Assembly: GCA_033439255.1 (NCBI GenBank)
Contig: CM065881.1
Location: 3,494,912-3,558,911 of the forward strand
Origin: Hericium rajendrae
Taxonomy: Eukaryota; Basidiomycota; Agaricomycetes; Russulales; Hericiaceae
Direction of reading: 5' to 3'
Length of the DNA stretch: 64,000 nucleotides
A model generated the notes under the pieces. The model was not told the origin of the DNA and ran no database searches. It worked only from the letters and a program-made list of their open reading frames with translations. Below, piece after piece: positions 1 through 64,000 of the stretch. The translations under genes and the position numbers were made by a program. The number at the start of each line of letters is the position of its first letter. The stretch's first letter is position 1.

Positions 1-126
1 TAACTTAAAAGTGATGTCGACCGAGAATCCGTGGTTCTCACTATGTATTCAAAGCATTCCGACGCATATTGAATGTACTGACAGGAGTAACGATATAATT
101 TCCCAGCGCTCGGCGATCACGCCGCG

Positions 127-1760
127 CTAACCCCAAAGGTTCATAATCTCGGACAGCCCATCAACATACCTACTACCTTTGATCGGATGTGTCTCTAGGA
201 CCTTCGCAATCTCGTCGAGATCCTCCTGCGAGAGTTCGACCGCACCACCTGCGAAATTCTCTAGGGTACGGTCCTTGCGTCTGGAGATAATTACAAGTGA
301 GTGCCAAATAAGCATGGACTGCGAGTAGACTCACGAAGAGCCAGGAAGGGGAATAACATGTTCCCCGAGGTGGCCCACCCATGCAATGCATAGCTGAGGG
401 AGGGTGATCTTCTTCTTATCTGCAATAGTCTTGAGAGCATCCACGAGGGCAAAGTTGTCCTTCATGATCTGTCAAGATGCATGACGTGAGGAGCACAAAT
501 TAAAAATTTAATAGTGAGGCTCACATCCTCTCGGAATCGAGTGAATTGACGGCGAATGTCACCCTCTGTAAATTTTGTTAGATAATGTGAAATTGACAGA
601 GAGTAAGTCATACCTTCAAGATCTTCTGGTTTCTTGATCTGACCAGTCAGGAATCCCCTTCCAAGTGGCCTGATGACAGGTTTAGGTAAGGAGTAGGCCA
701 CTATATCAAAAGACTACTCACGAATATGCTATCACAGCAATGCCCAACTCCTTGCACATTGCAATGACTAGAAAATTATGAGACAAACCAGCAGGAAGGT
801 ATGCTGCATTTCTCACCATCCTTTGTAGGCTGAGTGTAGGACCAGGGACTGACTTCAATTTCAACCCCCGAGACAGGAAAAACCTACACATGCATACTGT
901 AGGTTCTACTTCAACAAATAAGCTCCAAAATTTGATGACTAACCTTGTTTGCACGAAGGACTGTTCCAGCACCTGCTTCAGACAGCCCAATGTGATTAAA
1001 TTTGCCCTCAGAGAGCAATTTGGACAGCTCAGTCATGGTGTGCTCGATTGAATAATTTGGGTCGATACGAGCACATGCAAACATGTCCATTGTCTTCTTG
1101 CCACGCAGTTTCTCGTTGATGTTATCAACACTCTGTCGCAGTCCTTCGGGTCTGACGAAAGATATTAGTAGGTCACCGGAATCTCCTTCGAAATATTACT
1201 GACGAAGCATCGGGTATGAGTGTTTCGCTGATGCCGCCCTAAGAAGTATTGAATGATGTCATTAGACCGCAATGAACCGTGACAGAGAGCACGACAAACT
1301 TTAATCGACAAGAACACCTTATCGGCATACTCCGGATATGCCTCGAAGAACCGGGCGACGAGCTCGATGTTCAAGGTCATCGAACCCATGCCATAATACT
1401 CAGCTAGATTCGTCGACGAAGTTAGCAAGGTCGGTCGCCGGTTAATGGAGATGACGCACCGCTACTGATGAACATCTTCGTACCGGCAGGCAAGCTATCC
1501 AAGCCCGCCTTGATAGCCTCGAAGCATTGCTCGTCGGGCACCGGCGTCGGCTTCCACCTGCAAGCGCATTCAGCAGCGCATAGGCGACGAATCGCAGTCA
1601 AAACAGGATGCGCACGTCATGAACATGAGGCCGTGCTGTGTTTCGCGAGCAAACGGTGAGCATTCTGTCTGTCCGACGCATGAAAAGCAGCACGTACGCC
1701 GACCTTCGCCACGACGACGTCCGAGGCGGTTCCACCGAGCTTAGCAGTCTGCTGCACCAT
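127..1760 (-). CDS. Aldo/keto reductase, pyridoxal-reductase type
   Basis: NADPH-dependent aldehyde reductase of the AKR superfamily, cytosolic by family. Splicing about ten short exons gives a continuous protein of roughly 330 residues. It opens MVQQTAKLGGTASDVVVAKVG, continues through a tiny exon HGLMFMT, then AEYYG (catalytic Tyr), VFLSIK (catalytic Lys), GGISETLIPDASS, CARIDPNYSIEHT, HIGLSEAGA, IAYSPLGRGFLTG and WVGHLGEHVIPLPGSS, and ends SEIMNLWG. The CARIDPN segment, where other AKRs have a His, is typical of yeast pyridoxal reductases. An in-frame ATG at 1817 is an alternative start, but the shorter N-terminus fits the family better. In cluster context it could reduce an aryl aldehyde to the alcohol; this is inference. 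No frameshift was seen. Confidence 0.88.
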
Positions 1761-2779
1761 GTCGTGGTATTCAAACGGGCGATTGGCGGGAGAATGAGAA
1801 GGTAGGGAATTCTTCATGCGGCAGATTTCGCCTGCAGTGCGTTATACTTAGAGTTGGCCACCCAGTGCAGCGTATACACGGAATAGAATCCCCCGGACAG
1901 GTACGGTCACCGTATCATTGAATGGTCACCGTATCATCGAAGGGTCGCTGTTAACTTCTCTTCTTCCTTTGACAGCTGTCACGGAGGGGAAGATCGGACG
2001 CAATATGCATGCGAACGGACAGATCTTTCCCAGAGGAAGACGTCGGAGAGATGCGTCCACAACCCTTTCTGAGGGAGGACGTGATGCTACATTCAATTGC
2101 CTCGTAGCATCGCACCAAGCGGGCGGACAAGGGCCCAAGCGTCAGAAGAACATCAGCGCTGCAATGCAGGGAAACCCGCATCAGAAGGAGAACATGTATG
2201 AATCCCATGTCGTACGCGTGAGAGCAGTCATAGCAGTCGAGCGCCAGGATGAGTCTTCCCTGAAGCAGGGGAAACGAGCGCATCTCAGCTGGCGTGGAGA
2301 TACGCGGAGAAGGTCTGCACGACAGGGGCGGTTGGAGCGTGTGGTGCGCCGTCAGAGGTCATGGCGTGCAACGGTGATTGAACCAGCGCGTGCGCGACCC
2401 TGGATGTCAGTCTTGCTCGACGTTACCATGGACGCAGCGCTGAAAGGAATTTGTAGTCTTTTATCGTCGCAGAGAGAGCAGCTTAACCCTAGTTATCGCT
2501 GAAGACCGACGCGAGAACGCGGTCGACGTCAGACGCATAGCGCCTGTACGATCAATGAACTGACTCAATCATAACGCAAAGCAGTGAATGGCGAAAAGAT
2601 GTGTTAATTCTTGGTAAGTAGACGTAGGGACGCATCCGGCTGTGCTATACGAAGTCACGAAAACTAGGAGTGCTTCAAATTGACGGTATGCTCAGCCTGC
2701 CTGCTCAGCCTTGATGATATCTGCCGCCTAAACATACAGGGTGGTGAGATGCTAACCCGGAATCAGGACACAACCAAAC
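1761..2779. other. Intergenic, no supported gene
   Basis: This stretch lies upstream of the aldo/keto reductase. Open frames exist on both strands near 1918-2502, but they are rich in Arg and His, lack recognisable motifs and overlap each other in opposite strands, so none is called. A near-duplicate short phrase (ggtcaccgtatcat) occurs twice around 1905-1937. The promoter of the reductase should lie just above 1760-1817, but no clear TATA box was seen. Confidence 0.5.
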
Positions 2780-3330
2780 TGTCAACGTGCTCCCTCCGCG
2801 ATGGCGTATACAGTCGTCTGAACTACCCCTTCGTTTTGACAGTCCTAAGCAAGCAACTCATGAAGGGAATGATAGACGCGTCCACCTGAGAATATCCCAT
2901 CGTCAGAAGGTTTCCGGAATGCATCAGGGAACGTACTCATCACCCGAAGATTCTGGTCCCGTGTACTTTCAGATTGCTGTCGATGACGCCCCCGCCCTCC
3001 CGCGGCAGCATCGCCGGGGTGCCGATGGGATGGTTGAAACGACTCAGTCTTAGCCCTGACGGACTCTGCGAGTTCTTCATCTATGTGTAGACTTGCGGGA
3101 GGATCGTAAGCACGGCGTTGTGCATCGCTGAGCGGCTTCGTCTCGATGATGCGACGACAGAATTTGATCCTTGCAGCGAGGACGTTGACATCGGGGGGAT
3201 TCTTCGGATACGCTGGGTCATCAAGCCTCTGATATCATTGAAAAAAGCGCAGGGACTGGAATGCTTGCCCGTCCCCTTTACCTGCCATGATACATACTAG
3301 TATATGGGCGAAGGCTTCCATTGGACTCGC
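2780..3330 (-). pseudogene. Decayed GMC oxidoreductase C-terminus (aryl-alcohol-oxidase-like)
   Basis: The minus strand holds scattered C-terminal pieces of a glucose-methanol-choline flavoprotein oxidase in the right order but in different frames. They read AYPKNPPDVNVLAARIKFC, a stretch IIETKPLSDAQRRAYDPP, then HPIGTPAMLPREGGGVID and NLKVHGT, and finally TVYAIAEG. The HPxGTxAM block carries the family's active-site His, and the following GGVID...LKVHGT and VYAIAE blocks are the standard C-terminal substrate and FAD-domain motifs. At least two single-base frameshifts and in-frame stops separate them, so the gene is dead. No convincing N-terminal FAD motif was found above 3330. The family oxidises primary alcohols, including aryl alcohols, and makes hydrogen peroxide. 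That chemistry fits the neighbouring cluster. Confidence 0.72.
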
Positions 3331-5236
3331 CCGCCTATACTTAGGCACGGCTGCGTCTGCGGTCTGCTGCGGTTTCACAAAACTTTGTAAGAGCACAAGC
3401 CCAGGAAGAAAGCCAGAGCCTGGCGTCGATCCTGCCGTATGGATCACTAGGTGAGCACGCTAAATGGGTGGAGACGCAAAGAAGAGAGAAGCGAGGAGGT
3501 TAGCCCAAAATGCAGACGCGAAATAATAGTATCGACCAAATATCGACCATTATGCAGAGAACTTGAAGAGCGCGCGAGCGCTCTGTGGGCGCTTGAACTT
3601 CGGCGCGTTCCGATCACCAAGAGAGCATCTGTAAGGACAATCTGCCGGCGCTGGGCAGACGCCGGGGACGTGAAGGCAAGACTGGACACAGCTGAGAAAG
3701 TGCGGACAAGATACAGCAACATCGATTAGCCCTTTGCTGAGCGCCCTATCACAGGCAGCTCTGGGAAACCAAGGTTCAATTCTCCGCCGCTAGATACTTC
3801 TATGTGGGCATGTTCTGATACCCAGCCTCCACGACGCATGGCTTCCATCGTTCTGTCCTTCTGCAGAGGAAAATTTCCTGTAGACCTCATTATCAGACAA
3901 TGCACTCAAATGCACCGCCATATTGATCTCAGCATGCAGAGCGGGATAGTTCGGGATAGTCCGTGCGAGCAGTCTATGTATCTCGGTGCGAACAGATCTT
4001 TTCTTGATTTGACCATCTAATTGTTCCCGTCTCGGAAGAAGGTAGATGAAAGAGAAGTGTAGCCCCTCTGGCGTCAAGTACAGTACCCTGTTGAAGTTGT
4101 TGCGACACCTCAGGCCTCAAGGCTGACACTCGACGATGGGCGACACAGCAAGGTTCCAACGAATGGCATGGCATCATGTCTACGACAAATGGTCTTGAGC
4201 CAAGGAGGTACGCCAGGACCACGGCGGAACAAGGCTAATCTATTATAGTGGCTCATGATTCTTCCCTCCAGTAGTCGTCAATGGTTCGCTCAGGATTTCC
4301 CGACGCTGTACTCAACATGATCGTTCGTGCTGGATTACGGCGCGTGCTTCAAACTTCTATCGAGTGGTCATGTGGATGTAGATGGAACCCTGTGTCACGG
4401 CTATATTCACGCTCACAGCTTCGCTCGCTACTGTGCGATATCTCGGGTTTCATGGAGCTTCCTCGAAGCTGATCAGATTCGGCATCTACGCATTGGTACA
4501 ATGACCTTCACATTCCCTTTTGGCGACCCTTGCGAACCTCGGTGTGCCCTTCAATTCCGACGCGATGAGAGAAGGCCTGACGGCGCCCGACCTGTCATCA
4601 GACCTAGGACTGGTTTGACGACGCGTCTTGTCGCAAGACAATGGCAGCAGCTACAGCGTTGTAGTTGGTGCTTTCAGCGGTGACCTAGAACCGCCGTTCA
4701 TAGTTGCTCTGCTGCAGTAAGTTAATATCTCAATCACCAGAAAGTAACGTATAATGTCTCATGGGACTATAGCCCGCTTATTTAGATGATGCTTTACCAA
4801 GGTTGATACAGACCCTCGGCTGCTTCTCCATCGATGCTGGATTCAAGCCAGAGGCCGGGAAGCGTTACGTACCTGCAGCACGAGCATAATCGAATAGCTC
4901 CATCCGCTCTTCCATGGCCCCGTTTTTGTCGTCTCCGCCGACCCTCTGGCCTGTCATCGACTCGGCCTATCTCAAACTTCGACTTGACTCGCACCCAATA
5001 TTTCGAAAAACAGTCACCGACTTCTGATTCTATCTGCAAATTATTGGAACGTCAAGCAGGTCCATTTACACGTCAAAATGAAACAATAAATAAACATATT
5101 TCCATGAATGCTAAGAGCTTCGTCAATGAAAGGTGCAGATCTCGGTTCGAGAACAACAATCATACCAGACGCCGAGTCCGGCGGGGATGATCTGCGCTAC
5201 CGCTCTCGATCGGTTAAGATGAGGAGGAAATGCAAA
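3331..5236. other. Degenerate intergenic stretch
   Basis: No gene is supported. Short open frames occur on both strands without motif support. A phrase LANLGVPFNSDAMREGL around 4527-4580 (+) looks protein-like, but it ends in a stop after a few residues and has no identifiable flanks, so it may be a relic. The missing N-terminal part of the GMC oxidase may also lie here in decayed form. Confidence 0.4.
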
Positions 5237-6547
5237 TCAAACACTGATTTGGTCGTCCAAATCGTCTCTCATTCCATCCTTGCGTTGCTCCACCTGTCTG
5301 GTAATCTCGATGGCCAGGGGTTGCATTGCATAGTTGGACTTGACGGTACCTCCGCTCACGGTTCCGACACTGCGTTGCGGCGGCAGGTCCACATGCATAG
5401 ACTGCAAATGCATTGTCGACTGCAAATGCGTCGTGTTATTCTTCTGCCGCGGCTTATAGTGCGCTTGCAGGATAATAAGACAATAAATTATGCCCTGGGC
5501 GACCCAGCATAAATATATCTCAACAGCATGAAATAAGCGGTATAAGACGACACTTACCACAAGAGGGATCGGTACGTCCAAAGCGGGCCACTGTCCGTTT
5601 GAGTTGGCGAGGTACGTTGCTAGATACGCGATAAGATCCGCCGTATACAAGGCGCTGCTTTCGACGACCACCGTCATGACCAGGAATAAACTGCGTCTGG
5701 AAGTACTATGGCGCGCGCCTTTCTTCCAGATTATATATACTATCCCACCTAGATTTCACGACAATCAGCGTTCTGTCCGCGCATTGGTCGAGAAAAACAC
5801 ACTGCTGCAGTAGATATTGCCGCTCACGGCCAATATGACATGGGGCGTAAGAACATACGCAATGGCGGGGAAAGGCACAGATTGGGCTAGTTTGACGACG
5901 ACGGTGGTGCCCAAAGCTGGGAAAGCTTTCGTCAATGGCACTGTCAATGAAGGAGATGAAACTCGGTCGTACAAAGCGTGGAAAGAGTGCAGAGGATTGG
6001 AGGAATGACAACAAATATGTTCTTGTTAGAAACCAGGAACAGTCTCCATATCTAGATATCTGTAAGTGTCTGCTCAATCTAAATATGACACAGGACTCAT
6101 ACGCACATTGACCCACTCGCCAAGAGCAAACTGCGCGACGAGTAGGGCAATTTTCCCCGTATACAGTTGGGTTGCGAAATTTCCGTAATATTCCACGGCC
6201 GGAACGCCCCTGGTGAATGCATCGAACGCCCGGACGATATCTATGATAAAGTACTGGCGTCGACATGAGTGCAGTTCCGGAACGATCAGTTCACTGGAAA
6301 AAGAAAGGCTTACCGATGTGGAACAGCCCGTCATCAGCACCAGCACCACCGTCAACCACCTGACAGGCTGTCTACTGCTGCTTCTCCGATTCAACATGGT
6401 CGCCGTAATGATTGCAAGGACAATGAAGATACCTACATCAAACTGTTTCAGTGAGATGGTTGGCATTTCCAGCAGGTCACCATTACCATAGAATATGCTC
6501 TCCAAGATCAGAGCAAGCAACTCTGCACCTACGAAAGAGAGGGACAT
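5237..6547 (-). CDS. Multipass integral membrane protein, Agaricomycete family
   Basis: Spliced on the minus strand, this gives a hydrophobic protein with several membrane segments. The pieces are MSLSFVGAELLALILESIFYG, FIVLAIITATML, WLTVVLVLMTGCSTS, then after an intron YFIIDIVRAFDAFTRG, GKIALLVAQFALGEWVN, and an ESSALYTADLIAYLATYLAN helix. The C-terminal cytosolic tail contains QPLAIEITRQVEQ. This layout matches a large, functionally uncharacterised family of about seven-helix proteins expanded in Agaricomycetes. Intron edges at about 6318/6256 and 6114 are clear; those between 5680 and 6060 are less certain. The first ATG in frame is at 6547. Upstream codons are open and family-like, so a further 5' exon is possible. 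The role is unknown; it could be unrelated to the cluster. Confidence 0.62.
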
Positions 6548-7511
6548 GATGCTGAGCCCGTTGGCGAGGGGCTGAGCTCCGGTGGGAGGGGGGAGGTGCA
6601 ATCAATATGTCTGCTTCGTGCGTCAATAATGTCGACCGTTAAGAGCGTCTTACGGAATATCCAACAATAGACACTATGCAGCTTGAGCTTGCGGCTTGAA
6701 GACGAGAGGATAATAAGGGTTTGGGTTCGACGTATCATGATAGCAAGTCTTCGCCGGCGGGGCGCTGGCTCACGACCATCAGTCTATCCTCGGTCTCTGA
6801 TGTTCTCTCCTTGCGATATTGGGAGATGTGACACAAACACCCATAGACCCTGACACCCATGCACAGCTGGCGCAAAAAGTTCGAACCGAGCGCTTTCGCT
6901 CTGGGTGAATGTCAAAGCGGACTGGTTCCTGTCCTCCCACGCAAAACTGTATTAGTAGACGGGTATCAATAGAAGGAGCGACTCACAGCAACCGACCGGG
7001 AGGCAGCGATTGAGCTGGCGTCTTCAGAGGACTCTATTGTGCATAACGGCATCGACCGCCTGACAAGCTCCACATCGATGAACGCACCAGACCGGCCTGA
7101 AATTGCCTTATCCACTCTTCTGGACGATTTCTGTAGATCATTGTCAGTGAATGTTACCGCCCGCGCAGTTTTTCAACTGGAATCAGGAGTCAAGAATCTC
7201 GACGGACGTACGCGTCCTTGTTGCTCGCTGGTTGCACCAAACGGATCCCGTCGAGTGAACAGAATTCTGACTGGTGTGGGGCAAACTGAACTGAAGAAGA
7301 TCTCCTGCACATATTCTACTGCATGCACCGCAGAATTTAATGCATGTAAAAAAAGGCCACATAGAACCGACGAAGCAAAGGCCACAAGCTCAACTGATGA
7401 TGTTGCATTGCAACCGCCAACTCGAAGTCAATTCCGAAAGCGTCAGAATCGGAGGGGATACAGTATGACAGCCTCTCCTTGCCTCCGGAATATCAGGCTG
7501 GACTCATGCCA
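6548..7511. other. Intergenic region
   Basis: This separates the start of the membrane-protein gene from the 3' end of the O-methyltransferase. A plus-strand open frame at about 7039-7692 runs antisense into the methyltransferase. It is Arg/Ser/Thr-rich without motifs, so it was not called. Confidence 0.5.
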
Positions 7512-9246
7512 TCAAGCATCAACCCTTAGCTCTGTTATCCAGACTAAACCTCTGCAAGGCCAGATCTTGACGACCCGAAGACCAGCCTGCGCCGCGAGCG
7601 ACTGCAGGTCCTCCGGAGTCCTCTCGCGACCATTAAATTCTGCCATCATGTTCAAATCCCGCATATGCGCGAAACGAGTGGCAGAACCGTAGTTGGCAGG
7701 CAATGGCTCTGGTGCAGATGGGATGGATTGTGAGCCGCAGGTAGTGTTCATTACTTGATCGCAGATGAGGATGCGAGAATCACACCCGGGTATGAGGGCA
7801 GGGCGAAGGGCGGATAAGATCCGGACACAGTTCTTGTCGTCCCAGTCGTGCCTACGCGTGGTCAGATCGAAGACCAAATACCGGATGGGTGAGACGCACA
7901 AAATGTACCGTAGATTGTACACTTGCGCACCCTTGATGGGCTGCTCGGAGAAGAAGTCGTGCGCCATGAGCTGGACACGTTGCGACCCCAGTGCGACGGA
8001 CATCTCTTGTTGCCAGACGACGTTGCCTTGTGCTACCACCTCGGGTTGATCTTGAACGACGAATCTTAAATTTGGATATCGCTTCGCCAGATCAAGGCTC
8101 ATGCCGCCTGCGTAAAAGCACGCTCAGGTGAAGACGGAAGCACTCAAGTGGAGAGAACGAACCGACTCCTCCACCAACGTCAACCAGAGTCGCGGAGCCC
8201 AAGGAACCCCACGGGTAATCTAGCAACCGTGCGCTCTGTTCAGAACAAATTTTTCATCGCACGGTAAACTGACCGTGGTAGAGAGGAGGGCAGAAGACAC
8301 GACCACCTCCGATCATTCCAAGATTGAACATTTCGGCGACAGATTTTTGGGCCGGCTCTTTCATCCAGGACCAGAATGGAAGCGCTGTGCCCGCGGCTTC
8401 CTGGAAAGCGCAATCCACGTTGAGCTCAGATGGACCTTTTACAGGGTCAGCCAAAACATATGGAAGCTTCTCAGATGAGGCGTATTGAATGCCAGACCTG
8501 CATCATAGACGAACGCATGAGCAATCAGAAAGACAATTATGATGTACGACAAGGTTCACATCGACATTATCCAGGCTCGAAGAGAATCGTTGCCAACGAG
8601 GCATTGACTAGTCGGACTATTCGCAAAGCAATTCGGTTGGACCTCCTGAAATATGTGTACTGTGCATAAGCAGCGTAGTACTTGACCTGGAGTGCAATCA
8701 AGGCATGTCAGCGTTTGAGAAAAAATGTCTGCGAACAACAAGTTGAAAACGGTTCATCTGAAGGTGCGATGCAGTGCGCAAACACTAACAAATACAAGCG
8801 CTCCCGCCTCGACGACGCCGAGTCCGTCGATCCAACTGACTGAAAACTCGTGAAGCCGTACCCAATTTTTGTTCTTTTATACTGGACTGTTGGCTCAATA
8901 TCTCCAGAGGGACACCGGGTCCTGCATCTGCACTGGCAAGCAGGTCTGCAATGCGCCGCTCGACTGCAATATGCAACGCCCGGGCCTCGAAATATTGGCT
9001 ACAGACCTCCATCAAACGGCTTCGTGGTTCTTGAACCATATCTACTATCATTCCGCTAGCGGCCAAAGCAACTCTTTGGGCTTGGAAGACCTCAGATGAT
9101 GGTAGATGGTCTTTGTCTGTTTCGTCCTGCGGTTGTATCTTGTCTTCATCTGCCTCCCATTCCCGAATGATGGTTTCAGATGCATCGACAAGAAGACTGA
9201 CCAAGGCTCGTAACTTGCTGGATCTAGTGGGTGTGGTCGTAGACAT
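7512..9246 (-). CDS. SAM-dependent O-methyltransferase (COMT-like)
   Basis: Transfers a methyl group from SAM to a hydroxyl, typically a phenol, in fungal secondary metabolism. The start MSTTTPTRSSKLRAL leads into the helical dimerisation domain, which includes AVERRIADLL, a winged-helix segment KLGQVLRCLCTVHIFQEV and FANSPTSQCLVGN. The Rossmann core begins with SATLVDVGGGVGG, the SAM-binding glycine loop. It continues with RFVVQDQPEVV, NLRYILHDWDD (the conserved HDW block whose His is the usual catalytic base) and ends WITELRVDA. Introns split KLG/QVL, YIL/HDW and GGGVG/GMSL with good GT-AG ends. One splice near 8560 is uncertain. It is divergent from the halogenase, with 645 bp between starts, which suggests shared control. 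The natural substrate cannot be read from the sequence. Confidence 0.9.
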
Positions 9247-12165
<2,919 letters not shown>

Positions 12166-12405
12166 GGTGCGCTTTCGACTTCGTGGTTTCCATCTTGCGC
12201 AAAACCTGTCGCCGGCTCACACCATTTCTGGCCGCGAATCATGGAGGAGGCCCCTAGTGCGATCTTCTGTGCAGAGGATTTCACATGTACTTGTAGCTTA
12301 TATATACGATTGGATTCTTGTCCGCGGTTCAATAGCCGGGTCATTCCGTATCTTTTTATGCTCCGTTTCATTTATCCGCGATATTGACTATCCATCTTCA
12401 CATGT

Positions 12406-15400
12406 TTATACCGAAAGTATAGAATGTATGTACTTGTCCATCCAATGCGTCGCACCGCCCACTGAACCCAGTCGTGGGCATGCTCGTACAGTGCCTGAGG
12501 TGTCCAGCTTGGTACGCTCCCTTCCATCCAAGCTTGTCGCATGTTGACGATAGAAGTCGATGAGAGTCGCTGCTGCTGGTAACTGCTGTCCAATATTGGC
12601 CGACGAAGAAAGCCTTGTGAGTGATTTCAACCATTCTGTGGTCGAGACCGGCCGCACGCCACGACCGCATGCCGTGACACGCTCCACCATCTTCGACCAC
12701 GCTGTTGCTTCGGGGTTCTCGAGGTGCCAGTAAGTTGCGGATGAGGAGATCTGAGGACCTGCAGTGCCTTCAATAGACAAGTTCACGACAATCTCGCCGG
12801 CGATATTCACTGGTATCCAGCGAAGATCCTGTATGTATGGACGTTAGCAATTCCTTACTAATAGGTAACGAAGTACGCTGACAGGAAAGTCCTCCGGGAT
12901 AGTACCGATTTCAAAGCTTGATCGTAGTAGGATGGGTATGAATTCTTGAGGTTTCCATGCACCATTCACTGTCGACCCGGAGAGTTGCCCGCACCGGATG
13001 ATGAAACTTGGTAGACTGGCAATGACAGAAGCTCTATCGATGATCCTTTCCGCGACATATTTCGATTGCGAATAGCCGGTTTGTCCAGCCACGATGGCAG
13101 GGTCATTCAAAGACATTTCGGGCACCACACCAGGATAGTCGGACACGGCGCCGACGGATGAGATGAATATGAAGAAGGGTGGGGATAATCTGTGGGAAGA
13201 CAATGCCAAGTCTGCAAGGCTCCGAACGCCAGCGATGTGGGCAGCAAAGTTGTCTAAAGTGAGATTGAAGTTGAGCTGCCATGCATTGTGGATGATGTGA
13301 GTAACGGTTGAGCGGATCTGAAATACCGTGAGATGTTATTCAGTTACTTAAAATTGATCACAGTACCTCAGACAGGGCTACGGAACTAAGCCCGAGATCC
13401 TCTTCGGCCAGAGCAGCATCGAGAAATACTATTCTGCTCGAATCAACTTCGTCCTGGAGAGATTTGAAAACCCCGTATTGCTCGAGCGAATTCGATTGCC
13501 TTTGGATTATGCTCGCAGATGACGGGCGGTTTAGACAAAAGACTTTGCGGACATCTTTTTGTCGTAAAAGAGATATGAGCAAATGAGAGCCAAGTGCTCC
13601 CGTTGTTCCGGTGACCAGGAATACGTGACCTTCGGGTTCTTGAGCTAAGGTAGGAGGCGGCGTGTGATGGGGAAAATCGGAAGAGTATACGTCGACCAGG
13701 GTATTTACATGTTCGTATGGGTCTCGCTGAAACTCCTGTGCTATGCCCGAAGCGTGCGCTAGGGAAAAGGAGGCGAGTTTTGAGATTGTCGGGTTCCTGT
13801 AAAGAGCTGCAGTCGAAAAACTTGATTCTGCGTCCATAGCAGGTGCGAAGGGTACACAAAACCTCCTCAAACGTGACCATATCTGGATAGCTTGCAGTGA
13901 ATCGACGCCTGAAGGCAGTATAAGGCGGTAGGTCGATGTCTGATTCAAATGAACACTGACCGTATTCGAAGAAGTTGGCATCATCGCTTATTGCCCGACT
14001 GGCCACTTGCTCAATGACAATCCTAATAAACGAGAGTATATCGGTACGGGTAAGTGTCTGGGCCGATCGGTCGCAAGATGCTACTGTTGCCAGATTTGAG
14101 TAGACGAATTCAATTTCTTCGGCATAAAGGGACAAGGTTTCGTTGGATTTTACCGAGTTCTTATCTGTCGTGACAAAAGGCTTACTTGGAGATGCGACAA
14201 GCACCATACCACGCAGTAACCTCATATGACTTGGGACCATAGTGTTGACCTTCTGGATTGTGGGCCAGATCGCGTCTATGAAGCGTTCCTGATCGTCTTC
14301 GCCGTGCGTCGGGACCACGACAACGCCTATGAGGAATCTTCCGGCACCAAAGACAAGAAGTTGGTATATCCGGGGGTCCTCCAAGAGCATGTTTTCTAGG
14401 TAAATAGCCCCAGTAAGAAGTTATATAATAGCGGGCTCGAAATGGCTCACCAATCTCTTTCGTATTTACCTTCAAACCATTACTCAAGGCAATCTGTATA
14501 ACACGAGATCAGCGCACCAACTTACCATAGTAACGGAGGGCACATTACCATAGAATCCTTTCTACCCATGTGTCTCCACAAGCCTTCACAAAAAGTCGAT
14601 TATCGTGTCTGGAAGTGTAGACATCTAGGGAGCTACGCACCTCCAATCGTGGGATGCGGTGTCCATAAATCTCCCGTAGAAAAGCCACGCGGATTGTCGT
14701 GGTTGATCACAACAGGGGTAGCAGAACTACCCGCCTAAGGGACTCAAGAAGTTAGCACCGCTAAGTAATATACAGGAAAAATACGTACAGACGCCACGAG
14801 GTCGTAAACGTTGCTCTCGCTATCGACGGGAATGAAATGGGTCTTGTAGCAATCGTGAAATCGGATATACATCCAATCATCCTTGAGATTCTGCGACGCT
14901 ATATCCATCACCACAGGAGTCGGAAGCTCCGACCTGAATGCAGTGAGTTCATCGCCGCTCAGGTCCACGACGAATGACTTACATCCCGTAACCGGTGACA
15001 AGCTTCACGCCATGATCCACCAGCGTCTGCCCACAGGCTTTTCGAAGAGGCGCTCCAGCGTAAATTGTTCTTTTCGTGTTTCTCGCTAGAATCCGAATAG
15101 CCGAATCCCCCAGATTCACCAAGTCTTCCAGAATAGCCGGAGGGAGAAGCGCGATGCATTGGGGTAGCCGTTCGAGATGGCGAATCACCGAGTCCGCGGA
15201 GAGTGGGCTTTTGCTGGATAGAAACACCGGTATCACCCCAGATCCCAAAGGGTACAGAGTATAGATGCCGTAGCCAAGACCCTGGTCCAGATACATCAGC
15301 ACACAGATATCAGACTGATTACGCTTGACATACGTGTGACAATGGCAAGGGTCCGTATAATGTATCGCCAACATACGGACAGCCCAATCCTACCCGCATG

Positions 15401-16176
15401 GCGTTTAGAACATGGTGATGACTGGCGGATATCAGCTTAGGAAGCCCTGTGAGCCAAAATCGCACTTGAGCGAAAGACCAGAGCGTAATCGGATGGAATA
15501 CCTGTCGACCCTGACGAATGCAAGTACAGGGCAGGCCGGTCCATATCCACGGCAACTTCCTCAGCAGTCGGAGACGGACGAACATACTGGCGTAGATGCC
15601 CCGGGAAGACACCTGTTATCTTAACTATATTTAGATCGGGAAGGGCTTTCAGCTCTTCGATGACATGCATGTGTCGGTCATCGACAAGGAGATCCTGGGC
15701 ATTACATGCTTGCAGCAGATGTCGAATTGAAGCAGCAGAATTCCTCGGTGACAGAAGAACCACCTTGTGTCGATTGAGCTAACAGTAAATCACAAAGATG
15801 TCGAGCAACGCACAGAGCGATCAAGCAGCCAGGCGGCGACTTGGTAGACGTAGAACTTGTAATTGCTGTCCAGCAAAAAGCCGATGGGTCCCGCCTCTGG
15901 CTGAGCTCGTTCCTTCTCACGTACCCCCGACATGAGAAGGTCGCTCGCCGCTAGCCTGGAATCAGACTGAAGGCGTTCCCAAGTAATGGACTCGATTGGA
16001 CAATCGTCGTGATCGCCATCCATAATCCACGCGAATACTCTATCGGGGTGAGCAGTGGCCATGGAAAGGTATACATCTGGGACTAGAATGTTGCAGAGCT
16101 CTGCTGGGAAGGCGTACATCGAGTTGGCTGGGTGGACTTGGGATAAAATGACGGGATAGGCCTGGCTGGCTGCCAT
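12406..16176 (-). CDS. NRPS-like adenylate-forming reductase (A-T-R, carboxylic acid reductase)
   Basis: Activates a carboxylic acid as its adenylate, loads it on a phosphopantetheine arm and reduces it with NADPH to an aldehyde. The start is the ATG of MAASQAYPVILSQ; the two codons before it are not ATG. The adenylation domain shows LHSSGSTGLPKLISASH across an intron (core A3), GYGMSELPT (A5-like), GFSTGDLW (A7) and NGLKVNTKEI. The thiolation domain reads NFFEYGVDSLQAIQIW; its Ser carries the pantetheine. The reductase domain opens VFLVTGTTGALGSHLL and has the short-chain-dehydrogenase-type GYSQSKYVAERI (Tyr and Lys). There is no condensation domain, so it is non-peptide-forming. Basidiomycete and Aspergillus enzymes of this layout reduce aryl acids or L-alpha-aminoadipate. 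The cluster favours an aryl acid. The gene ends close to the convergent halogenase. Confidence 0.88.
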
Positions 16177-16639
16177 TTCCACAGCATTTAAGTCAGCTGT
16201 GGAAAGGTGCCCGAAAAGCTTCCCTTTCTCTTCGTTCGCGGCCCTGAAATAGAACGATGAACGAGTTGGACGAAGAATACAGCATGAGAAAACATCATCC
16301 CAAACGGAGCGCCATAGCCTCTAATCTCAGCACGAGTTTCCCACAGAGGGGCCTTGAAGAGAGATGGCTACGGCATAACTTGGGCAACTGCAAAAGACAC
16401 CGAACCCGGGATACCATACTCGCTGTTTCAAGTGGGCTATTTATTGTGTCACTCGTCCACACGTAAGACGATAACCGAGGTGTTAAGCGAATCTAACAAG
16501 ATGCGGACAACAGCGCTGACAACAGTTAAGAAAAAGGGAACATTGGTGGATTACATGTGCGCGCACTCACAGTTGCTTTCACTTTCAGGTAGCGATGATC
16601 TCTATGACCTTCTTAGAATTCCACTCAGGCCACACCCCA
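16177..16639. other. Intergenic, promoter of the A-T-R reductase
   Basis: This lies between the start of the A-T-R gene and the 3' end of the NmrA-like gene, both on the minus strand. Short plus-strand frames have no motif support. Nothing further is seen. Confidence 0.5.
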
Positions 16640-19600
16640 TTAACTGAGTTCTTCTGGTTTACCAACGATGCCTTCGCCTCGAGCCCATGCCAGGTGAAGC
16701 GCACTGAAGATATCATGTGCGTTCACCTTCAACGCTGCCTCAAGTTCTTCGGCTGACCGCAAAGTGACGTCGACCTTCTTCCCCGTCTTTTCCTGGTACT
16801 GGCGAAGGATCTCGTTGAATGACTGGGTATTACATCATGATCAGACATGACCGCGACATTTAGGAAACGTGGAACACTTACAATCCGATCGCCTTCGATG
16901 CGGAAGGTGCTCCAGTGGAGTTTCTCTGCCGACAGCGTGGTGAGGATGTGTGCGAGGAAACGGGCAATATCATGGCGCGAAGTAAAAGTGATTGGGGCAT
17001 TGCCATCGGCACCGTAGGAGGCTTTTCCATTTTCGAGGTCAAAACCCAATAATCTGAACCCCGGACGATAATGAATGCATCGTCCAGCACGAAGGGCAAA
17101 AATGAAGGGCCACACTCACGGGATGAAAATCCAGTCCGAGAAGAGCCCTGTGAACGCCAGAAGATAGGGAAGATCGAGCTCCTTTAGCATGGTATGCGCC
17201 TGACGCTTCGCGAGAAGACGACCCGACTCCACGTTGTCGGTGGGTATGCCGAACTCTGACGGCAGGAAGAGGCGGACGCCTGCAGCCTTGGCCGCCTGCG
17301 CTAGAGACGCTTGGAAGTCCAGTGCGCTGGTGGAGACTGTCGAGATGACAACGTCGATGCCTGTTAGGACCGACTCGAGCGCGTTCTGCGAAGAGTAGTC
17401 GACGGAAGCAATGCGAGCTCCTTGAGAAACGAGCTTGTCGATCGACTCATTCTTCGTCGACTGTGAAGATATCAGCACTCAATGATTTAAAGGAGAAAAT
17501 GCGTGGCGTGAAGACATCAAAGGCTGCAGTTGGACAAGATTAGAATGTCTGTCTAATAGACACGATACAAGTATATTTGTCAAGTCTATAGACTGTGGCC
17601 TACTTCCGGCCCCAGTAAAGACATACGACTTTATCTGTACGACGAATACAGGTAAAGTTGTCATCTATACGGATCTAATCGTACTATGACCCTTCGGGCC
17701 GCGTAAAATAAAGACTTTTCGCGGAGTCGAACCAAAGACCAAAGGGATCAAGAGTACTGGTGTCCAAGGAGCGTGAACCACTCGGCCATACTGGCTGATA
17801 TATTGTGTTCACGTTTATATTATATATACAGCAGTCAAGTCCCCCCGGAGCAATAGTGTATACTTGTATACTTGATTATATGTCTTTGTAGATTATATGA
17901 TTCTCCATTTTCTTTGCTGCATAGGCACTTTCGCGGAGATCCGTCCATAGTACGGATACACCCGTCCATAGTACGGATATACCTGTCCATAGTACGGATA
18001 CACCCATCCGTACAAACACATCCATCCATACGGCTTCATCTGTACATACGGCTGTATCTGTACATACCGTTTGATCTGTACATACAGCTTCACCTGTACT
18101 CAGCTAGCATTACTACAGTAGCGGTATCGCACATGTTACCGATGCCTCGGTACCAGCCCCGCACTGTGACTGCTTTGTGGTTCTCGTTGATCGCCTGTTG
18201 AGAAGGCGGTCAGTTCCCGAACATGCAAACAACATATCCGCATAGAACGCACTTCAAGACACGAAGTAACATTGTAAGAATGAACGAAAGCTGACGAAAA
18301 CAAAACAAGAAAGCAAAACAGAAATCATCTATGTATATCCCATGCGCATTCTCTTCCCCATTCGTGAGTCATCCTGGCCGACCTGCTGACTCTCCTCATT
18401 GTCCTCACCACAGCCTTACTCGTCAACCTCGTCAACTTCCTTGATAACCTGAAGGCCCCACGGCGTCATCGAAATGATCAGCGGACCGGGGTTCTCAAGC
18501 CTGCTGTCGTCAACATACAATCTAGTCATTGGTCAATGACACTCACCCGTCATCAACGCCGTCCTCCTCGCCGTCCGTGCTGCCTTCGCCATCGTCCTCC
18601 GCATTGCCCTCATCAACCTCCTCGATGACCTCGAGACCCCAAGGCATTATCGCCATCGGGACACTACCAAAGTTAGCCTCCGCATTTGCCAAACGTCAAG
18701 TATAACTCACATCAGTTCTATGTCTACCGGGGCATTGGGGTTGTTATCTCCGTTGTTGTGGTATGGGTGACAAAACATTGCGTGAAGGCAACGTACGAGG
18801 GCGAGAATAGAATAGGCGAGAATAGAATAGAGGACTTGGAAGCACATGGTTGGGAGTGATTTATGGTTTTTAGTGGGTGTTGGTGGTTGTCAATGGCATG
18901 GTCAGGCACCGGAAACGGGCTTTCGAATACGACTCACCGAATGAACACAAATGCAGCCCTAGAACAGTGCTCACCCATTCGCTCATTTCCCCAACCCACT
19001 GAAAGCAGCTTCTCTCCGTACCACGTAGTCATTGTATTGTGGTCTTGACCACCTGTTATATTGTGCGTGCTCCGAGATTTCGATCTTGATCACGGCATTT
19101 TCTGCACAAGACCGTGCGGCATACTTTCTGACTTGGTCGATCGTATGCCTCAAACTTGTCCTACCCGATCCGCTGCCATGACCCGTCCCACATTCGGTCA
19201 CTCGCCCTGCGGAATTGCTACCCAATTATGCCCCAAGTCACCCCGACGCGGCCCCGTGTCTGTGCTGCACTATCCATCCTCCGTCATTACAAGCCTTCGG
19301 ACCAGTCCTTGTCGTGCATGCCCGACGACGACCGCATGATGTCCATGGTTGATGCTACGCACACAGGTGGACATGGGCTCACTCGTGGCGATGCAGGGCT
19401 AATCCTCCAGCATGCCAGGCCGCACACTTGCGATCCGCAGGGCAGCGACTCCTCAGAATCGTATCCCGCTTCCTCAACGATCAAGCTTGATGAGATCAAG
19501 GCCAACCCCATGCCCGTCACCAGTGTCCAGACGAGCAATATCGTGGTTTCACGACTACTGCAATACTCATCGTGGTCACCATTACCCCGACCGGAGACGA

Positions 19601-22600
19601 GCACCATCAAGCTCGTCAGCCTGACCGCTCAGACGGACACCGTGACCGACAGGTACAGATGGCCCTTGCCCCATCACGAAATCCTTGCCGTCGCTCCCGA
19701 CTTGCTCTGACATGTGTGGCCTGCCTCGCGTGACAACGTGCTACAAGATGGCAGCCACCTTCTGCCCGAGGATGGCTGCTAGAAATCAAGCACACCATTG
19801 CCATCTTCTAGGCTTGCTCTGGGGCTCGCCTTCCTCCATATCTTCTCCATTGTATTGTTGACCGACTGCGTGCAGGGCAGACGGTCCTCTGTCAATATGG
19901 GATATCTCCTGCAATTTCTCATCGATACACGCCGCTTGGTCTAAGTCTAGTGTGCCCTCGCCTGTCGCGTGTTCTTCGCTGACACTGTGCGGACAGACTG
20001 TGAGTCACTCGCTCCCCTTGGCACAGTGAGACACAGCGTGGCTGACATGCCAGCCAGGAGCGCATGGAGGAGTGGCACGAGAGCGGGACCACGAGGGAGG
20101 GAGCTTTGGCAAATTCGATGGCGGACGCATGCGGTGAAACATTTGTCAGTGCACTTTTGCACGCTCTTCATGCGCGAGATAATCATAAATTGGCCAGCCC
20201 ACCTATGCAAACAATACCTCGGTATCCCGCTAACGCACACCACCACCCATCTATAACGACATCATGTCAACTACCGATGTGAATAGCCCGATGCTCTGAT
20301 CGTAGAGTTGACGATGGCACCATGCCTGCCTGTTTTTCCCATCACGAGTTAGAAGCACAACCGTCAATGGCATGTATACTCACTTTCGTGCATATGCCGC
20401 CAACGCTGTTTCTCCTGCCTCATCGTGACCCTCGGCGCACCCATGCCAAAGATTCATGAAGTAATGGAAGTATCGTACAATACGTGCCATTTCCTCTTCC
20501 AAAAGGTTGATCTCCTCCCGCCAACGGTTCCTCAGGGCACTGCATCGGAACCAATGCACCTTGACGCCTGTCCGAGATCCGTTCATTAGTATTTCATCAG
20601 CGAGAGAAAATGGGCCGTACGTTCATGGCAAAACTCCTTGAACTTTGGATTCTCCAAGTCCTCAATAAACTCGAAAGTCAACCATATCCACGACGGTCGA
20701 AGCCTACTATCACCAAGTGTCTCTTGCGTGGTGAAAACTTTGAACAGTCGCACGTCGATGGCGCTCAACGATCGGAATCTTGTGTCCTTGCTCGACAAGT
20801 CCAATGCTATCAGTCTCAACCGTTGATACGCCTCAAGCTGGGTTCAGCAATGTCAGACCTCATCTCACCATCTCCCATGCAGTTCCCCTTCACTCCCATC
20901 CAGCTTCCAGCTCCTCACCCACCAACCCCGCTCAGAGCAGTGATGTCCCTCATCTCAGGAGTTGTCAGCTACTGCAGGCCTCACTGAGGTTTCCTCAAGT
21001 TCGCTCCAGGTCGTCCTCAGCAGTTTTGGTGAGCCAATCAGGTTGCTGGCATTATGGTACCAGGTCTGTGTTGTACAGGATGCCTGGATGCCGCCTTTTG
21101 ATGGTTTTGGACCATAGATGTACCATAGAGCAGCCGAGTCCGAGATCGCCCGAGACCGCCAAGGGCGAGTTTCTTACTTGTATGGTAGACAGAGTCCCAG
21201 CTTCGAATAGAACCCCTCAGTGCACCTTTCCCCCTCAGAGCTCAGACCTCAGAAGTCTCTCTCACTGTTGTTCTCATCGTTCTCCAGACTTTAGACAAGT
21301 CCGCCCTCTTTAGGCTAGTCCGCCCGCAGCGTCGTTCATCAGATTCAGTCATATCAGCCGCTTTTCAGTCCTTTTCTCTAGGATCAGTCCGTCGTATCGG
21401 AGACCCGTGTGTCTCGTCGTTCTCCTTGTCATTCCACAGCCGTTCCTCATCCTTCCCAGCCACTTATCACCAGATCGCCTCAGTACCACCCTTAGCGAAC
21501 CGGTCGCTCCATTGTTCCTGCTGCAGTGACTCTCAGCTGCCCTCACCTCACTCCTCACTTGAGATACTTGGTCCCCTTGCACCCCCCCGGTACTCTGTTA
21601 GTTTTGGTTTTGGACACCATGGGGTCTGGAGGTCATCGAGGAGGTCCACGAGGGCAACAAGGAGGACGGCAGCGAGGGCAGGGAGGGCGACGGTGAAGGC
21701 GGCGAGGACGGCGAGGACGACGAGGACGGCAGTATGGATGATGGCGAGGACAACAGTGAGGGCGAGGATGGCAGCGAGGACAACGGTGAGGACAGCAGCG
21801 AGGACAGCATCGACGACAGCATCGACGAAGGGTGAGTGCCATACATTAACGACCAGATTGCATGTTGACAACATCAGGGCTGAGAACCCTGGTGCGCTGA
21901 TTTTGACGACACCGTGGGGCCTCCAGGTTATCGAGGAAGTGGAGGAGGTTGAAGGGTAAGGGGGCCGCGATGACAATCAGGACACCCAGCAGGTGCATTA
22001 CATATAAATGCAGGTTCTTGTTTTGTTTTCGTCAGGCTTTCATCAGTATTTTGCAATGCTATCCCACTTTCTTGTAGTGCATTGTATATGGGCATCTCAT
22101 TCGCATGTTCGGATACTGAGTGCTTCTCAACAAGCGATCAATGAGATGCACAAGGCAACCACAGCACGGCGCTGGTACGGGGGGATCGGTAACACACGCA
22201 ATACCGATAAAGCCGTACTCTGAGTATCGTACAGATGAAGCGGTCTGTACAGGTAACGCCGTATGTACAAATGTAGCACTGATATATTCGTGTATATTTA
22301 TGTAGTCGTATATACCGATACATTCGTATGTACCGATGTATCTGTATGGATAGACGCTGCGTGACAGTACCTACTCGTATGCAGCAAAGGACACAAAGAT
22401 CCGTACAGATCCACCAATGGATCAGTGCTCCTGGAAGACCTTGCTGCTGTTTATGAAATCTACAACTGACTCACTAATATCAGTCAGTATGGCCGAGTGG
22501 TTCACGCTCCTTGGACACCAGTACTCTTGATCCCTTTGGTCTTTGGTTCGACTCCGCGAAAAGTCTTTATTTTACGCGGCCCGAAGGGTCATAGTACGAT

Positions 22601-22893
22601 TAGATCCGTATAGATGACAACTTTACCTGTATTCGTCGTACGGATAAAGTCGTATGTCTTTACTGGGGCCGGAAGTAGGCCACAGTCTATAGACTTGACA
22701 AGTATACTCGTATCGTGTCTATTAGACTGACATGTCTACTACGTCCAACTGAATCGCCTCGAAGACATACGGGGCGGGTGAGGAGGACGACATCTTTGAC
22801 CTTGCCTGATGCTTTGAGGCGCAGGAGTTCTTCAGCAATGAAGGCGCCGATATTTCCAACGCCGGCGATAGCGAAGCTCTTAAAGGTAGACAT
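16640..22893 (-). CDS. NmrA / isoflavone-reductase-like NAD(P)-binding protein with a giant first intron
   Basis: Atypical short-chain reductase of the NmrA/phenylcoumaran-benzylic-ether-reductase group. Exon 1 (about 22,893-22,770) encodes MSTFKSFAIAGVGNIGAFI, the Gly-rich NADP loop, through DVVLLTRP and ends at a GTATGT donor. The next exon begins at about 17,460 after TTCACAG and reads STKNESIDKLVSQGARIASVDYSS, then GIDVVISTVS, GVRLFLPSEFG, LPYLLAFTGLFSDWIF, LLGFDLENGKASYG, FTSRHDIARFLAHIL, and ends EGIVGKPEELS. The two exons join in phase 0 exactly where the family continues, so the ~5.3 kb between them is one intron carrying an inserted element. The open frame looks intact, but expression through so long an intron is uncertain. 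Substrate unknown; it may reduce a cluster intermediate. Confidence 0.8.
17527..17802 (-). repeat. Left terminal inverted repeat with tRNA-like sequence
   Basis: Reverse complement of 22,475-22,751 with only scattered differences. Shared blocks include gtctaatagacacgatac, the GC-rich phrase cccttcgggccgcg and the tRNA-like block at 17,720-17,796. The outermost bases are CAGTTGGAC. Confidence 0.85.
17723..17788 (-). promoter_or_regulatory. Pol III A box and B box in left inverted repeat
   Basis: Read on the minus strand, TGGCCGAGTGG (17,788-17,778) fits the A-box consensus and GGTTCGACTCC (17,733-17,723) fits the B box exactly. The sequence around them resembles a Ser/Leu-type tRNA, but the T-stem and acceptor do not pair properly, so it is a tRNA-derived promoter rather than a tRNA gene. 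It would fire outward, toward the exon-2 side of the split gene. Confidence 0.65.
17941..18105. repeat. Short tandem subterminal repeats
   Basis: About three copies of a ~20 bp unit (cgtccatagtacggatacac) are followed by about four copies of a related ~20 bp unit built on tctgtacatacggct. Related gtacagatg/gtatgtac repeats occur in the opposite arm at about 22,228-22,350. Subterminal repeats of this kind are common transposase-binding regions. Confidence 0.7.
18416..18720 (-). pseudogene. Acidic small-protein gene fragment, left arm
   Basis: On the minus strand, reading toward the element end, MPWGLEVIEEVDEGNAEDD and GSTDGEEDGVDDG are followed by an intron (GTGAGT ... ACAG). The last exon reads RLENPGPLIISMTPWGLQ then VIKEVDEVDE and a stop. 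The 3' flank (ttgttttgttttcgtcag) is also shared with the right-arm copy. The 5' exon is not clear, so it is listed as a fragment. Function unknown. The repeated TPWGLQVI(E/K)EV phrase at both ends of the acidic stretch looks like an internal duplication. Confidence 0.5.
20380..20819 (-). pseudogene. Possible KDZ-like transposase C-terminal remnant
   Basis: Two minus-strand pieces look protein-like and adjoin. One reads SIDVRLFKVF-like text (exactly SAIDVRLFKVFTTQETLGD) through PSWIWLTFEFIED; the other contains VHWFRCSALRNRWREEINLL and EEEMARIVRYFHYFMNLW. A Trp/Arg-rich lead-in followed by an RWxEExxLLxEEMxRI helix is frequent at the C-terminus of KDZ (Kyakuja-Dileera-Zisupton) transposase-like proteins of Agaricomycetes. 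There is no DDE core, so this is a remnant at most. The resemblance is from memory and is weak. Confidence 0.35.
21600..21959 (+). pseudogene. Acidic small-protein gene fragment, right arm
   Basis: Mirror copy of the fragment in the left arm. TPWGLEVIEEVHEGNKEDG is followed by an Asp/Glu/Gly/Ser-rich run of about 50 residues built on repeated gaggacggcagc-type units. An intron (GTGAGTGCC ... ATCAG) leads to AENPGALILTTPWGLQVIEE and the terminal VEEVEG. The antisense frame of this run is also open and was rejected. The right copy is longer in the acidic run than the left copy. Confidence 0.5.
22475..22751 (+). repeat. Right terminal inverted repeat with tRNA-like sequence
   Basis: Partner of the left inverted repeat, ending GTCCAACTG at 22,743-22,751. 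The short difference region near 22,720-22,742 includes one small indel relative to the left copy; the rest is close to identical. Confidence 0.85.
22490..22573 (+). promoter_or_regulatory. Pol III A box, B box and T-run in right inverted repeat
   Basis: TGGCCGAGTGG at 22,490-22,500 and GGTTCGACTCC at 22,545-22,555 match the A- and B-box consensus, 44 bases apart, within the usual range. A TTTT run at 22,570-22,573 could terminate a short Pol III transcript. It reads outward, toward exon 1 of the NmrA-like gene. Confidence 0.65.
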
Positions 22894-24199
22894 CGGGAAA
22901 AAATGCGCGGAGCAGATCAAAGGAAGCTTGAGAGGCGGGGGCGGTGGGCGGTAGCACTGATCTCTGGTCCTCCGTCATGCGTTTTATACATCGAGCGATA
23001 CCTTATCGTCCCATCACATGATCATTAATTGCAATGGCACGACCCAAACGTCGTCATTCCTAGGGATAAGTAGGGCGGCCAGTCGAGAGGCAGGAGTGAC
23101 GTGAGCATGCCCGGCCTGACAAATCGCCTGCACGCAGACCTTTCAGCAGCGATTCATAAGATGCGAACGCATGCCGAGGTCAGGGATGGTCGAATTGGCC
23201 GAAGTGCTTACTGAGAGGAGGCTGGTATGTCCAAAGGTGTACGCGTTAGCACCCTCATCCCAATGTGACAGGCCGTTTAGCGGATCATAGTTTCCTGCCA
23301 CCTGCTGGCTGTTCTTGATGCATTACCAGCAGGACATCGTAAGTGAGCAGTAAAAAAGGCAGCATGAAACCGAAGTACTATACGAACTTGAGGGCACTTC
23401 ACGGAAGCCTAGTGCCATGGCGCTGTCAATGAAGGCCGTTAGCGGATTCCAGGAGGTCAGAGAGTCAGCGCCGTCGTGGCATCTTTTCTGTGTAAATAGA
23501 ATAGAGTAAATTTATTAGAGGCATTCGATCCGAAGATGTCTATCACAAGAGACTTGTTGAATCGTGCCATCCTGAGGATTCAGAAATCGAGAAATCACGC
23601 ACCTCCCCCCGATGAGCTCGGTTATGTTAGCAATGGTATCAGAAGTGAAAACGACCACTATGATATCGAAATCTCTGTACCGAGATGAATCATAGGCCGA
23701 GCCTACATGAGTAGGGGGCTTCGAGGAAGAAAGACAGCCATGACAGTACCAAGTCGAACTGTCGTGTTGCCGATGGACGTGGCGCGTCCAGAAATCCCAC
23801 GCCACAGACGCGTCAGTAGCCTCGTGTTCCGTTGCGACGAGGATGCTACTGGCAGTTTGGACGACCGGCGACTCCCCGTAATCAAAGACTTCACGGGTGG
23901 ATAAAGCCAGGGATCCCGAGACCGTTATAATATTTCTCAGAGCGGAGTCGTCGACCAATTAATTCACGAGCTAAGCAGTGCATCGGCCCAAACGAAGCAG
24001 GCCCGAGCCCGGTCCTTCGGCGATCCATAAGCAGCAGCATTATACTTCTTCCGACTCCGACTCATTTAGAGTCTCGTTGAGTTCGCTCTCAGACACATAC
24101 CCGAACTGCATCGTAAGTCGTAATAGCTCTACAGAGACCAACAGCTCATGCGGGGGCGTGTTCATGATCAGCGAGCTGACCGTGTGTTCAGTGATCAGG
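22894..24199. other. Intergenic with possible decayed coding fragments
   Basis: No gene is supported. Minus-strand phrases such as STREVFDYGESPVVQTASS (about 23,900-23,840), SLTSWNPLTAFIDSAMALG (about 23,490-23,430) and YDPLNGLSHWDEGANAYTFG (about 23,290-23,235) look like coding remnants. They do not join into one frame and I do not recognise a family. Confidence 0.35.
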
Positions 24200-25219
24200 A
24201 TGCTACGCCACGGCTCTAGACTTCTGCGCCAGCTCAGGACTAGCTCGAGTGCGCCCGTCCTCTCGCAGGCCCGCTCTGCAACTGTTCGCCACTCGTCGTC
24301 AATTCATGTAAGAGTCATCGCACGCGACGATACCGAATATCTCGGTCTAATGCAGTCTGCACCGACAGCGGCTGCAAGAGGCCTTCCGTGATCCCTCATC
24401 GCCGTATCACATGCCACCCGGGACACAAGGCCCTGCTTCGCCCGACCATCCGGCTGAAGCGGAAGATGCATTGACTTCAGCCCAGGCTAGTATAGCGGAG
24501 CAAGCGCGCGCGAAGCTGGCGAAGAAAGGCTACGACCCGGCGAGTTTCTGGGACCAGCCGATCGTGTGGGGCGACCACGATGCATTTCAGTAGGTCATAT
24601 CATTCTGTGAATCATGGACGTAGGCTCATTCGACTGCCTACGCTCCAAACTAGACACGTCAACAATGTTCGCTATGGTAAGGTCTACATCTCCGACCCCC
24701 AATTTTGCGAACAGCTGACATCGACTGGTCACTCATAGTCCGCTTCTTCGAGTCCGGCCGCATGAAATGGATCCACGCAGTCGGCGAAACCATAGGCGGC
24801 CCCGAGCGCGCACGCATGATGCTCAACGCAAAGGGCGTCTCCTTCATCCTCAAGTCCATCGAGGTCAAGTTCCGCCGCCCAACGCGATACCCCGACACCG
24901 TAAGCCCCCTCCACCTTCTCTCCAGATCCCACGTACGCTCTTACACATGCTCGCACTGGTCCAGCTTCTCATCGCGCACAAAGCGTCGGCCTATCCCGCG
25001 GCGCCGTCGGCGAACTCGCCGCCGCCGGCGCACCCGCCGCTGCACCGCACGCAGTTCCTGTTGCACGCGGCCGCGTTCTCGTACGCGCAGAACGCGGTCG
25101 TGGCGGACTCGACGAGCGTGATTACGTGGTATGATTATGAGAAGCTGAGCAAGTGCGATCCGGGGGACGAGATGTGGGCGGCTGTGCTGGCGCGGACGAG
25201 CGTGCCGCGGTCAGAGTGA
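24200..25219 (+). CDS. Mitochondrial 4HBT-type (hotdog) acyl-CoA thioesterase
   Basis: Predicted to hydrolyse acyl-CoA thioesters in mitochondria. Exon 1 encodes an Arg/Ser-rich presequence, MLRHGSRLLRQLRTSSSA, and ends SSSIH at a GTAAGA donor. The next exon resumes RLQEAFRDPSSPYHMPPG and carries FWDQPIVWGDHDAFQ. A very short exon supplies HVNNVRY, completing the hotdog motif WGDxDAFxHVNNVRY with its catalytic Asp. Later exons give RFFESGRMKWIHAVGE, VSFILKSIEVKFRRPTRYPD and the end TSVPRSE. The acceptor at about 24,377 was chosen because the alternative hits a stop at once. Three or four introns of 55-70 bp are used. Conserved single gene, with nothing suggesting it belongs to the upstream cluster. 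Confidence 0.85.
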
Positions 25220-25414
25220 GATGCAGTCGGCTGGCAATATATCCTTAGAACTGTGATCTGCCGAATGTCTGCAGTTGGAACGCACTTCGTGCACCTACGA
25301 TGTTTTCTCGATAAAGATATAGTCTTGGCGATACACCACAAACAAAACCGCCCGCTATACAATATGGGTAATAGCTACATCTAGATACCGCCCATCCCGC
25401 ACCGACACAATACG

Positions 25415-27119
25415 CTACAACTTCCTGAACTTGCCCTGCATCCACACGCGGTACATCTTCAGCTGCCGCTTCCTGTTCACGATCAGCCGCCGGTCCACGC
25501 CGAGCTGCTCGATCCCGAATAGCGGGTGCGCGAGTTCCGGTGCGTCGCCCGCTGGTGGAGGCGGGCTTGGAGATGTCGGTGACGGGGAGGGCGCTGGGCT
25601 TGGAACGGATGGGGTGTGTAGCGCCGAGGGCGGGACGTCATCGGTCGAAGTTTGCTCTGGCTGGACAGCCTCGGATATGGCGGAGGAAGGGCCTGGGGCA
25701 GCGGAGGGTTCCTCGGCCGCGTCGGGCTCGGTTGTGGTCGTCGTGTGGTGTTCAACGAGCGAAGGCGGCGCGGCAGAGCCCGTGAATATGTGTGCGAGCT
25801 CATCTACGACAAAAAGTGAGTATTGAATGGAAAGGTGAAGCCTGAAAGTCCATACCTGCGTCGAAGAAGTATACGCGGGTCTTGTCGCCGCGGATGTAGA
25901 AGTTGTCTTCGAGTAGACGGCCCGTTTTGAAGCGCAGCTGGGTGAGGTCGTGGCGGCCGTAATCTCGGAACAGGAGGAGGCCTCCTGGTTTCAGGATCTG
26001 GACAGTGCGTATTGTGAGAGGGATTATGGGATACTGGATAAATTTCTGCATACTTTGTGGATGTTGGCTACGGCGCGATTCCATTCTCGTGGATGGAGCG
26101 CGCTGAGGACGAAGACTAGCACGACGATGTCCGCGCTGCCTGGTTCTAGGCCGGCGGGAAGGGATGGCGACGAGAGGTCCCACACGGCCGAGTGAATGGA
26201 ACCAGTCGGCGGAGACGTGTACAAAGGATTGTTCTACGCCAGATGTGAGCACAGCCAAAGAATATCATTGTAATAGCTTACTTGTACAAGCTTTACAGCA
26301 TGCGAAGAATAATCATATGCGTACATCGAGAGCTCAGGGTTGCGATTCTCGGCGAGAAGCGGGAATACCGAGTTGCCAGCGCCTGATGCAAGGGATGAGC
26401 AAGAAAGAAATGATCTTGGACATGGACCTACCGCATCCGACTTCAACAATCGTCTTCGGGCCTGCCTACTTTAGCTTCCTATTAACGTCTGTACCACAGA
26501 CAGATGGCACCCTACGTACCGAAGCTTGTACAGCAGCTACCAGCTCGGGGAACTCAACATGCAGCCTGCGTCAAAACAATCAGATCAGCTTCTGTAGATC
26601 TACAATGGATGGAAGACGTTGCGCGCTCGCACCATTTCCTATTTTTGAAGAAGTTACTCGCGTTCATCTTGTAGAAATTGTCCCTGCAAGACAACGATCA
26701 GATGGTGTGCTCCGCCATGCGTAATTGTTGACAGCGTACCAGTGCCGTGCAGGCTTTTCATTGTACTTATGCTTGTCATCGTCTGGGACGGGCGCGAGGC
26801 GCTGCCGCTCCAGGGCGCGTGTGATCGTCTCCTCCTGGTCGTCTGGGGGCGGGACATGGTCCCAGGCATTCTGACTCCATACATCGGCTTCGTCGGTGAG
26901 AAATCTGTACACGTTGTTCCAGGGTTGCGTGGACACGTTACAACCTGCCGTTAAGTGCCAAGAATGGATGACTGACCTTGAACCGAAGGGAGGCTTTTCT
27001 GCGCCGATTTCGTGCACTGAGGATGTCTGCTTTGCTGAGAAATCAAGAGAGGACGATGAAGCCTCTATCAAAGGCTCCGTTATTACAACCTGTGATTCGT
27101 CAGATGTCGTGGGCACCAT
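25415..27119 (-). CDS. METTL2/6/8-like (Trm140-type) tRNA m3C methyltransferase
   Basis: SAM-dependent enzyme expected to make 3-methylcytidine at position 32 of certain tRNAs. It starts [16 protein letters not shown]; an upstream non-ATG extension was ignored. After a 60 bp intron it reads [20 protein letters not shown], the N-terminal family signature. The core has [17 protein letters not shown], the SAM-binding motif I, then [28 protein letters not shown], and [20 protein letters not shown] with [10 protein letters not shown]. The C-terminus carries a Pro/Ser/Thr-rich insertion of about 80 residues. It closes with [20 protein letters not shown] and [13 protein letters not shown], the standard family ending. 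At least five introns. Tail-to-tail with the thioesterase, only about 195 bp away. Confidence 0.88.
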
Positions 27120-27353
27120 GGGGAATAATGAGCAGTGCAAAGCGGTGAGGAGGAAGGAAATGCAGGGACAGATACGGTGGCTGGGGGTTGGTGGTAGCGC
27201 CCGTCCGTTGCTTGTTCCCTGAGCTCAGCTGCGCTGCTCTCATCCCCTACCCTTCTCTTCCCTGCTCACCAGGGAGAGCCCTCGCCCTACCATTCGCCAT
27301 ATCGTGCTCGTGCACACATTCGTGCCAGATTGTGCGAGCAGAGCTAATTCGCC

Positions 27354-30300
27354 ATGTCGACCATTGCTTCCAATCAACCCCCTGGTGACGCAGATTTGCA
27401 AGAACTGTATAACCAAGTGCTTGCGGGCTTTGCTGAAGAGTCGTCTCCACAAAACCCCGTTCCGAAATTACCTTCAACTCGCGCGGACTTGGCACACCTG
27501 GATGAGAGCACAGGGGCGGGCATTAGGCCCGCAAGGAACATGCCATCGCCACCAGGTGCGTCATGATCTAACTCTCTGTCTCGCATGAGCTGACCTTCAT
27601 ACGCCAGCAACGGGCCCAGGGAGCCCTTGGGAGAGCTCTCGCCGACTCCCAAATCCCGCATACCCACAATCACCGACTCAGGGCAAAGCGCCCCGCCCTT
27701 TACCCCGCCTGCCTGGCGCTTCGCCATCCACATCTCCTACCTTTCCAGGCGGAATGCCTGAGCCACGCCCATACATTTCAGACTCACAGCAAACACTTGC
27801 CAACGACCCGTGCGTGACCTTCTACCGGTATGATCATCGAAACATTGACCGCATCTGTCTAGATCCCGCCGTCCCTATCCACCCTCTGACTCGCGCCCGA
27901 ACGGCAGCGCACCCGAACGAGCACCATATCGCGGCCTTCCATCCGACCCGCGTCCTGGAAGCCGCATGCCGACCTCCCTGCGGCCAGGAAGCCTATCCGG
28001 TACACCGTCGCCGCCGCCTCCCCCGGGCCACACCCGCCAGTCCAACTCGATGCAATACTCAATGCCAGTCCCCGACCCCGCGCCTGCGCCCGCGACCGCC
28101 GATCCCATAGATCCCGCCTACTCTCCGCAATGGGCCGCACGCTCGGGCGGCCGCAACGTCCCCGCCGCCGCGCCGCCGGGCCAGTTTAGTCGCCAAGCAT
28201 CCGCGCGGCCCGTCGGGGCCTCCGCGCCGCGCATCCCGGGATACACCGCGGCGCACGACACCCCGGACCCGTCGTCGCCCGCGCCGTCGACCGACGGGTT
28301 CTCGAACGTGGGGACCGCGTCGAGCACGTACGCCGGCAGCTCGTACTTCAGCCACGACCCGCACGGCACGGGCACGGGCGGGCGCCTCGCGCCGGGCATC
28401 ACGCTCGAAATGGTCGGGCGCGCGTCGTCGGAGGATATCCTGGCGGCGGGGACGCACGTGCTTGCGCGCCCGACGTCGGGGAGCACGGTGAACGGCGGCC
28501 TGGGGCGCTCGACGAGCGCGACGAGCGCGTCGTCCGCGTCGCAGGTGAGCGGGCTCGAGCGGAACACGACGGCCGGGACGATGAGCACGATGGCGACGAC
28601 GTACAGCGATACGGCCGGCGCGTCGTCGTCGGTGTCGCGCGGGGACTCGATCGGGTCCAAGTCGCGGCGGTCGGACGTCAGTGCGGGCGGCGCGTACCTT
28701 GCCGCTGGGCGCGAGCCGTCGATCGCCATTTCGGATACGTCGAATCTCAATACGCCTGGTGGGGTGTCGTCCGGCAGCCGGTCGAGGCTTGCGGAAGAGA
28801 TGGAGCGCACGATGCTGACGGCCAAGGGCCAGGAGGCGATGCAGGACGGCCAGTACCAGGATGAGTATGACGATGAGTACGACGACGAGTATGAATCGGA
28901 CGAGGGACTCGATTCGTTTGTGAATTTTGCACTGCTGAGCAACATTGCGATGTGGCTGCGGGACAAGGTACCCCGTGGCACACATGTGAAGGGGAGCATA
29001 CCATACCCGCGGGCTTTCACTGGGAAGGACATCGTGGTACGCGGCCATCTCTCTCTTATGTCCATCATGCGCTCACGTTTAGATAGTCCACATTACAATC
29101 ACAAATCCGCCGTGAACTCATCGTCAACCAAGGCTTCGCAACCAACGACCGCGCCATTGCACTCCAGGTCGCGCGCAGCCTGCAGTCGCAACTCTTCTTC
29201 TACGAGGTGGAGTGGGGCGGGCGCATTCTGCAAGACGGCGTCGAGGATGTCTACATGTTCCTCGATGACCAGGAGGGCGGCGCCGACGACGTGCCCGAGC
29301 GCGAGGAGCTGCCAACGGGCGTGATCACCGTGATGACGAGGTGCTACTCGCTAGGGTGTGTAGATGGAACGCCATGTTACTCATACGCATGTCCGAGGCG
29401 ACCTAGGGTACGTTGATATCCCCCATCCAGGGACGATGTTGATGCAGGTTGCCTTTGCAGAAGGATATTCCCATCATCGAGCCAGCCCCAGCGGAGCCGG
29501 CAGTGTCCTTGGTAAGTCTGGGTATTTCTATTAGTTCACGTGGTTGATCGGCATCTTCCCGTCATAGACCGAAGATTGGCCGCAAACGGTCGACCCAGAG
29601 GTCTTGAAATCACTACCCGAGAGCGAGATTAATCGTCAGACGTGAGTGAAATGAATCAACGATCTATGAAAAATCTAACACGTTTGATACAGAATCATCC
29701 ACCGACTTATCACCAAGGAAGTGCAATATCTTCACGACCTGGACTCGATTGAGACCGTGCGTACCGAGAACATGAATCTTCAATGTGCCGCTGAACATTA
29801 TCTGTTAGATTTTTATCAATCCACTCCGCGATGCAAATCCCCCCGTCATCCAACATGGGGAGTTGGAGACATTCATCGACGACGTTTTCAGCAACCTGTT
29901 TGAGATCCGTGAGTCAAATCGCCGGCTGCTGGAGGTGTTGAATGTGCGCCAGCGCGAACAATCGCTCGTCATCCAGCGCATCGGCGACATCCTCCTCGAA
30001 GCAGCTACCGAGTTCCGATTGGTCTACCCCACCTACATCGGGAACCTGCCGTCGGCGGAGAAACGCTTAAAGGAGGAGACCGAGAACAATTCCGAATTTC
30101 GTCTATTCCTTGAGGTAGGTCTTTGTTAGCATGTAGGCACGCCGAGGTGAGTTGACGACGATATGACTTGAAGCAATGTAGCCGGCATCCAGACGCGCGG
30201 AGGATGGAGTTGAAGGTCTTCCTAAACCGCCCGCCCGAGCACATGCACAAATACCAGATCACGCTTGAGGCAATCGCGAAGGAGACGGCGGAGGGCAACC

Positions 30301-33300
30301 CGGACATGGACTACCTCATGGAGGCCGTCCAGGCGTTCAAGAGCCTGCAGGCCGTGTGCACGCTGCAGACGTTCCAGCACGCGATGTGCAAGGGCTCGGC
30401 GGGCAAGGTTGACTGGCACAACCTCGTCGCGGACGACGTCCGCAAGGACATCGCGAAGAAGGAGCAGAAGCGCCAGATGTGAGTCCCGTCTGGCCGTCCT
30501 TGTGGCTCGGCGCTGACGACGATTGATGTACAGGATCATCTTTGAGCTGATCAAGGGCGAGATGCAGTACGTCAAGGACCTCGAGAACATCGACGTGGTA
30601 TGTTTCGGTTTTCTCTGCTTCTTGTGCATGGAGATGTTCACATCCCCGCGCTGTGCTAGATCTACGTGCAGCCCCTGCGCGAAGCCGATCCGCCCATCAT
30701 CCCGCGGGATAGGCTGTCCCACTTCATCGTCGACGTGTTTCACAACTTTGGCGAGCTGCATGCGCACCACCGGAAGCTGCTCGATCGGCTGCATGCCATT
30801 CAGCGCGAGGAGCATCCCGTCATCAATAGCGTGACGGCGGCGATCTTCGACGCGGCGCTGAACTGGCGAGAGGCGTACATGGAGTACGTGACGAACTATC
30901 CGATTGCGGAATACCGCATTGTCGACGAGATGGCGAGCAACCCGATGTTCAAGGCCTTCGTCGAGGTAATTTCATCTCTTTCTCTGACCAGAGGTGAATC
31001 ACTGACTCGTTCGATCGCATCAGCAATGCACGAGGCATCCCGATGCGAACCGGCTGGACATGAAGAGCTTCGTCAACCGTCCCATTCCCCGACTGGCGCG
31101 ATACGAGCTGTTGCTGAAGGGGATCATGGAGAGCAGCCCCGAGGGCCACGAGGACAGGGACAGCATCCCGCACGTGATCGAAGTGATCAAGTCGCTGCTG
31201 AAGGAGACGCAGCCTGGCGTTGTGTCCGCGGAGCAGAAGGTCGAGCTGTGGAGGTACAACGCGAACTTGGTGTTCAAGCCGGGCGAGGCTGTCGTGAGTG
31301 CTGTTTTGCATGTGGTTGGGATGCGGGCTAATGGGGGGCGTAGGATATGGATCTGTTGTCGGAGAATCGGTCGCTTATCCATGCTGGGAAGCTGCTCAGG
31401 CAGCCTGATACTGGATTTGAATGGAGTGGATGGAGCGAGCTCTTTGTTCTCCTGTTTGATAATTACCGTGAGTCTGCATTTTGTAAAAATCCTAGAGCAA
31501 AACAAACTAATTCGCTCGACAGTGGTCATGACCAAGCCGAAGGAGAAGGATGGTGTCACCAAGTTCCAGGTCAACCGCCGGGTACGTCGTATTTTCCTCG
31601 GCTCCTTATACCTTCTTATCGGTCGTCTACAGCCTATTCCTCTTGACCTTCTTACGCTTGCCAACTTCACCGACGCCCCGACACAACGTGGCACTGGCAT
31701 CCTCCGTGGTCTCCGTGGCGGCGAACGCGGCCACGCAGACTCCCCATCCGTACCCGTACCCGTCGCATCTCCCGAGACACCATCAGACTCACGCGTGGTG
31801 TATCCGTGCACGATTCACCACAATGGGCGACTAGGCGGCCTATATACAGTGTACGCCGAGTCGGCGCAAGCGCGAGCAGAGTGGAAGGAGAAGCTCGAGG
31901 AGGCTATCGGGCTGCGCAAGGTTGTCCAGGAGTCGAACAAGGTCTTCGAGGTCGAGACGCTCAGCGCCGACACGTTCCTCGTGCCGTCGTTGGCTGCGCC
32001 AACGCATACGTCGTGGAACAGCGAGAACTCGTTCACTGGCAAGGTGACGTGCTCTGTGCCATTCAGTACGTGTCGAATCCATTTCACTGTCGACAGAGGT
32101 GTTAATCGTTGGATTGATAGCCACTGCGGATGGTCGTGCGCTTGTTGCTGTGGGGTGCGCTGAGGGTGTCTGGATTGGCTTCCGTCACGACTCCAGATGT
32201 GAGATCTTCGTTTTTCATTTTCGGCAAAAATCACTGAGAGCTTTGCGGCGGTTCAGCAATGCGTCGTGTGCTTCATTTAAAGATGGTGACGCAATGCGCC
32301 ATGCTAGAGGATTTCGGCATCTTCCTTGTTTTAGCTGACAAGGTTGGTCTAGTCCTTCCTTATAAATTGTTATACCCTCTGAAATGAGGCTTTCTAGTCA
32401 TTATTCGCATACCACATAGAAGCTTTGGTACCGTCATCACCACACAGCGCAAATACCTCGCAGACCCCACAGAAGCTGAACGGTACAAAGGACGTCCACT
32501 TCTTTAGCGTCGGCAGTTTGGGCGGTCGGACATTGGTGATCTACATGAAGAAGAAAGGCGTACGTACCATATGCAATCAGCGTTGTCCTATGGCTGATTG
32601 TTGTCGCCCTGCAGTTGGACAGTGTCTTCCGCGTTCTAGAGCCGGTTGTTGGCAAGATTCAAGAGAAAGCCAAGGCACCGGTATCATTAGGTACTCGCCT
32701 TGGTTTCCGCCAACAACGCTCTGAATGGTTCCGCGTGTACCGAGTATGAGTCCTTTTTTATTGAACCTTGCGATTTCTGAACTAATGTCTAGCAGGATTT
32801 CTTCCTTCCTTCAGAATCCTACGACCTGATCTTCCTGAAAGCCAGAATAGCGATTCTCTGCACGAAGGGCTTCGAGATCATGGATCTGTCAGAGTATGTC
32901 CTTGTGTTCTCTGGCATGTTAGGAATACTTTCTGACAAAGGACATAGCTTCAAGAGTGTGACGATCCCGCAGCGAGATGATCCCCGCCACGAAAAGTTGG
33001 CCAAACGATGCGAATCATGTCGACCCATGGGCATGTTCCGGTCTAGCGAGAATGAATTCCTTCTATGCTACGATGGTGCGTTGTACTCCGGCATCTTGAA
33101 CAAGTCTAATATTGACCGTATTGTTGCATAGAATTTGGCTTGTATGTCAACCGCCATGGAGACCCCAGCCGCACAATGGGCACCATCGAATGGGAAGGCA
33201 CCGCCGAGCGCGTCGCCTGCCACCCGCCCTACATCCTTCTCTTCGACACGCGCTTCATCGAAGTGCGCCACGTCGAGACCGGCCGTTTGTGCCAGATCAT

Positions 33301-33586
33301 CCCTGGCAACGACATCCGCTGCATCTGGGACGGCCGCGGGACGTCGCAGCCGCCAGCGCTCGTGCCCGGGCCCGGCGGCGCGTGGCAGGAGGGCGTCTCG
33401 CAGGAGGCGCGCGTGCACGGCGTCATGCGCGCGCAGGACGCGCCGGGGACGGGTGCGACGCGCGCCGTGGCGCAGCACGTCTTCGAGCTGATCCCCACGA
33501 TCCCGCTGTACGTTCCCGATAAGCTCACGTCGCCGTCGCACCAGACGTCGTTCCAGCACGGCATGTTTGGCGGGGGGTCGCCATGA
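27354..33586 (+). CDS. Rho guanine-nucleotide exchange factor: DEP, two DH domains, PH, CNH
   Basis: Activator of a Rho-type GTPase in cell-wall integrity and polarity, resembling Rom1/Rom2. It starts MSTIASNQPPGDADLQELY, followed by a ~450-residue Ser/Pro-rich, GC-rich disordered region ending in an acidic DEYDDEYDDEYESDE run. A DEP domain follows (NIAMWLRDKVPRGTHVKG to VYMFLDD), then CYSLGCVDGTPCYSYACPRR. DH-1 has IIHRLITKEVQYLHDLDSIE and FINPLRDANPPVI, but its CR3 region reads FLNRPPEHMHKYQITLEAI. DH-2 has IFELIKGEMQYVKDLENID, a YVQPLREADPPIIPRDRL segment and canonical SFVNRPIPRLARYELLLKGI. A PH domain (AGKLLRQPDTGFEWSGWSEL to EWKEKLEEAI) and a CNH domain (VGCAEGVWIGFR to IRCIWDGRGT) complete it. 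About 17 introns; total near 1,700 residues. The 3' end is GMFGGGSP. Confidence 0.87.
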
Positions 33587-34015
33587 TAGCCGCAGGTCGT
33601 GGCTCGCAAGTCGTGGGAGGGCGTGGGGTATACTAGGGTCGGAGTAGGCCGACTCCTGGTGATGAATCTGGGTAGTCATCTGTACAAAATTCCTGTCCAT
33701 GATGCGTCATGAATGCACTCCAATCTATTCCCCTATCGTACGTCCAGCGTACATATGTTGTTTTTACGCTTTCACCTGTCACTCTTGTAGCTTGCTTCGT
33801 TTTCGTTTTCATATTCGCATTATTTTTTCTGTGCTATATGACACAAGTTGACCTTGCCATTTTTCATCTAAGCCTGGACTTGCTTGAGGGATACAGACGC
33901 TGTTCACTCATAACTCACGATGATCCATCCCAACCATCCTCAAATTTCCAGCCAATATTCGACTAAAAATGTATGTACTAAAAGGTTTTCTGATATATCG
34001 ACACTGAACACGTCC
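33587..34015. other. Convergent 3' intergenic region
   Basis: Holds the 3' ends of two converging genes. AT-rich with T-runs; no gene and no notable repeat seen. Confidence 0.5.
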
Positions 34016-37000
34016 TCAAGGCAGAACCGGTCCACCTTCAACCTGTGCCCCAACGTCCACCCCATCAGGCTCGAACACCCACGCATATGGCGCGGTACTC
34101 ACCGGCGTCATCCCAGGTGCATTAGCTGACACGGGCGTAGGCGATGAGGCTGCGGCCAGCGCCGCTGACGAGGAACCGACAGAGGCAGAAGGCTTGACGA
34201 CCTGCACATCGAGCGTACCCAGGCCTCCGTCTGTGGTGCTCGTCACAGAAGCGGTAGCGCTGGAGCTGTAGAACGATGTGACTGTGGCATCGTCTGCGTC
34301 TACCGTGCCCAGGCTCCCGTTCCCGGAACTCGCAGTGCCTGTCGTAGATGCGCTCATGGATGTGACCGAGGCGGTTGGCTGGACGTCGGCAGCTACGACA
34401 GACGCCGTTGAAGTCGTCCCAGGAGCTGACGAGGCACGAGGCGTCTGAAGTCCCTCGTTGTCATACGAGTAGGTGTAGGTGTACGAATAGTTGTAGTCGT
34501 ACGACTGGAACTCGGCACCGCCGGAGCCAGCACTAGCGCCATATGCAGCATAAGGAGACCCTGCATCATAAGGAGAGGCTGACGCAGAAAGGGTTCCTGA
34601 AGCATAAGAGGATCCTGGAGCATAAGAAGATCCGGGTGCTGCATAGGCCGTCGGGAAGGCTGATCCTGTGGAAGATGCTGCGGCGTTCGTGAATGGTGCT
34701 CCACTCTGTGTTGCGCGAGTAGATGCTGCCTGAGCAGGTGCCATGAAAGGTACCGCGAGATTCGTGAACGTAGTTGCCGTTGCTGTCGACTGCGAGGCGG
34801 GCGGCGGGGGCGCCATGAAGGGTACCGCCAGGCCTGTGAACGAAGTCGCCGTCGACGAGGAGGGCGCAGGTGCCATGAAAGGCACAGCAAGATTCGTGAA
34901 CGAAGTTGCCGATGTCGGAGAAGGCGCGGGCACCATGAAGGGCACAGCGAGGCCCGTGAACTGGGTCGCTGTCGTCGTTGCAGAGGATGCCGTGCTTGGC
35001 GGCGCAGCAAAATTCGTGAAAGGAGACCCCGACGTCACCGGGTGCGTCGACGTTGCAGATGACACAGCAAGGTTCGTGAACGGAGCTTGGGTCGACGACG
35101 AGGAAGACACAGTAGCCGAGACAGCAAGATTCGTGAACGGAGCGGCCGAGGTTGATTCAGACGACATGATAGACGATATCGCAGCATCCGTGTACGGAGT
35201 CGATGATGTCGAAGTCGAGATCGAGAATGTAGATGAAGTGCTCGACACTGCATCCGCAGTCATCGTCGGGCTGTTGCTCGTATAGGTATAAGCCGCGGCC
35301 GGGGTCGCCAGAGCCGAAGACGAGGTCGAAGCCAGAGTCGAACTGGAACTCGACTTGGGCAGAGCGAAGGGCGCAACTGCTATCTCAGGTGCCGCGGGCG
35401 TGAAGACGAGCGTCACGTTCTGCGGCGTCGAAAACTGGCTGCCTCCACCATTGGAGCCAGGTGGCGTTGGGCCACTATCTGGACTGCCTGCGTCAAAAGC
35501 AGACGCAGGGTCCTGCACGTCCGTCGCGCTCACCACGGCCGCACTCTTCGGGGTCGGGCCGTCCATCTGCCCTACCCCGTCCGCTAAACTGCCCTGCATC
35601 ATCGGCGGCGCTGCGGTACCATTTCCCATGGGATCCTGCCCTCCGTCCGGGGTACCGACGTCATTGTCTCCGTTGCCAACGTTGTCATGGTCTGTTCCAT
35701 CCTCCATGCCGTAGAACCACATGGGTCTCACGACACCCGTGCGTCGATTGTAGGCAAACAGCTGGCTCTGGTGCTTGTCGACGCCCGATGATCCAAGTAC
35801 GGTCGAGTTTCCTGGCACGGTCGAGTTCCCGGGTACAGTCGAGTTTCCGTACGCTCCATAATTAGTGCCAGGCGATGTGGTATTGGAGGGGCCATTGACC
35901 GTGGTCGAATTGCCAGAGGCAGGCTGATTCGGCGTCATACCGCTGCCTTCGCATGCCTTCGCCGTCAGTGGGGCCGGAGCTGGCGGATTGGGGTCGAAAG
36001 TTGCGCAGAACGCGACCATAGTCGCGGACTCTGCTTCGAAGACGGATAGCTGAAGAGTGACTAGAAGCTCGTCGGGATTGAGCGCGGGCGCGGTGCTGTT
36101 CGAAGGAGCCGTGGAGGTGGTATTTAAGGGCGAGCTTGAGTTGGAGCTCGACCTGTTCGAAGCAAAAGAGAAGAGAGCTGTGGCGTTCACAGGAGCGGGG
36201 ACGAGGTAGATCTGAGTCTGATTGCCCTGCGATGCGTTCAGGACAAACGGAGCTCCATTCATCGAAGACGGCGATGTCGAATTGGTATTGTTCGAAGCTG
36301 TCACAGGCGCAAGTACGAGCGATGCAATGCGCTCGCCGGAAGCAGAATTCACAACCGGACTCTGTCGAAAAAGATGGTACGGTGAGTTGTCGATACATGA
36401 AACTGATGCCAGAAAGGGAAAGCACGCACCATTATGTCGATCCTACCGGGCACTCCACTCTTCTGTCCATCGTCCTGCCCTTCATCTCGCCTGCCCACGC
36501 CCAAGCCAACGTCAGCCCAGATCCCGCGTGGTTCGACCCAGCTTTCACGATGAGCAGGATGAACGACATACTCGCGCCCGCGTTCGTCCTCGATCAGAAT
36601 CGCACGGCCCGCCTTTGCTGAGCGCATGCCATGAGGATTCGACCGAGGTACACGAATATGGTCATGGTTGCCAATAACGATGGCCTTACCATGCCGGCGT
36701 GGGTCGCGAGACTGGTGCAGATGCTGCTGCGCCTTCACCTGTCGTTTATCGTCGTGGTGATGCCCATGGGGCTCACGCGAGTAGTGATGGCCCGGAACAT
36801 GGCCGGCCAGCGGCCGCAGAAGCTCACGGAGGGGTGCAAAGTGGAAGCGAGCATCATGCTCGTGGGCGTCCGAAACAAGAACGGACGAGCGCTTGTCGTC
36901 GAGTGACGAGTCCCATCGACGATCCTTGAAGAAACAAAGGAATGTGAGCGTAGGTCAACTCGAGCCAAGGTCGAAGCATTACCTTGGCTTGACTATTCTT

Positions 37001-37441
37001 CCCCTTCGTTTCCTTATCACCGTCACCTGTACCATCGCCTGCATCCTCACTGTCGCCTTGCGTGGGTTTTCCCTTGCTCTTGCCTTTCCCCTTCCCCGGG
37101 CTCGACCCATCCCCGTCCCCATCCCCGTCCTCATCGCCCGCCGACCCGGTCTTGTCCTTCCCTTTCGTAATCTTCTTCGTGCCGCTACCATCTCTGCCCG
37201 ATCCGCCTGCAGCCTCTTTGGATAGCGAGACCACGGGCTTGTTCGGCGAAGCAGAGGGAGAGACATTGCGCGTGGAAGTCGATGGCGTCATGCTCTGCGC
37301 GAAGGAAGATGAGCTGCTGATGGACGCAGACTCAGCAGCGCGCAGGTTGATGGCGGCGGCGTTGACAGGGAGCGGGGTGAGGGAGACCGTAGCGAGGGTG
37401 CACAGAGCAGCGAGGAGCGTGAAGCGGGTGTTGGGCGCCAT
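34016..37441 (-). CDS. Large secreted Ser/Thr-rich protein with internal repeats
   Basis: Starts MAPNTRFTLLAALCTLATVS, a classical signal peptide ending near VNAAA. Then come a Ser-rich linker, a Lys/Gly/Asp-rich low-complexity stretch, and after an intron an exon with DRRWDSSLDDKRSSVLVSD and a His-rich segment (HHYSREPHGHHHDDK). A last intron near 36,420-36,360 leads into a 770-residue final exon. That exon has Asn-Ser/Thr sites (GNSTVPGNSTV), a Gly/Asp-rich block, and about ten imperfect copies of an FTNLAVPFMAPAP-type unit. A Tyr-rich YDYNYSYTYTYSYDN patch and Ser/Thr/Ala-rich tail end the protein at GPVLP. There is no GPI signal. Probably a heavily O-glycosylated cell-surface or wall protein; no catalytic domain is recognised. 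Confidence 0.72.
34690..35180 (-). repeat. Protein-coding tandem repeat (FTNLAV... units)
   Basis: Within the secreted protein gene, units of about 60-70 bp encode FTNLAVPFMAPAP, FTGLAVPFMAPPP, FTNLAVSA and similar phrases separated by variable Ser/Thr/Ala linkers. The nucleotide phrase gaaaggtaccgc / gaagggcacagc recurs through the array. Confidence 0.8.
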
Positions 37442-38103
37442 CTCAGCTCGAACTCAACGGTGGATATGTTGTTTATAGATTATAGGGATAGTAATGTGGA
37501 GAATCGAGAGCAATACGAAAACAATGCGAAAGCCAAAAGACGGGCGGGCGCGAACCAGTCGCAGGTAGTGATGGGAGAGGGAAAAAGAGACTGGGAGGTT
37601 GCGTCCAACGGGCGACGGGTATATATAGGGCGGTGGAATTCGTGTCAGCCTAGGACGGTCTTGGACGAATGTCTGTCTGAGGCTGACCGTCACGATCTCA
37701 ACATCGGAAACGAACTCCCCCCGATCTGGACTAGTGTTAGTGTGTGCGTAATGTCCTCCCTGGTAGTTCTTGAAGGAATACATTGCGATATCTGCCTGGA
37801 ATGAGTTCGAAGAACAATAAAGCAAGAGATAAATTCGATACTCGGCGCATATGAGGCTCCTGGAACCTGTTATCGTTTTAATTCTGCCGTTGATTTTTGT
37901 CGGTGTATGTTGGACCACGCCGTGGGCTTACCGTTAACAGTGTAACCCTCAGGTTGCTTCGGACAGCCAGAAACGTTAAAAAGTACGGAATACATACCGA
38001 AAACGCAGCATACCCAGAAGCTTTGATATGAATCGACGATAGCGCGGGAGGTAATATATAGGATCGAGATGCAAGAACTGACAACAAGAAAAGTCTATGT
38101 GCT
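37442..38103. other. Intergenic with minus-strand promoter
   Basis: Contains the upstream region of the secreted-protein gene and the 3' flank of the uS12m gene. Short frames on both strands have no family support. No repeat was seen. Confidence 0.5.
37620..37627 (-). promoter_or_regulatory. TATA box of the secreted-protein gene
   Basis: A TATATATA palindrome lies about 180 bp upstream of the ATG at 37,441, preceded by GC-rich sequence. The distance implies a 5' leader of roughly 150 bases. Assignment is by position only. Confidence 0.45.
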
Positions 38104-38709
38104 CTATACCTTCTTCGGCTTTTTCGCTGAAAGAGACAAATTCAGGCAATATAGCGGTTATCACAGAGAACGAGCATACCTCCATATCGACTGCGCGCCG
38201 TAACCCTGTTCACGACTCCTCCAAAGTCCAAAGCCCCACGGACGAGCTTGTACCTGCAACGCATACATATTCAGTGACTACCTCCAGCGCATTGGTCGGC
38301 CGACACACTTTACACCGGGCAGATCCTGGGCACGACCGCCTCGTACCAGCACCACACTATGCTCCTGCAAATTGTGCCCTTCTCCAGGGATATAGGCTTG
38401 CAGCGTCTTCCCATTCGTGAGTTTAACACGCGCGACCTTTCGCTTCGCACTGTTCGGCTTCTTGGGCTTAGCAGTGAAAATCTGGACGCAGACACCTTTC
38501 TTCTGGCAGTTGTTCTCCAGAAGAGGGGCCTTCGAGAGCTGTCTGGTCTTGGGCGATCGCCGACGCATGGCTTGGTTCAGGGTGGCTGATGCAGGTGAGG
38601 AGGGGTGGAAGGCGCGGATCAGATGTGACTGGAATTGGACGGATGACGGCCGGAGCGACAAGGGTGATAGCGACGAGAGCCGCATCGCGGTGCGAATGGC
38701 GCCGAACAT
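38104..38709 (-). CDS. MRPS12: Mitochondrial small-subunit ribosomal protein uS12m
   Basis: Component of the decoding centre of the mitochondrial ribosome. A basic presequence starting [15 protein letters not shown] leads into the mature protein: [77 protein letters not shown] and QDLPGVK. These are the hallmark S12 blocks, including the PNSAxRK and [10 protein letters not shown] loops. Two introns near the 3' end must be removed. The first lies after PGVK and resumes [16 protein letters not shown]. The second lies after SRYG and yields the terminal AKKPKKV. Reading through the first intron would give a false stop at 38,278. Divergent from the Nse2 gene with under 200 bp between starts. Confidence 0.93.
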
Positions 38710-38906
38710 GATGAGCAGCGCTTGTCGTCGACGTCGACGTCGACGAAGGATATGAGTGAAGTGCTGTCGGCGGCGTCGACGAGCGGCCCGGCAATGGCCT
38801 GTCGGCAAATCGCGCATGGACCTGCCCTAAACTTTCCTGAGGCGCGCAGGCGCGTCGCGTCGCGCTCTTTCGATTGTTATTTACCGAAGACTCCCTTCAT
38901 CTCAGA
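38710..38906. promoter_or_regulatory. Compact bidirectional promoter, uS12m / Nse2
   Basis: Only 197 bp separate the two divergent ATGs. The stretch contains a cgtcgacgtcgacgtcgacg repeat (38,728-38,747) with overlapping GTCGAC palindromes close to the uS12m start. No TATA box is evident, as usual for housekeeping genes. Confidence 0.6.
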
Positions 38907-40200
38907 ATGCCCGCTGCAAGTTCTTCTCGCCGTCGCAGAAATGCAGAGCCTGAATCAGATATTGAAGAGGAACCGACCCAGCAGATGGACGTAGACCAAG
39001 TGGACGAGGAGGAAGAAGAGGAACAGCCTCGGCGGCGCACGAAGCAGAAGGTCAAACCCGAGAAAGGCGCCGCTAAGAAAGCCGCCAGAGGAGCAGGATC
39101 AGACCAGGAAGAAGATGCGCAGCCATCAGACGGCGAGGAGCCTTTCAACGAGCAGACGTTTCTTAGCAATACGACCATTGACCACCACGAAAGCCAGAAG
39201 CTGATGGGCATGGCTCAGGACTGGGCCTCCATGGAGTCTCAGCTGAAAACCTCTGCAGCCAACCTCCTGACCTCTATTGCTACCTCCGTTGCGGACTTCG
39301 AGGACGACAAAACTGTTGAAAAGGTGGCTTTCACCCCGTTATTTGGTCGCTTCGTGTTGGTGACCTTTTCACGCAGGACCTCACGCGTCTGGACCTGCTG
39401 ATGCGCGAACTCATTGATTTGAATGTGGAGATGCAGTGCCACGAGAAGACACTATCCAATTTGCATCAACGCGTCGCGCAAGGCGATGAAATCGTGAGCT
39501 CATACCGCGTTATTAGTTCTGACGACGACTTGACAATGTTACAGAAAGACGTGGTCGAGCGCTATGAGGAAGACGTAAAAGAAAAGCTGGAGGAGTATCA
39601 GAAGAAGACCACACGGCAGAAGTATGCCAAGAACGACGGTTATGCCTCCTTTAAGCAGGGTATCTACGTATGCATGGTCTCTTTTTCTATGTCACGGTCG
39701 TCTTGCTCATCGGGCTTTAGGAGATTCAACATCCTGACACGGGAATGCCACCATTGGTGGAATTCCTTCCCAAGGGTGCGTTCGGTCTGCTCGGCTTCTT
39801 GAGACGCATCTGATAGCCAGCGCAGAGGACGGAGACGTCAGTGACGACGACGACGACGTCGAAGTTGGCGGCGTCATCCTAGACCTCAAGTGCCCCATCA
39901 CATTAACCATGCTCGACAAGCCCGTCACATGGTATACACTCTCGCTTTCTTCCGCATATACCCACGCCTAACTATTCTCGCAGCACGATATGCAAGCACT
40001 CGTTCTCCGGCAAGGCCATCATAGAGATGCTAGGTGATAACAGAACCACGAAGAAGATGTGTCCGGCGGCGGGCTGTAACAAGATGATCTCGCTGAACGA
40101 CTGCAAACCGGACAAGGAGCTGGAGCGCAAGGTGAAGGCCGCGCAACGACGGGCGGCGCGGCGGGCGGAGGACAGCGACGCGGAGGATATTGTCGAGTAG
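38907..40200 (+). CDS. NSE2: SUMO E3 ligase Nse2/Mms21 (SP-RING), Smc5-Smc6 complex
   Basis: SUMO ligase subunit of the Smc5/6 genome-stability complex in the nucleus. It starts MPAASSSRRRRNAEPESDIE with a disordered acidic and basic N-terminus. Helical segments that bind Smc5 follow: FLSNTTIDHHESQKLMGMA, LLMRELIDLNVEMQCHEKTL and DVVERYEEDVKEKLEEYQKK. The C-terminal SP-RING is split by an intron: LDLKCPITLTMLDKPVT joins CTICKHSFSGKAIIEML, then MCPAAGCNKMISLNDC, giving the C-x-C-H-C-C zinc ligands of the zf-Nse family. It ends with a basic and acidic tail SDAEDIVE. Five introns with good borders. Length (about 345 residues) is normal. The ATG at 38,907 is the first in frame; a longer upstream frame has no ATG. 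Confidence 0.9.
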
Positions 40201-40723
40201 ACGTTGTTATGGTATAACGCACATGAGTCTATCTGCTTTTTGATGCGGTCCGCGATCTAGTTTCGCATGGCGCATGGGTGCATAAGGCTTTTTTGTGTCT
40301 TACTCGTCTGGTTTTAGGGCTATTGCCGGACGACAGCTTCACGGTGCGTTGCATCTTCGCCTTCGAGCAGAGTCGCGAAAGATAGTTCAACTGGGGCGAA
40401 CTGGGCTCGAGGCAGGCACCGCATGAATTGGTTGGCTGTCCATGAGCGAAGGCACCTTGTACTTGTCCTACCCTGCAAGATCGGCCTGTGGGAGCCCGAG
40501 CGTCGAGCAACATTGTTGCGAGTCCGGGCCCTTTGCGAAGTCTCTGATCCAAATTTACAAGCGCAGCACAAGACATGAATACCATCTGCAGTTTACAATG
40601 ATGTTCAATCTACGAATTGTGGAGGAGACTACGACCAAAAGCGAGAGCCAAACGGGCCAACGATTACACCTGTTGTCCACGGATTATTTCCTGCACATGC
40701 TCTATCAAGGTGTCACGTTGCGA
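40201..40723. other. Convergent 3' intergenic region
   Basis: Lies between the 3' ends of Nse2 (+) and the deaminase (-). A GTACGTG right after the codons for SKLK at 40,767 is a possible donor, so a small extra 3' exon of the deaminase here cannot be excluded. No gene is called. Confidence 0.45.
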
Positions 40724-42275
40724 TCAGACACGCCGTGCAAAGTACGGAAAATCGCACGTACCTTTTAACTTTGAAGCCCAGTTGTGCACGGGGGCAGGCT
40801 TCTCTGTCTCCGGTATACCAGTGCTACCTGGTCCAGCTCGACGCGCGGCGTCCCGGCCAAGCAGAGCTTCCATATCTTGCTTTATCTCTCCGATCATCTT
40901 CCCTTGAACCATCTTGTCTTGGTCCGTACCCAACTCAGGCGAAACCCACGGCAAACAAATTTCGCCGCGTGTTCCCCTCGTAAAAAAGCACTCGTGGAAA
41001 CCATCGTGCTCTTTGCCCGCAGCGTTGTAAGCATGGATGTACCTGGAACAGCTGTAACACGCCAGCTTCGAGACACCGATGTAGGGATACGCGCGGAGTT
41101 TGTGGCGATGGAGATATGCTATCAGGGCACACTCTGCATGGACGTAGGATTGAAATGTGAAGTTGTCGTGCTGGGTGCCGGACCAGGGTTCTTTCGCAAT
41201 CGTTTCGACATTGTCGTGCATGCGACTGAGTGCTGTCTTGTCGAATGCCGACAAGGTGGCGTCCACGGCCGGACCGCGCACGGGAAAAGAGATGGCGTGG
41301 TGCTCGCCAGGAACGAGGACGATGGTGAGATTGGATTCGATGAGCGGCCGGAAACGCACAGATGCCGAGAGGGAGACGAGGTTCATGACGGCCGTGTGGT
41401 GCGTGAACAGCTCTTCAAGGAAACGGCACATGGTGAAACCGGCGACGGGAGTTGCTGCAAATCAGTATGAGACAGAGAGGAGACCATCATAGGACGGCGC
41501 ACGCACCGAAATGCTGATCCAATCCTTCGAGCAAACGGAGCTCGGATGAACCGTCTTTCAGGTACTTGGCAAGCAAGGACGCATACCACACGATCAACTT
41601 TGCAATCTCAACGTCTGGCCTCTGTTCTTGGAACATTCTCGCAACCAAATTCAGGCCGTTTTCAAGATCACAGAGCTCGTGCTGCAGCACCCCATCCACC
41701 GGCCCTGGATTCTGCCGCACCTCCGCCATGTACGCATCGAATCCGGCCTTGTGCTTCTCGAGCCGCTGCCTGATTTTCTGCAAGCCGTGTTGGTGGCACT
41801 TCAACAGCATATCCAGAACGAGATCTTGAGTGGCGTCATTAGGGGAGACATCAACTGGCCTGTCGCGATCTACCCCAAACAAATGCCCAAGCTGTCGCAT
41901 TTGATGCTTGATTTCTTGCAGATATGCCGTGAGGGGCGGCAGCGGCGGACCGTTATATGCAACGTATAGAGTGCACTGCTCCGCCTCCGCCTCTAGGGCG
42001 GTAGCATAGACGTCTTCTGCGGCGCTGACGCATAGCGATGCGAGGGAATCAAGGACGCTCGTTAGGCGTTTGTCCGTATCGTGATGATCGGCATCTGGAG
42101 TGAGTGGATATGGATTGCTAGACACAAATGTGCCTGCACTGGAGTCGAATCGGCTCAAGATGCCATTGTTGTCGCTGTCCTCCGCTTTCTCGGGTATGCC
42201 GCGAAACAAGACGAGGAGCGTCTCAGGACGGATGAATGATGCTAGAGATGCAGTGTCAACAAAGAGGCATTTCAT
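40724..42275 (-). CDS. OTT_1508-like deaminase family protein
   Basis: Member of a fungal-expanded deaminase superfamily branch (Pfam OTT_1508-like). These are predicted zinc nucleic-acid or nucleotide deaminases of unknown substrate. Two exons: the first is MKCLFVDTASLASFIRPETL through LLAKYLKDGSSELRLLEGLD, mostly helical. A ~55 bp intron leads to CRFLEELFTHHTAVMNLVSL. The catalytic core shows YVHAECALIAYLH, the HAE motif (zinc His and proton-shuttling Glu), then YIGVSKLACYSCSRYIHAY, the CxxC zinc ligands. Length is about 490 residues, typical for the family. It either stops at FPYFARRV (40,724) or splices at the GTACGTG after SKLK. The active-site residues are all present, so it may be catalytically competent. 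Confidence 0.78.
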
Positions 42276-42744
42276 CCAAAAGAACAGGTTATACCGGGTG
42301 TGGACACCTCCATCATTGGCTGGGCATCACAATACAGATACATAAACGTGATTCACTATCGACAATAAGTAGAGTACATATATGAGTGAGTCTGTATCAA
42401 GCTCACCGAGTGGCCGCTGTGCGGTCACCATGAACTCATGCACGCCACTACATGCCCAGATATTTCGTGCACTGGGACCAGTCAAGAGTGAGCAGTGGAG
42501 TGGGGAGACAGGGTCTCCCAAGGACCCCTGATTATCAGTGAGAATGTTGGATACGGTTTTCGACGGTGGACCCCCTTGGTGGGTGGACAGGTTTTCGGCC
42601 GAAATAGGCAATTTTGCGGTGGATGAGTTCACCGACCACAAAAGTGTGCCGCCGATCGGTGGACAGCGTATCAAACCTCCAATAACATAGAAAATAGCGA
42701 AATATGTCTTTGTTCTGTATTTACAAGCAAGCACGGTATCCAAA
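42276..42744. other. Intergenic region
   Basis: Lies between two minus-strand genes. A run at about 42,555-42,665 has repeated ggtgga/ggtttTcg-type words (cggttttcgacggtggac, aggttttcggccgaaa), possibly a decayed small repeat. No gene seen. Confidence 0.45.
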
Positions 42745-45445
42745 TTATCTCTGAGAGGCTGCCCTGGGTGTCTTCGATAATTTCTCGACCGAAACAACAA
42801 TCTGAACCTTGTCAGCACTCAATTTCTTCCACAAATCCTCGAAGAAACCTGGAAGCAGTTCTACAATGCTGCTGTTACCGGGTTGACAACGAACTGCAGA
42901 TGTTGGGACTAGGCAAAGGAATGCAAATGCGGGCAGATGGTTGAAGGTTGGAAGTCCAAGGGGCAAGCATTTTCCGTGTATGGCACGGAATTGTCGCTGG
43001 CGTCCGTGCTGCCAAACCTGCATGGGAATATTCGAGAGCGCCGCAATCGATGATGACGAGGATATCCAGGAATGCTTTGCGGCCTTTCCGCCTCCTTTCT
43101 CGTACATCGTTAGAACTGTTTGGGAACATTAGATATAAGCATTGATTTGGATCTTATCGCAACGCACCTTGCCCAAGCATAATCTCACCACCAACAAGAA
43201 TTATCCCCCAGGAATCTCGAGCAAGAACCGAGATCATGTCGATCTTCGCCGATACGAGAGTCTCGATGGTCGGGATACCAGCAAACGCTTGTCGACGCCT
43301 GCGCTTGATCTGTTTGGAACACGATTCATTAACAGTAAGTTGACGCAAAAGGGCACAAATACATACCGCTGCGACACCCGTTTGAGCTGCAAGACGTGCG
43401 TTTGCAGCGTTACCCGCTTCGGCGGTCTTTCCTTCTACGGTCCCAGCGGCGGATTTTTCCCAGCGCGTGCGACGGACCAATCCGGTGCCCAAACCCACCT
43501 CTTCCTCTAGCTTCAACGTTTCATTGATCTTGCGTGCTAACAGCCGATGCTCTGAGTCTGGTTTGCGTTCCGGGCCTTCAACCTGGCGCTCAGACTTCTG
43601 CCTTGTGCGCACGCCCAATGCGGCTTCCTTCGTTTGATTTCTCCTGCGCGTGGCCACGAGGCTAGACATATCTGGTGAGATGTCTGTGTTTGATTGAGTC
43701 TGTGGTGCTGCCTGGAGCTCCGAGTCGAATGTCAAAGACGACGGTGAGGTCTCGCTGTTCAGCTCTGAGCCAGTACCTGTAACCGAGTCGATTAACGCTG
43801 TTACTTGATTAGCAGCGTCAGAACCGCTTGACGCATACGCTGTAAGGAGCGTAGCTAGTCCAGCTCGCAGCAGTTCGAGCTGAGCAGGATCCTGGTCTGG
43901 TAGGCTTTCGCTAGTAGAAAGTAAGTAAGACTATCAATGACCTGTGTACATGCTGACTTACATGTGTTGCAGGTCATTCATGTTCAGTGAGGCTGCCGCA
44001 TAGGTACACTCGTCAAGGATGACATCGGTAGAATGGGTTGGTAGGCTCGAGAGCTGTGATGCTTTGGTGAGTGCATCCTGTAGTTCTTGCCGTTCGGATA
44101 TCTGTAGATCATCATTGTCTTCATTTTGCGACTCCGCAGGCTCATCGATATTGTCAGGATCGTTGTTTGAGTCTTGCGCAGGTGTTGGAGACGTCAATGG
44201 CGTACTGGTCGACGGATCATAACCCAAAAGCGACCACAGCGTCGATGCTTCATATGCAGCTGTTGCAATATTTGCAATCTCTTCATCTGTGGGGAAGTCT
44301 GCGAGCAGTTGGGTAGGGATCTTCGGACTATCAAAGTACGTGTGTTGATATCCAGACGCTTGCTTGCGGAACTCGGCTGACTGTATTCGAGAGCGACAGG
44401 CTGCTTGCAGACGGACATCAAGCTTTGGAACCATGCGAGCTGCGTCAAGAAGAGTAAAATCTTCGACCAAGCTGCGCATCATCCCGAAGGCATGTTCATT
44501 TGGTTCGCTCCCAGGAAACCATGGCAGGAAGGGTAGAGGCCGCTCGAGATGGTCTCGATGAATGTATAGCAGAGAGAGAAAGCCGTTGATGAGAATATCA
44601 GTGATGTCATCTGCGTCTCGAGAAATATAATGGCGTCTTTCAGGATAGCCTGCTTCTCGTAGAAAAGCCTTCCAGAGGTCCTTAAAAAACCAGGCCCGAA
44701 GCACCATTTTGACCCTTTCGGCATGTGGGATTGTGCGACTTTGATATGCATCAATTAATTCTCCAAACACAAAGAGGAATGCGACAAGTCCGAGGTTGTC
44801 GCTGTGCTTGATTGCATGGTCAAGGGTATCTGCAGAGAAGAGTCGCGCTGCTGCACGGTCATCCTGTCGATCCAGCTTCTCGACGTCCCGTTTATATAAT
44901 GGTGTGTCCTCGAAATTGAGGGCAAGTGTGCGAACATGTTCATAAAAGATTGAATAGCGGCCAAGGACAAGAAGTAAAGCCCCGCTAAACAGGTTGTTTC
45001 GCAAAGTCTTCCGGCAATGCTTTGGATCCTGAATGATTGCGAGAGCTTGATTGTAGATCTTGTGAAGTGTTATTGATAAATAACTGCCTTGCTGTTCGGG
45101 ATGGGGGATGCGATAAGTAATGTCAATAGCAGAAGTCAAGGTAATTAGAACCCTCCGAGCATTGCGCTCGGTGACCGTGCCATCGGAGCCTAGAGAAACG
45201 ATGCAAAAAGGATCCGGAGCAAGTAAAAGCAGCTCGAGTATCTCTTGTTCCATAGCAGCTAGTTCTGCCGCGGTGTTCTTCGAGCCCAAGGGAGCCAATG
45301 CTAGGATTGATGGGGGGACATTAGGATACGGAATCTGCAAGATCCACAATCGAACTTTGGTCGCCTTCGATGCTGAAGCCGAAGCAATTTGTTGTTTGAG
45401 AGCATTGATATCTAGGACCTCAATTAGACCTACAGTGCTTTGCAT
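42745..45445 (-). CDS. Large uncharacterised Agaricomycete protein, transposon-associated type
   Basis: Four exons join cleanly into about 850 residues. The first ATG is MQSTVGLIEVLDINALKQQ; codons above it are open but not ATG. Exon 1 includes VRLWILQIPYPNVPPS, SAIDITYRIPHP, LRAWFFKDLWKAFL, FLPWFPGSEPNEHAFGMMRS and ASGYQHTYFDSPKIPTQL. Splices are LQH/IESLPDQD, GVAA/IKRRRRQAF and LGQ/VLTMYEKGGGK. The C-terminal part has LARKINETLKLEEEVGLGTG, RRTRWEKSAAG and HLPAFAFLCLVPTSA. I recall similar proteins with an EHAF...R...VxDFT...MVPKL block as multicopy in mushroom genomes, often beside transposons. The block recalls the terminal region of some DDE transposases, but I see no full catalytic triad. 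Function is not assigned. Divergent from the transposase at 45,571, only 125 bp away. Confidence 0.68.
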
Positions 45446-45570
45446 ATGAAACTGCAGTCGACGCGCCGATATTTTTGTTTGTAGTAGCCAAATAGTCACA
45501 ACATGTCACAAGTCTGTCACCCAAACATCGATGCCAGTCGCAGCGGTTCGCGTCGTGCACCACAGTAAGC

Positions 45571-46656
45571 ATGCCTCCTCACTTGTCTCAGAAAATGCGA
45601 GCAAACATCATACGCTGGCATCATGAGCAGGACAAGCCTGTCTCCGAAATTGCTATTCTTGCAGCATGCTCCGAGCGTACTGTATATGATATCTTGCGCT
45701 TGAATTGTGACTACGGAGTCATCCAGAACCCATTTTCACATCCTTGGCGATGCGATCGGATCCTTGACATTGGCGACATAAACTACATTTCCTCTCTTAT
45801 TTCAGCAAACCCATCCCTCTATCTCGATGAACTCCAGACTCGGCTATCCGATACTCGACTGGTCGAGGTCTCCATTGCCACCATTTCGCGCATCATTCGA
45901 AATATGGCATTGACTCATAAGCAAGTCTCAAAATCAGCCATGGAGCAGAATGAGCTCTTTTGCGTCACCTGGCAGGCAGAATATGAGCATATACCTGCAG
46001 AGAGATTTGTTTGGATTGACGAGTCAAGTGTCGACGACACGACAAACCAGTGGCAAGATGGATGGGCTGCACTTGGCTGCACTTGTGTTCGCCGAGCTAC
46101 CTTCATACATGGGCAACGCTATTCTGTTCTTCCTGCATTGACCCATGAGAGGCTCATTGCGCTTGATATTTTTGAGGGCTCTGTGACAAAAGAAAAATTT
46201 ATTCAGTTTGTCCAAACAGAGTTGGTACGTACTCTGCTCACTGATGCGATTGGCATGATTGATTGACGATTCATATAGGCTCTTAATCTAGGCCCGTATC
46301 CTGGGCTGCGAAGTGTAGTTGTAATGGATAATTGTGCAATCCACCATGACAAGGAAGTGCATCGCATTGTTGAAGATGAATGCAGTAAGTTCATCTTCAT
46401 ATCTTCTTTCTTTTCGAGGCTGACTTCCTTTTCTTCCATTGTTATAGATGCGAAACTGATTTATTTACCACCCTACTCTTCCGATTTTAATCCGATTGAA
46501 CAAGCTTTTCATTTGGTCAAAGCATGGCTTTGGCGCCATGAGTCTCAAGCTATCCGACCTGAAGTTAGACCATGGCTGATCGAGCAGGCGATAGCATCAG
46601 TATCAGGTGAGAGTGCTGAGGGGTGGATCACAAACTGCAGATATTCATTTGTCTAA
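45571..46656 (+). CDS. Tc1/mariner-type DDE transposase
   Basis: Cut-and-paste transposase of about 325 residues in three exons. The N-terminal helix-turn-helix DNA-binding region is MRANIIRWHHEQDKPVSEIA to SERTVYDILRLN. A second HTH-like part follows with DELQTRLSDTRLVEVSIATI. The catalytic domain has the first Asp in FVWIDESSVDD and the second in VVVMDNCAIHHDKEV. The Glu is in LPPYSSDFNPIEQAFHLVK, about 35 residues from the second Asp. Introns after QTEL and DEC are removed with GT-AG borders and restore frame. All three acidic residues are present and no stop is seen, so the protein could be active. Terminal inverted repeats could not be identified near 45,480-45,570 or 46,660-46,740. Confidence 0.88.
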
Positions 46657-46736
46657 ATTTTATCTAAAGAAGTATTGAGAGATGGATTGACGAGAGGCAA
46701 AATCTAAATTTATAGTGGATATGTAATCTATGAAAA

Positions 46737-46992
46737 TCAGTCGAAACGACGGCATTTATCAGAAAAGAAAGCCTGTTTCTCCTCTAAGCGAGCAGACCAA
46801 GCTCGACAAAACACCTGCAGCTTCACGACACATCCCTCTGAAGCACCTGTCAATTTGCACAGACGCGCAATTGGCACATCAGGTATGACATCAGGCATGA
46901 AGTCAATGCTCGTAAATGCATCTGCACATCCCGTCAGATCAATACCTTTGATGTCATTGAAGTCCGCAAGACAGGCCTGTAGTTCGGACCCC
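46737..46992 (-). pseudogene. 5'-truncated gene fragment at the edge of the 880 bp repeat
   Basis: The frame ends KCRRFD and reads back through SEGCVVKLQVFCRAWSARLE, PDVIPDVPIARLCKLTGA and GIDLTGCADAFTSIDFM to SELQACLADFND. It then runs straight into the direct repeat, where the frame stays open as a hydrophobic FLLFLSFLLFAPLIEAS but has no ATG. The simplest reading is a real C-terminal exon whose upstream part was replaced by the repeat. Family not recognised. Confidence 0.5.
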
Positions 46993-47872
46993 TTGGGTGG
47001 GTTGGTTGGGGCCTCCCCAAGAGGAGGACCCCTAGCTGAAGCTTCAATCAAGGGAGCAAAGAGTAAAAAAGAGAGGAACAGGAGGAAGGGAATGAAAGGG
47101 GTTATAGTGGGGGTAAAGCAAAGCAGTGTGGCAATCAAGTTTTAAACCAAGGAGTCACCTACCCAGTTAAGGGAGATTCAGATGGCTGAATGGTCCTGAA
47201 TTTCTGCACTGCTGTGCTTCTTCAGTCCCTGGCAAGGTGAGTAGGGCTTGTATCCTGTTCAGACAGGCAGCAGCAGGCCCTGTATTTATAGGCACTGGTG
47301 TTTAGGGCAGGCTTGATTAAATCCTGCCATCAAATGGGCCCACTTTGACTGCAATTCTCTGATGAGTCACAGCCACAGTGGCAACTATACAGTTGTCAGC
47401 CACAGAACCTTAACTTTATTCTGTAGCCACAGCCTCTTGTTTTGTGCCACCTTATTTATTGCATCTGAGCAGCATGTTGAGCAATTTCTGCTCAATCATA
47501 GTATAGTTATGCATGATATTCATAAGATGTAATGCATATAAGCATGTCATGCAGCATTGAAGCTTGTTGTGAGGTACTAGGATGTGGAGATTGTGATTTT
47601 TTAGGCAGTATATACAGCCAGCCCTAGTGGTGACTGGGAAACTTATAATGGACTGAAAGGACTTTCACTGTAAAGATATTAAGGCCTGGAGCAGCTCATT
47701 TGCTGCTTGAGCATCTCCAAGGAGATTCTGCCACTTCATGAGATATTAAGATCACTAACTGATCACTCTCAGCTTATGGCCCAATCATTCCAGCTTCCTT
47801 TGCCTCTCCAGGAGCCAACTCAAGGATCACTATAGTGATAGCTTCATCCATTCTCTCAGCATAGATAGAGAT
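46993..47872. repeat. 880 bp direct repeat, left copy (LTR-like)
   Basis: Nearly identical to 52,910-53,789 and of the same length. The copies begin ttgggtgggttg and end catagatagagat. The first ~40 bp are more diverged than the rest. Both have a minus-strand TATAAATA. They lack TG...CA ends and no target-site duplication is seen, so the LTR label is tentative. Confidence 0.8.
47283..47290 (-). promoter_or_regulatory. TATA box in left direct repeat
   Basis: TATAAATA on the minus strand inside the 880 bp repeat, conserved at 53,200-53,207 in the other copy. In the left copy it would drive transcription into the truncated gene fragment at 46,737-46,992. Confidence 0.4.
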
Positions 47873-48546
47873 CACAGACAGATTTTAAAGATAGTAACAT
47901 CCCTATCCATGTATCATCTATCTCAAGCACATTACATCTAAATTGAATTGCATCTACAATAGCTAGTCTTACTCAGAACCAAGCTACTGTGGATTGATGC
48001 TATAGGTGGTGCTGATATGTTACCAGTGTGTCTTGTGTTAGGTCAATATGCACATTCAAGACAACCTATCATGAGTTAAGTCATGATTTTATCCTCTGTA
48101 TCTTGTACCTGGTACTTTACCATGCAAAAAACTTTCCTCAGCCAATGTGGGTGCATTTAAAGGCTTATACCATAAGGATTTCTTTGCTCAGTTGCAATCC
48201 TCTGAGTAGACTCTGAACTGCAGATGATCATAGAGGCCTGTGCTGAACCCTGGCTAGTACACTCACATGGGGTCTTATAGGCAGGACAAGCTTTACTGCA
48301 GACCACAGGGTAACTCTAGACACTTCTACTCAGTATATTTTTAATACAAGATACAAATAAGACCTGATTTATACAGCAGGTTGCTAAAGAGCTATTTCAT
48401 TCTCATGTCAGTCTTTGACCAAAGACTGCTTCTTTCTTAGCTTTCTTAAGCTATTAGATTCACTTTTTAGATCAAGTCAGATTGTGTATACATTTCAAAA
48501 AGCATAGTAAGTTTATATAGTATCAGTTATCAACTTCTGAGTAATC
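47873..48546. other. AT-rich spacer inside the repeat-bounded segment
   Basis: No gene. Very few CG dinucleotides, with many TG and CA. Nothing else notable. Confidence 0.5.
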
Positions 48547-49397
48547 TCAGACTACATGTAGCAGTCCTGCAAAGTCAATAAAGAAAGTATCTCCTTTTTC
48601 TATATCACCCTCTCCACTAATGGCCTTCAGAGTCCCTGTCATATATCTTCCATCAGGTTTCCAAGGAGCTTCCATATTCTCCATAGTTAATCTGCTATAT
48701 GGATATCCTTCATGGAGATTGGAGAGTTCAGGATGGTAGATGATGTTATGACTGCCATACATCTAAACAGTCACCAGTTCTTCATCTTCACTCCATAGTC
48801 CAAGAGTTTCCTCAGCTCCATCTCCAGTCTCCAGTTGAACCTCCTCCATAGCTTTAAAAAGAACACCAGAGTGGATGTAGTGTTTGATCCAGGCTACCTT
48901 ATAATACTTCTTCATCATCTGAGCAACTATAGTCTCATTCCATATCACCTCTGATGTATCAGAGTGGATTGTGGTCAATTGTAACAAGAGATGGTGAAGT
49001 TTGGTGATCTTGATGAGGCCTTGGTGATAGCTATCAATGAGATGATGCATTCCTTCAAAGGTAGTAAGCCCTGAGTTTTTCACCACCATTGAAGCAGCTT
49101 CATTGGCCAGACTGAGCTCCTCATAACCAGGCTCTGAGAGCTAGAAGTTTTATTTAGTTTTTAGATATATAAACCAGAGTTCAATTTAGATCTGCTCACT
49201 TCATCTGTCTGTACAGTTTTTAAGAGAAGGAAGTCCTCTGCTACTTTATGAGCATAGAAGTTCCAAGTTTGTATAAGTTCTTGGAGAGGAGGTGTCCATA
49301 TGTTTTTGGGTAGAGTTAGAGGAGAGGTGTATCCAAATGGAAGATTCTTCAGATATAGAGGCAGCCTAAGGCATGCAGATTTAGGGGGTAATCCCAT
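48547..49397 (-). pseudogene. Paralogue of the neighbouring gene with a nonsense codon
   Basis: Clear paralogue of the gene at 49,703-50,544. Exon 1 is MGLPPKSACLRLPLYLKNLP to VAEDFLLLKTVQTDE, followed by a ~60 bp intron. Exon 2 is LSEPGYEELSLANEAASMVV, then YHQGLIKITKLHHLLLQLTT and EEVQLETGDGAEETLGLWSE. A TAG at about 48,763-48,765 interrupts the frame after EELVTV, where the paralogue continues. The frame then reopens as MYGSHNIIYHPELSNLHEG to GEGDIEKGDTFFIDFAG and LLHVV, ending at the same residue as the intact copy. Apart from the one stop the frame is preserved, so loss is recent or the stop is read through. Family unknown. Confidence 0.68.
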
Positions 49398-49702
49398 TTG
49401 AAGCAGTGTATGAAGGGTTTAGAGAATAGCTTGTGGTGCAAAGGGTGCAGAAAGACTGTGAAGATGCAGGATGTTGATGATGGTATAAACTAGGTGGCAT
49501 CTATTTGTTTGGTTACCCATTGGTGGCAATTTTTCGGAGTTTTTTAACTATTGTTTGGTCAGTTTTATTATCATAAGAGGATTAAATATGTTTTCTTTTT
49601 ATATGCAGATAGTTGATATCTTTCAGAAGCATCATATAAACATAAGATGATTAAGACATAGTGCTGCAGCATATAGAGAGGATGGTAGTATGTAAAAATA
49701 CT
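49398..49702. other. Spacer between tandem paralogues
   Basis: AT-rich, CpG-poor. Contains a tttttcggagtttttt phrase near 49,530 that matches the conserved CpG-containing core of the 178 bp satellite further right and the same phrase at about 50,730 just upstream of the intact paralogue. Confidence 0.5.
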
Positions 49703-50544
49703 TTAGACTACATGCAGAACTCCAGAGTTATCTAAGTAGAAGATATCTCCCATCTCACTGTCTCCCTCTCCATTGAAAGCATTAATATCATCTGCTAAAA
49801 CTCTCCCATCAAGGTTCCAAGGCTGCTCACTATGCACAGAGAGCAGCTGCTGGTAGGGAATACCCTCAGCAGGTGGTTCATCTCCAGGCTGTGAGAACAG
49901 CTCTACATTGTTATCCATCCAGTCCAAGATAAGGTGATCATCCTCCTGCCATACTCCAAGAAGATCATGGGGATCCTGACCAGTCTCCTCCTTGAGCTCT
50001 TGCATGGCTTGGCTAAGAGCATCAGAGAAAATGTACTCCTGCTCCCAAGCAAACTGATATAGGGATGTCATCCTGGAAGTAGCTCTGTCTATGCTCCAAT
50101 TGGCATGAGGAAGATCAGAATGGAGGGTAGTGAGGTGGAGGAGGAGGAAGTGGAGCTTGTGGATCTTGATGAGGCCCTGGTGATACCTCTGCATGGTCTG
50201 TATGATCTGCTCAGGGATGTGCAGGTCTGAGTTCTTGACTACAATGAAGGCAGCCTTCTTGGCCAAGTTAGGAGCCTCATACTCCTCTTCAGTCATCTGT
50301 AGACTGGGTATGAGTACTTTATACAGATAGCTACACATTTGCATACCTGAAGTGTCTGAATAGACTTGAGTTTAAGGAAGTCCTCAGCTACCTGATAGGC
50401 ATAGTGTGTCCAAGTCCTCTTCAGCTCCTGAATAGGGAGAACTCCATTGACATAAGAGAGAGTCAGAGATTGGGTGTAGCCATAGGGCATGATATTGATA
50501 TAGAGAGGTAGCCTGAAGCATCTGGATTGAGGAGGAAGACCCAT
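49703..50544 (-). CDS. Uncharacterised protein, intact member of a tandem pair
   Basis: Two exons. Exon 1 is MGLPPQSRCFRLPLYINIMP through YQVAEDFLKLKSIQTLQ. A 50 bp intron (GTATGC ... CTACAG) leads to MTEEEYEAPNLAKKAAFIVV, then MQRYHQGLIKIHKLHFLLLH, SLYQFAWEQEYIFSDALSQA, MQELKEETGQDPHDLLGVWQ, DDHLILDWMDNNVELFSQPG and the end IFYLDNSGVLHVV. About 265 residues, acidic, mostly helical, with no signal peptide or membrane segment. I do not recognise the family. It sits with its broken paralogue inside a CpG-poor segment bounded by 880 bp direct repeats, so it is probably cargo or part of a mobile unit. A further 5' exon with a frame starting MKIKGTKTPKMDTNRP (50,756) is possible. Confidence 0.55.
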
Positions 50545-50749
50545 CTTATATGTCTAATTAAGTCATGTAAGCAGTCTATAAGCTCCATCACATACCTGTA
50601 GCAATGTGTATAGGATGTAGAGTGGGTAGTTTGTGCAGAATCTCCAAAGGTGGTGCAGTGATGATGTGGCAGGAAGCAAGAGGCACTTGTTGTTTGGTTG
50701 CTCAAGATAGGTCTATTTGTATCCATTTTCGGAGTTTTGGTACCTTTGA

Positions 50750-52690
50750 TCTTCATTTTTACTATGCATGTTATATATAGCTGGAAAGCTATGGAAAGTA
50801 GCTTTTCAAAGATGTCTTTATATTTACTATAGCTTGAGTTTATGAATATCTATGGAATTATCTTTGATTTACTGTCAGTTTAGGCTATTGTAATGCTGGC
50901 ACAGATTTTGGACTTTTGCACATTTCCTTGTGATCCAATTTACACATAGTGTATACTGTTAGAAAGCTATTGAAGAGGGCTTTTAGACAGTGGTATTATA
51001 TTTTCCATAGCTTGAGTGAGTGGGTGTCTATGTAGTGATCTTTGATTTAGTACCAGTTTAGGCTATTGTAATGCTGGCACAGATTTCGGACTTTTGCACA
51101 CTTCCTTGTGATCCAATTTGCACATAGTATATGCTGTTAGAAAGCTATTGAAGAGGGCTTTCAGACAGTGGTATTTTATTTCCCATAGCTTGAGTGAGAG
51201 GGTCTCTATGGAGTGATCTTTGATTTCCTGTCAGTTTAGGCTACTGTAATGCTGGCACACATTTCCGAGTTTTGCTCACTTTCTTTGGTTTCAATTTGCA
51301 CATGGCATATATTGTTAGAAAGCTATTGAAAAGAGCTTTCAGACAATGGTATTATATTTCCCATAGCTTGAGTGAGAGGGTCTCTATGTAGTGATCTTTG
51401 ATTTCCTGCCAGTTTAGGCTATTGTAATGCTGGCACACATTTCCGAGTTTTGCTCACTTCCTTGTAATCCAATTTGCACATGGCATATACTATTAGAAAG
51501 CTATTGAAAAGGGCTTTCAGACAGTGGTGTTATATTTCCCATAGCTTGAGTGAGAGGGTCTCTATGGAGGGATCTTTGATTTCTTGTCAGTTTAGGCTAC
51601 TGTAATGCTGGCACACATTTCCGAGTTTTGCTCACTTTCTTTGGCTTCAATTTGCACATGGCATATACTGTTAGAAAGCTATTGAAAAGAGCTTTCAGAC
51701 AGTGGTATTATATTTCTCATAGCTTGAGTGAGAGGGTCTCTATGGAGTGATCTTTGATTTCCTGTCAGTTTAGGCTATTGTAATGCTGGCACACATTTCC
51801 GAGTTTTGCTCACTTTCTTTGGCTTCAATTTGCACATGGCATATACTGTTAGAAAGCTATTGAAAAGGGCTTTCAGACAGTGGTATTATATTTCCCATAG
51901 CTTGAGTGAAAGGGTCTCTATGGAGGGATCTTTGATTTCCTGTCAGTTTAGGCTACTGTAATGCTGGCACATATTTCCGAGTTTTGCTCACTTTCTTTGG
52001 CTTCAATTTGCACATAGTATATACTGTTAGAAAGCTATTAAAAAGAGCTTTCAGACAGTGATATCATACTTTTCATAGCTTGAGTTGGTAAATATCTATA
52101 GAATTATCTTTGATTTATTATCAGTTTTAGACTACTATAATGCTGGCACACATTTCCGAGTTTTGCTCACTTTATTTTGCTTTAATTTGTACATGGCATA
52201 TACTGTTAGAAAGCTATTGAAGAGGGCTTTCAGACAGTAGTATTATATTTTCTATAGCTTGAGTGAGTGGGTGTCTATGTAGTGATCTTTTTGATATACT
52301 GCCAGTTTAGGCTATTGTAATGCTGGCATACATTTTCCAAGTTTTGCTCACTTTATTCTGCTTTAATTTGCACATGACATATATTGATAGAGAGCTATTA
52401 GAAGAAGCTTTCAGACAGTGATATCATATTTTTCATAGCTTCAGTAAATAAGTGTCTATCTCTTGATCTTTGATCTATTGTTAGTTTTGATTTGGCCACT
52501 GTAGACAATAGACATAATTTTCAGAGTTTTGGTCATCTCTTTCTGATTCAATTTATACATGATATATATAACTGGAAAGCTGCTGAAAAGATCTTTCAGA
52601 TGGTGGTGTTATATTTCTTATGAGTATCTATGCATTTATCTCTGATTTTATTGTTAGTGTTATTTGGCCATCATAGATAGTAGTACAATT
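50750..52690. repeat. 178 bp tandem satellite, about eleven copies
   Basis: A head-to-tail array whose unit contains ttagaaagctattgaa, ctttcagacagtgg, catagcttgagtgag, gtctctatggagtgatcttt, gtttaggctactgtaatgc and tggcacacatttccgag. The word atttccgag recurs at 51,261, 51,439, 51,617, 51,795, 51,973 and 52,152, a spacing of 178-179 bp. Outer units (before about 50,900 and after about 52,330) are more diverged. Each unit keeps essentially one CG, in ttCCGAGttttg or ttCGGAGttttg. Confidence 0.9.
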
Positions 52691-52909
52691 TTCGGAGTTT
52701 TGATCATCTTTTTCTGATTCAATTTACATATGATATATATAGCTACAATGCTGCTAAATATGGCTAAAAAAGCTGTTAGAAAGAGCTTTCAAATGGTAGT
52801 ATTATAGCTTGTTTCTTTATTATGGTACTATCTGTTGTTTTGACTACTATACACTGAGTGTTTGAAAAATAGCAATAAACATGTGTTTAAGTCAGCCTAT
52901 ATTGCTGGG

Positions 52910-53789
52910 TTGGGTGGGTTGATTGAGGTCTCCCCCAAGAGGAAGACCCACAGCTGAAGCTTCAATCAAGGGAGCAAAGAGTAAAAAGGGGAACAGGAGG
53001 AAGGGAATGAAAGGGTTATTAGAGTAAAGATAAAGCAAAGCAGTGTGGCAATCAAGTTTTAAACCAAGGAGTCACCTACCCAGTTAAGGGAGATTCAGAT
53101 GGCTGAATGGTCCTGAATTTCTGCACTGCTGTGCTTCTTCAGTCCCTGGCAAGGTGAGTAGGGCTTGTATCCTGTTCAGACAGGCAGCAGCAGGCCCTGT
53201 ATTTATAGGCACTGGTGTTTAGGGCAGGCTTGATTAAATTCTGCCATCAAATGGGCCCACTTTGACTGCAATTCTCTGATGAGTCACAGCCACAGTGGCA
53301 ACTATACAGTTGTCAGCCACAGAACCTTAACTTTATTCTGTAGCCACAGCCTCTTGTTTTGTGCCACCTTATTCACTGCATCTGAGCAGCATGTTGAGCA
53401 ATTTCTGCTCAATCATAGTATAGTTATGCATGATATTCATAAGATGTAATGCATATAAGCATGTCATGCAGCATTGAAGCTTGTTGTGAGGTACTAGGAT
53501 GTGGAGATTGTGATTTTTTAGGCAGTATATACAGCCAGCCCTAGTGGTGACTGGGAAACTTATAATGGACTGAAAGGACTTTCACTGTAAAGATATTAAG
53601 GCCTGGAGCAGCTCATTTGCTGCTTGAGCATCTCCAAGGAGATTCTGCCACTTTATGAGATATTAAGATCACTAACTGATCACTCTCAGCTTATGGCCCA
53701 ATCATTCCAGCTTCCTTTGCCTCTCCAGGAGCCAACTCAAAGATCACTATAGTGATAGCTTCATCCATTCTCTCAGCATAGATAGAGAT
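52910..53789. repeat. 880 bp direct repeat, right copy (LTR-like)
   Basis: Partner of 46,993-47,872 in the same orientation, differing by a few per cent, mostly C/T and G/A changes. The minus-strand TATAAATA is at 53,200-53,207. In this copy it would read leftward into the satellite and the two paralogues. Confidence 0.8.
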
Positions 53790-53966
53790 TGGTACCCACA
53801 TTCCTGCATCTCAACAACTGTTGTCATGGAATTTTGTCCTGAAATTTTGTATGTGGGTAGCTATATATATGAAGCCCTTGTATGTGAAATTTTAGCAAAA
53901 ACGGCGGTCCCGTTCTTTCTCGGCAAGGCAATCATTGTTGTGGGGGGGAGAGGAGGAGAAGATGGT

Positions 53967-54084
53967 CCAAACAATTCAGGCAGCAATGTTGGGGTCATTT
54001 GGGTGCATACATATTGTTCATACATGCTGTATTATGATGCTGCAGCAATATGGACCTGCCAAGAGCAATGCCTGAATTGTTTGG
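53967..54084. repeat. Hairpin with a perfect 16 bp stem
   Basis: ccaaacaattcaggca (53,967-53,982) and tgcctgaattgtttgg (54,069-54,084) are perfect reverse complements, with an 86 bp loop. The overlapping plus frame at 53,826-54,221 has no protein support. Could be a small foldback element or a structured RNA. Confidence 0.7.
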
Positions 54085-54099
54085 AGCACATTTGTCTAA

Positions 54100-55660
54100 A
54101 ATTGACCCCCTCTAGGAGAAGACCTCTACCACTCATTATCCTAAGGTCCAATCTCGCTCAAACATGCATGGTATGTGCATGGTATATGCAGTGCTGTACA
54201 TGCAAAGTTTCAGAATCATAGCTACAACATTCAAATTATTTGAGCTGCATCTTGTTTTAGGAGATACATACTTTGATTGGCTTCAAATAATTCAGATATT
54301 CCCTCTGCTGCATAACTGATGAATGAATCATGTTCATGTACATTAAATATACATGCTCACAAAGTTTCATGATCATACAACATGTTTTCAAATTGTTTGC
54401 CCTTTACCATCTCTTCGAGGAGGCAACTTTTGCTGCACATTTGTGTGTGGTTCGATCGCACTCAAACTTATAGTATATGTGCTTTGCATTTGTTAGATGA
54501 GATGTGAAAAGTTTCAGAATCATAGCTGCAATATTCAAATTATTTGAGCTACATCTTTTTTTAGGGGATACATATGTTAATTAGCTTCAAATAATTCAGA
54601 TATTCTCTCTGCTGCATAACTGATGAATGAATCATGTTTGTGTACATTCAATATACATACTCACAAAGCTTCGTGGTCATACCATACATTTCCAAATTGT
54701 CTGCCCTCTATCACCTTCTCAAGAACATGACTGACTTTTGCTACGTATTTGTGTGTGGTCCGATCATCCTCAAACTTATTTGGTATGTGTTTTTCATATG
54801 ATAGATGAGGCATGAAAAGTTTCAAAGTCATAGCCACAATATTCAAATTATTTGAGCTGCATCTTGTTTTAGAGGATACATACTTCGATTAGCTTCAAAT
54901 AATTCAGATATTACTTTTCCTGTATAACTTGTCAATGCATAGTGTTTATCTACATTCAATATACATCCTCACAGAGTTTTGAGAGTATATGATGTAATTT
55001 CACATTGTTTGCCTTTTACCACCTCCTTGAGGAGGTAACTTTTGCCGTGTATTTGTGTGTGGTCCGATCATGCTCAAACTTACCATACATGTGCTTTGTA
55101 TATGTTAGGTCAGATGTGGAAGCATTCAGAGTTATAGCTATAATATTTGAATTATTTGAGCTACATCTTCTTCTGGGGGATATGTACCTTCATTGGCTTT
55201 AAATAATATTCAGATACTGCTTTTGTTGTATAGCTGGTCTATACATGGTACTCATTCATACTCATTGTACATCCTCACAGAGGTTCGAGACAATAGGACA
55301 CAATCTCACATTGTTTGCTCTCTGCCACCTCCTCAAGGAGGTTACTTTTGCTATGCATTTGTGTCTGGTCTGATCGTGCTCAAACTTATCATACATGTGG
55401 TTTGCATACGTTGGGTCTGACGTGAAGAAGTTCAGAGCTACAGCAGCAATATTTCAATTATTTGGAAGAGATTTGTTTCACAAGAGAGGCACACTTTGAT
55501 TAGAGGCAAATAATTCAGATAGTGCTTCTGCTGGCCCATGCATACTGTTTATCTCTGCTCATTCTACATCCTCACAGAGTCTCGACATGCTAGGACATGT
55601 TCTCACATTGTTTGCACAGAACTTTAATGAGCATAGGGATAGCTCGAAGACCAAGTCACA
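54100..55660. repeat. ~306 bp tandem repeats, about five copies
   Basis: Each unit holds tttgtgtgtggtccgatc, ctcaaacttac, gtttcagaatcatagct, attcaaattatttgagct and tcaaataattcagatatt. The gtgtgtgg/gtgtctgg word lies at about 54,444, 54,751, 55,055 and 55,361, a spacing of ~306 bp. A further unit-like copy is found far away at about 59,660-59,960. Units are 75-85% alike by eye and contain no consistent reading frame. Confidence 0.8.
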
Positions 55661-56072
55661 TCATCTACATATATATCATGAAGTAGTGACTTCTGTTTGT
55701 CCACACCAGCCACTGCACTCGCATAAGCAGTTGGTTCTTGCCATCCTTACTCACGCTCACATACACTCTGCACAACATGGAGATGAGTCAATCTATTGTT
55801 ATATCTGGTAACCCAAGTGGGCCATGTTGGGTTGGGTTGATGATGTTACTCTCGATGATAACAAAGTATGAAAAGATCGAAAATAATCTGGACTTTAGTG
55901 ATTGTAGAATCACATGGAACACTCACATAGCCTTACTGTACAAGTTAGACACACGCTTACTGATACCTTAGTGAGCTGACTGATGCTGTTCTCACGCAAT
56001 GAGCAATCTATGATGTTATGCTTATAATTACTGTACAGTTTCTGATTGGTAGATATGCAGAGCCTACAGTAC

Positions 56073-56079
56073 TATATAA
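56073..56079 (+). promoter_or_regulatory. TATA-like promoter, possibly LTR-derived
   Basis: TATATAA followed by gggctccctcgttcgctcag and a pyrimidine-rich stretch with tctttcacataat, typical of a core promoter with a downstream initiator. No intact gene follows, so it may be part of a retroelement LTR relic. Confidence 0.35.
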
Positions 56080-56235
56080 GGGCTCCCTCGTTCGCTCAGA
56101 TACCTCACTCTTTCACATAATAGACTGAAGTGAGCATATCTTGCATTACTTATGAGTTTTGCCTTTACTCACTCTACTTGTAGCATAGACTAACGTCTCT
56201 CTAAGTCGTGTTTCTTCAGGCCAGACTGTGTTTTT

Positions 56236-56655
56236 TATCTTTTGTACGCACAGCTCGATGCTGAGGTCCAAGCTTTTAGCACTGATTTCTGGATGCTTAC
56301 AACAGCTGTATCGGAATGTCACTGGATCTTTGCCGTTTGCAAGTCTGGATATCCTGCAAGAACAATGAGCTTCCCATATATCAGGTGGAGCAAGACCGTG
56401 ATGAGTCAATCTCTTGCTTTAACTCAAGTGAAGCAGAAAAGGTGCGTGGATATTGAGTCCTTGGTCCTTTTGAAATTTACCTCATTACATCTCTGATCAG
56501 GCCTTTCTGATTAAGTCAACAACTTGTGAGTTTGACCAATCAGATATAAGGATCTTCGTTTCCATCAATGAAAGACTCGCGAGCAACTGTAAGACTTGTC
56601 TTGAGTGTTTGGAAGAAGACATCATTGCAGAGACTGAGGGGCAAGAAGAGAGGCT
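56236..56655 (+). pseudogene. Duplicated fragment, copy A
   Basis: Homologous in direct orientation to 58,470-58,870 (copy B). Shared phrases include gtactgatttctggatgctt-like text, caagtgaagcagaaaaggt, tttgaccaatcagatataa, and the coding-like SDIRIFVSINERLAS / CLECLEEDIIAE frame. Copy A breaks off at about 56,655, where a small repeated element is inserted. Copy A keeps no long frame. Confidence 0.55.
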
Positions 56656-56765
56656 GAGGGAGGCCCCGTGAAGCTCCTATGTATGCTTCCCGGTCAGAGA
56701 GGTCGAAATCCGCCGAGAAAAGTTCAATGTTTGGAGTCCAAAAAGTGCTACTACCGGGAACCATC
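56656..56765 (-). repeat. Small interspersed element, copy 1
   Basis: Read on the minus strand it contains aaagtgc/agcactttttgga and gaccgggaagcatacatagg followed by agcttcacggggcct. The same words occur on the plus strand at about 58,010-58,150. In both places it interrupts the same duplicated sequence at the gcagaggc/aagggcaagaaga position. Confidence 0.55.
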
Positions 56766-57120
56766 TGTCACATTGGGGATTTTCTCGTATCTGTGATGTA
56801 TTGTCACAGCATCTCCTCAGCACCGGTCTAGAGGGACTATAATTCGAAGCTTGAACAGTATTCAATGTATTCAATGTACGAACATATACTACCATTACAC
56901 ATATTCTAGTTTGTAGCAATTTCGTATCAAAATGATCAGTCCTGCAAGATAGCGCGGACTTCGTCTGCGCAAGGGCTCCCCCTTGCGAGTCGTGTGACGC
57001 CGTATTCGGATTCAACTGCACGAAGTTGCTATTGCGAAGCTGCTCGTCAGTACTTGTGATGCTTTTGTGCTTAAGTTATAAAGAACGTGATCTGCTTTTG
57101 CGTGTATAAGCAGGAGAAAT
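56766..57120. other. Intergenic, possible solo LTR relic
   Basis: Begins tgtcacattggggat and includes a second tgtgatgtattgtcaca word. The downstream part is GC-richer (gcgcaagggctcccccttgcg, a hairpin). No frame is supported. Confidence 0.3.
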
Positions 57121-57640
57121 TTATCGTCCACGCAGAAAAAGGCGTGGATGATGAGTCTTCATGACGCCCTTTGAGCACGCATCAGTGTCCGACACTGATT
57201 TCGAATCGGGGACAAGACTCATGCAGCGCGTGCCCTCTGCGTTCAGCCGGCGCGCGTGCATGGCAAGAGAGCGAGCGCGCAGCTGCGATAGAGCATGAGC
57301 GCGCAGCCGCGATAGAGCGTGAGCGCGCAAGCGATGCAGAGCGAGAGCGGGCTTGCATGAGAGCGGGCGCAGCGCAGCAATGCGAGCGGCCAGCGCGCAA
57401 GAGGCGGACTTGCTGCGACTCCGCATCACAATGATCCATGTGACTATGGTTCGAAAGGCAGAGAGGGAATGGTACATACATGCATCAAGGGAAGGTAGCG
57501 ATGGAGACAGATACGATAGACCTGCAGCCGAGTCGACAGCATCGACCGATCTTTGAACAGTGTTGACGACTTGCGCCTTGCTTGTAAAATTCGAGCCTTG
57601 CGCCAATATAGCAGTGGCCGCCCTAGTATGTCTCACTGCG
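57121..57640 (+). pseudogene. Coiled-coil (Arg/Glu heptad) coding relic, possibly retroelement gag
   Basis: The plus frame at 57,260-57,360 reads ESERAAAIEHERAAAIERER then ASDAERERACMRAG, and a shifted frame further on reads MVRKAEREWYIHASRE. This gives a charged coiled coil built on an 18-30 bp tandem repeat (gagcgcgcagccgcgata). There is no start codon in frame and a frameshift follows, so it is a relic. The antisense frame (57,121-57,636) is open only because of the repeat. Gag origin is a guess. Confidence 0.35.
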
Positions 57641-58009
57641 CGTCACCACAGAACTGCCTCATCCAAGTATGTTGATCATGCAGACATTTCCCTCTGCTAG
57701 ATTCAGAAAAAGATCTGGAATATTGTGGGCAATAATCAGGTGAGGATCTTTATTGTATAAAGCTAGTGCGCACCTTCGCCCACGAGAAGCGTAACAGGCT
57801 TTGCTGTTGTCCTCCTGTCAGTGGAATTCATGGTCAACTTTCGGCTTGTGCATCTCAGATCAAGGCCCTAAGCAAGACGAACACAATATGATGCGGCATG
57901 CCTCACGGGCTGACAATTGCATTGAGCAGCACCGTAAGAAGGTGGACCACGGGCCGCCTTTGATCATGTCTGCGCCCGGTCTAGTAAGATCAATCCCTGC
58001 CAAAATCGG

Positions 58010-58150
58010 CCCCAAAAGTGCTATTAAACGGGAAAGATCGACCGTCGACCGCCCAGAAAAGTTCTATATTCGGGAAGGAAAATCGCAAAATCCGGTTCAA
58101 AAAGTGCTATTCTGTCGGGAAACGTACATAGGAGCTTCACGGGGCCTGCT
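58010..58150 (+). repeat. Small interspersed element, copy 2
   Basis: Matches copy 1 in the opposite orientation: caaaaagtgctattctgtcg, gggaaacgtacataggagct and tcacggggcct. A second caaaagtgctattaaacgg word inside suggests an internal duplication of the end. Confidence 0.55.
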
Positions 58151-58469
58151 GAGGGCAAGGAAGATAGTTCTACCATGTGTCCATTATAATATTTTTGCTG
58201 CTGTTCATCCTGTTCTGGGTGATAATCTCTTTGTCTCCTCCAGCACTCCCAAATTCTCTCATCCACCCTCCCACTTGGTGTTTTGGTCCTGAGGTATCTG
58301 CTATTCAATAACCTCAATATCTCAAAATCCAAAAAATGTGTGACAGTGAACACAACACGTTCACATCATGTCTCTTCCTTCTCCCATACTAGTGTTCTTC
58401 GGTGCAAGTTTTTATGCAGAATCCTGTAATTTCGTGACTTAGCTTGGAAGTTGACCTGTGTTATATTCT

Positions 58470-58980
58470 TACCTTTTATACAGCTAGACACTTTAAGCAT
58501 CAAGTACTGATTTCTGGATGCTTGCACCAGGGAGGCTGGCATGCCACTCCAGCTTCGTGGTCTGCAAGTTTCAATATCCTGCGATGATAAACAGCTTCCT
58601 CAGTTTCAAGTGAAGCAAGATGGTGACAATTCAATCTTCTGTTATATCCCGAGTGAGGCAGAAAAGGTACATGGATATCAATTCTTTTGCTGATCAGGCC
58701 TTTATAATTGAGTTTACAACTGGTGGGTTTGACCAGTCAGATATAAAAGTTTTCATTTCCATTGATGGAACACTCGCGGGCAACTGCAAGACTCACCTTG
58801 AGTGTTTGGAAGACAGCATCATTGCAGAGGCCAAGGGCAAAGAAGACAGTTCTACCATGTGTCTATTTATTTTTGCTGCTGTTCACACACGTGATCAGCC
58901 CAGTCTACCTCCGCTAGCCTTTCAGCTAGTGAAAATCTGTTTACAACATTCATCTCTAGAAGGAAAGGCATCCTGAAATC
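58470..58980 (+). pseudogene. Duplicated fragment, copy B with open frame
   Basis: The open frame at 58,690-58,976 reads FADQAFIIEFTTGGFDQSDI, then KVFISIDGTLAGNCKTHLE, CLEDSIIAEAKGKEDSSTM and CLFIFAAVHTRDQPSLPPLA. It looks like a genuine exon; copy A carries the equivalent text with changes, and a third piece (gaagatagttctaccatgtg) is at 58,160. Upstream exons cannot be joined with confidence. Family unknown. Confidence 0.45.
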
Positions 58981-59429
58981 ATGATCTCTCACAGCTAGGC
59001 ACAGTGAAGATCAAAATCTGCCATGTCAACGAGCATGATAGACCTTGCAAATATTACAAACCTTACAACCTAACCATTGGCAGTTTTTTTCCCTCAGAAC
59101 TTCATGTTTCGGAGACAAAAAAGCTTACAGGGTACAATTATAGCATGTACGCCTGCTTCACAGTTCAATGCTCATCTATATATAAGTTATCTCCTCACGC
59201 TTCACTCATATGACTGTCAATAGTCTAGGAGAACCTGTCAAGGCCACTTATTGAGGGTTACAATTCAATTTCACTAAAATTGATACTGCCGATGATCCTT
59301 TCTGTGTCTTCTGATTCCGATACATGCCTCGAGATCAGTTTTCTCTCTTTTGAATTTTAGCATAGCTCATCACACGAATCCATAGAAATGTGCGAGAGGA
59401 ATAATACCAGGCAGTGCTCTGCTGTCATC

Positions 59430-60130
59430 GTACAAGGTAACCATTGGTATGTGCATTGTGTACAGAGGCAGTTGTATGTGCAGTGTGCATGCTTTCACCT
59501 AACAACGCACGAAATCATTTGTGTATGGTCTGATCGTACACAAAGATACCATGCATGTGCTTTATGTCAGAGCTACAGTGGCAGTATTCAAATTATTTGG
59601 AGGAGATCTTGTTCAGAGGGGAGGTGCAATTTGAACAGCAGAAAATAATCCATTTATTGCTTCTCCTCTATGGCTAGTCAATGCACAGTGTTTATCTACA
59701 TTCAATATACATCCTCACAGAGTTTCCAGACAATATGACATGTTCTCACTTTGATTGCCCTCTGCTACCTCCTCAAGGAGGTGGCTTTGGCCACGCATTT
59801 ATGTGTGGTCCGATTGCACTCAAACTTACCGTACATGTGCTTTGCGTATGTTAGATCAGACATGGAAAGTCTCAGAGTCATATCAGCAATATTCAAATTC
59901 TTTGAGAAAGGTCTTGTTCAAGGGGGTACACACTTTGAACAGTCAATGTCAGGGGCAGAATTGAATGCATGCTCATGCAGTGCTCATCATCCAGACCACC
60001 TCTAATAGGTCTCTCTTTTTACCAGCCTTCATACATATGATGCTGTCATCACACGGGGTAACCATTCATATGTGCATGGTGTGAAGGGGCAGTTGTATGT
60101 GCAGTGCCCATGTTTTCACCTAACAACGCA
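59430..60130. repeat. Direct repeat pair around a 306 bp-type unit
   Basis: A ~75 bp block (gtaaccattggtatgtgca ... cagttgtatgtgcagtg ... cacctaacaacgcac) at about 59,436-59,510 recurs at about 60,057-60,130. The interval contains a stray copy of the ~306 bp repeat unit. Confidence 0.6.
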
Positions 60131-61641
60131 CAAAACATACAAGACGTGACAGAGCTGGCGCTCTGCCAGTCTTGGTCAAGGTTAGAGTCAATATTCATAT
60201 TCTGTTTTGGAAGAGCAGGGTTCATGTGCATATTCAGTCGCATTTGGACGAAACGTATTACAGAAGCAACATCTACACGATTTGGTACGAAAATATATAG
60301 AATTCTAGGGGGGGGGCCAATTTAAAAGTTTCTCCAATTTTCTAACACCCCTTCGATCGTAGTCATCTTAGAAATCGTGATCTTGTACTTACTCTTGACC
60401 TCCACAATCGCCCGTATGAAACAAACTGGGCATTTATACCATAATGTGCGTCTCGGTCAGAAGCACGAGAGAAAAAGGAGATGGCCAGACACACAATGCA
60501 TCCTCAAATAGTCCTCCGCAACGTGGCTCGCCGTCTCGCGGTCGTTCCACCTTGAGCGCGCGTACGACACCAGGAGCACCACGCACAGCATAGTACTGCG
60601 GCTACTCAGGTCTCAAAGGCATACAGATACAAATGCACGCACCTCGTCCAGAGCGAACCAGGGGCATAAACGGGCGCAGTGACTAATCCTTCTGCGCCTT
60701 CCCGTGCGTGGGAAGGCGAGGTACTCCGTACTCAACACAGAGTGAATCTTGTGTCTGGACGCGCTGATGTGGTACAGCCGCGAGATCGAAGCGTCAAGCG
60801 CGAAGACGTCCGTCATGCTCTGAACGAATTGTCGCGCTGCGGGACCACGTCGACAGCATTATCACGTTCGTCTCGTCAACAATGAACACGAGCGAGGACG
60901 CGGTATGCGGGACGCAGTGCCAGATCTTGCACTGCATGATAACGTGCATGCCATATGCAAGATCAGCACTGATTCTATGCATTCATCACGATGGCGGGCA
61001 GAATGCTTGCCTGCGTGCAGATGTGAGCTTCGCTTATATGCAAGGATAGGTTATGGGTACCTGCAATCAGTCTCGAAATACAGAGATCCTACAGCCCCAC
61101 ATAGCGAACCAATCAGCACAGAAAAACAACACGACGACGCCCTTCACACGACCTCTTGGAGAGGATGCCCGCTCAGAGCACACTGCGCCCCTCGACGATC
61201 GTGCGTGTATGTGTCACGCACAGCCTGGTCGGACGTCACCAGCAGGCGATGGGAACACGCGCTGGTTGTATAGTAGGAAGTGTGACAGCATAATGGTCAT
61301 GGAAGAGAATGCACTGCTGACTTACCGTGATTTTAAAGTCGATGCGGGCACACAATGCATGCATTAATAAGCATATTCAGTAGTGGAAAATATATGTCAT
61401 ATCCGAGTGCGGGATGACGTTCAATCCACAACGACACTTCTCGGAAGATGGAGTAGTCTACAGACTGCGCAGCAGAGTGTACAACCACATGTGAGACTTT
61501 TTGAGCAAACAGGAAGAGACGTGTGAAAGAGACTACAACCAAACATGTACAATTGCTGCGCAGCATACTCAGCAATAGTAGAGGAATAGAGGAATCAATA
61601 AATGGCCCTTTCAAGCAAGATCATCTACTGTCTTGCACAGC
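60131..61641. other. No supported gene
   Basis: Composition becomes GC-richer after 60,350. A G-run (ggggggggg) lies at about 60,308. Several frames of 60-120 codons exist without motifs. Nothing is called. Confidence 0.45.
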
Positions 61642-61989
61642 CTACAATTCGCTGTCCATTTGCTCATCGAAACACTCATCCAGTCCCTTCTGCGCTCCCT
61701 TCTGCATTGCCACTAGTGCCAATTCTGTGTCCTTCAAGTTTCCCAATGACTCCCATAGCTGTCGTGCAACATCACCAGTAAACCAATGGTCCTCTCCAAG
61801 ACGGCAAAGCACACCCTGTAGGCTCTCCTTGACGGCAAGTCTGAGATCATCAGGCACTGCAGCCAGCCGGAGCATGTCTGCGTCCGAAACGATGGGTGCA
61901 ACGACCGTTGCCGGCATGTTGCCATGAGCTTTGCTGGATTCGATCAAGGCAGACGTCATCCGCTGTGACCCATGCACTGTCGGCATAGG
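61642..61989 (-). CDS. Hypothetical protein or last exon
   Basis: The frame reads MPTVHGSQRMTSALIESSKA, then ATVVAPIVSDADMLRLAAVP, DDLRLAVKESLQGVLCRLGE, DHWFTGDVARQLWESLGNL and KDTELALVAMQKGAQKGLDE, ending EQMDSEL. The residue pattern looks like a real helical protein. Codons above the ATG are open (ending at a possible CAG acceptor before DVNDQI), and the frame at 62,001-62,225 (TTLRTM-antisense, ENVSAEKMMQRASQ) may be an upstream exon. No family recognised. Confidence 0.4.
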   Translation of the reverse strand, partial: PMPTVHGSQRMTSALIESSKAHGNMPATVVAPIVSDADMLRLAAVPDDLRLAVKESLQGVLCRLGEDHWFTGDVARQLWESLGNLKDTELALVAMQKGAQKGLDECFDEQMDSEL

Positions 61990-62884
61990 TATTTGATCAT
62001 TTACATCCTGATTTTTGCTCTTTTGCACCTTCTTTCGAGAGTTAGAGGATGCAAAAGCAAGACACAGACACGCACTGGCTGAGAAGCACTTATTCTCCCG
62101 CTATTCTCCCTTTTTTTCACAGCCTTGACAGGTTGTGACGCTCTTTGCATCATCTTTTCTGCTGAAACATTCTCAAAGTCACAATCCCTTATGTGGGTCA
62201 GCCAAACTAACAACTCTGAGGACAATGATGCCTTACATTGTAAGCACTTCTGTCTCAGTGGTGGGTATTTCTATCCAGCTGGCAAGGCCTATACCCTGCG
62301 CCCTAGACGTGAGGTATATCCCATCAAAAATGAGGCAGCACAGCCACAGATTGTCTGAATCGCTGAAGGAAGGCATCTACGCTTCGGCCAAGAACCAGGT
62401 TCTCAATGCCCAGAGTAAGGAGTTTCGCCACCTCCATCGCTGCCTCACTGAGTTGATCAACCTCTCGAATGGTCAGCACCTTACCCTCCCTCTCAGACCA
62501 ATGCCTCCTCCCTCCACCCCTGAGAACATGGTGACTATCAAGCCAACTCCTGTTCTGACCTCCACCCCACTCGCTCCTGCTCTGTATGTCGACAGCCAAC
62601 CCTTGCTTCTGAATTCAACTTAAGGCAAGTACCTAGCATTATTTCTATGTCGTAACAAATACCAACGCTGAGAAATGACGACATATGACTTGCAGACCTC
62701 TTGGACAAGCCTGTCTTGAGCTCTCTGTACGTCCATGTCTGGTGGCAAATGTATCATGATAAGGACTGCAGCCAGTAGTCCCCTTCTCGACGCCTAATCA
62801 CCAAATGTGCTTTCGCACTCGTCTCCACCACCGGGCTTTTTTCAAGGGTGAATTACACCACTTGCACCAAATAATACAAGGTAG

Positions 62885-64000
62885 CTACTCTTCCTCCTCC
62901 TCCTCCTCCTCCTCTTCTTCATCAGTAAAATTTTGGTTGCTGGGCATGTCCTCATCGTCCTCCTCTGCTTCGGTGTCTCTATCCTCACTGTCTTGCCCAA
63001 CTTCATCCTCTGGTTCAGATGACTCACTCCTCTCTTCGCTGCTTGTATCTTCCTTCTTCTCACTCTGTTTTGGAGGTTTTCTCTTGTTCCTGGACTGCAC
63101 GGATTTTTTCTGACGTGCTTGTCTTGCCTGCTGCCGTCCCAATCGCCGCTGCATCTCTGCACTTTCCTCTGACCAATTTCGGACGTCCAGCAGCTTCTTC
63201 AACAATGCACCTTTTGGCTCCATTCCTGGTGCGCCTCTCCTTCTTGGCTGCCTCTGGATTGCTCCATTGTTTCCTACACTCTGGATACGGTAAAAGCGTG
63301 GATTCATTACCATTTGAATCTTCCCAGATTTTGTGGTCCAGATAGTACCATTCCGTGACTTTTGATCCAGTGTCGCCACTGGCAGGCACTGCACGTGGTC
63401 AAAAAGGATGCCCAGCTCCAGATCAAGCTGCTCCACGCTGCCATCACTGCCATCCAACATCTTCACTGTCTCCCAGTAGCTCTGGATGTACCCTGCATAG
63501 CAAGCAAGAATAAACCAATGTGATGTTTTCCGAAACTGGGTGTTCACAGCAGGGAAAAACAGAGATCGTCGCTCTCGAAACGTAGGTGTCACTTGCTGTG
63601 CTGGAGGAGCTCCTGTTAGGCCAGTTCCTATGCAGAGAGACTCTACTGCGTTGATCTCCTCCAGAACTGTCTCCACATGCCATTTCTCCATGGCCTCCTC
63701 CAACGACAAGGGCTCGGAGCTTGGTTGCTGCGTTTTGGTGCGATATGCCTCGTTCAGAACCAGCCATGTGTCTTGACTAAATTCTATAAACAGACGTGCG
63801 GCGGTAGCGTATGACTCCCATAGTACTTCGTACATCGGCGGGCGCATCATCAGAGCAGGCTGGCTCTGGACTGTTTTGGACAGCATGGCCCAGCTTGGAT
63901 GCTGGCCAATGGGATAGTCTTCTGTCGGAGTGGTGTTTGCTGGCCCTTTTTGAAGCAATGGCGCCTTTTTCCTTGTCTTGAGAAGGGTCCGAACATCGTT
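62885..64000 (-). CDS. Uncharacterised protein, 3' part, 5' end outside the window
   Basis: A single open frame of over 350 codons runs off the right edge. It includes HPSWAMLSKTVQSQPALMMR, YATAARLFIEFSQDTWLVLN, SLEEAMEKWHVETVLEEINA, FFPAVNTQFRKTSHWFILAC, YAGYIQSYWETVKMLDGSDG and NPRFYRIQSVGN. The C-terminus is a basic LGRQQARQARQKKS stretch followed by a long acidic tail ending in eleven or so Glu. Likely nuclear by composition. The same style of protein is common in mobile-element-rich parts of mushroom genomes, but I do not recognise a named family. The stop is at 62,885-62,887. Confidence 0.6.
   Translation of the reverse strand, partial: NDVRTLLKTRKKAPLLQKGPANTTPTEDYPIGQHPSWAMLSKTVQSQPALMMRPPMYEVLWESYATAARLFIEFSQDTWLVLNEAYRTKTQQPSSEPLSLEEAMEKWHVETVLEEINAVESLCIGTGLTGAPPAQQVTPTFRERRSLFFPAVNTQFRKTSHWFILACYAGYIQSYWETVKMLDGSDGSVEQLDLELGILFDHVQCLPVATLDQKSRNGTIWTTKSGKIQMVMNPRFYRIQSVGNNGAIQRQPRRRGAPGMEPKGALLKKLLDVRNWSEESAEMQRRLGRQQARQARQKKSVQSRNKRKPPKQSEKKEDTSSEERSESSEPEDEVGQDSEDRDTEAEEDDEDMPSNQNFTDEEEEEEEEEEE
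62889..62920. repeat. Trinucleotide microsatellite (TCC/TTC)
   Basis: tcc repeats followed by ttc units encode the terminal poly-Glu of the gene on the minus strand; length variation would change only the Glu count. Confidence 0.85.

Follow-up and report, generated by a model that had tools for sequence, protein, structure and literature searches.

Chlorinated anisyl compounds are prominent among the organochlorines of basidiomycetes, and white-rot fungi (Bjerkandera and others) make chlorinated anisyl metabolites. These metabolites need chlorination, O-methylation and reduction of an acid, and we found no genes or gene cluster for them in the open-licence papers searched. That basidiomycetes make organochlorines is documented more broadly (1997 review cited in PMC6299022).

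The closest described gene clusters are those for ascochlorin/ascofuranone and ilicicolin in Acremonium and Neonectria, which, as outlined in PMC9144378 and PMC9569342, combine an NRPS-like reductase with a flavin halogenase for one aromatic compound, with ilicicolin B being chlorinated to ilicicolin A. The same two enzyme kinds meet in the window, the whole 64,000-nucleotide stretch of Hericium rajendrae DNA analysed here. The ascochlorin and ilicicolin clusters are ascomycete and contain a polyketide synthase (PKS) and a prenyltransferase, whereas the window has no PKS match and carries an O-methyltransferase instead. Among basidiomycetes, the likeness, by description, is to ArmH1-5 of Armillaria mellea, flavin halogenases that appear in the table entries of PMC9144378 and are reported there (section 36) to chlorinate free melleolide F and to lie outside the melleolide cluster, while the window halogenase sits between methyltransferase and A-T-R reductase genes. 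The geodin system of Aspergillus terreus supplies GedA, the nearest solved relative of the window methyltransferase, and RadH, nearest to the window halogenase, is listed with GedL of that system (PMC9598291). Geodin is polyketide-derived, and its cluster is not known to hold an A-T-R reductase. Fungal A-T-R carboxylate reductases, which include basidiomycete adenylate-forming reductases and have the same domain order and motifs as the window enzyme, fall into seven clades (PMC9605436).

The halogenase, methyltransferase and reductase match the three steps needed for chlorinated anisyl metabolites. The trio brings familiar kinds of enzyme together in a new way and is a good, if unproven, candidate for synthesis of a chlorinated methoxy-aromatic aldehyde, and so compact a set makes the old question of the genes behind anisyl organochlorines directly testable.

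Three core genes are present, adjacent and intact

All genes named in the original prediction were found where it had placed them, by Pfam matches over cut-off or, for a GMC oxidase, by DNA identity to upstream copies. In the gene models, the halogenase (9895..12165, plus strand) and the O-methyltransferase (7512..9246, minus strand) form a divergent pair separated by a 648-bp gap that is a candidate shared promoter (9247..9894). The A-T-R carboxylate reductase (12406..16176, minus strand) and the halogenase are convergent, lying tail to tail with a spacing of 240 bp. The three models were spliced by hand, keep their catalytic motifs and contain no internal stops.

The flavin-dependent halogenase has 8 exons encoding 619 aa. 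It matches Trp_halogenase over the Pfam cut-off (5e-22), and its nearest PDB match is RadH (8gu0; 1.1e-109). Residue K77 aligns with K74 of RadH, which we take to be the active lysine. The predicted WxWxIP motif was recovered within GWAWFIPL, an instance of the GWxWxxPL signature of flavin halogenases (PMC9144378), and GGGPSG provides the FAD motif GxGxxG. The related GedL is described as a free-standing phenol halogenase in a comparison that also contains RadH and ArmH1-5 (PMC9598291). By sequence, the window enzyme is RadH-like, of the RadH/GedL/ArmH phenol-halogenase type, and is predicted to chlorinate free phenols. A genome census with PF04820 gave 0 matches and missed even the window gene because exons were scored apart; halogenases were counted by protein search, and the resulting total of three loci is one of similarity to the window gene.

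The O-methyltransferase, with 6 exons and 446 aa, matches Methyltransf_2 (3.8e-25) and Dimerisation (5e-06) over cut-off. Its best solved relative is GedA (7wh9; 4e-122), with identity at 193 of 401 aligned residues, and an HDW motif together with the Methyltransf_2 domain marks it as a GedA-like SAM O-methyltransferase. The spliced model requires a putative first intron of 175 nt. A frameshift in this gene was ruled out, since the open frame aligns with GedA across the region and the spliced model is stop-free. GedA methylates emodin, a polyketide phenol. For the proposed methylation of a hydroxybenzoate, the intact enzyme speaks in favour and the polyketide substrate of its nearest solved relative against.

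The expectation of an A-T-R carboxylic acid reductase was borne out by four Pfam domains over cut-off in a single stop-free spliced frame of 12 exons and 1067 aa: AMP-binding (9.6e-28), AMP-binding_C_3, PP-binding and NAD_binding_4 (1.5e-36), scored in two overlapping pieces of the enzyme. The motifs SSGSTGLPKL, GVDSLQ with the carrier serine, and YSQSK (Y-x3-K) are all present; an intron of 35 nt is putative, as is the start codon. What looked like a frameshift, with two bases missing from the A3 core motif, is explained by an intron. The closest paralogue (L061) halts right after SGSTG and resumes past an intron that also fits the window gene, so the frameshift was rejected.

HDPIQRD is the A4 motif of the Lys2 type. 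The window reductase reads SHGLGYG where the genome's own Lys2-type locus, on contig C9, reads AHDPIQRD, and it scores 96.9 bits against NCBIfam TIGR03443, far below the cut-off of 1030.1. Specificity for aminoadipate, which the original prediction had named as evidence against itself, therefore does not count against it. Five other reductases (L053, L059, L061, L063 and L064) likewise lack the A4 Asp when the motif is read by eye, so this comparison excludes only the Lys2 type. The PDB hits of the A domain were not taken as evidence for aryl specificity: the match to aryl-acid ligases is weak (best 1.1e-05), luciferase, proline and fatty-acid enzymes are also among the hits, and a control A-T-R gene matched aryl-acid ligases more strongly (3.9e-11), so that the resemblance does not discriminate.

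A candidate route to a chlorinated methoxy-aromatic aldehyde

We infer a common pathway for the trio, along with its substrate, step order and product. The reading we favour, tentatively and at slightly less than an even chance, is that this PKS-free three-gene block yields an aromatic aldehyde that is both chlorinated and O-methylated, or the corresponding alcohol. The starting material would be a small phenolic acid, supplied by phenylalanine/shikimate metabolism or derived from lignin. The free-standing halogenase would chlorinate this acid, or its aldehyde, at a position beside the phenol hydroxyl, and the O-methyltransferase would cap the phenol with SAM. The A-T-R enzyme would adenylate the carboxylate, load it onto the phosphopantetheine arm and use NADPH to reduce the resulting thioester to an aldehyde. 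An alcohol could then be formed by the nearby aldo/keto reductase or another reductase of the fungus. The pathway gains support from the intact core genes with their catalytic motifs, the RadH-type halogenase, the non-Lys2 A4 motif, the tight spacing, the rarity of the triplet in random placement and the lack of ketosynthase or terpene synthase matches on the contig. It is weakened by the non-discriminating A domain, the polyketide substrate of GedA, a reductase-methyltransferase pair that occurs alone, the lack of a shared upstream motif, and the fact that no regulator or transporter was recognised among the scanned frames.

The idea that the set supplies each step to chloro-anisaldehyde holds to the extent that the core trio is intact and contiguous; nothing singles out 4-hydroxybenzoate or anisaldehyde, and chloro-anisaldehyde is one among several possible products. 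We consider doubtful the more specific proposal that the cluster is the missing PKS-free route from hydroxybenzoate (shikimate or lignin) to chloro-anisaldehyde or its alcohol, with a GMC oxidase pair just upstream (L044/L043) providing the oxidative arm of a redox cycle that generates peroxide. PF11895, the class II peroxidase extension, occurs at seven loci of the genome, which allows a lignin-decay context, and the host fungus is probably a wood-decay species.

The predicted absence of a polyketide synthase or terpene cyclase extends to the whole contig of the window (C4), where an exon-wise genome search gave no ketosynthase or terpene synthase match. Genome-wide, there are at least 7 ketosynthase matches (C3, C11 and C16) and at least 9 terpene synthase matches (C5, C6, C12 and C15), both lower bounds owing to the exon-wise searching. 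It is conceivable, though unlikely, that the block tailors an orsellinate-type polyketide aryl acid made elsewhere, giving a chlorinated O-methyl orsellinaldehyde-like product by a scattered form of ilicicolin/ascochlorin-type chemistry. GedA itself comes from a chlorinated polyketide pathway, the ilicicolin cluster is described as grouping PKS, prenyltransferase, non-canonical NRPS and halogenase (PMC9569342), AscD is reported to chlorinate ilicicolin B (PMC9144378), and the Armillaria halogenases are reported not to lie within their cluster either (PMC9144378, section 36). Ketosynthase loci are also available on C3 and C11, with one on C16 that may be fatty acid synthase. However, C4 carries none of these loci, and the C3 and C11 ones are accompanied by separate NAD_binding_4 matches at distances of up to about 12 kb and 5 kb.

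A methyltransferase and a reductase partner both lie within 5 kb at only one of the three detected halogenase loci, that of the window, and the flanks of the other two (L045-L050) had no match to the remaining window proteins at E 1e-4. When 3 halogenase, 20 NAD_binding_4 and 14 methyltransferase loci (grouped by us from 18, 33 and 15 matches) were placed at random, a triplet within 5 kb arose in 9 of 200,000 placements, under a uniform, independent model that ignores general clustering of biosynthetic genes. Adjacency of the trio exceeds chance under such placement, and this, with the tight divergent and convergent spacing, makes it improbable that the three are unrelated neighbours, the reductase acting on another acid and the methyltransferase and halogenase on some other phenol. 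That view draws on the abundance of NAD_binding_4 loci, one other of which also adjoins a methyltransferase: for this second pair, near 1402.9 and 1404.5 kb of C10, the retrieved flanks gave no halogenase match, so the reductase-methyltransferase part also occurs alone. It is likewise consistent with the upstream regions, five of which were compared in ten pairs with no common motif found, the longest shared word being reached by 22 to 56 of 60 shuffles in every pair.

Accessory genes and a mobile element

The remaining predicted members are less secure. The aldo/keto reductase (127..1817, minus strand; 11 exons as modelled; Aldo_ket_red 2.2e-52) is present and stop-free, but it lies 5.7 kb from the trio with the GMC fragment and an unassigned frame between, and its top PDB match is perakine reductase (2.2e-40), not an aryl-alcohol dehydrogenase; its membership in the pathway is doubtful. 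The GMC stretch (2646..3219, minus strand) has 75-84% DNA identity to the two GMC copies found immediately upstream of the window and stops in all three minus-strand frames. It is non-functional, as the description of a dead oxidase had it, although what is left is a C-terminal fragment rather than a whole gene.

The NmrA-like reductase, another doubtful member, was correctly recognised as present, but it is split. Exon 1 (22771..22893, minus strand) holds 41 codons with the nucleotide-binding glycines and is joined to exons 2-4 (16640..17460, minus strand) by a GT..AG intron of 5310 nt; the spliced protein matches NmrA (1.3e-21). Inside this intron is a 5.2-kb mobile element (17526..22752, outer limits judged by eye), and the insertion probably impairs the gene. 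Together with the GMC remnant, this recent insertion could signal a formerly active cluster that is losing its accessory parts and is perhaps silent in this strain, a distinctly improbable reading given that internal stops are absent from the core trio and the aldo/keto reductase and that both damaged genes may never have been pathway members. The element itself is outside the pathway. Its inverted terminal repeats (17545-17801 and 22477-22733) have 257-nt arms that are 98% complementary, copies of the repeat are present elsewhere in the genome, and one copy, on C8, matches the left repeat at 100% identity, which indicates that the element was recently mobile.

The core trio and its gene models

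The O-methyltransferase, the flavin halogenase and the A-T-R (adenylation-carrier-reductase) carboxylate reductase are adjacent in the window. Their gene models, along with those of an aldo/keto reductase and an NmrA-like reductase, were spliced by hand, and a check of the final versions showed no internal stops in any of the five. The methyltransferase (9246..7512, minus strand) has six exons, encodes 446 aa and contains a long first intron of 175 nt. Its best solved relative is GedA (4e-122), with 193 of 401 aligned residues identical, while the best other methyltransferase-matching exon in the genome scores 42.9 bits.

The halogenase (9895..12165, plus strand; eight exons, 619 aa) has RadH as its best solved relative in the PDB (1.1e-109), with 129 of 235 residues identical as counted over three stretches of the protein. 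Its FAD motif and GWAWFIPL are retained, and a lysine stands where RadH has K74. In the accessible text of PMC9598291, GedL is a free-standing phenol halogenase, and RadH and ArmH1-5 belong to the same comparison. Searching with the window protein gave 18 matches at three halogenase loci genome-wide; the two further genes (G000:C6:2522619-2524833 and C9:991887-994858) are 42-83% identical to the window halogenase per matched exon.

The carboxylate reductase, encoded by 12 exons on the minus strand (16176..12406), is 1067 aa long and contains all four expected Pfam domains, and the best PDB match of its R part is chain 8aep (2e-50). Ten of its 11 introns measure 49-57 nt, while the remaining one, at 35 nt, is doubtful, as is the start codon. 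A frameshift within the A3 motif was considered and rejected, as the nearest paralogue (L061, on contig C9 at ~383 kb) carries an intron at the equivalent place and the gene reads through; an intron at this site in the window reductase yields HSSGSTGLPKLI. The TGLPKL of the window reductase aligned with identical letters in a dihydroxybenzoate ligase in the PDB search.

Substrate and product

The A4 motif of the window reductase reads SHGLGYG, versus AHDPIQRD at the genome's Lys2-type (L-aminoadipate reductase) locus, which argues against aminoadipate as the substrate. Read by eye, the A4 Asp is also missing in five other reductases of the genome, so the test reaches no further than this. In the PDB the A domain resembles aryl-acid ligases weakly (1.1e-05 at best) and also brings up luciferase, proline and fatty-acid enzymes; this resemblance is not discriminating, since a control A-T-R gene matches 4-chlorobenzoate ligase more strongly (3.9e-11).

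As in the original prediction, we favour a pathway free of polyketide synthase (PKS) that leads to an aromatic aldehyde or alcohol bearing chlorine and an O-methyl group, with chloro-anisaldehyde and chlorinated orsellinaldehyde types as candidate products. The likeness of the methyltransferase to GedA leans towards polyketide phenols, and the lack of any ketosynthase match on contig C4 leans away from them.

Grouping and precedent

Of 200,000 random placements of three halogenase, 20 NAD_binding_4 and 14 methyltransferase loci, 9 produced a triplet inside 5 kb, under a model that takes no account of variation in gene density or of clustering in general and in which a NAD_binding_4 locus is not necessarily an A-T-R gene. 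The flanks of the two other halogenase loci (~10-18 kb per side), searched with preliminary versions of the window proteins, gave halogenase matches only, and no upstream motif common to the genes was found. Elsewhere, a second A-T-R-type reductase adjoins an O-methyltransferase (G000:C10:1402521-1404918), with no halogenase match in the fetched flanks.

The combination of a reductase and a halogenase is already known in ascomycetes: ilicicolin B is described as a substrate of AscD (PMC9144378), and in the ilicicolin cluster a halogenase and a non-canonical NRPS accompany a PKS and a prenyltransferase (PMC9569342). The window trio differs in being from a basidiomycete, in adding a methyltransferase and in lacking a PKS. 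ArmH1-5 lie outside the melleolide cluster (PMC9144378), and A-T-R genes of Phlebia radiata have PKS, terpene cyclase or P450 genes in their vicinity (PMC6540522). Clade V is the main home of basidiomycete reductases, while clade VI holds reductases acting on aryl acids of NR-PKS origin (PMC9605436). The word "halogenase" is absent from the accessible text of PMC6540522 and PMC7399148, and that of PMC6299022 and PMC10231232 names no genes for chlorinated anisyl metabolites. The open-licence literature searched yielded neither such genes nor a report of a basidiomycete halogenase joined with an A-T-R reductase. The grouping of a reductase, halogenase and methyltransferase without a PKS is thus undescribed in a basidiomycete, as far as the literature searched shows.

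Neighbouring genes and genomic setting

The aldo/keto reductase, modelled on the minus strand at 1817..127 with a length of 376 aa (359 aa given one more intron), is similar to perakine reductase (2.2e-40), and the four-exon NmrA-like protein (272 aa) to isoflavone reductase-type enzymes (1.5e-16). Between NmrA exons 1 and 2 lie 5310 nt, which include a low-copy mobile element of ~5.2 kb (17526-22752) with 257-nt inverted terminal repeats that are 98% complementary. Without the element, whose limits were set by eye, this intron would measure ~83 nt. An intron of 5.3 kb is unusual in fungi, and the NmrA-like gene is thus probably impaired. Genome-wide there are 12 complete or partial occurrences of the repeat: facing pairs in the window and, with nearly equal spacing, at C8:2,237,683-2,242,869, complete single copies on both C5 and C8, and pieces on C1 and C8. 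By eye, the repeats contain a tRNA-like stretch, in which ARAGORN (bacterial code) calls no tRNA.

The GMC oxidoreductase fragment (2646-3219) is interrupted by stops in each of the three frames on its strand and shares 75-84% DNA identity with a pair of GMC copies immediately upstream of the window. These lie in divergent orientation at C4 ~3483.2-3485.9 kb (L044:8286 to L043:~1000, minus strand) and 3487.6-3490.5 kb (L043:2660-5545, plus strand) and are 73-80% identical to each other in DNA. Both match GMC_oxred_C (9e-29 and 1.4e-27), while none of the genome's 29 GMC_oxred_N matches falls at either; for the L044 copy, the best PDB match of the C-terminal part is an aryl-alcohol oxidase (6.2e-22). 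Hydrophobic-rich frames between the aldo/keto reductase and the methyltransferase (5240-6601), two pieces of which have no Pfam match, possibly encode a multi-pass membrane protein.

The window is the final 64 kb of contig C4 (3,494,912-3,558,911 of 3,558,911) in a genome of 46.77 Mb and 19 contigs, and holds no TTAGGG or CCCTAA runs of at least three units. Gene content points to a basidiomycete. Seven loci genome-wide (eight matches, two being pieces of one gene) carry PF11895, the extension domain found in fungal class II peroxidases, making a white-rot lifestyle likely. By the same domain, five class II peroxidase loci sit inside 20 kb at G000:C14:971330-991420. Six of the nine right-flank frames scanned have no Pfam family; wherever Pfam assigns names, this flank looks ordinary, with RhoGEF/PH (31.0 kb), an OTT_1508-like deaminase (40.7 kb) and a DDE endonuclease (45.5 kb).
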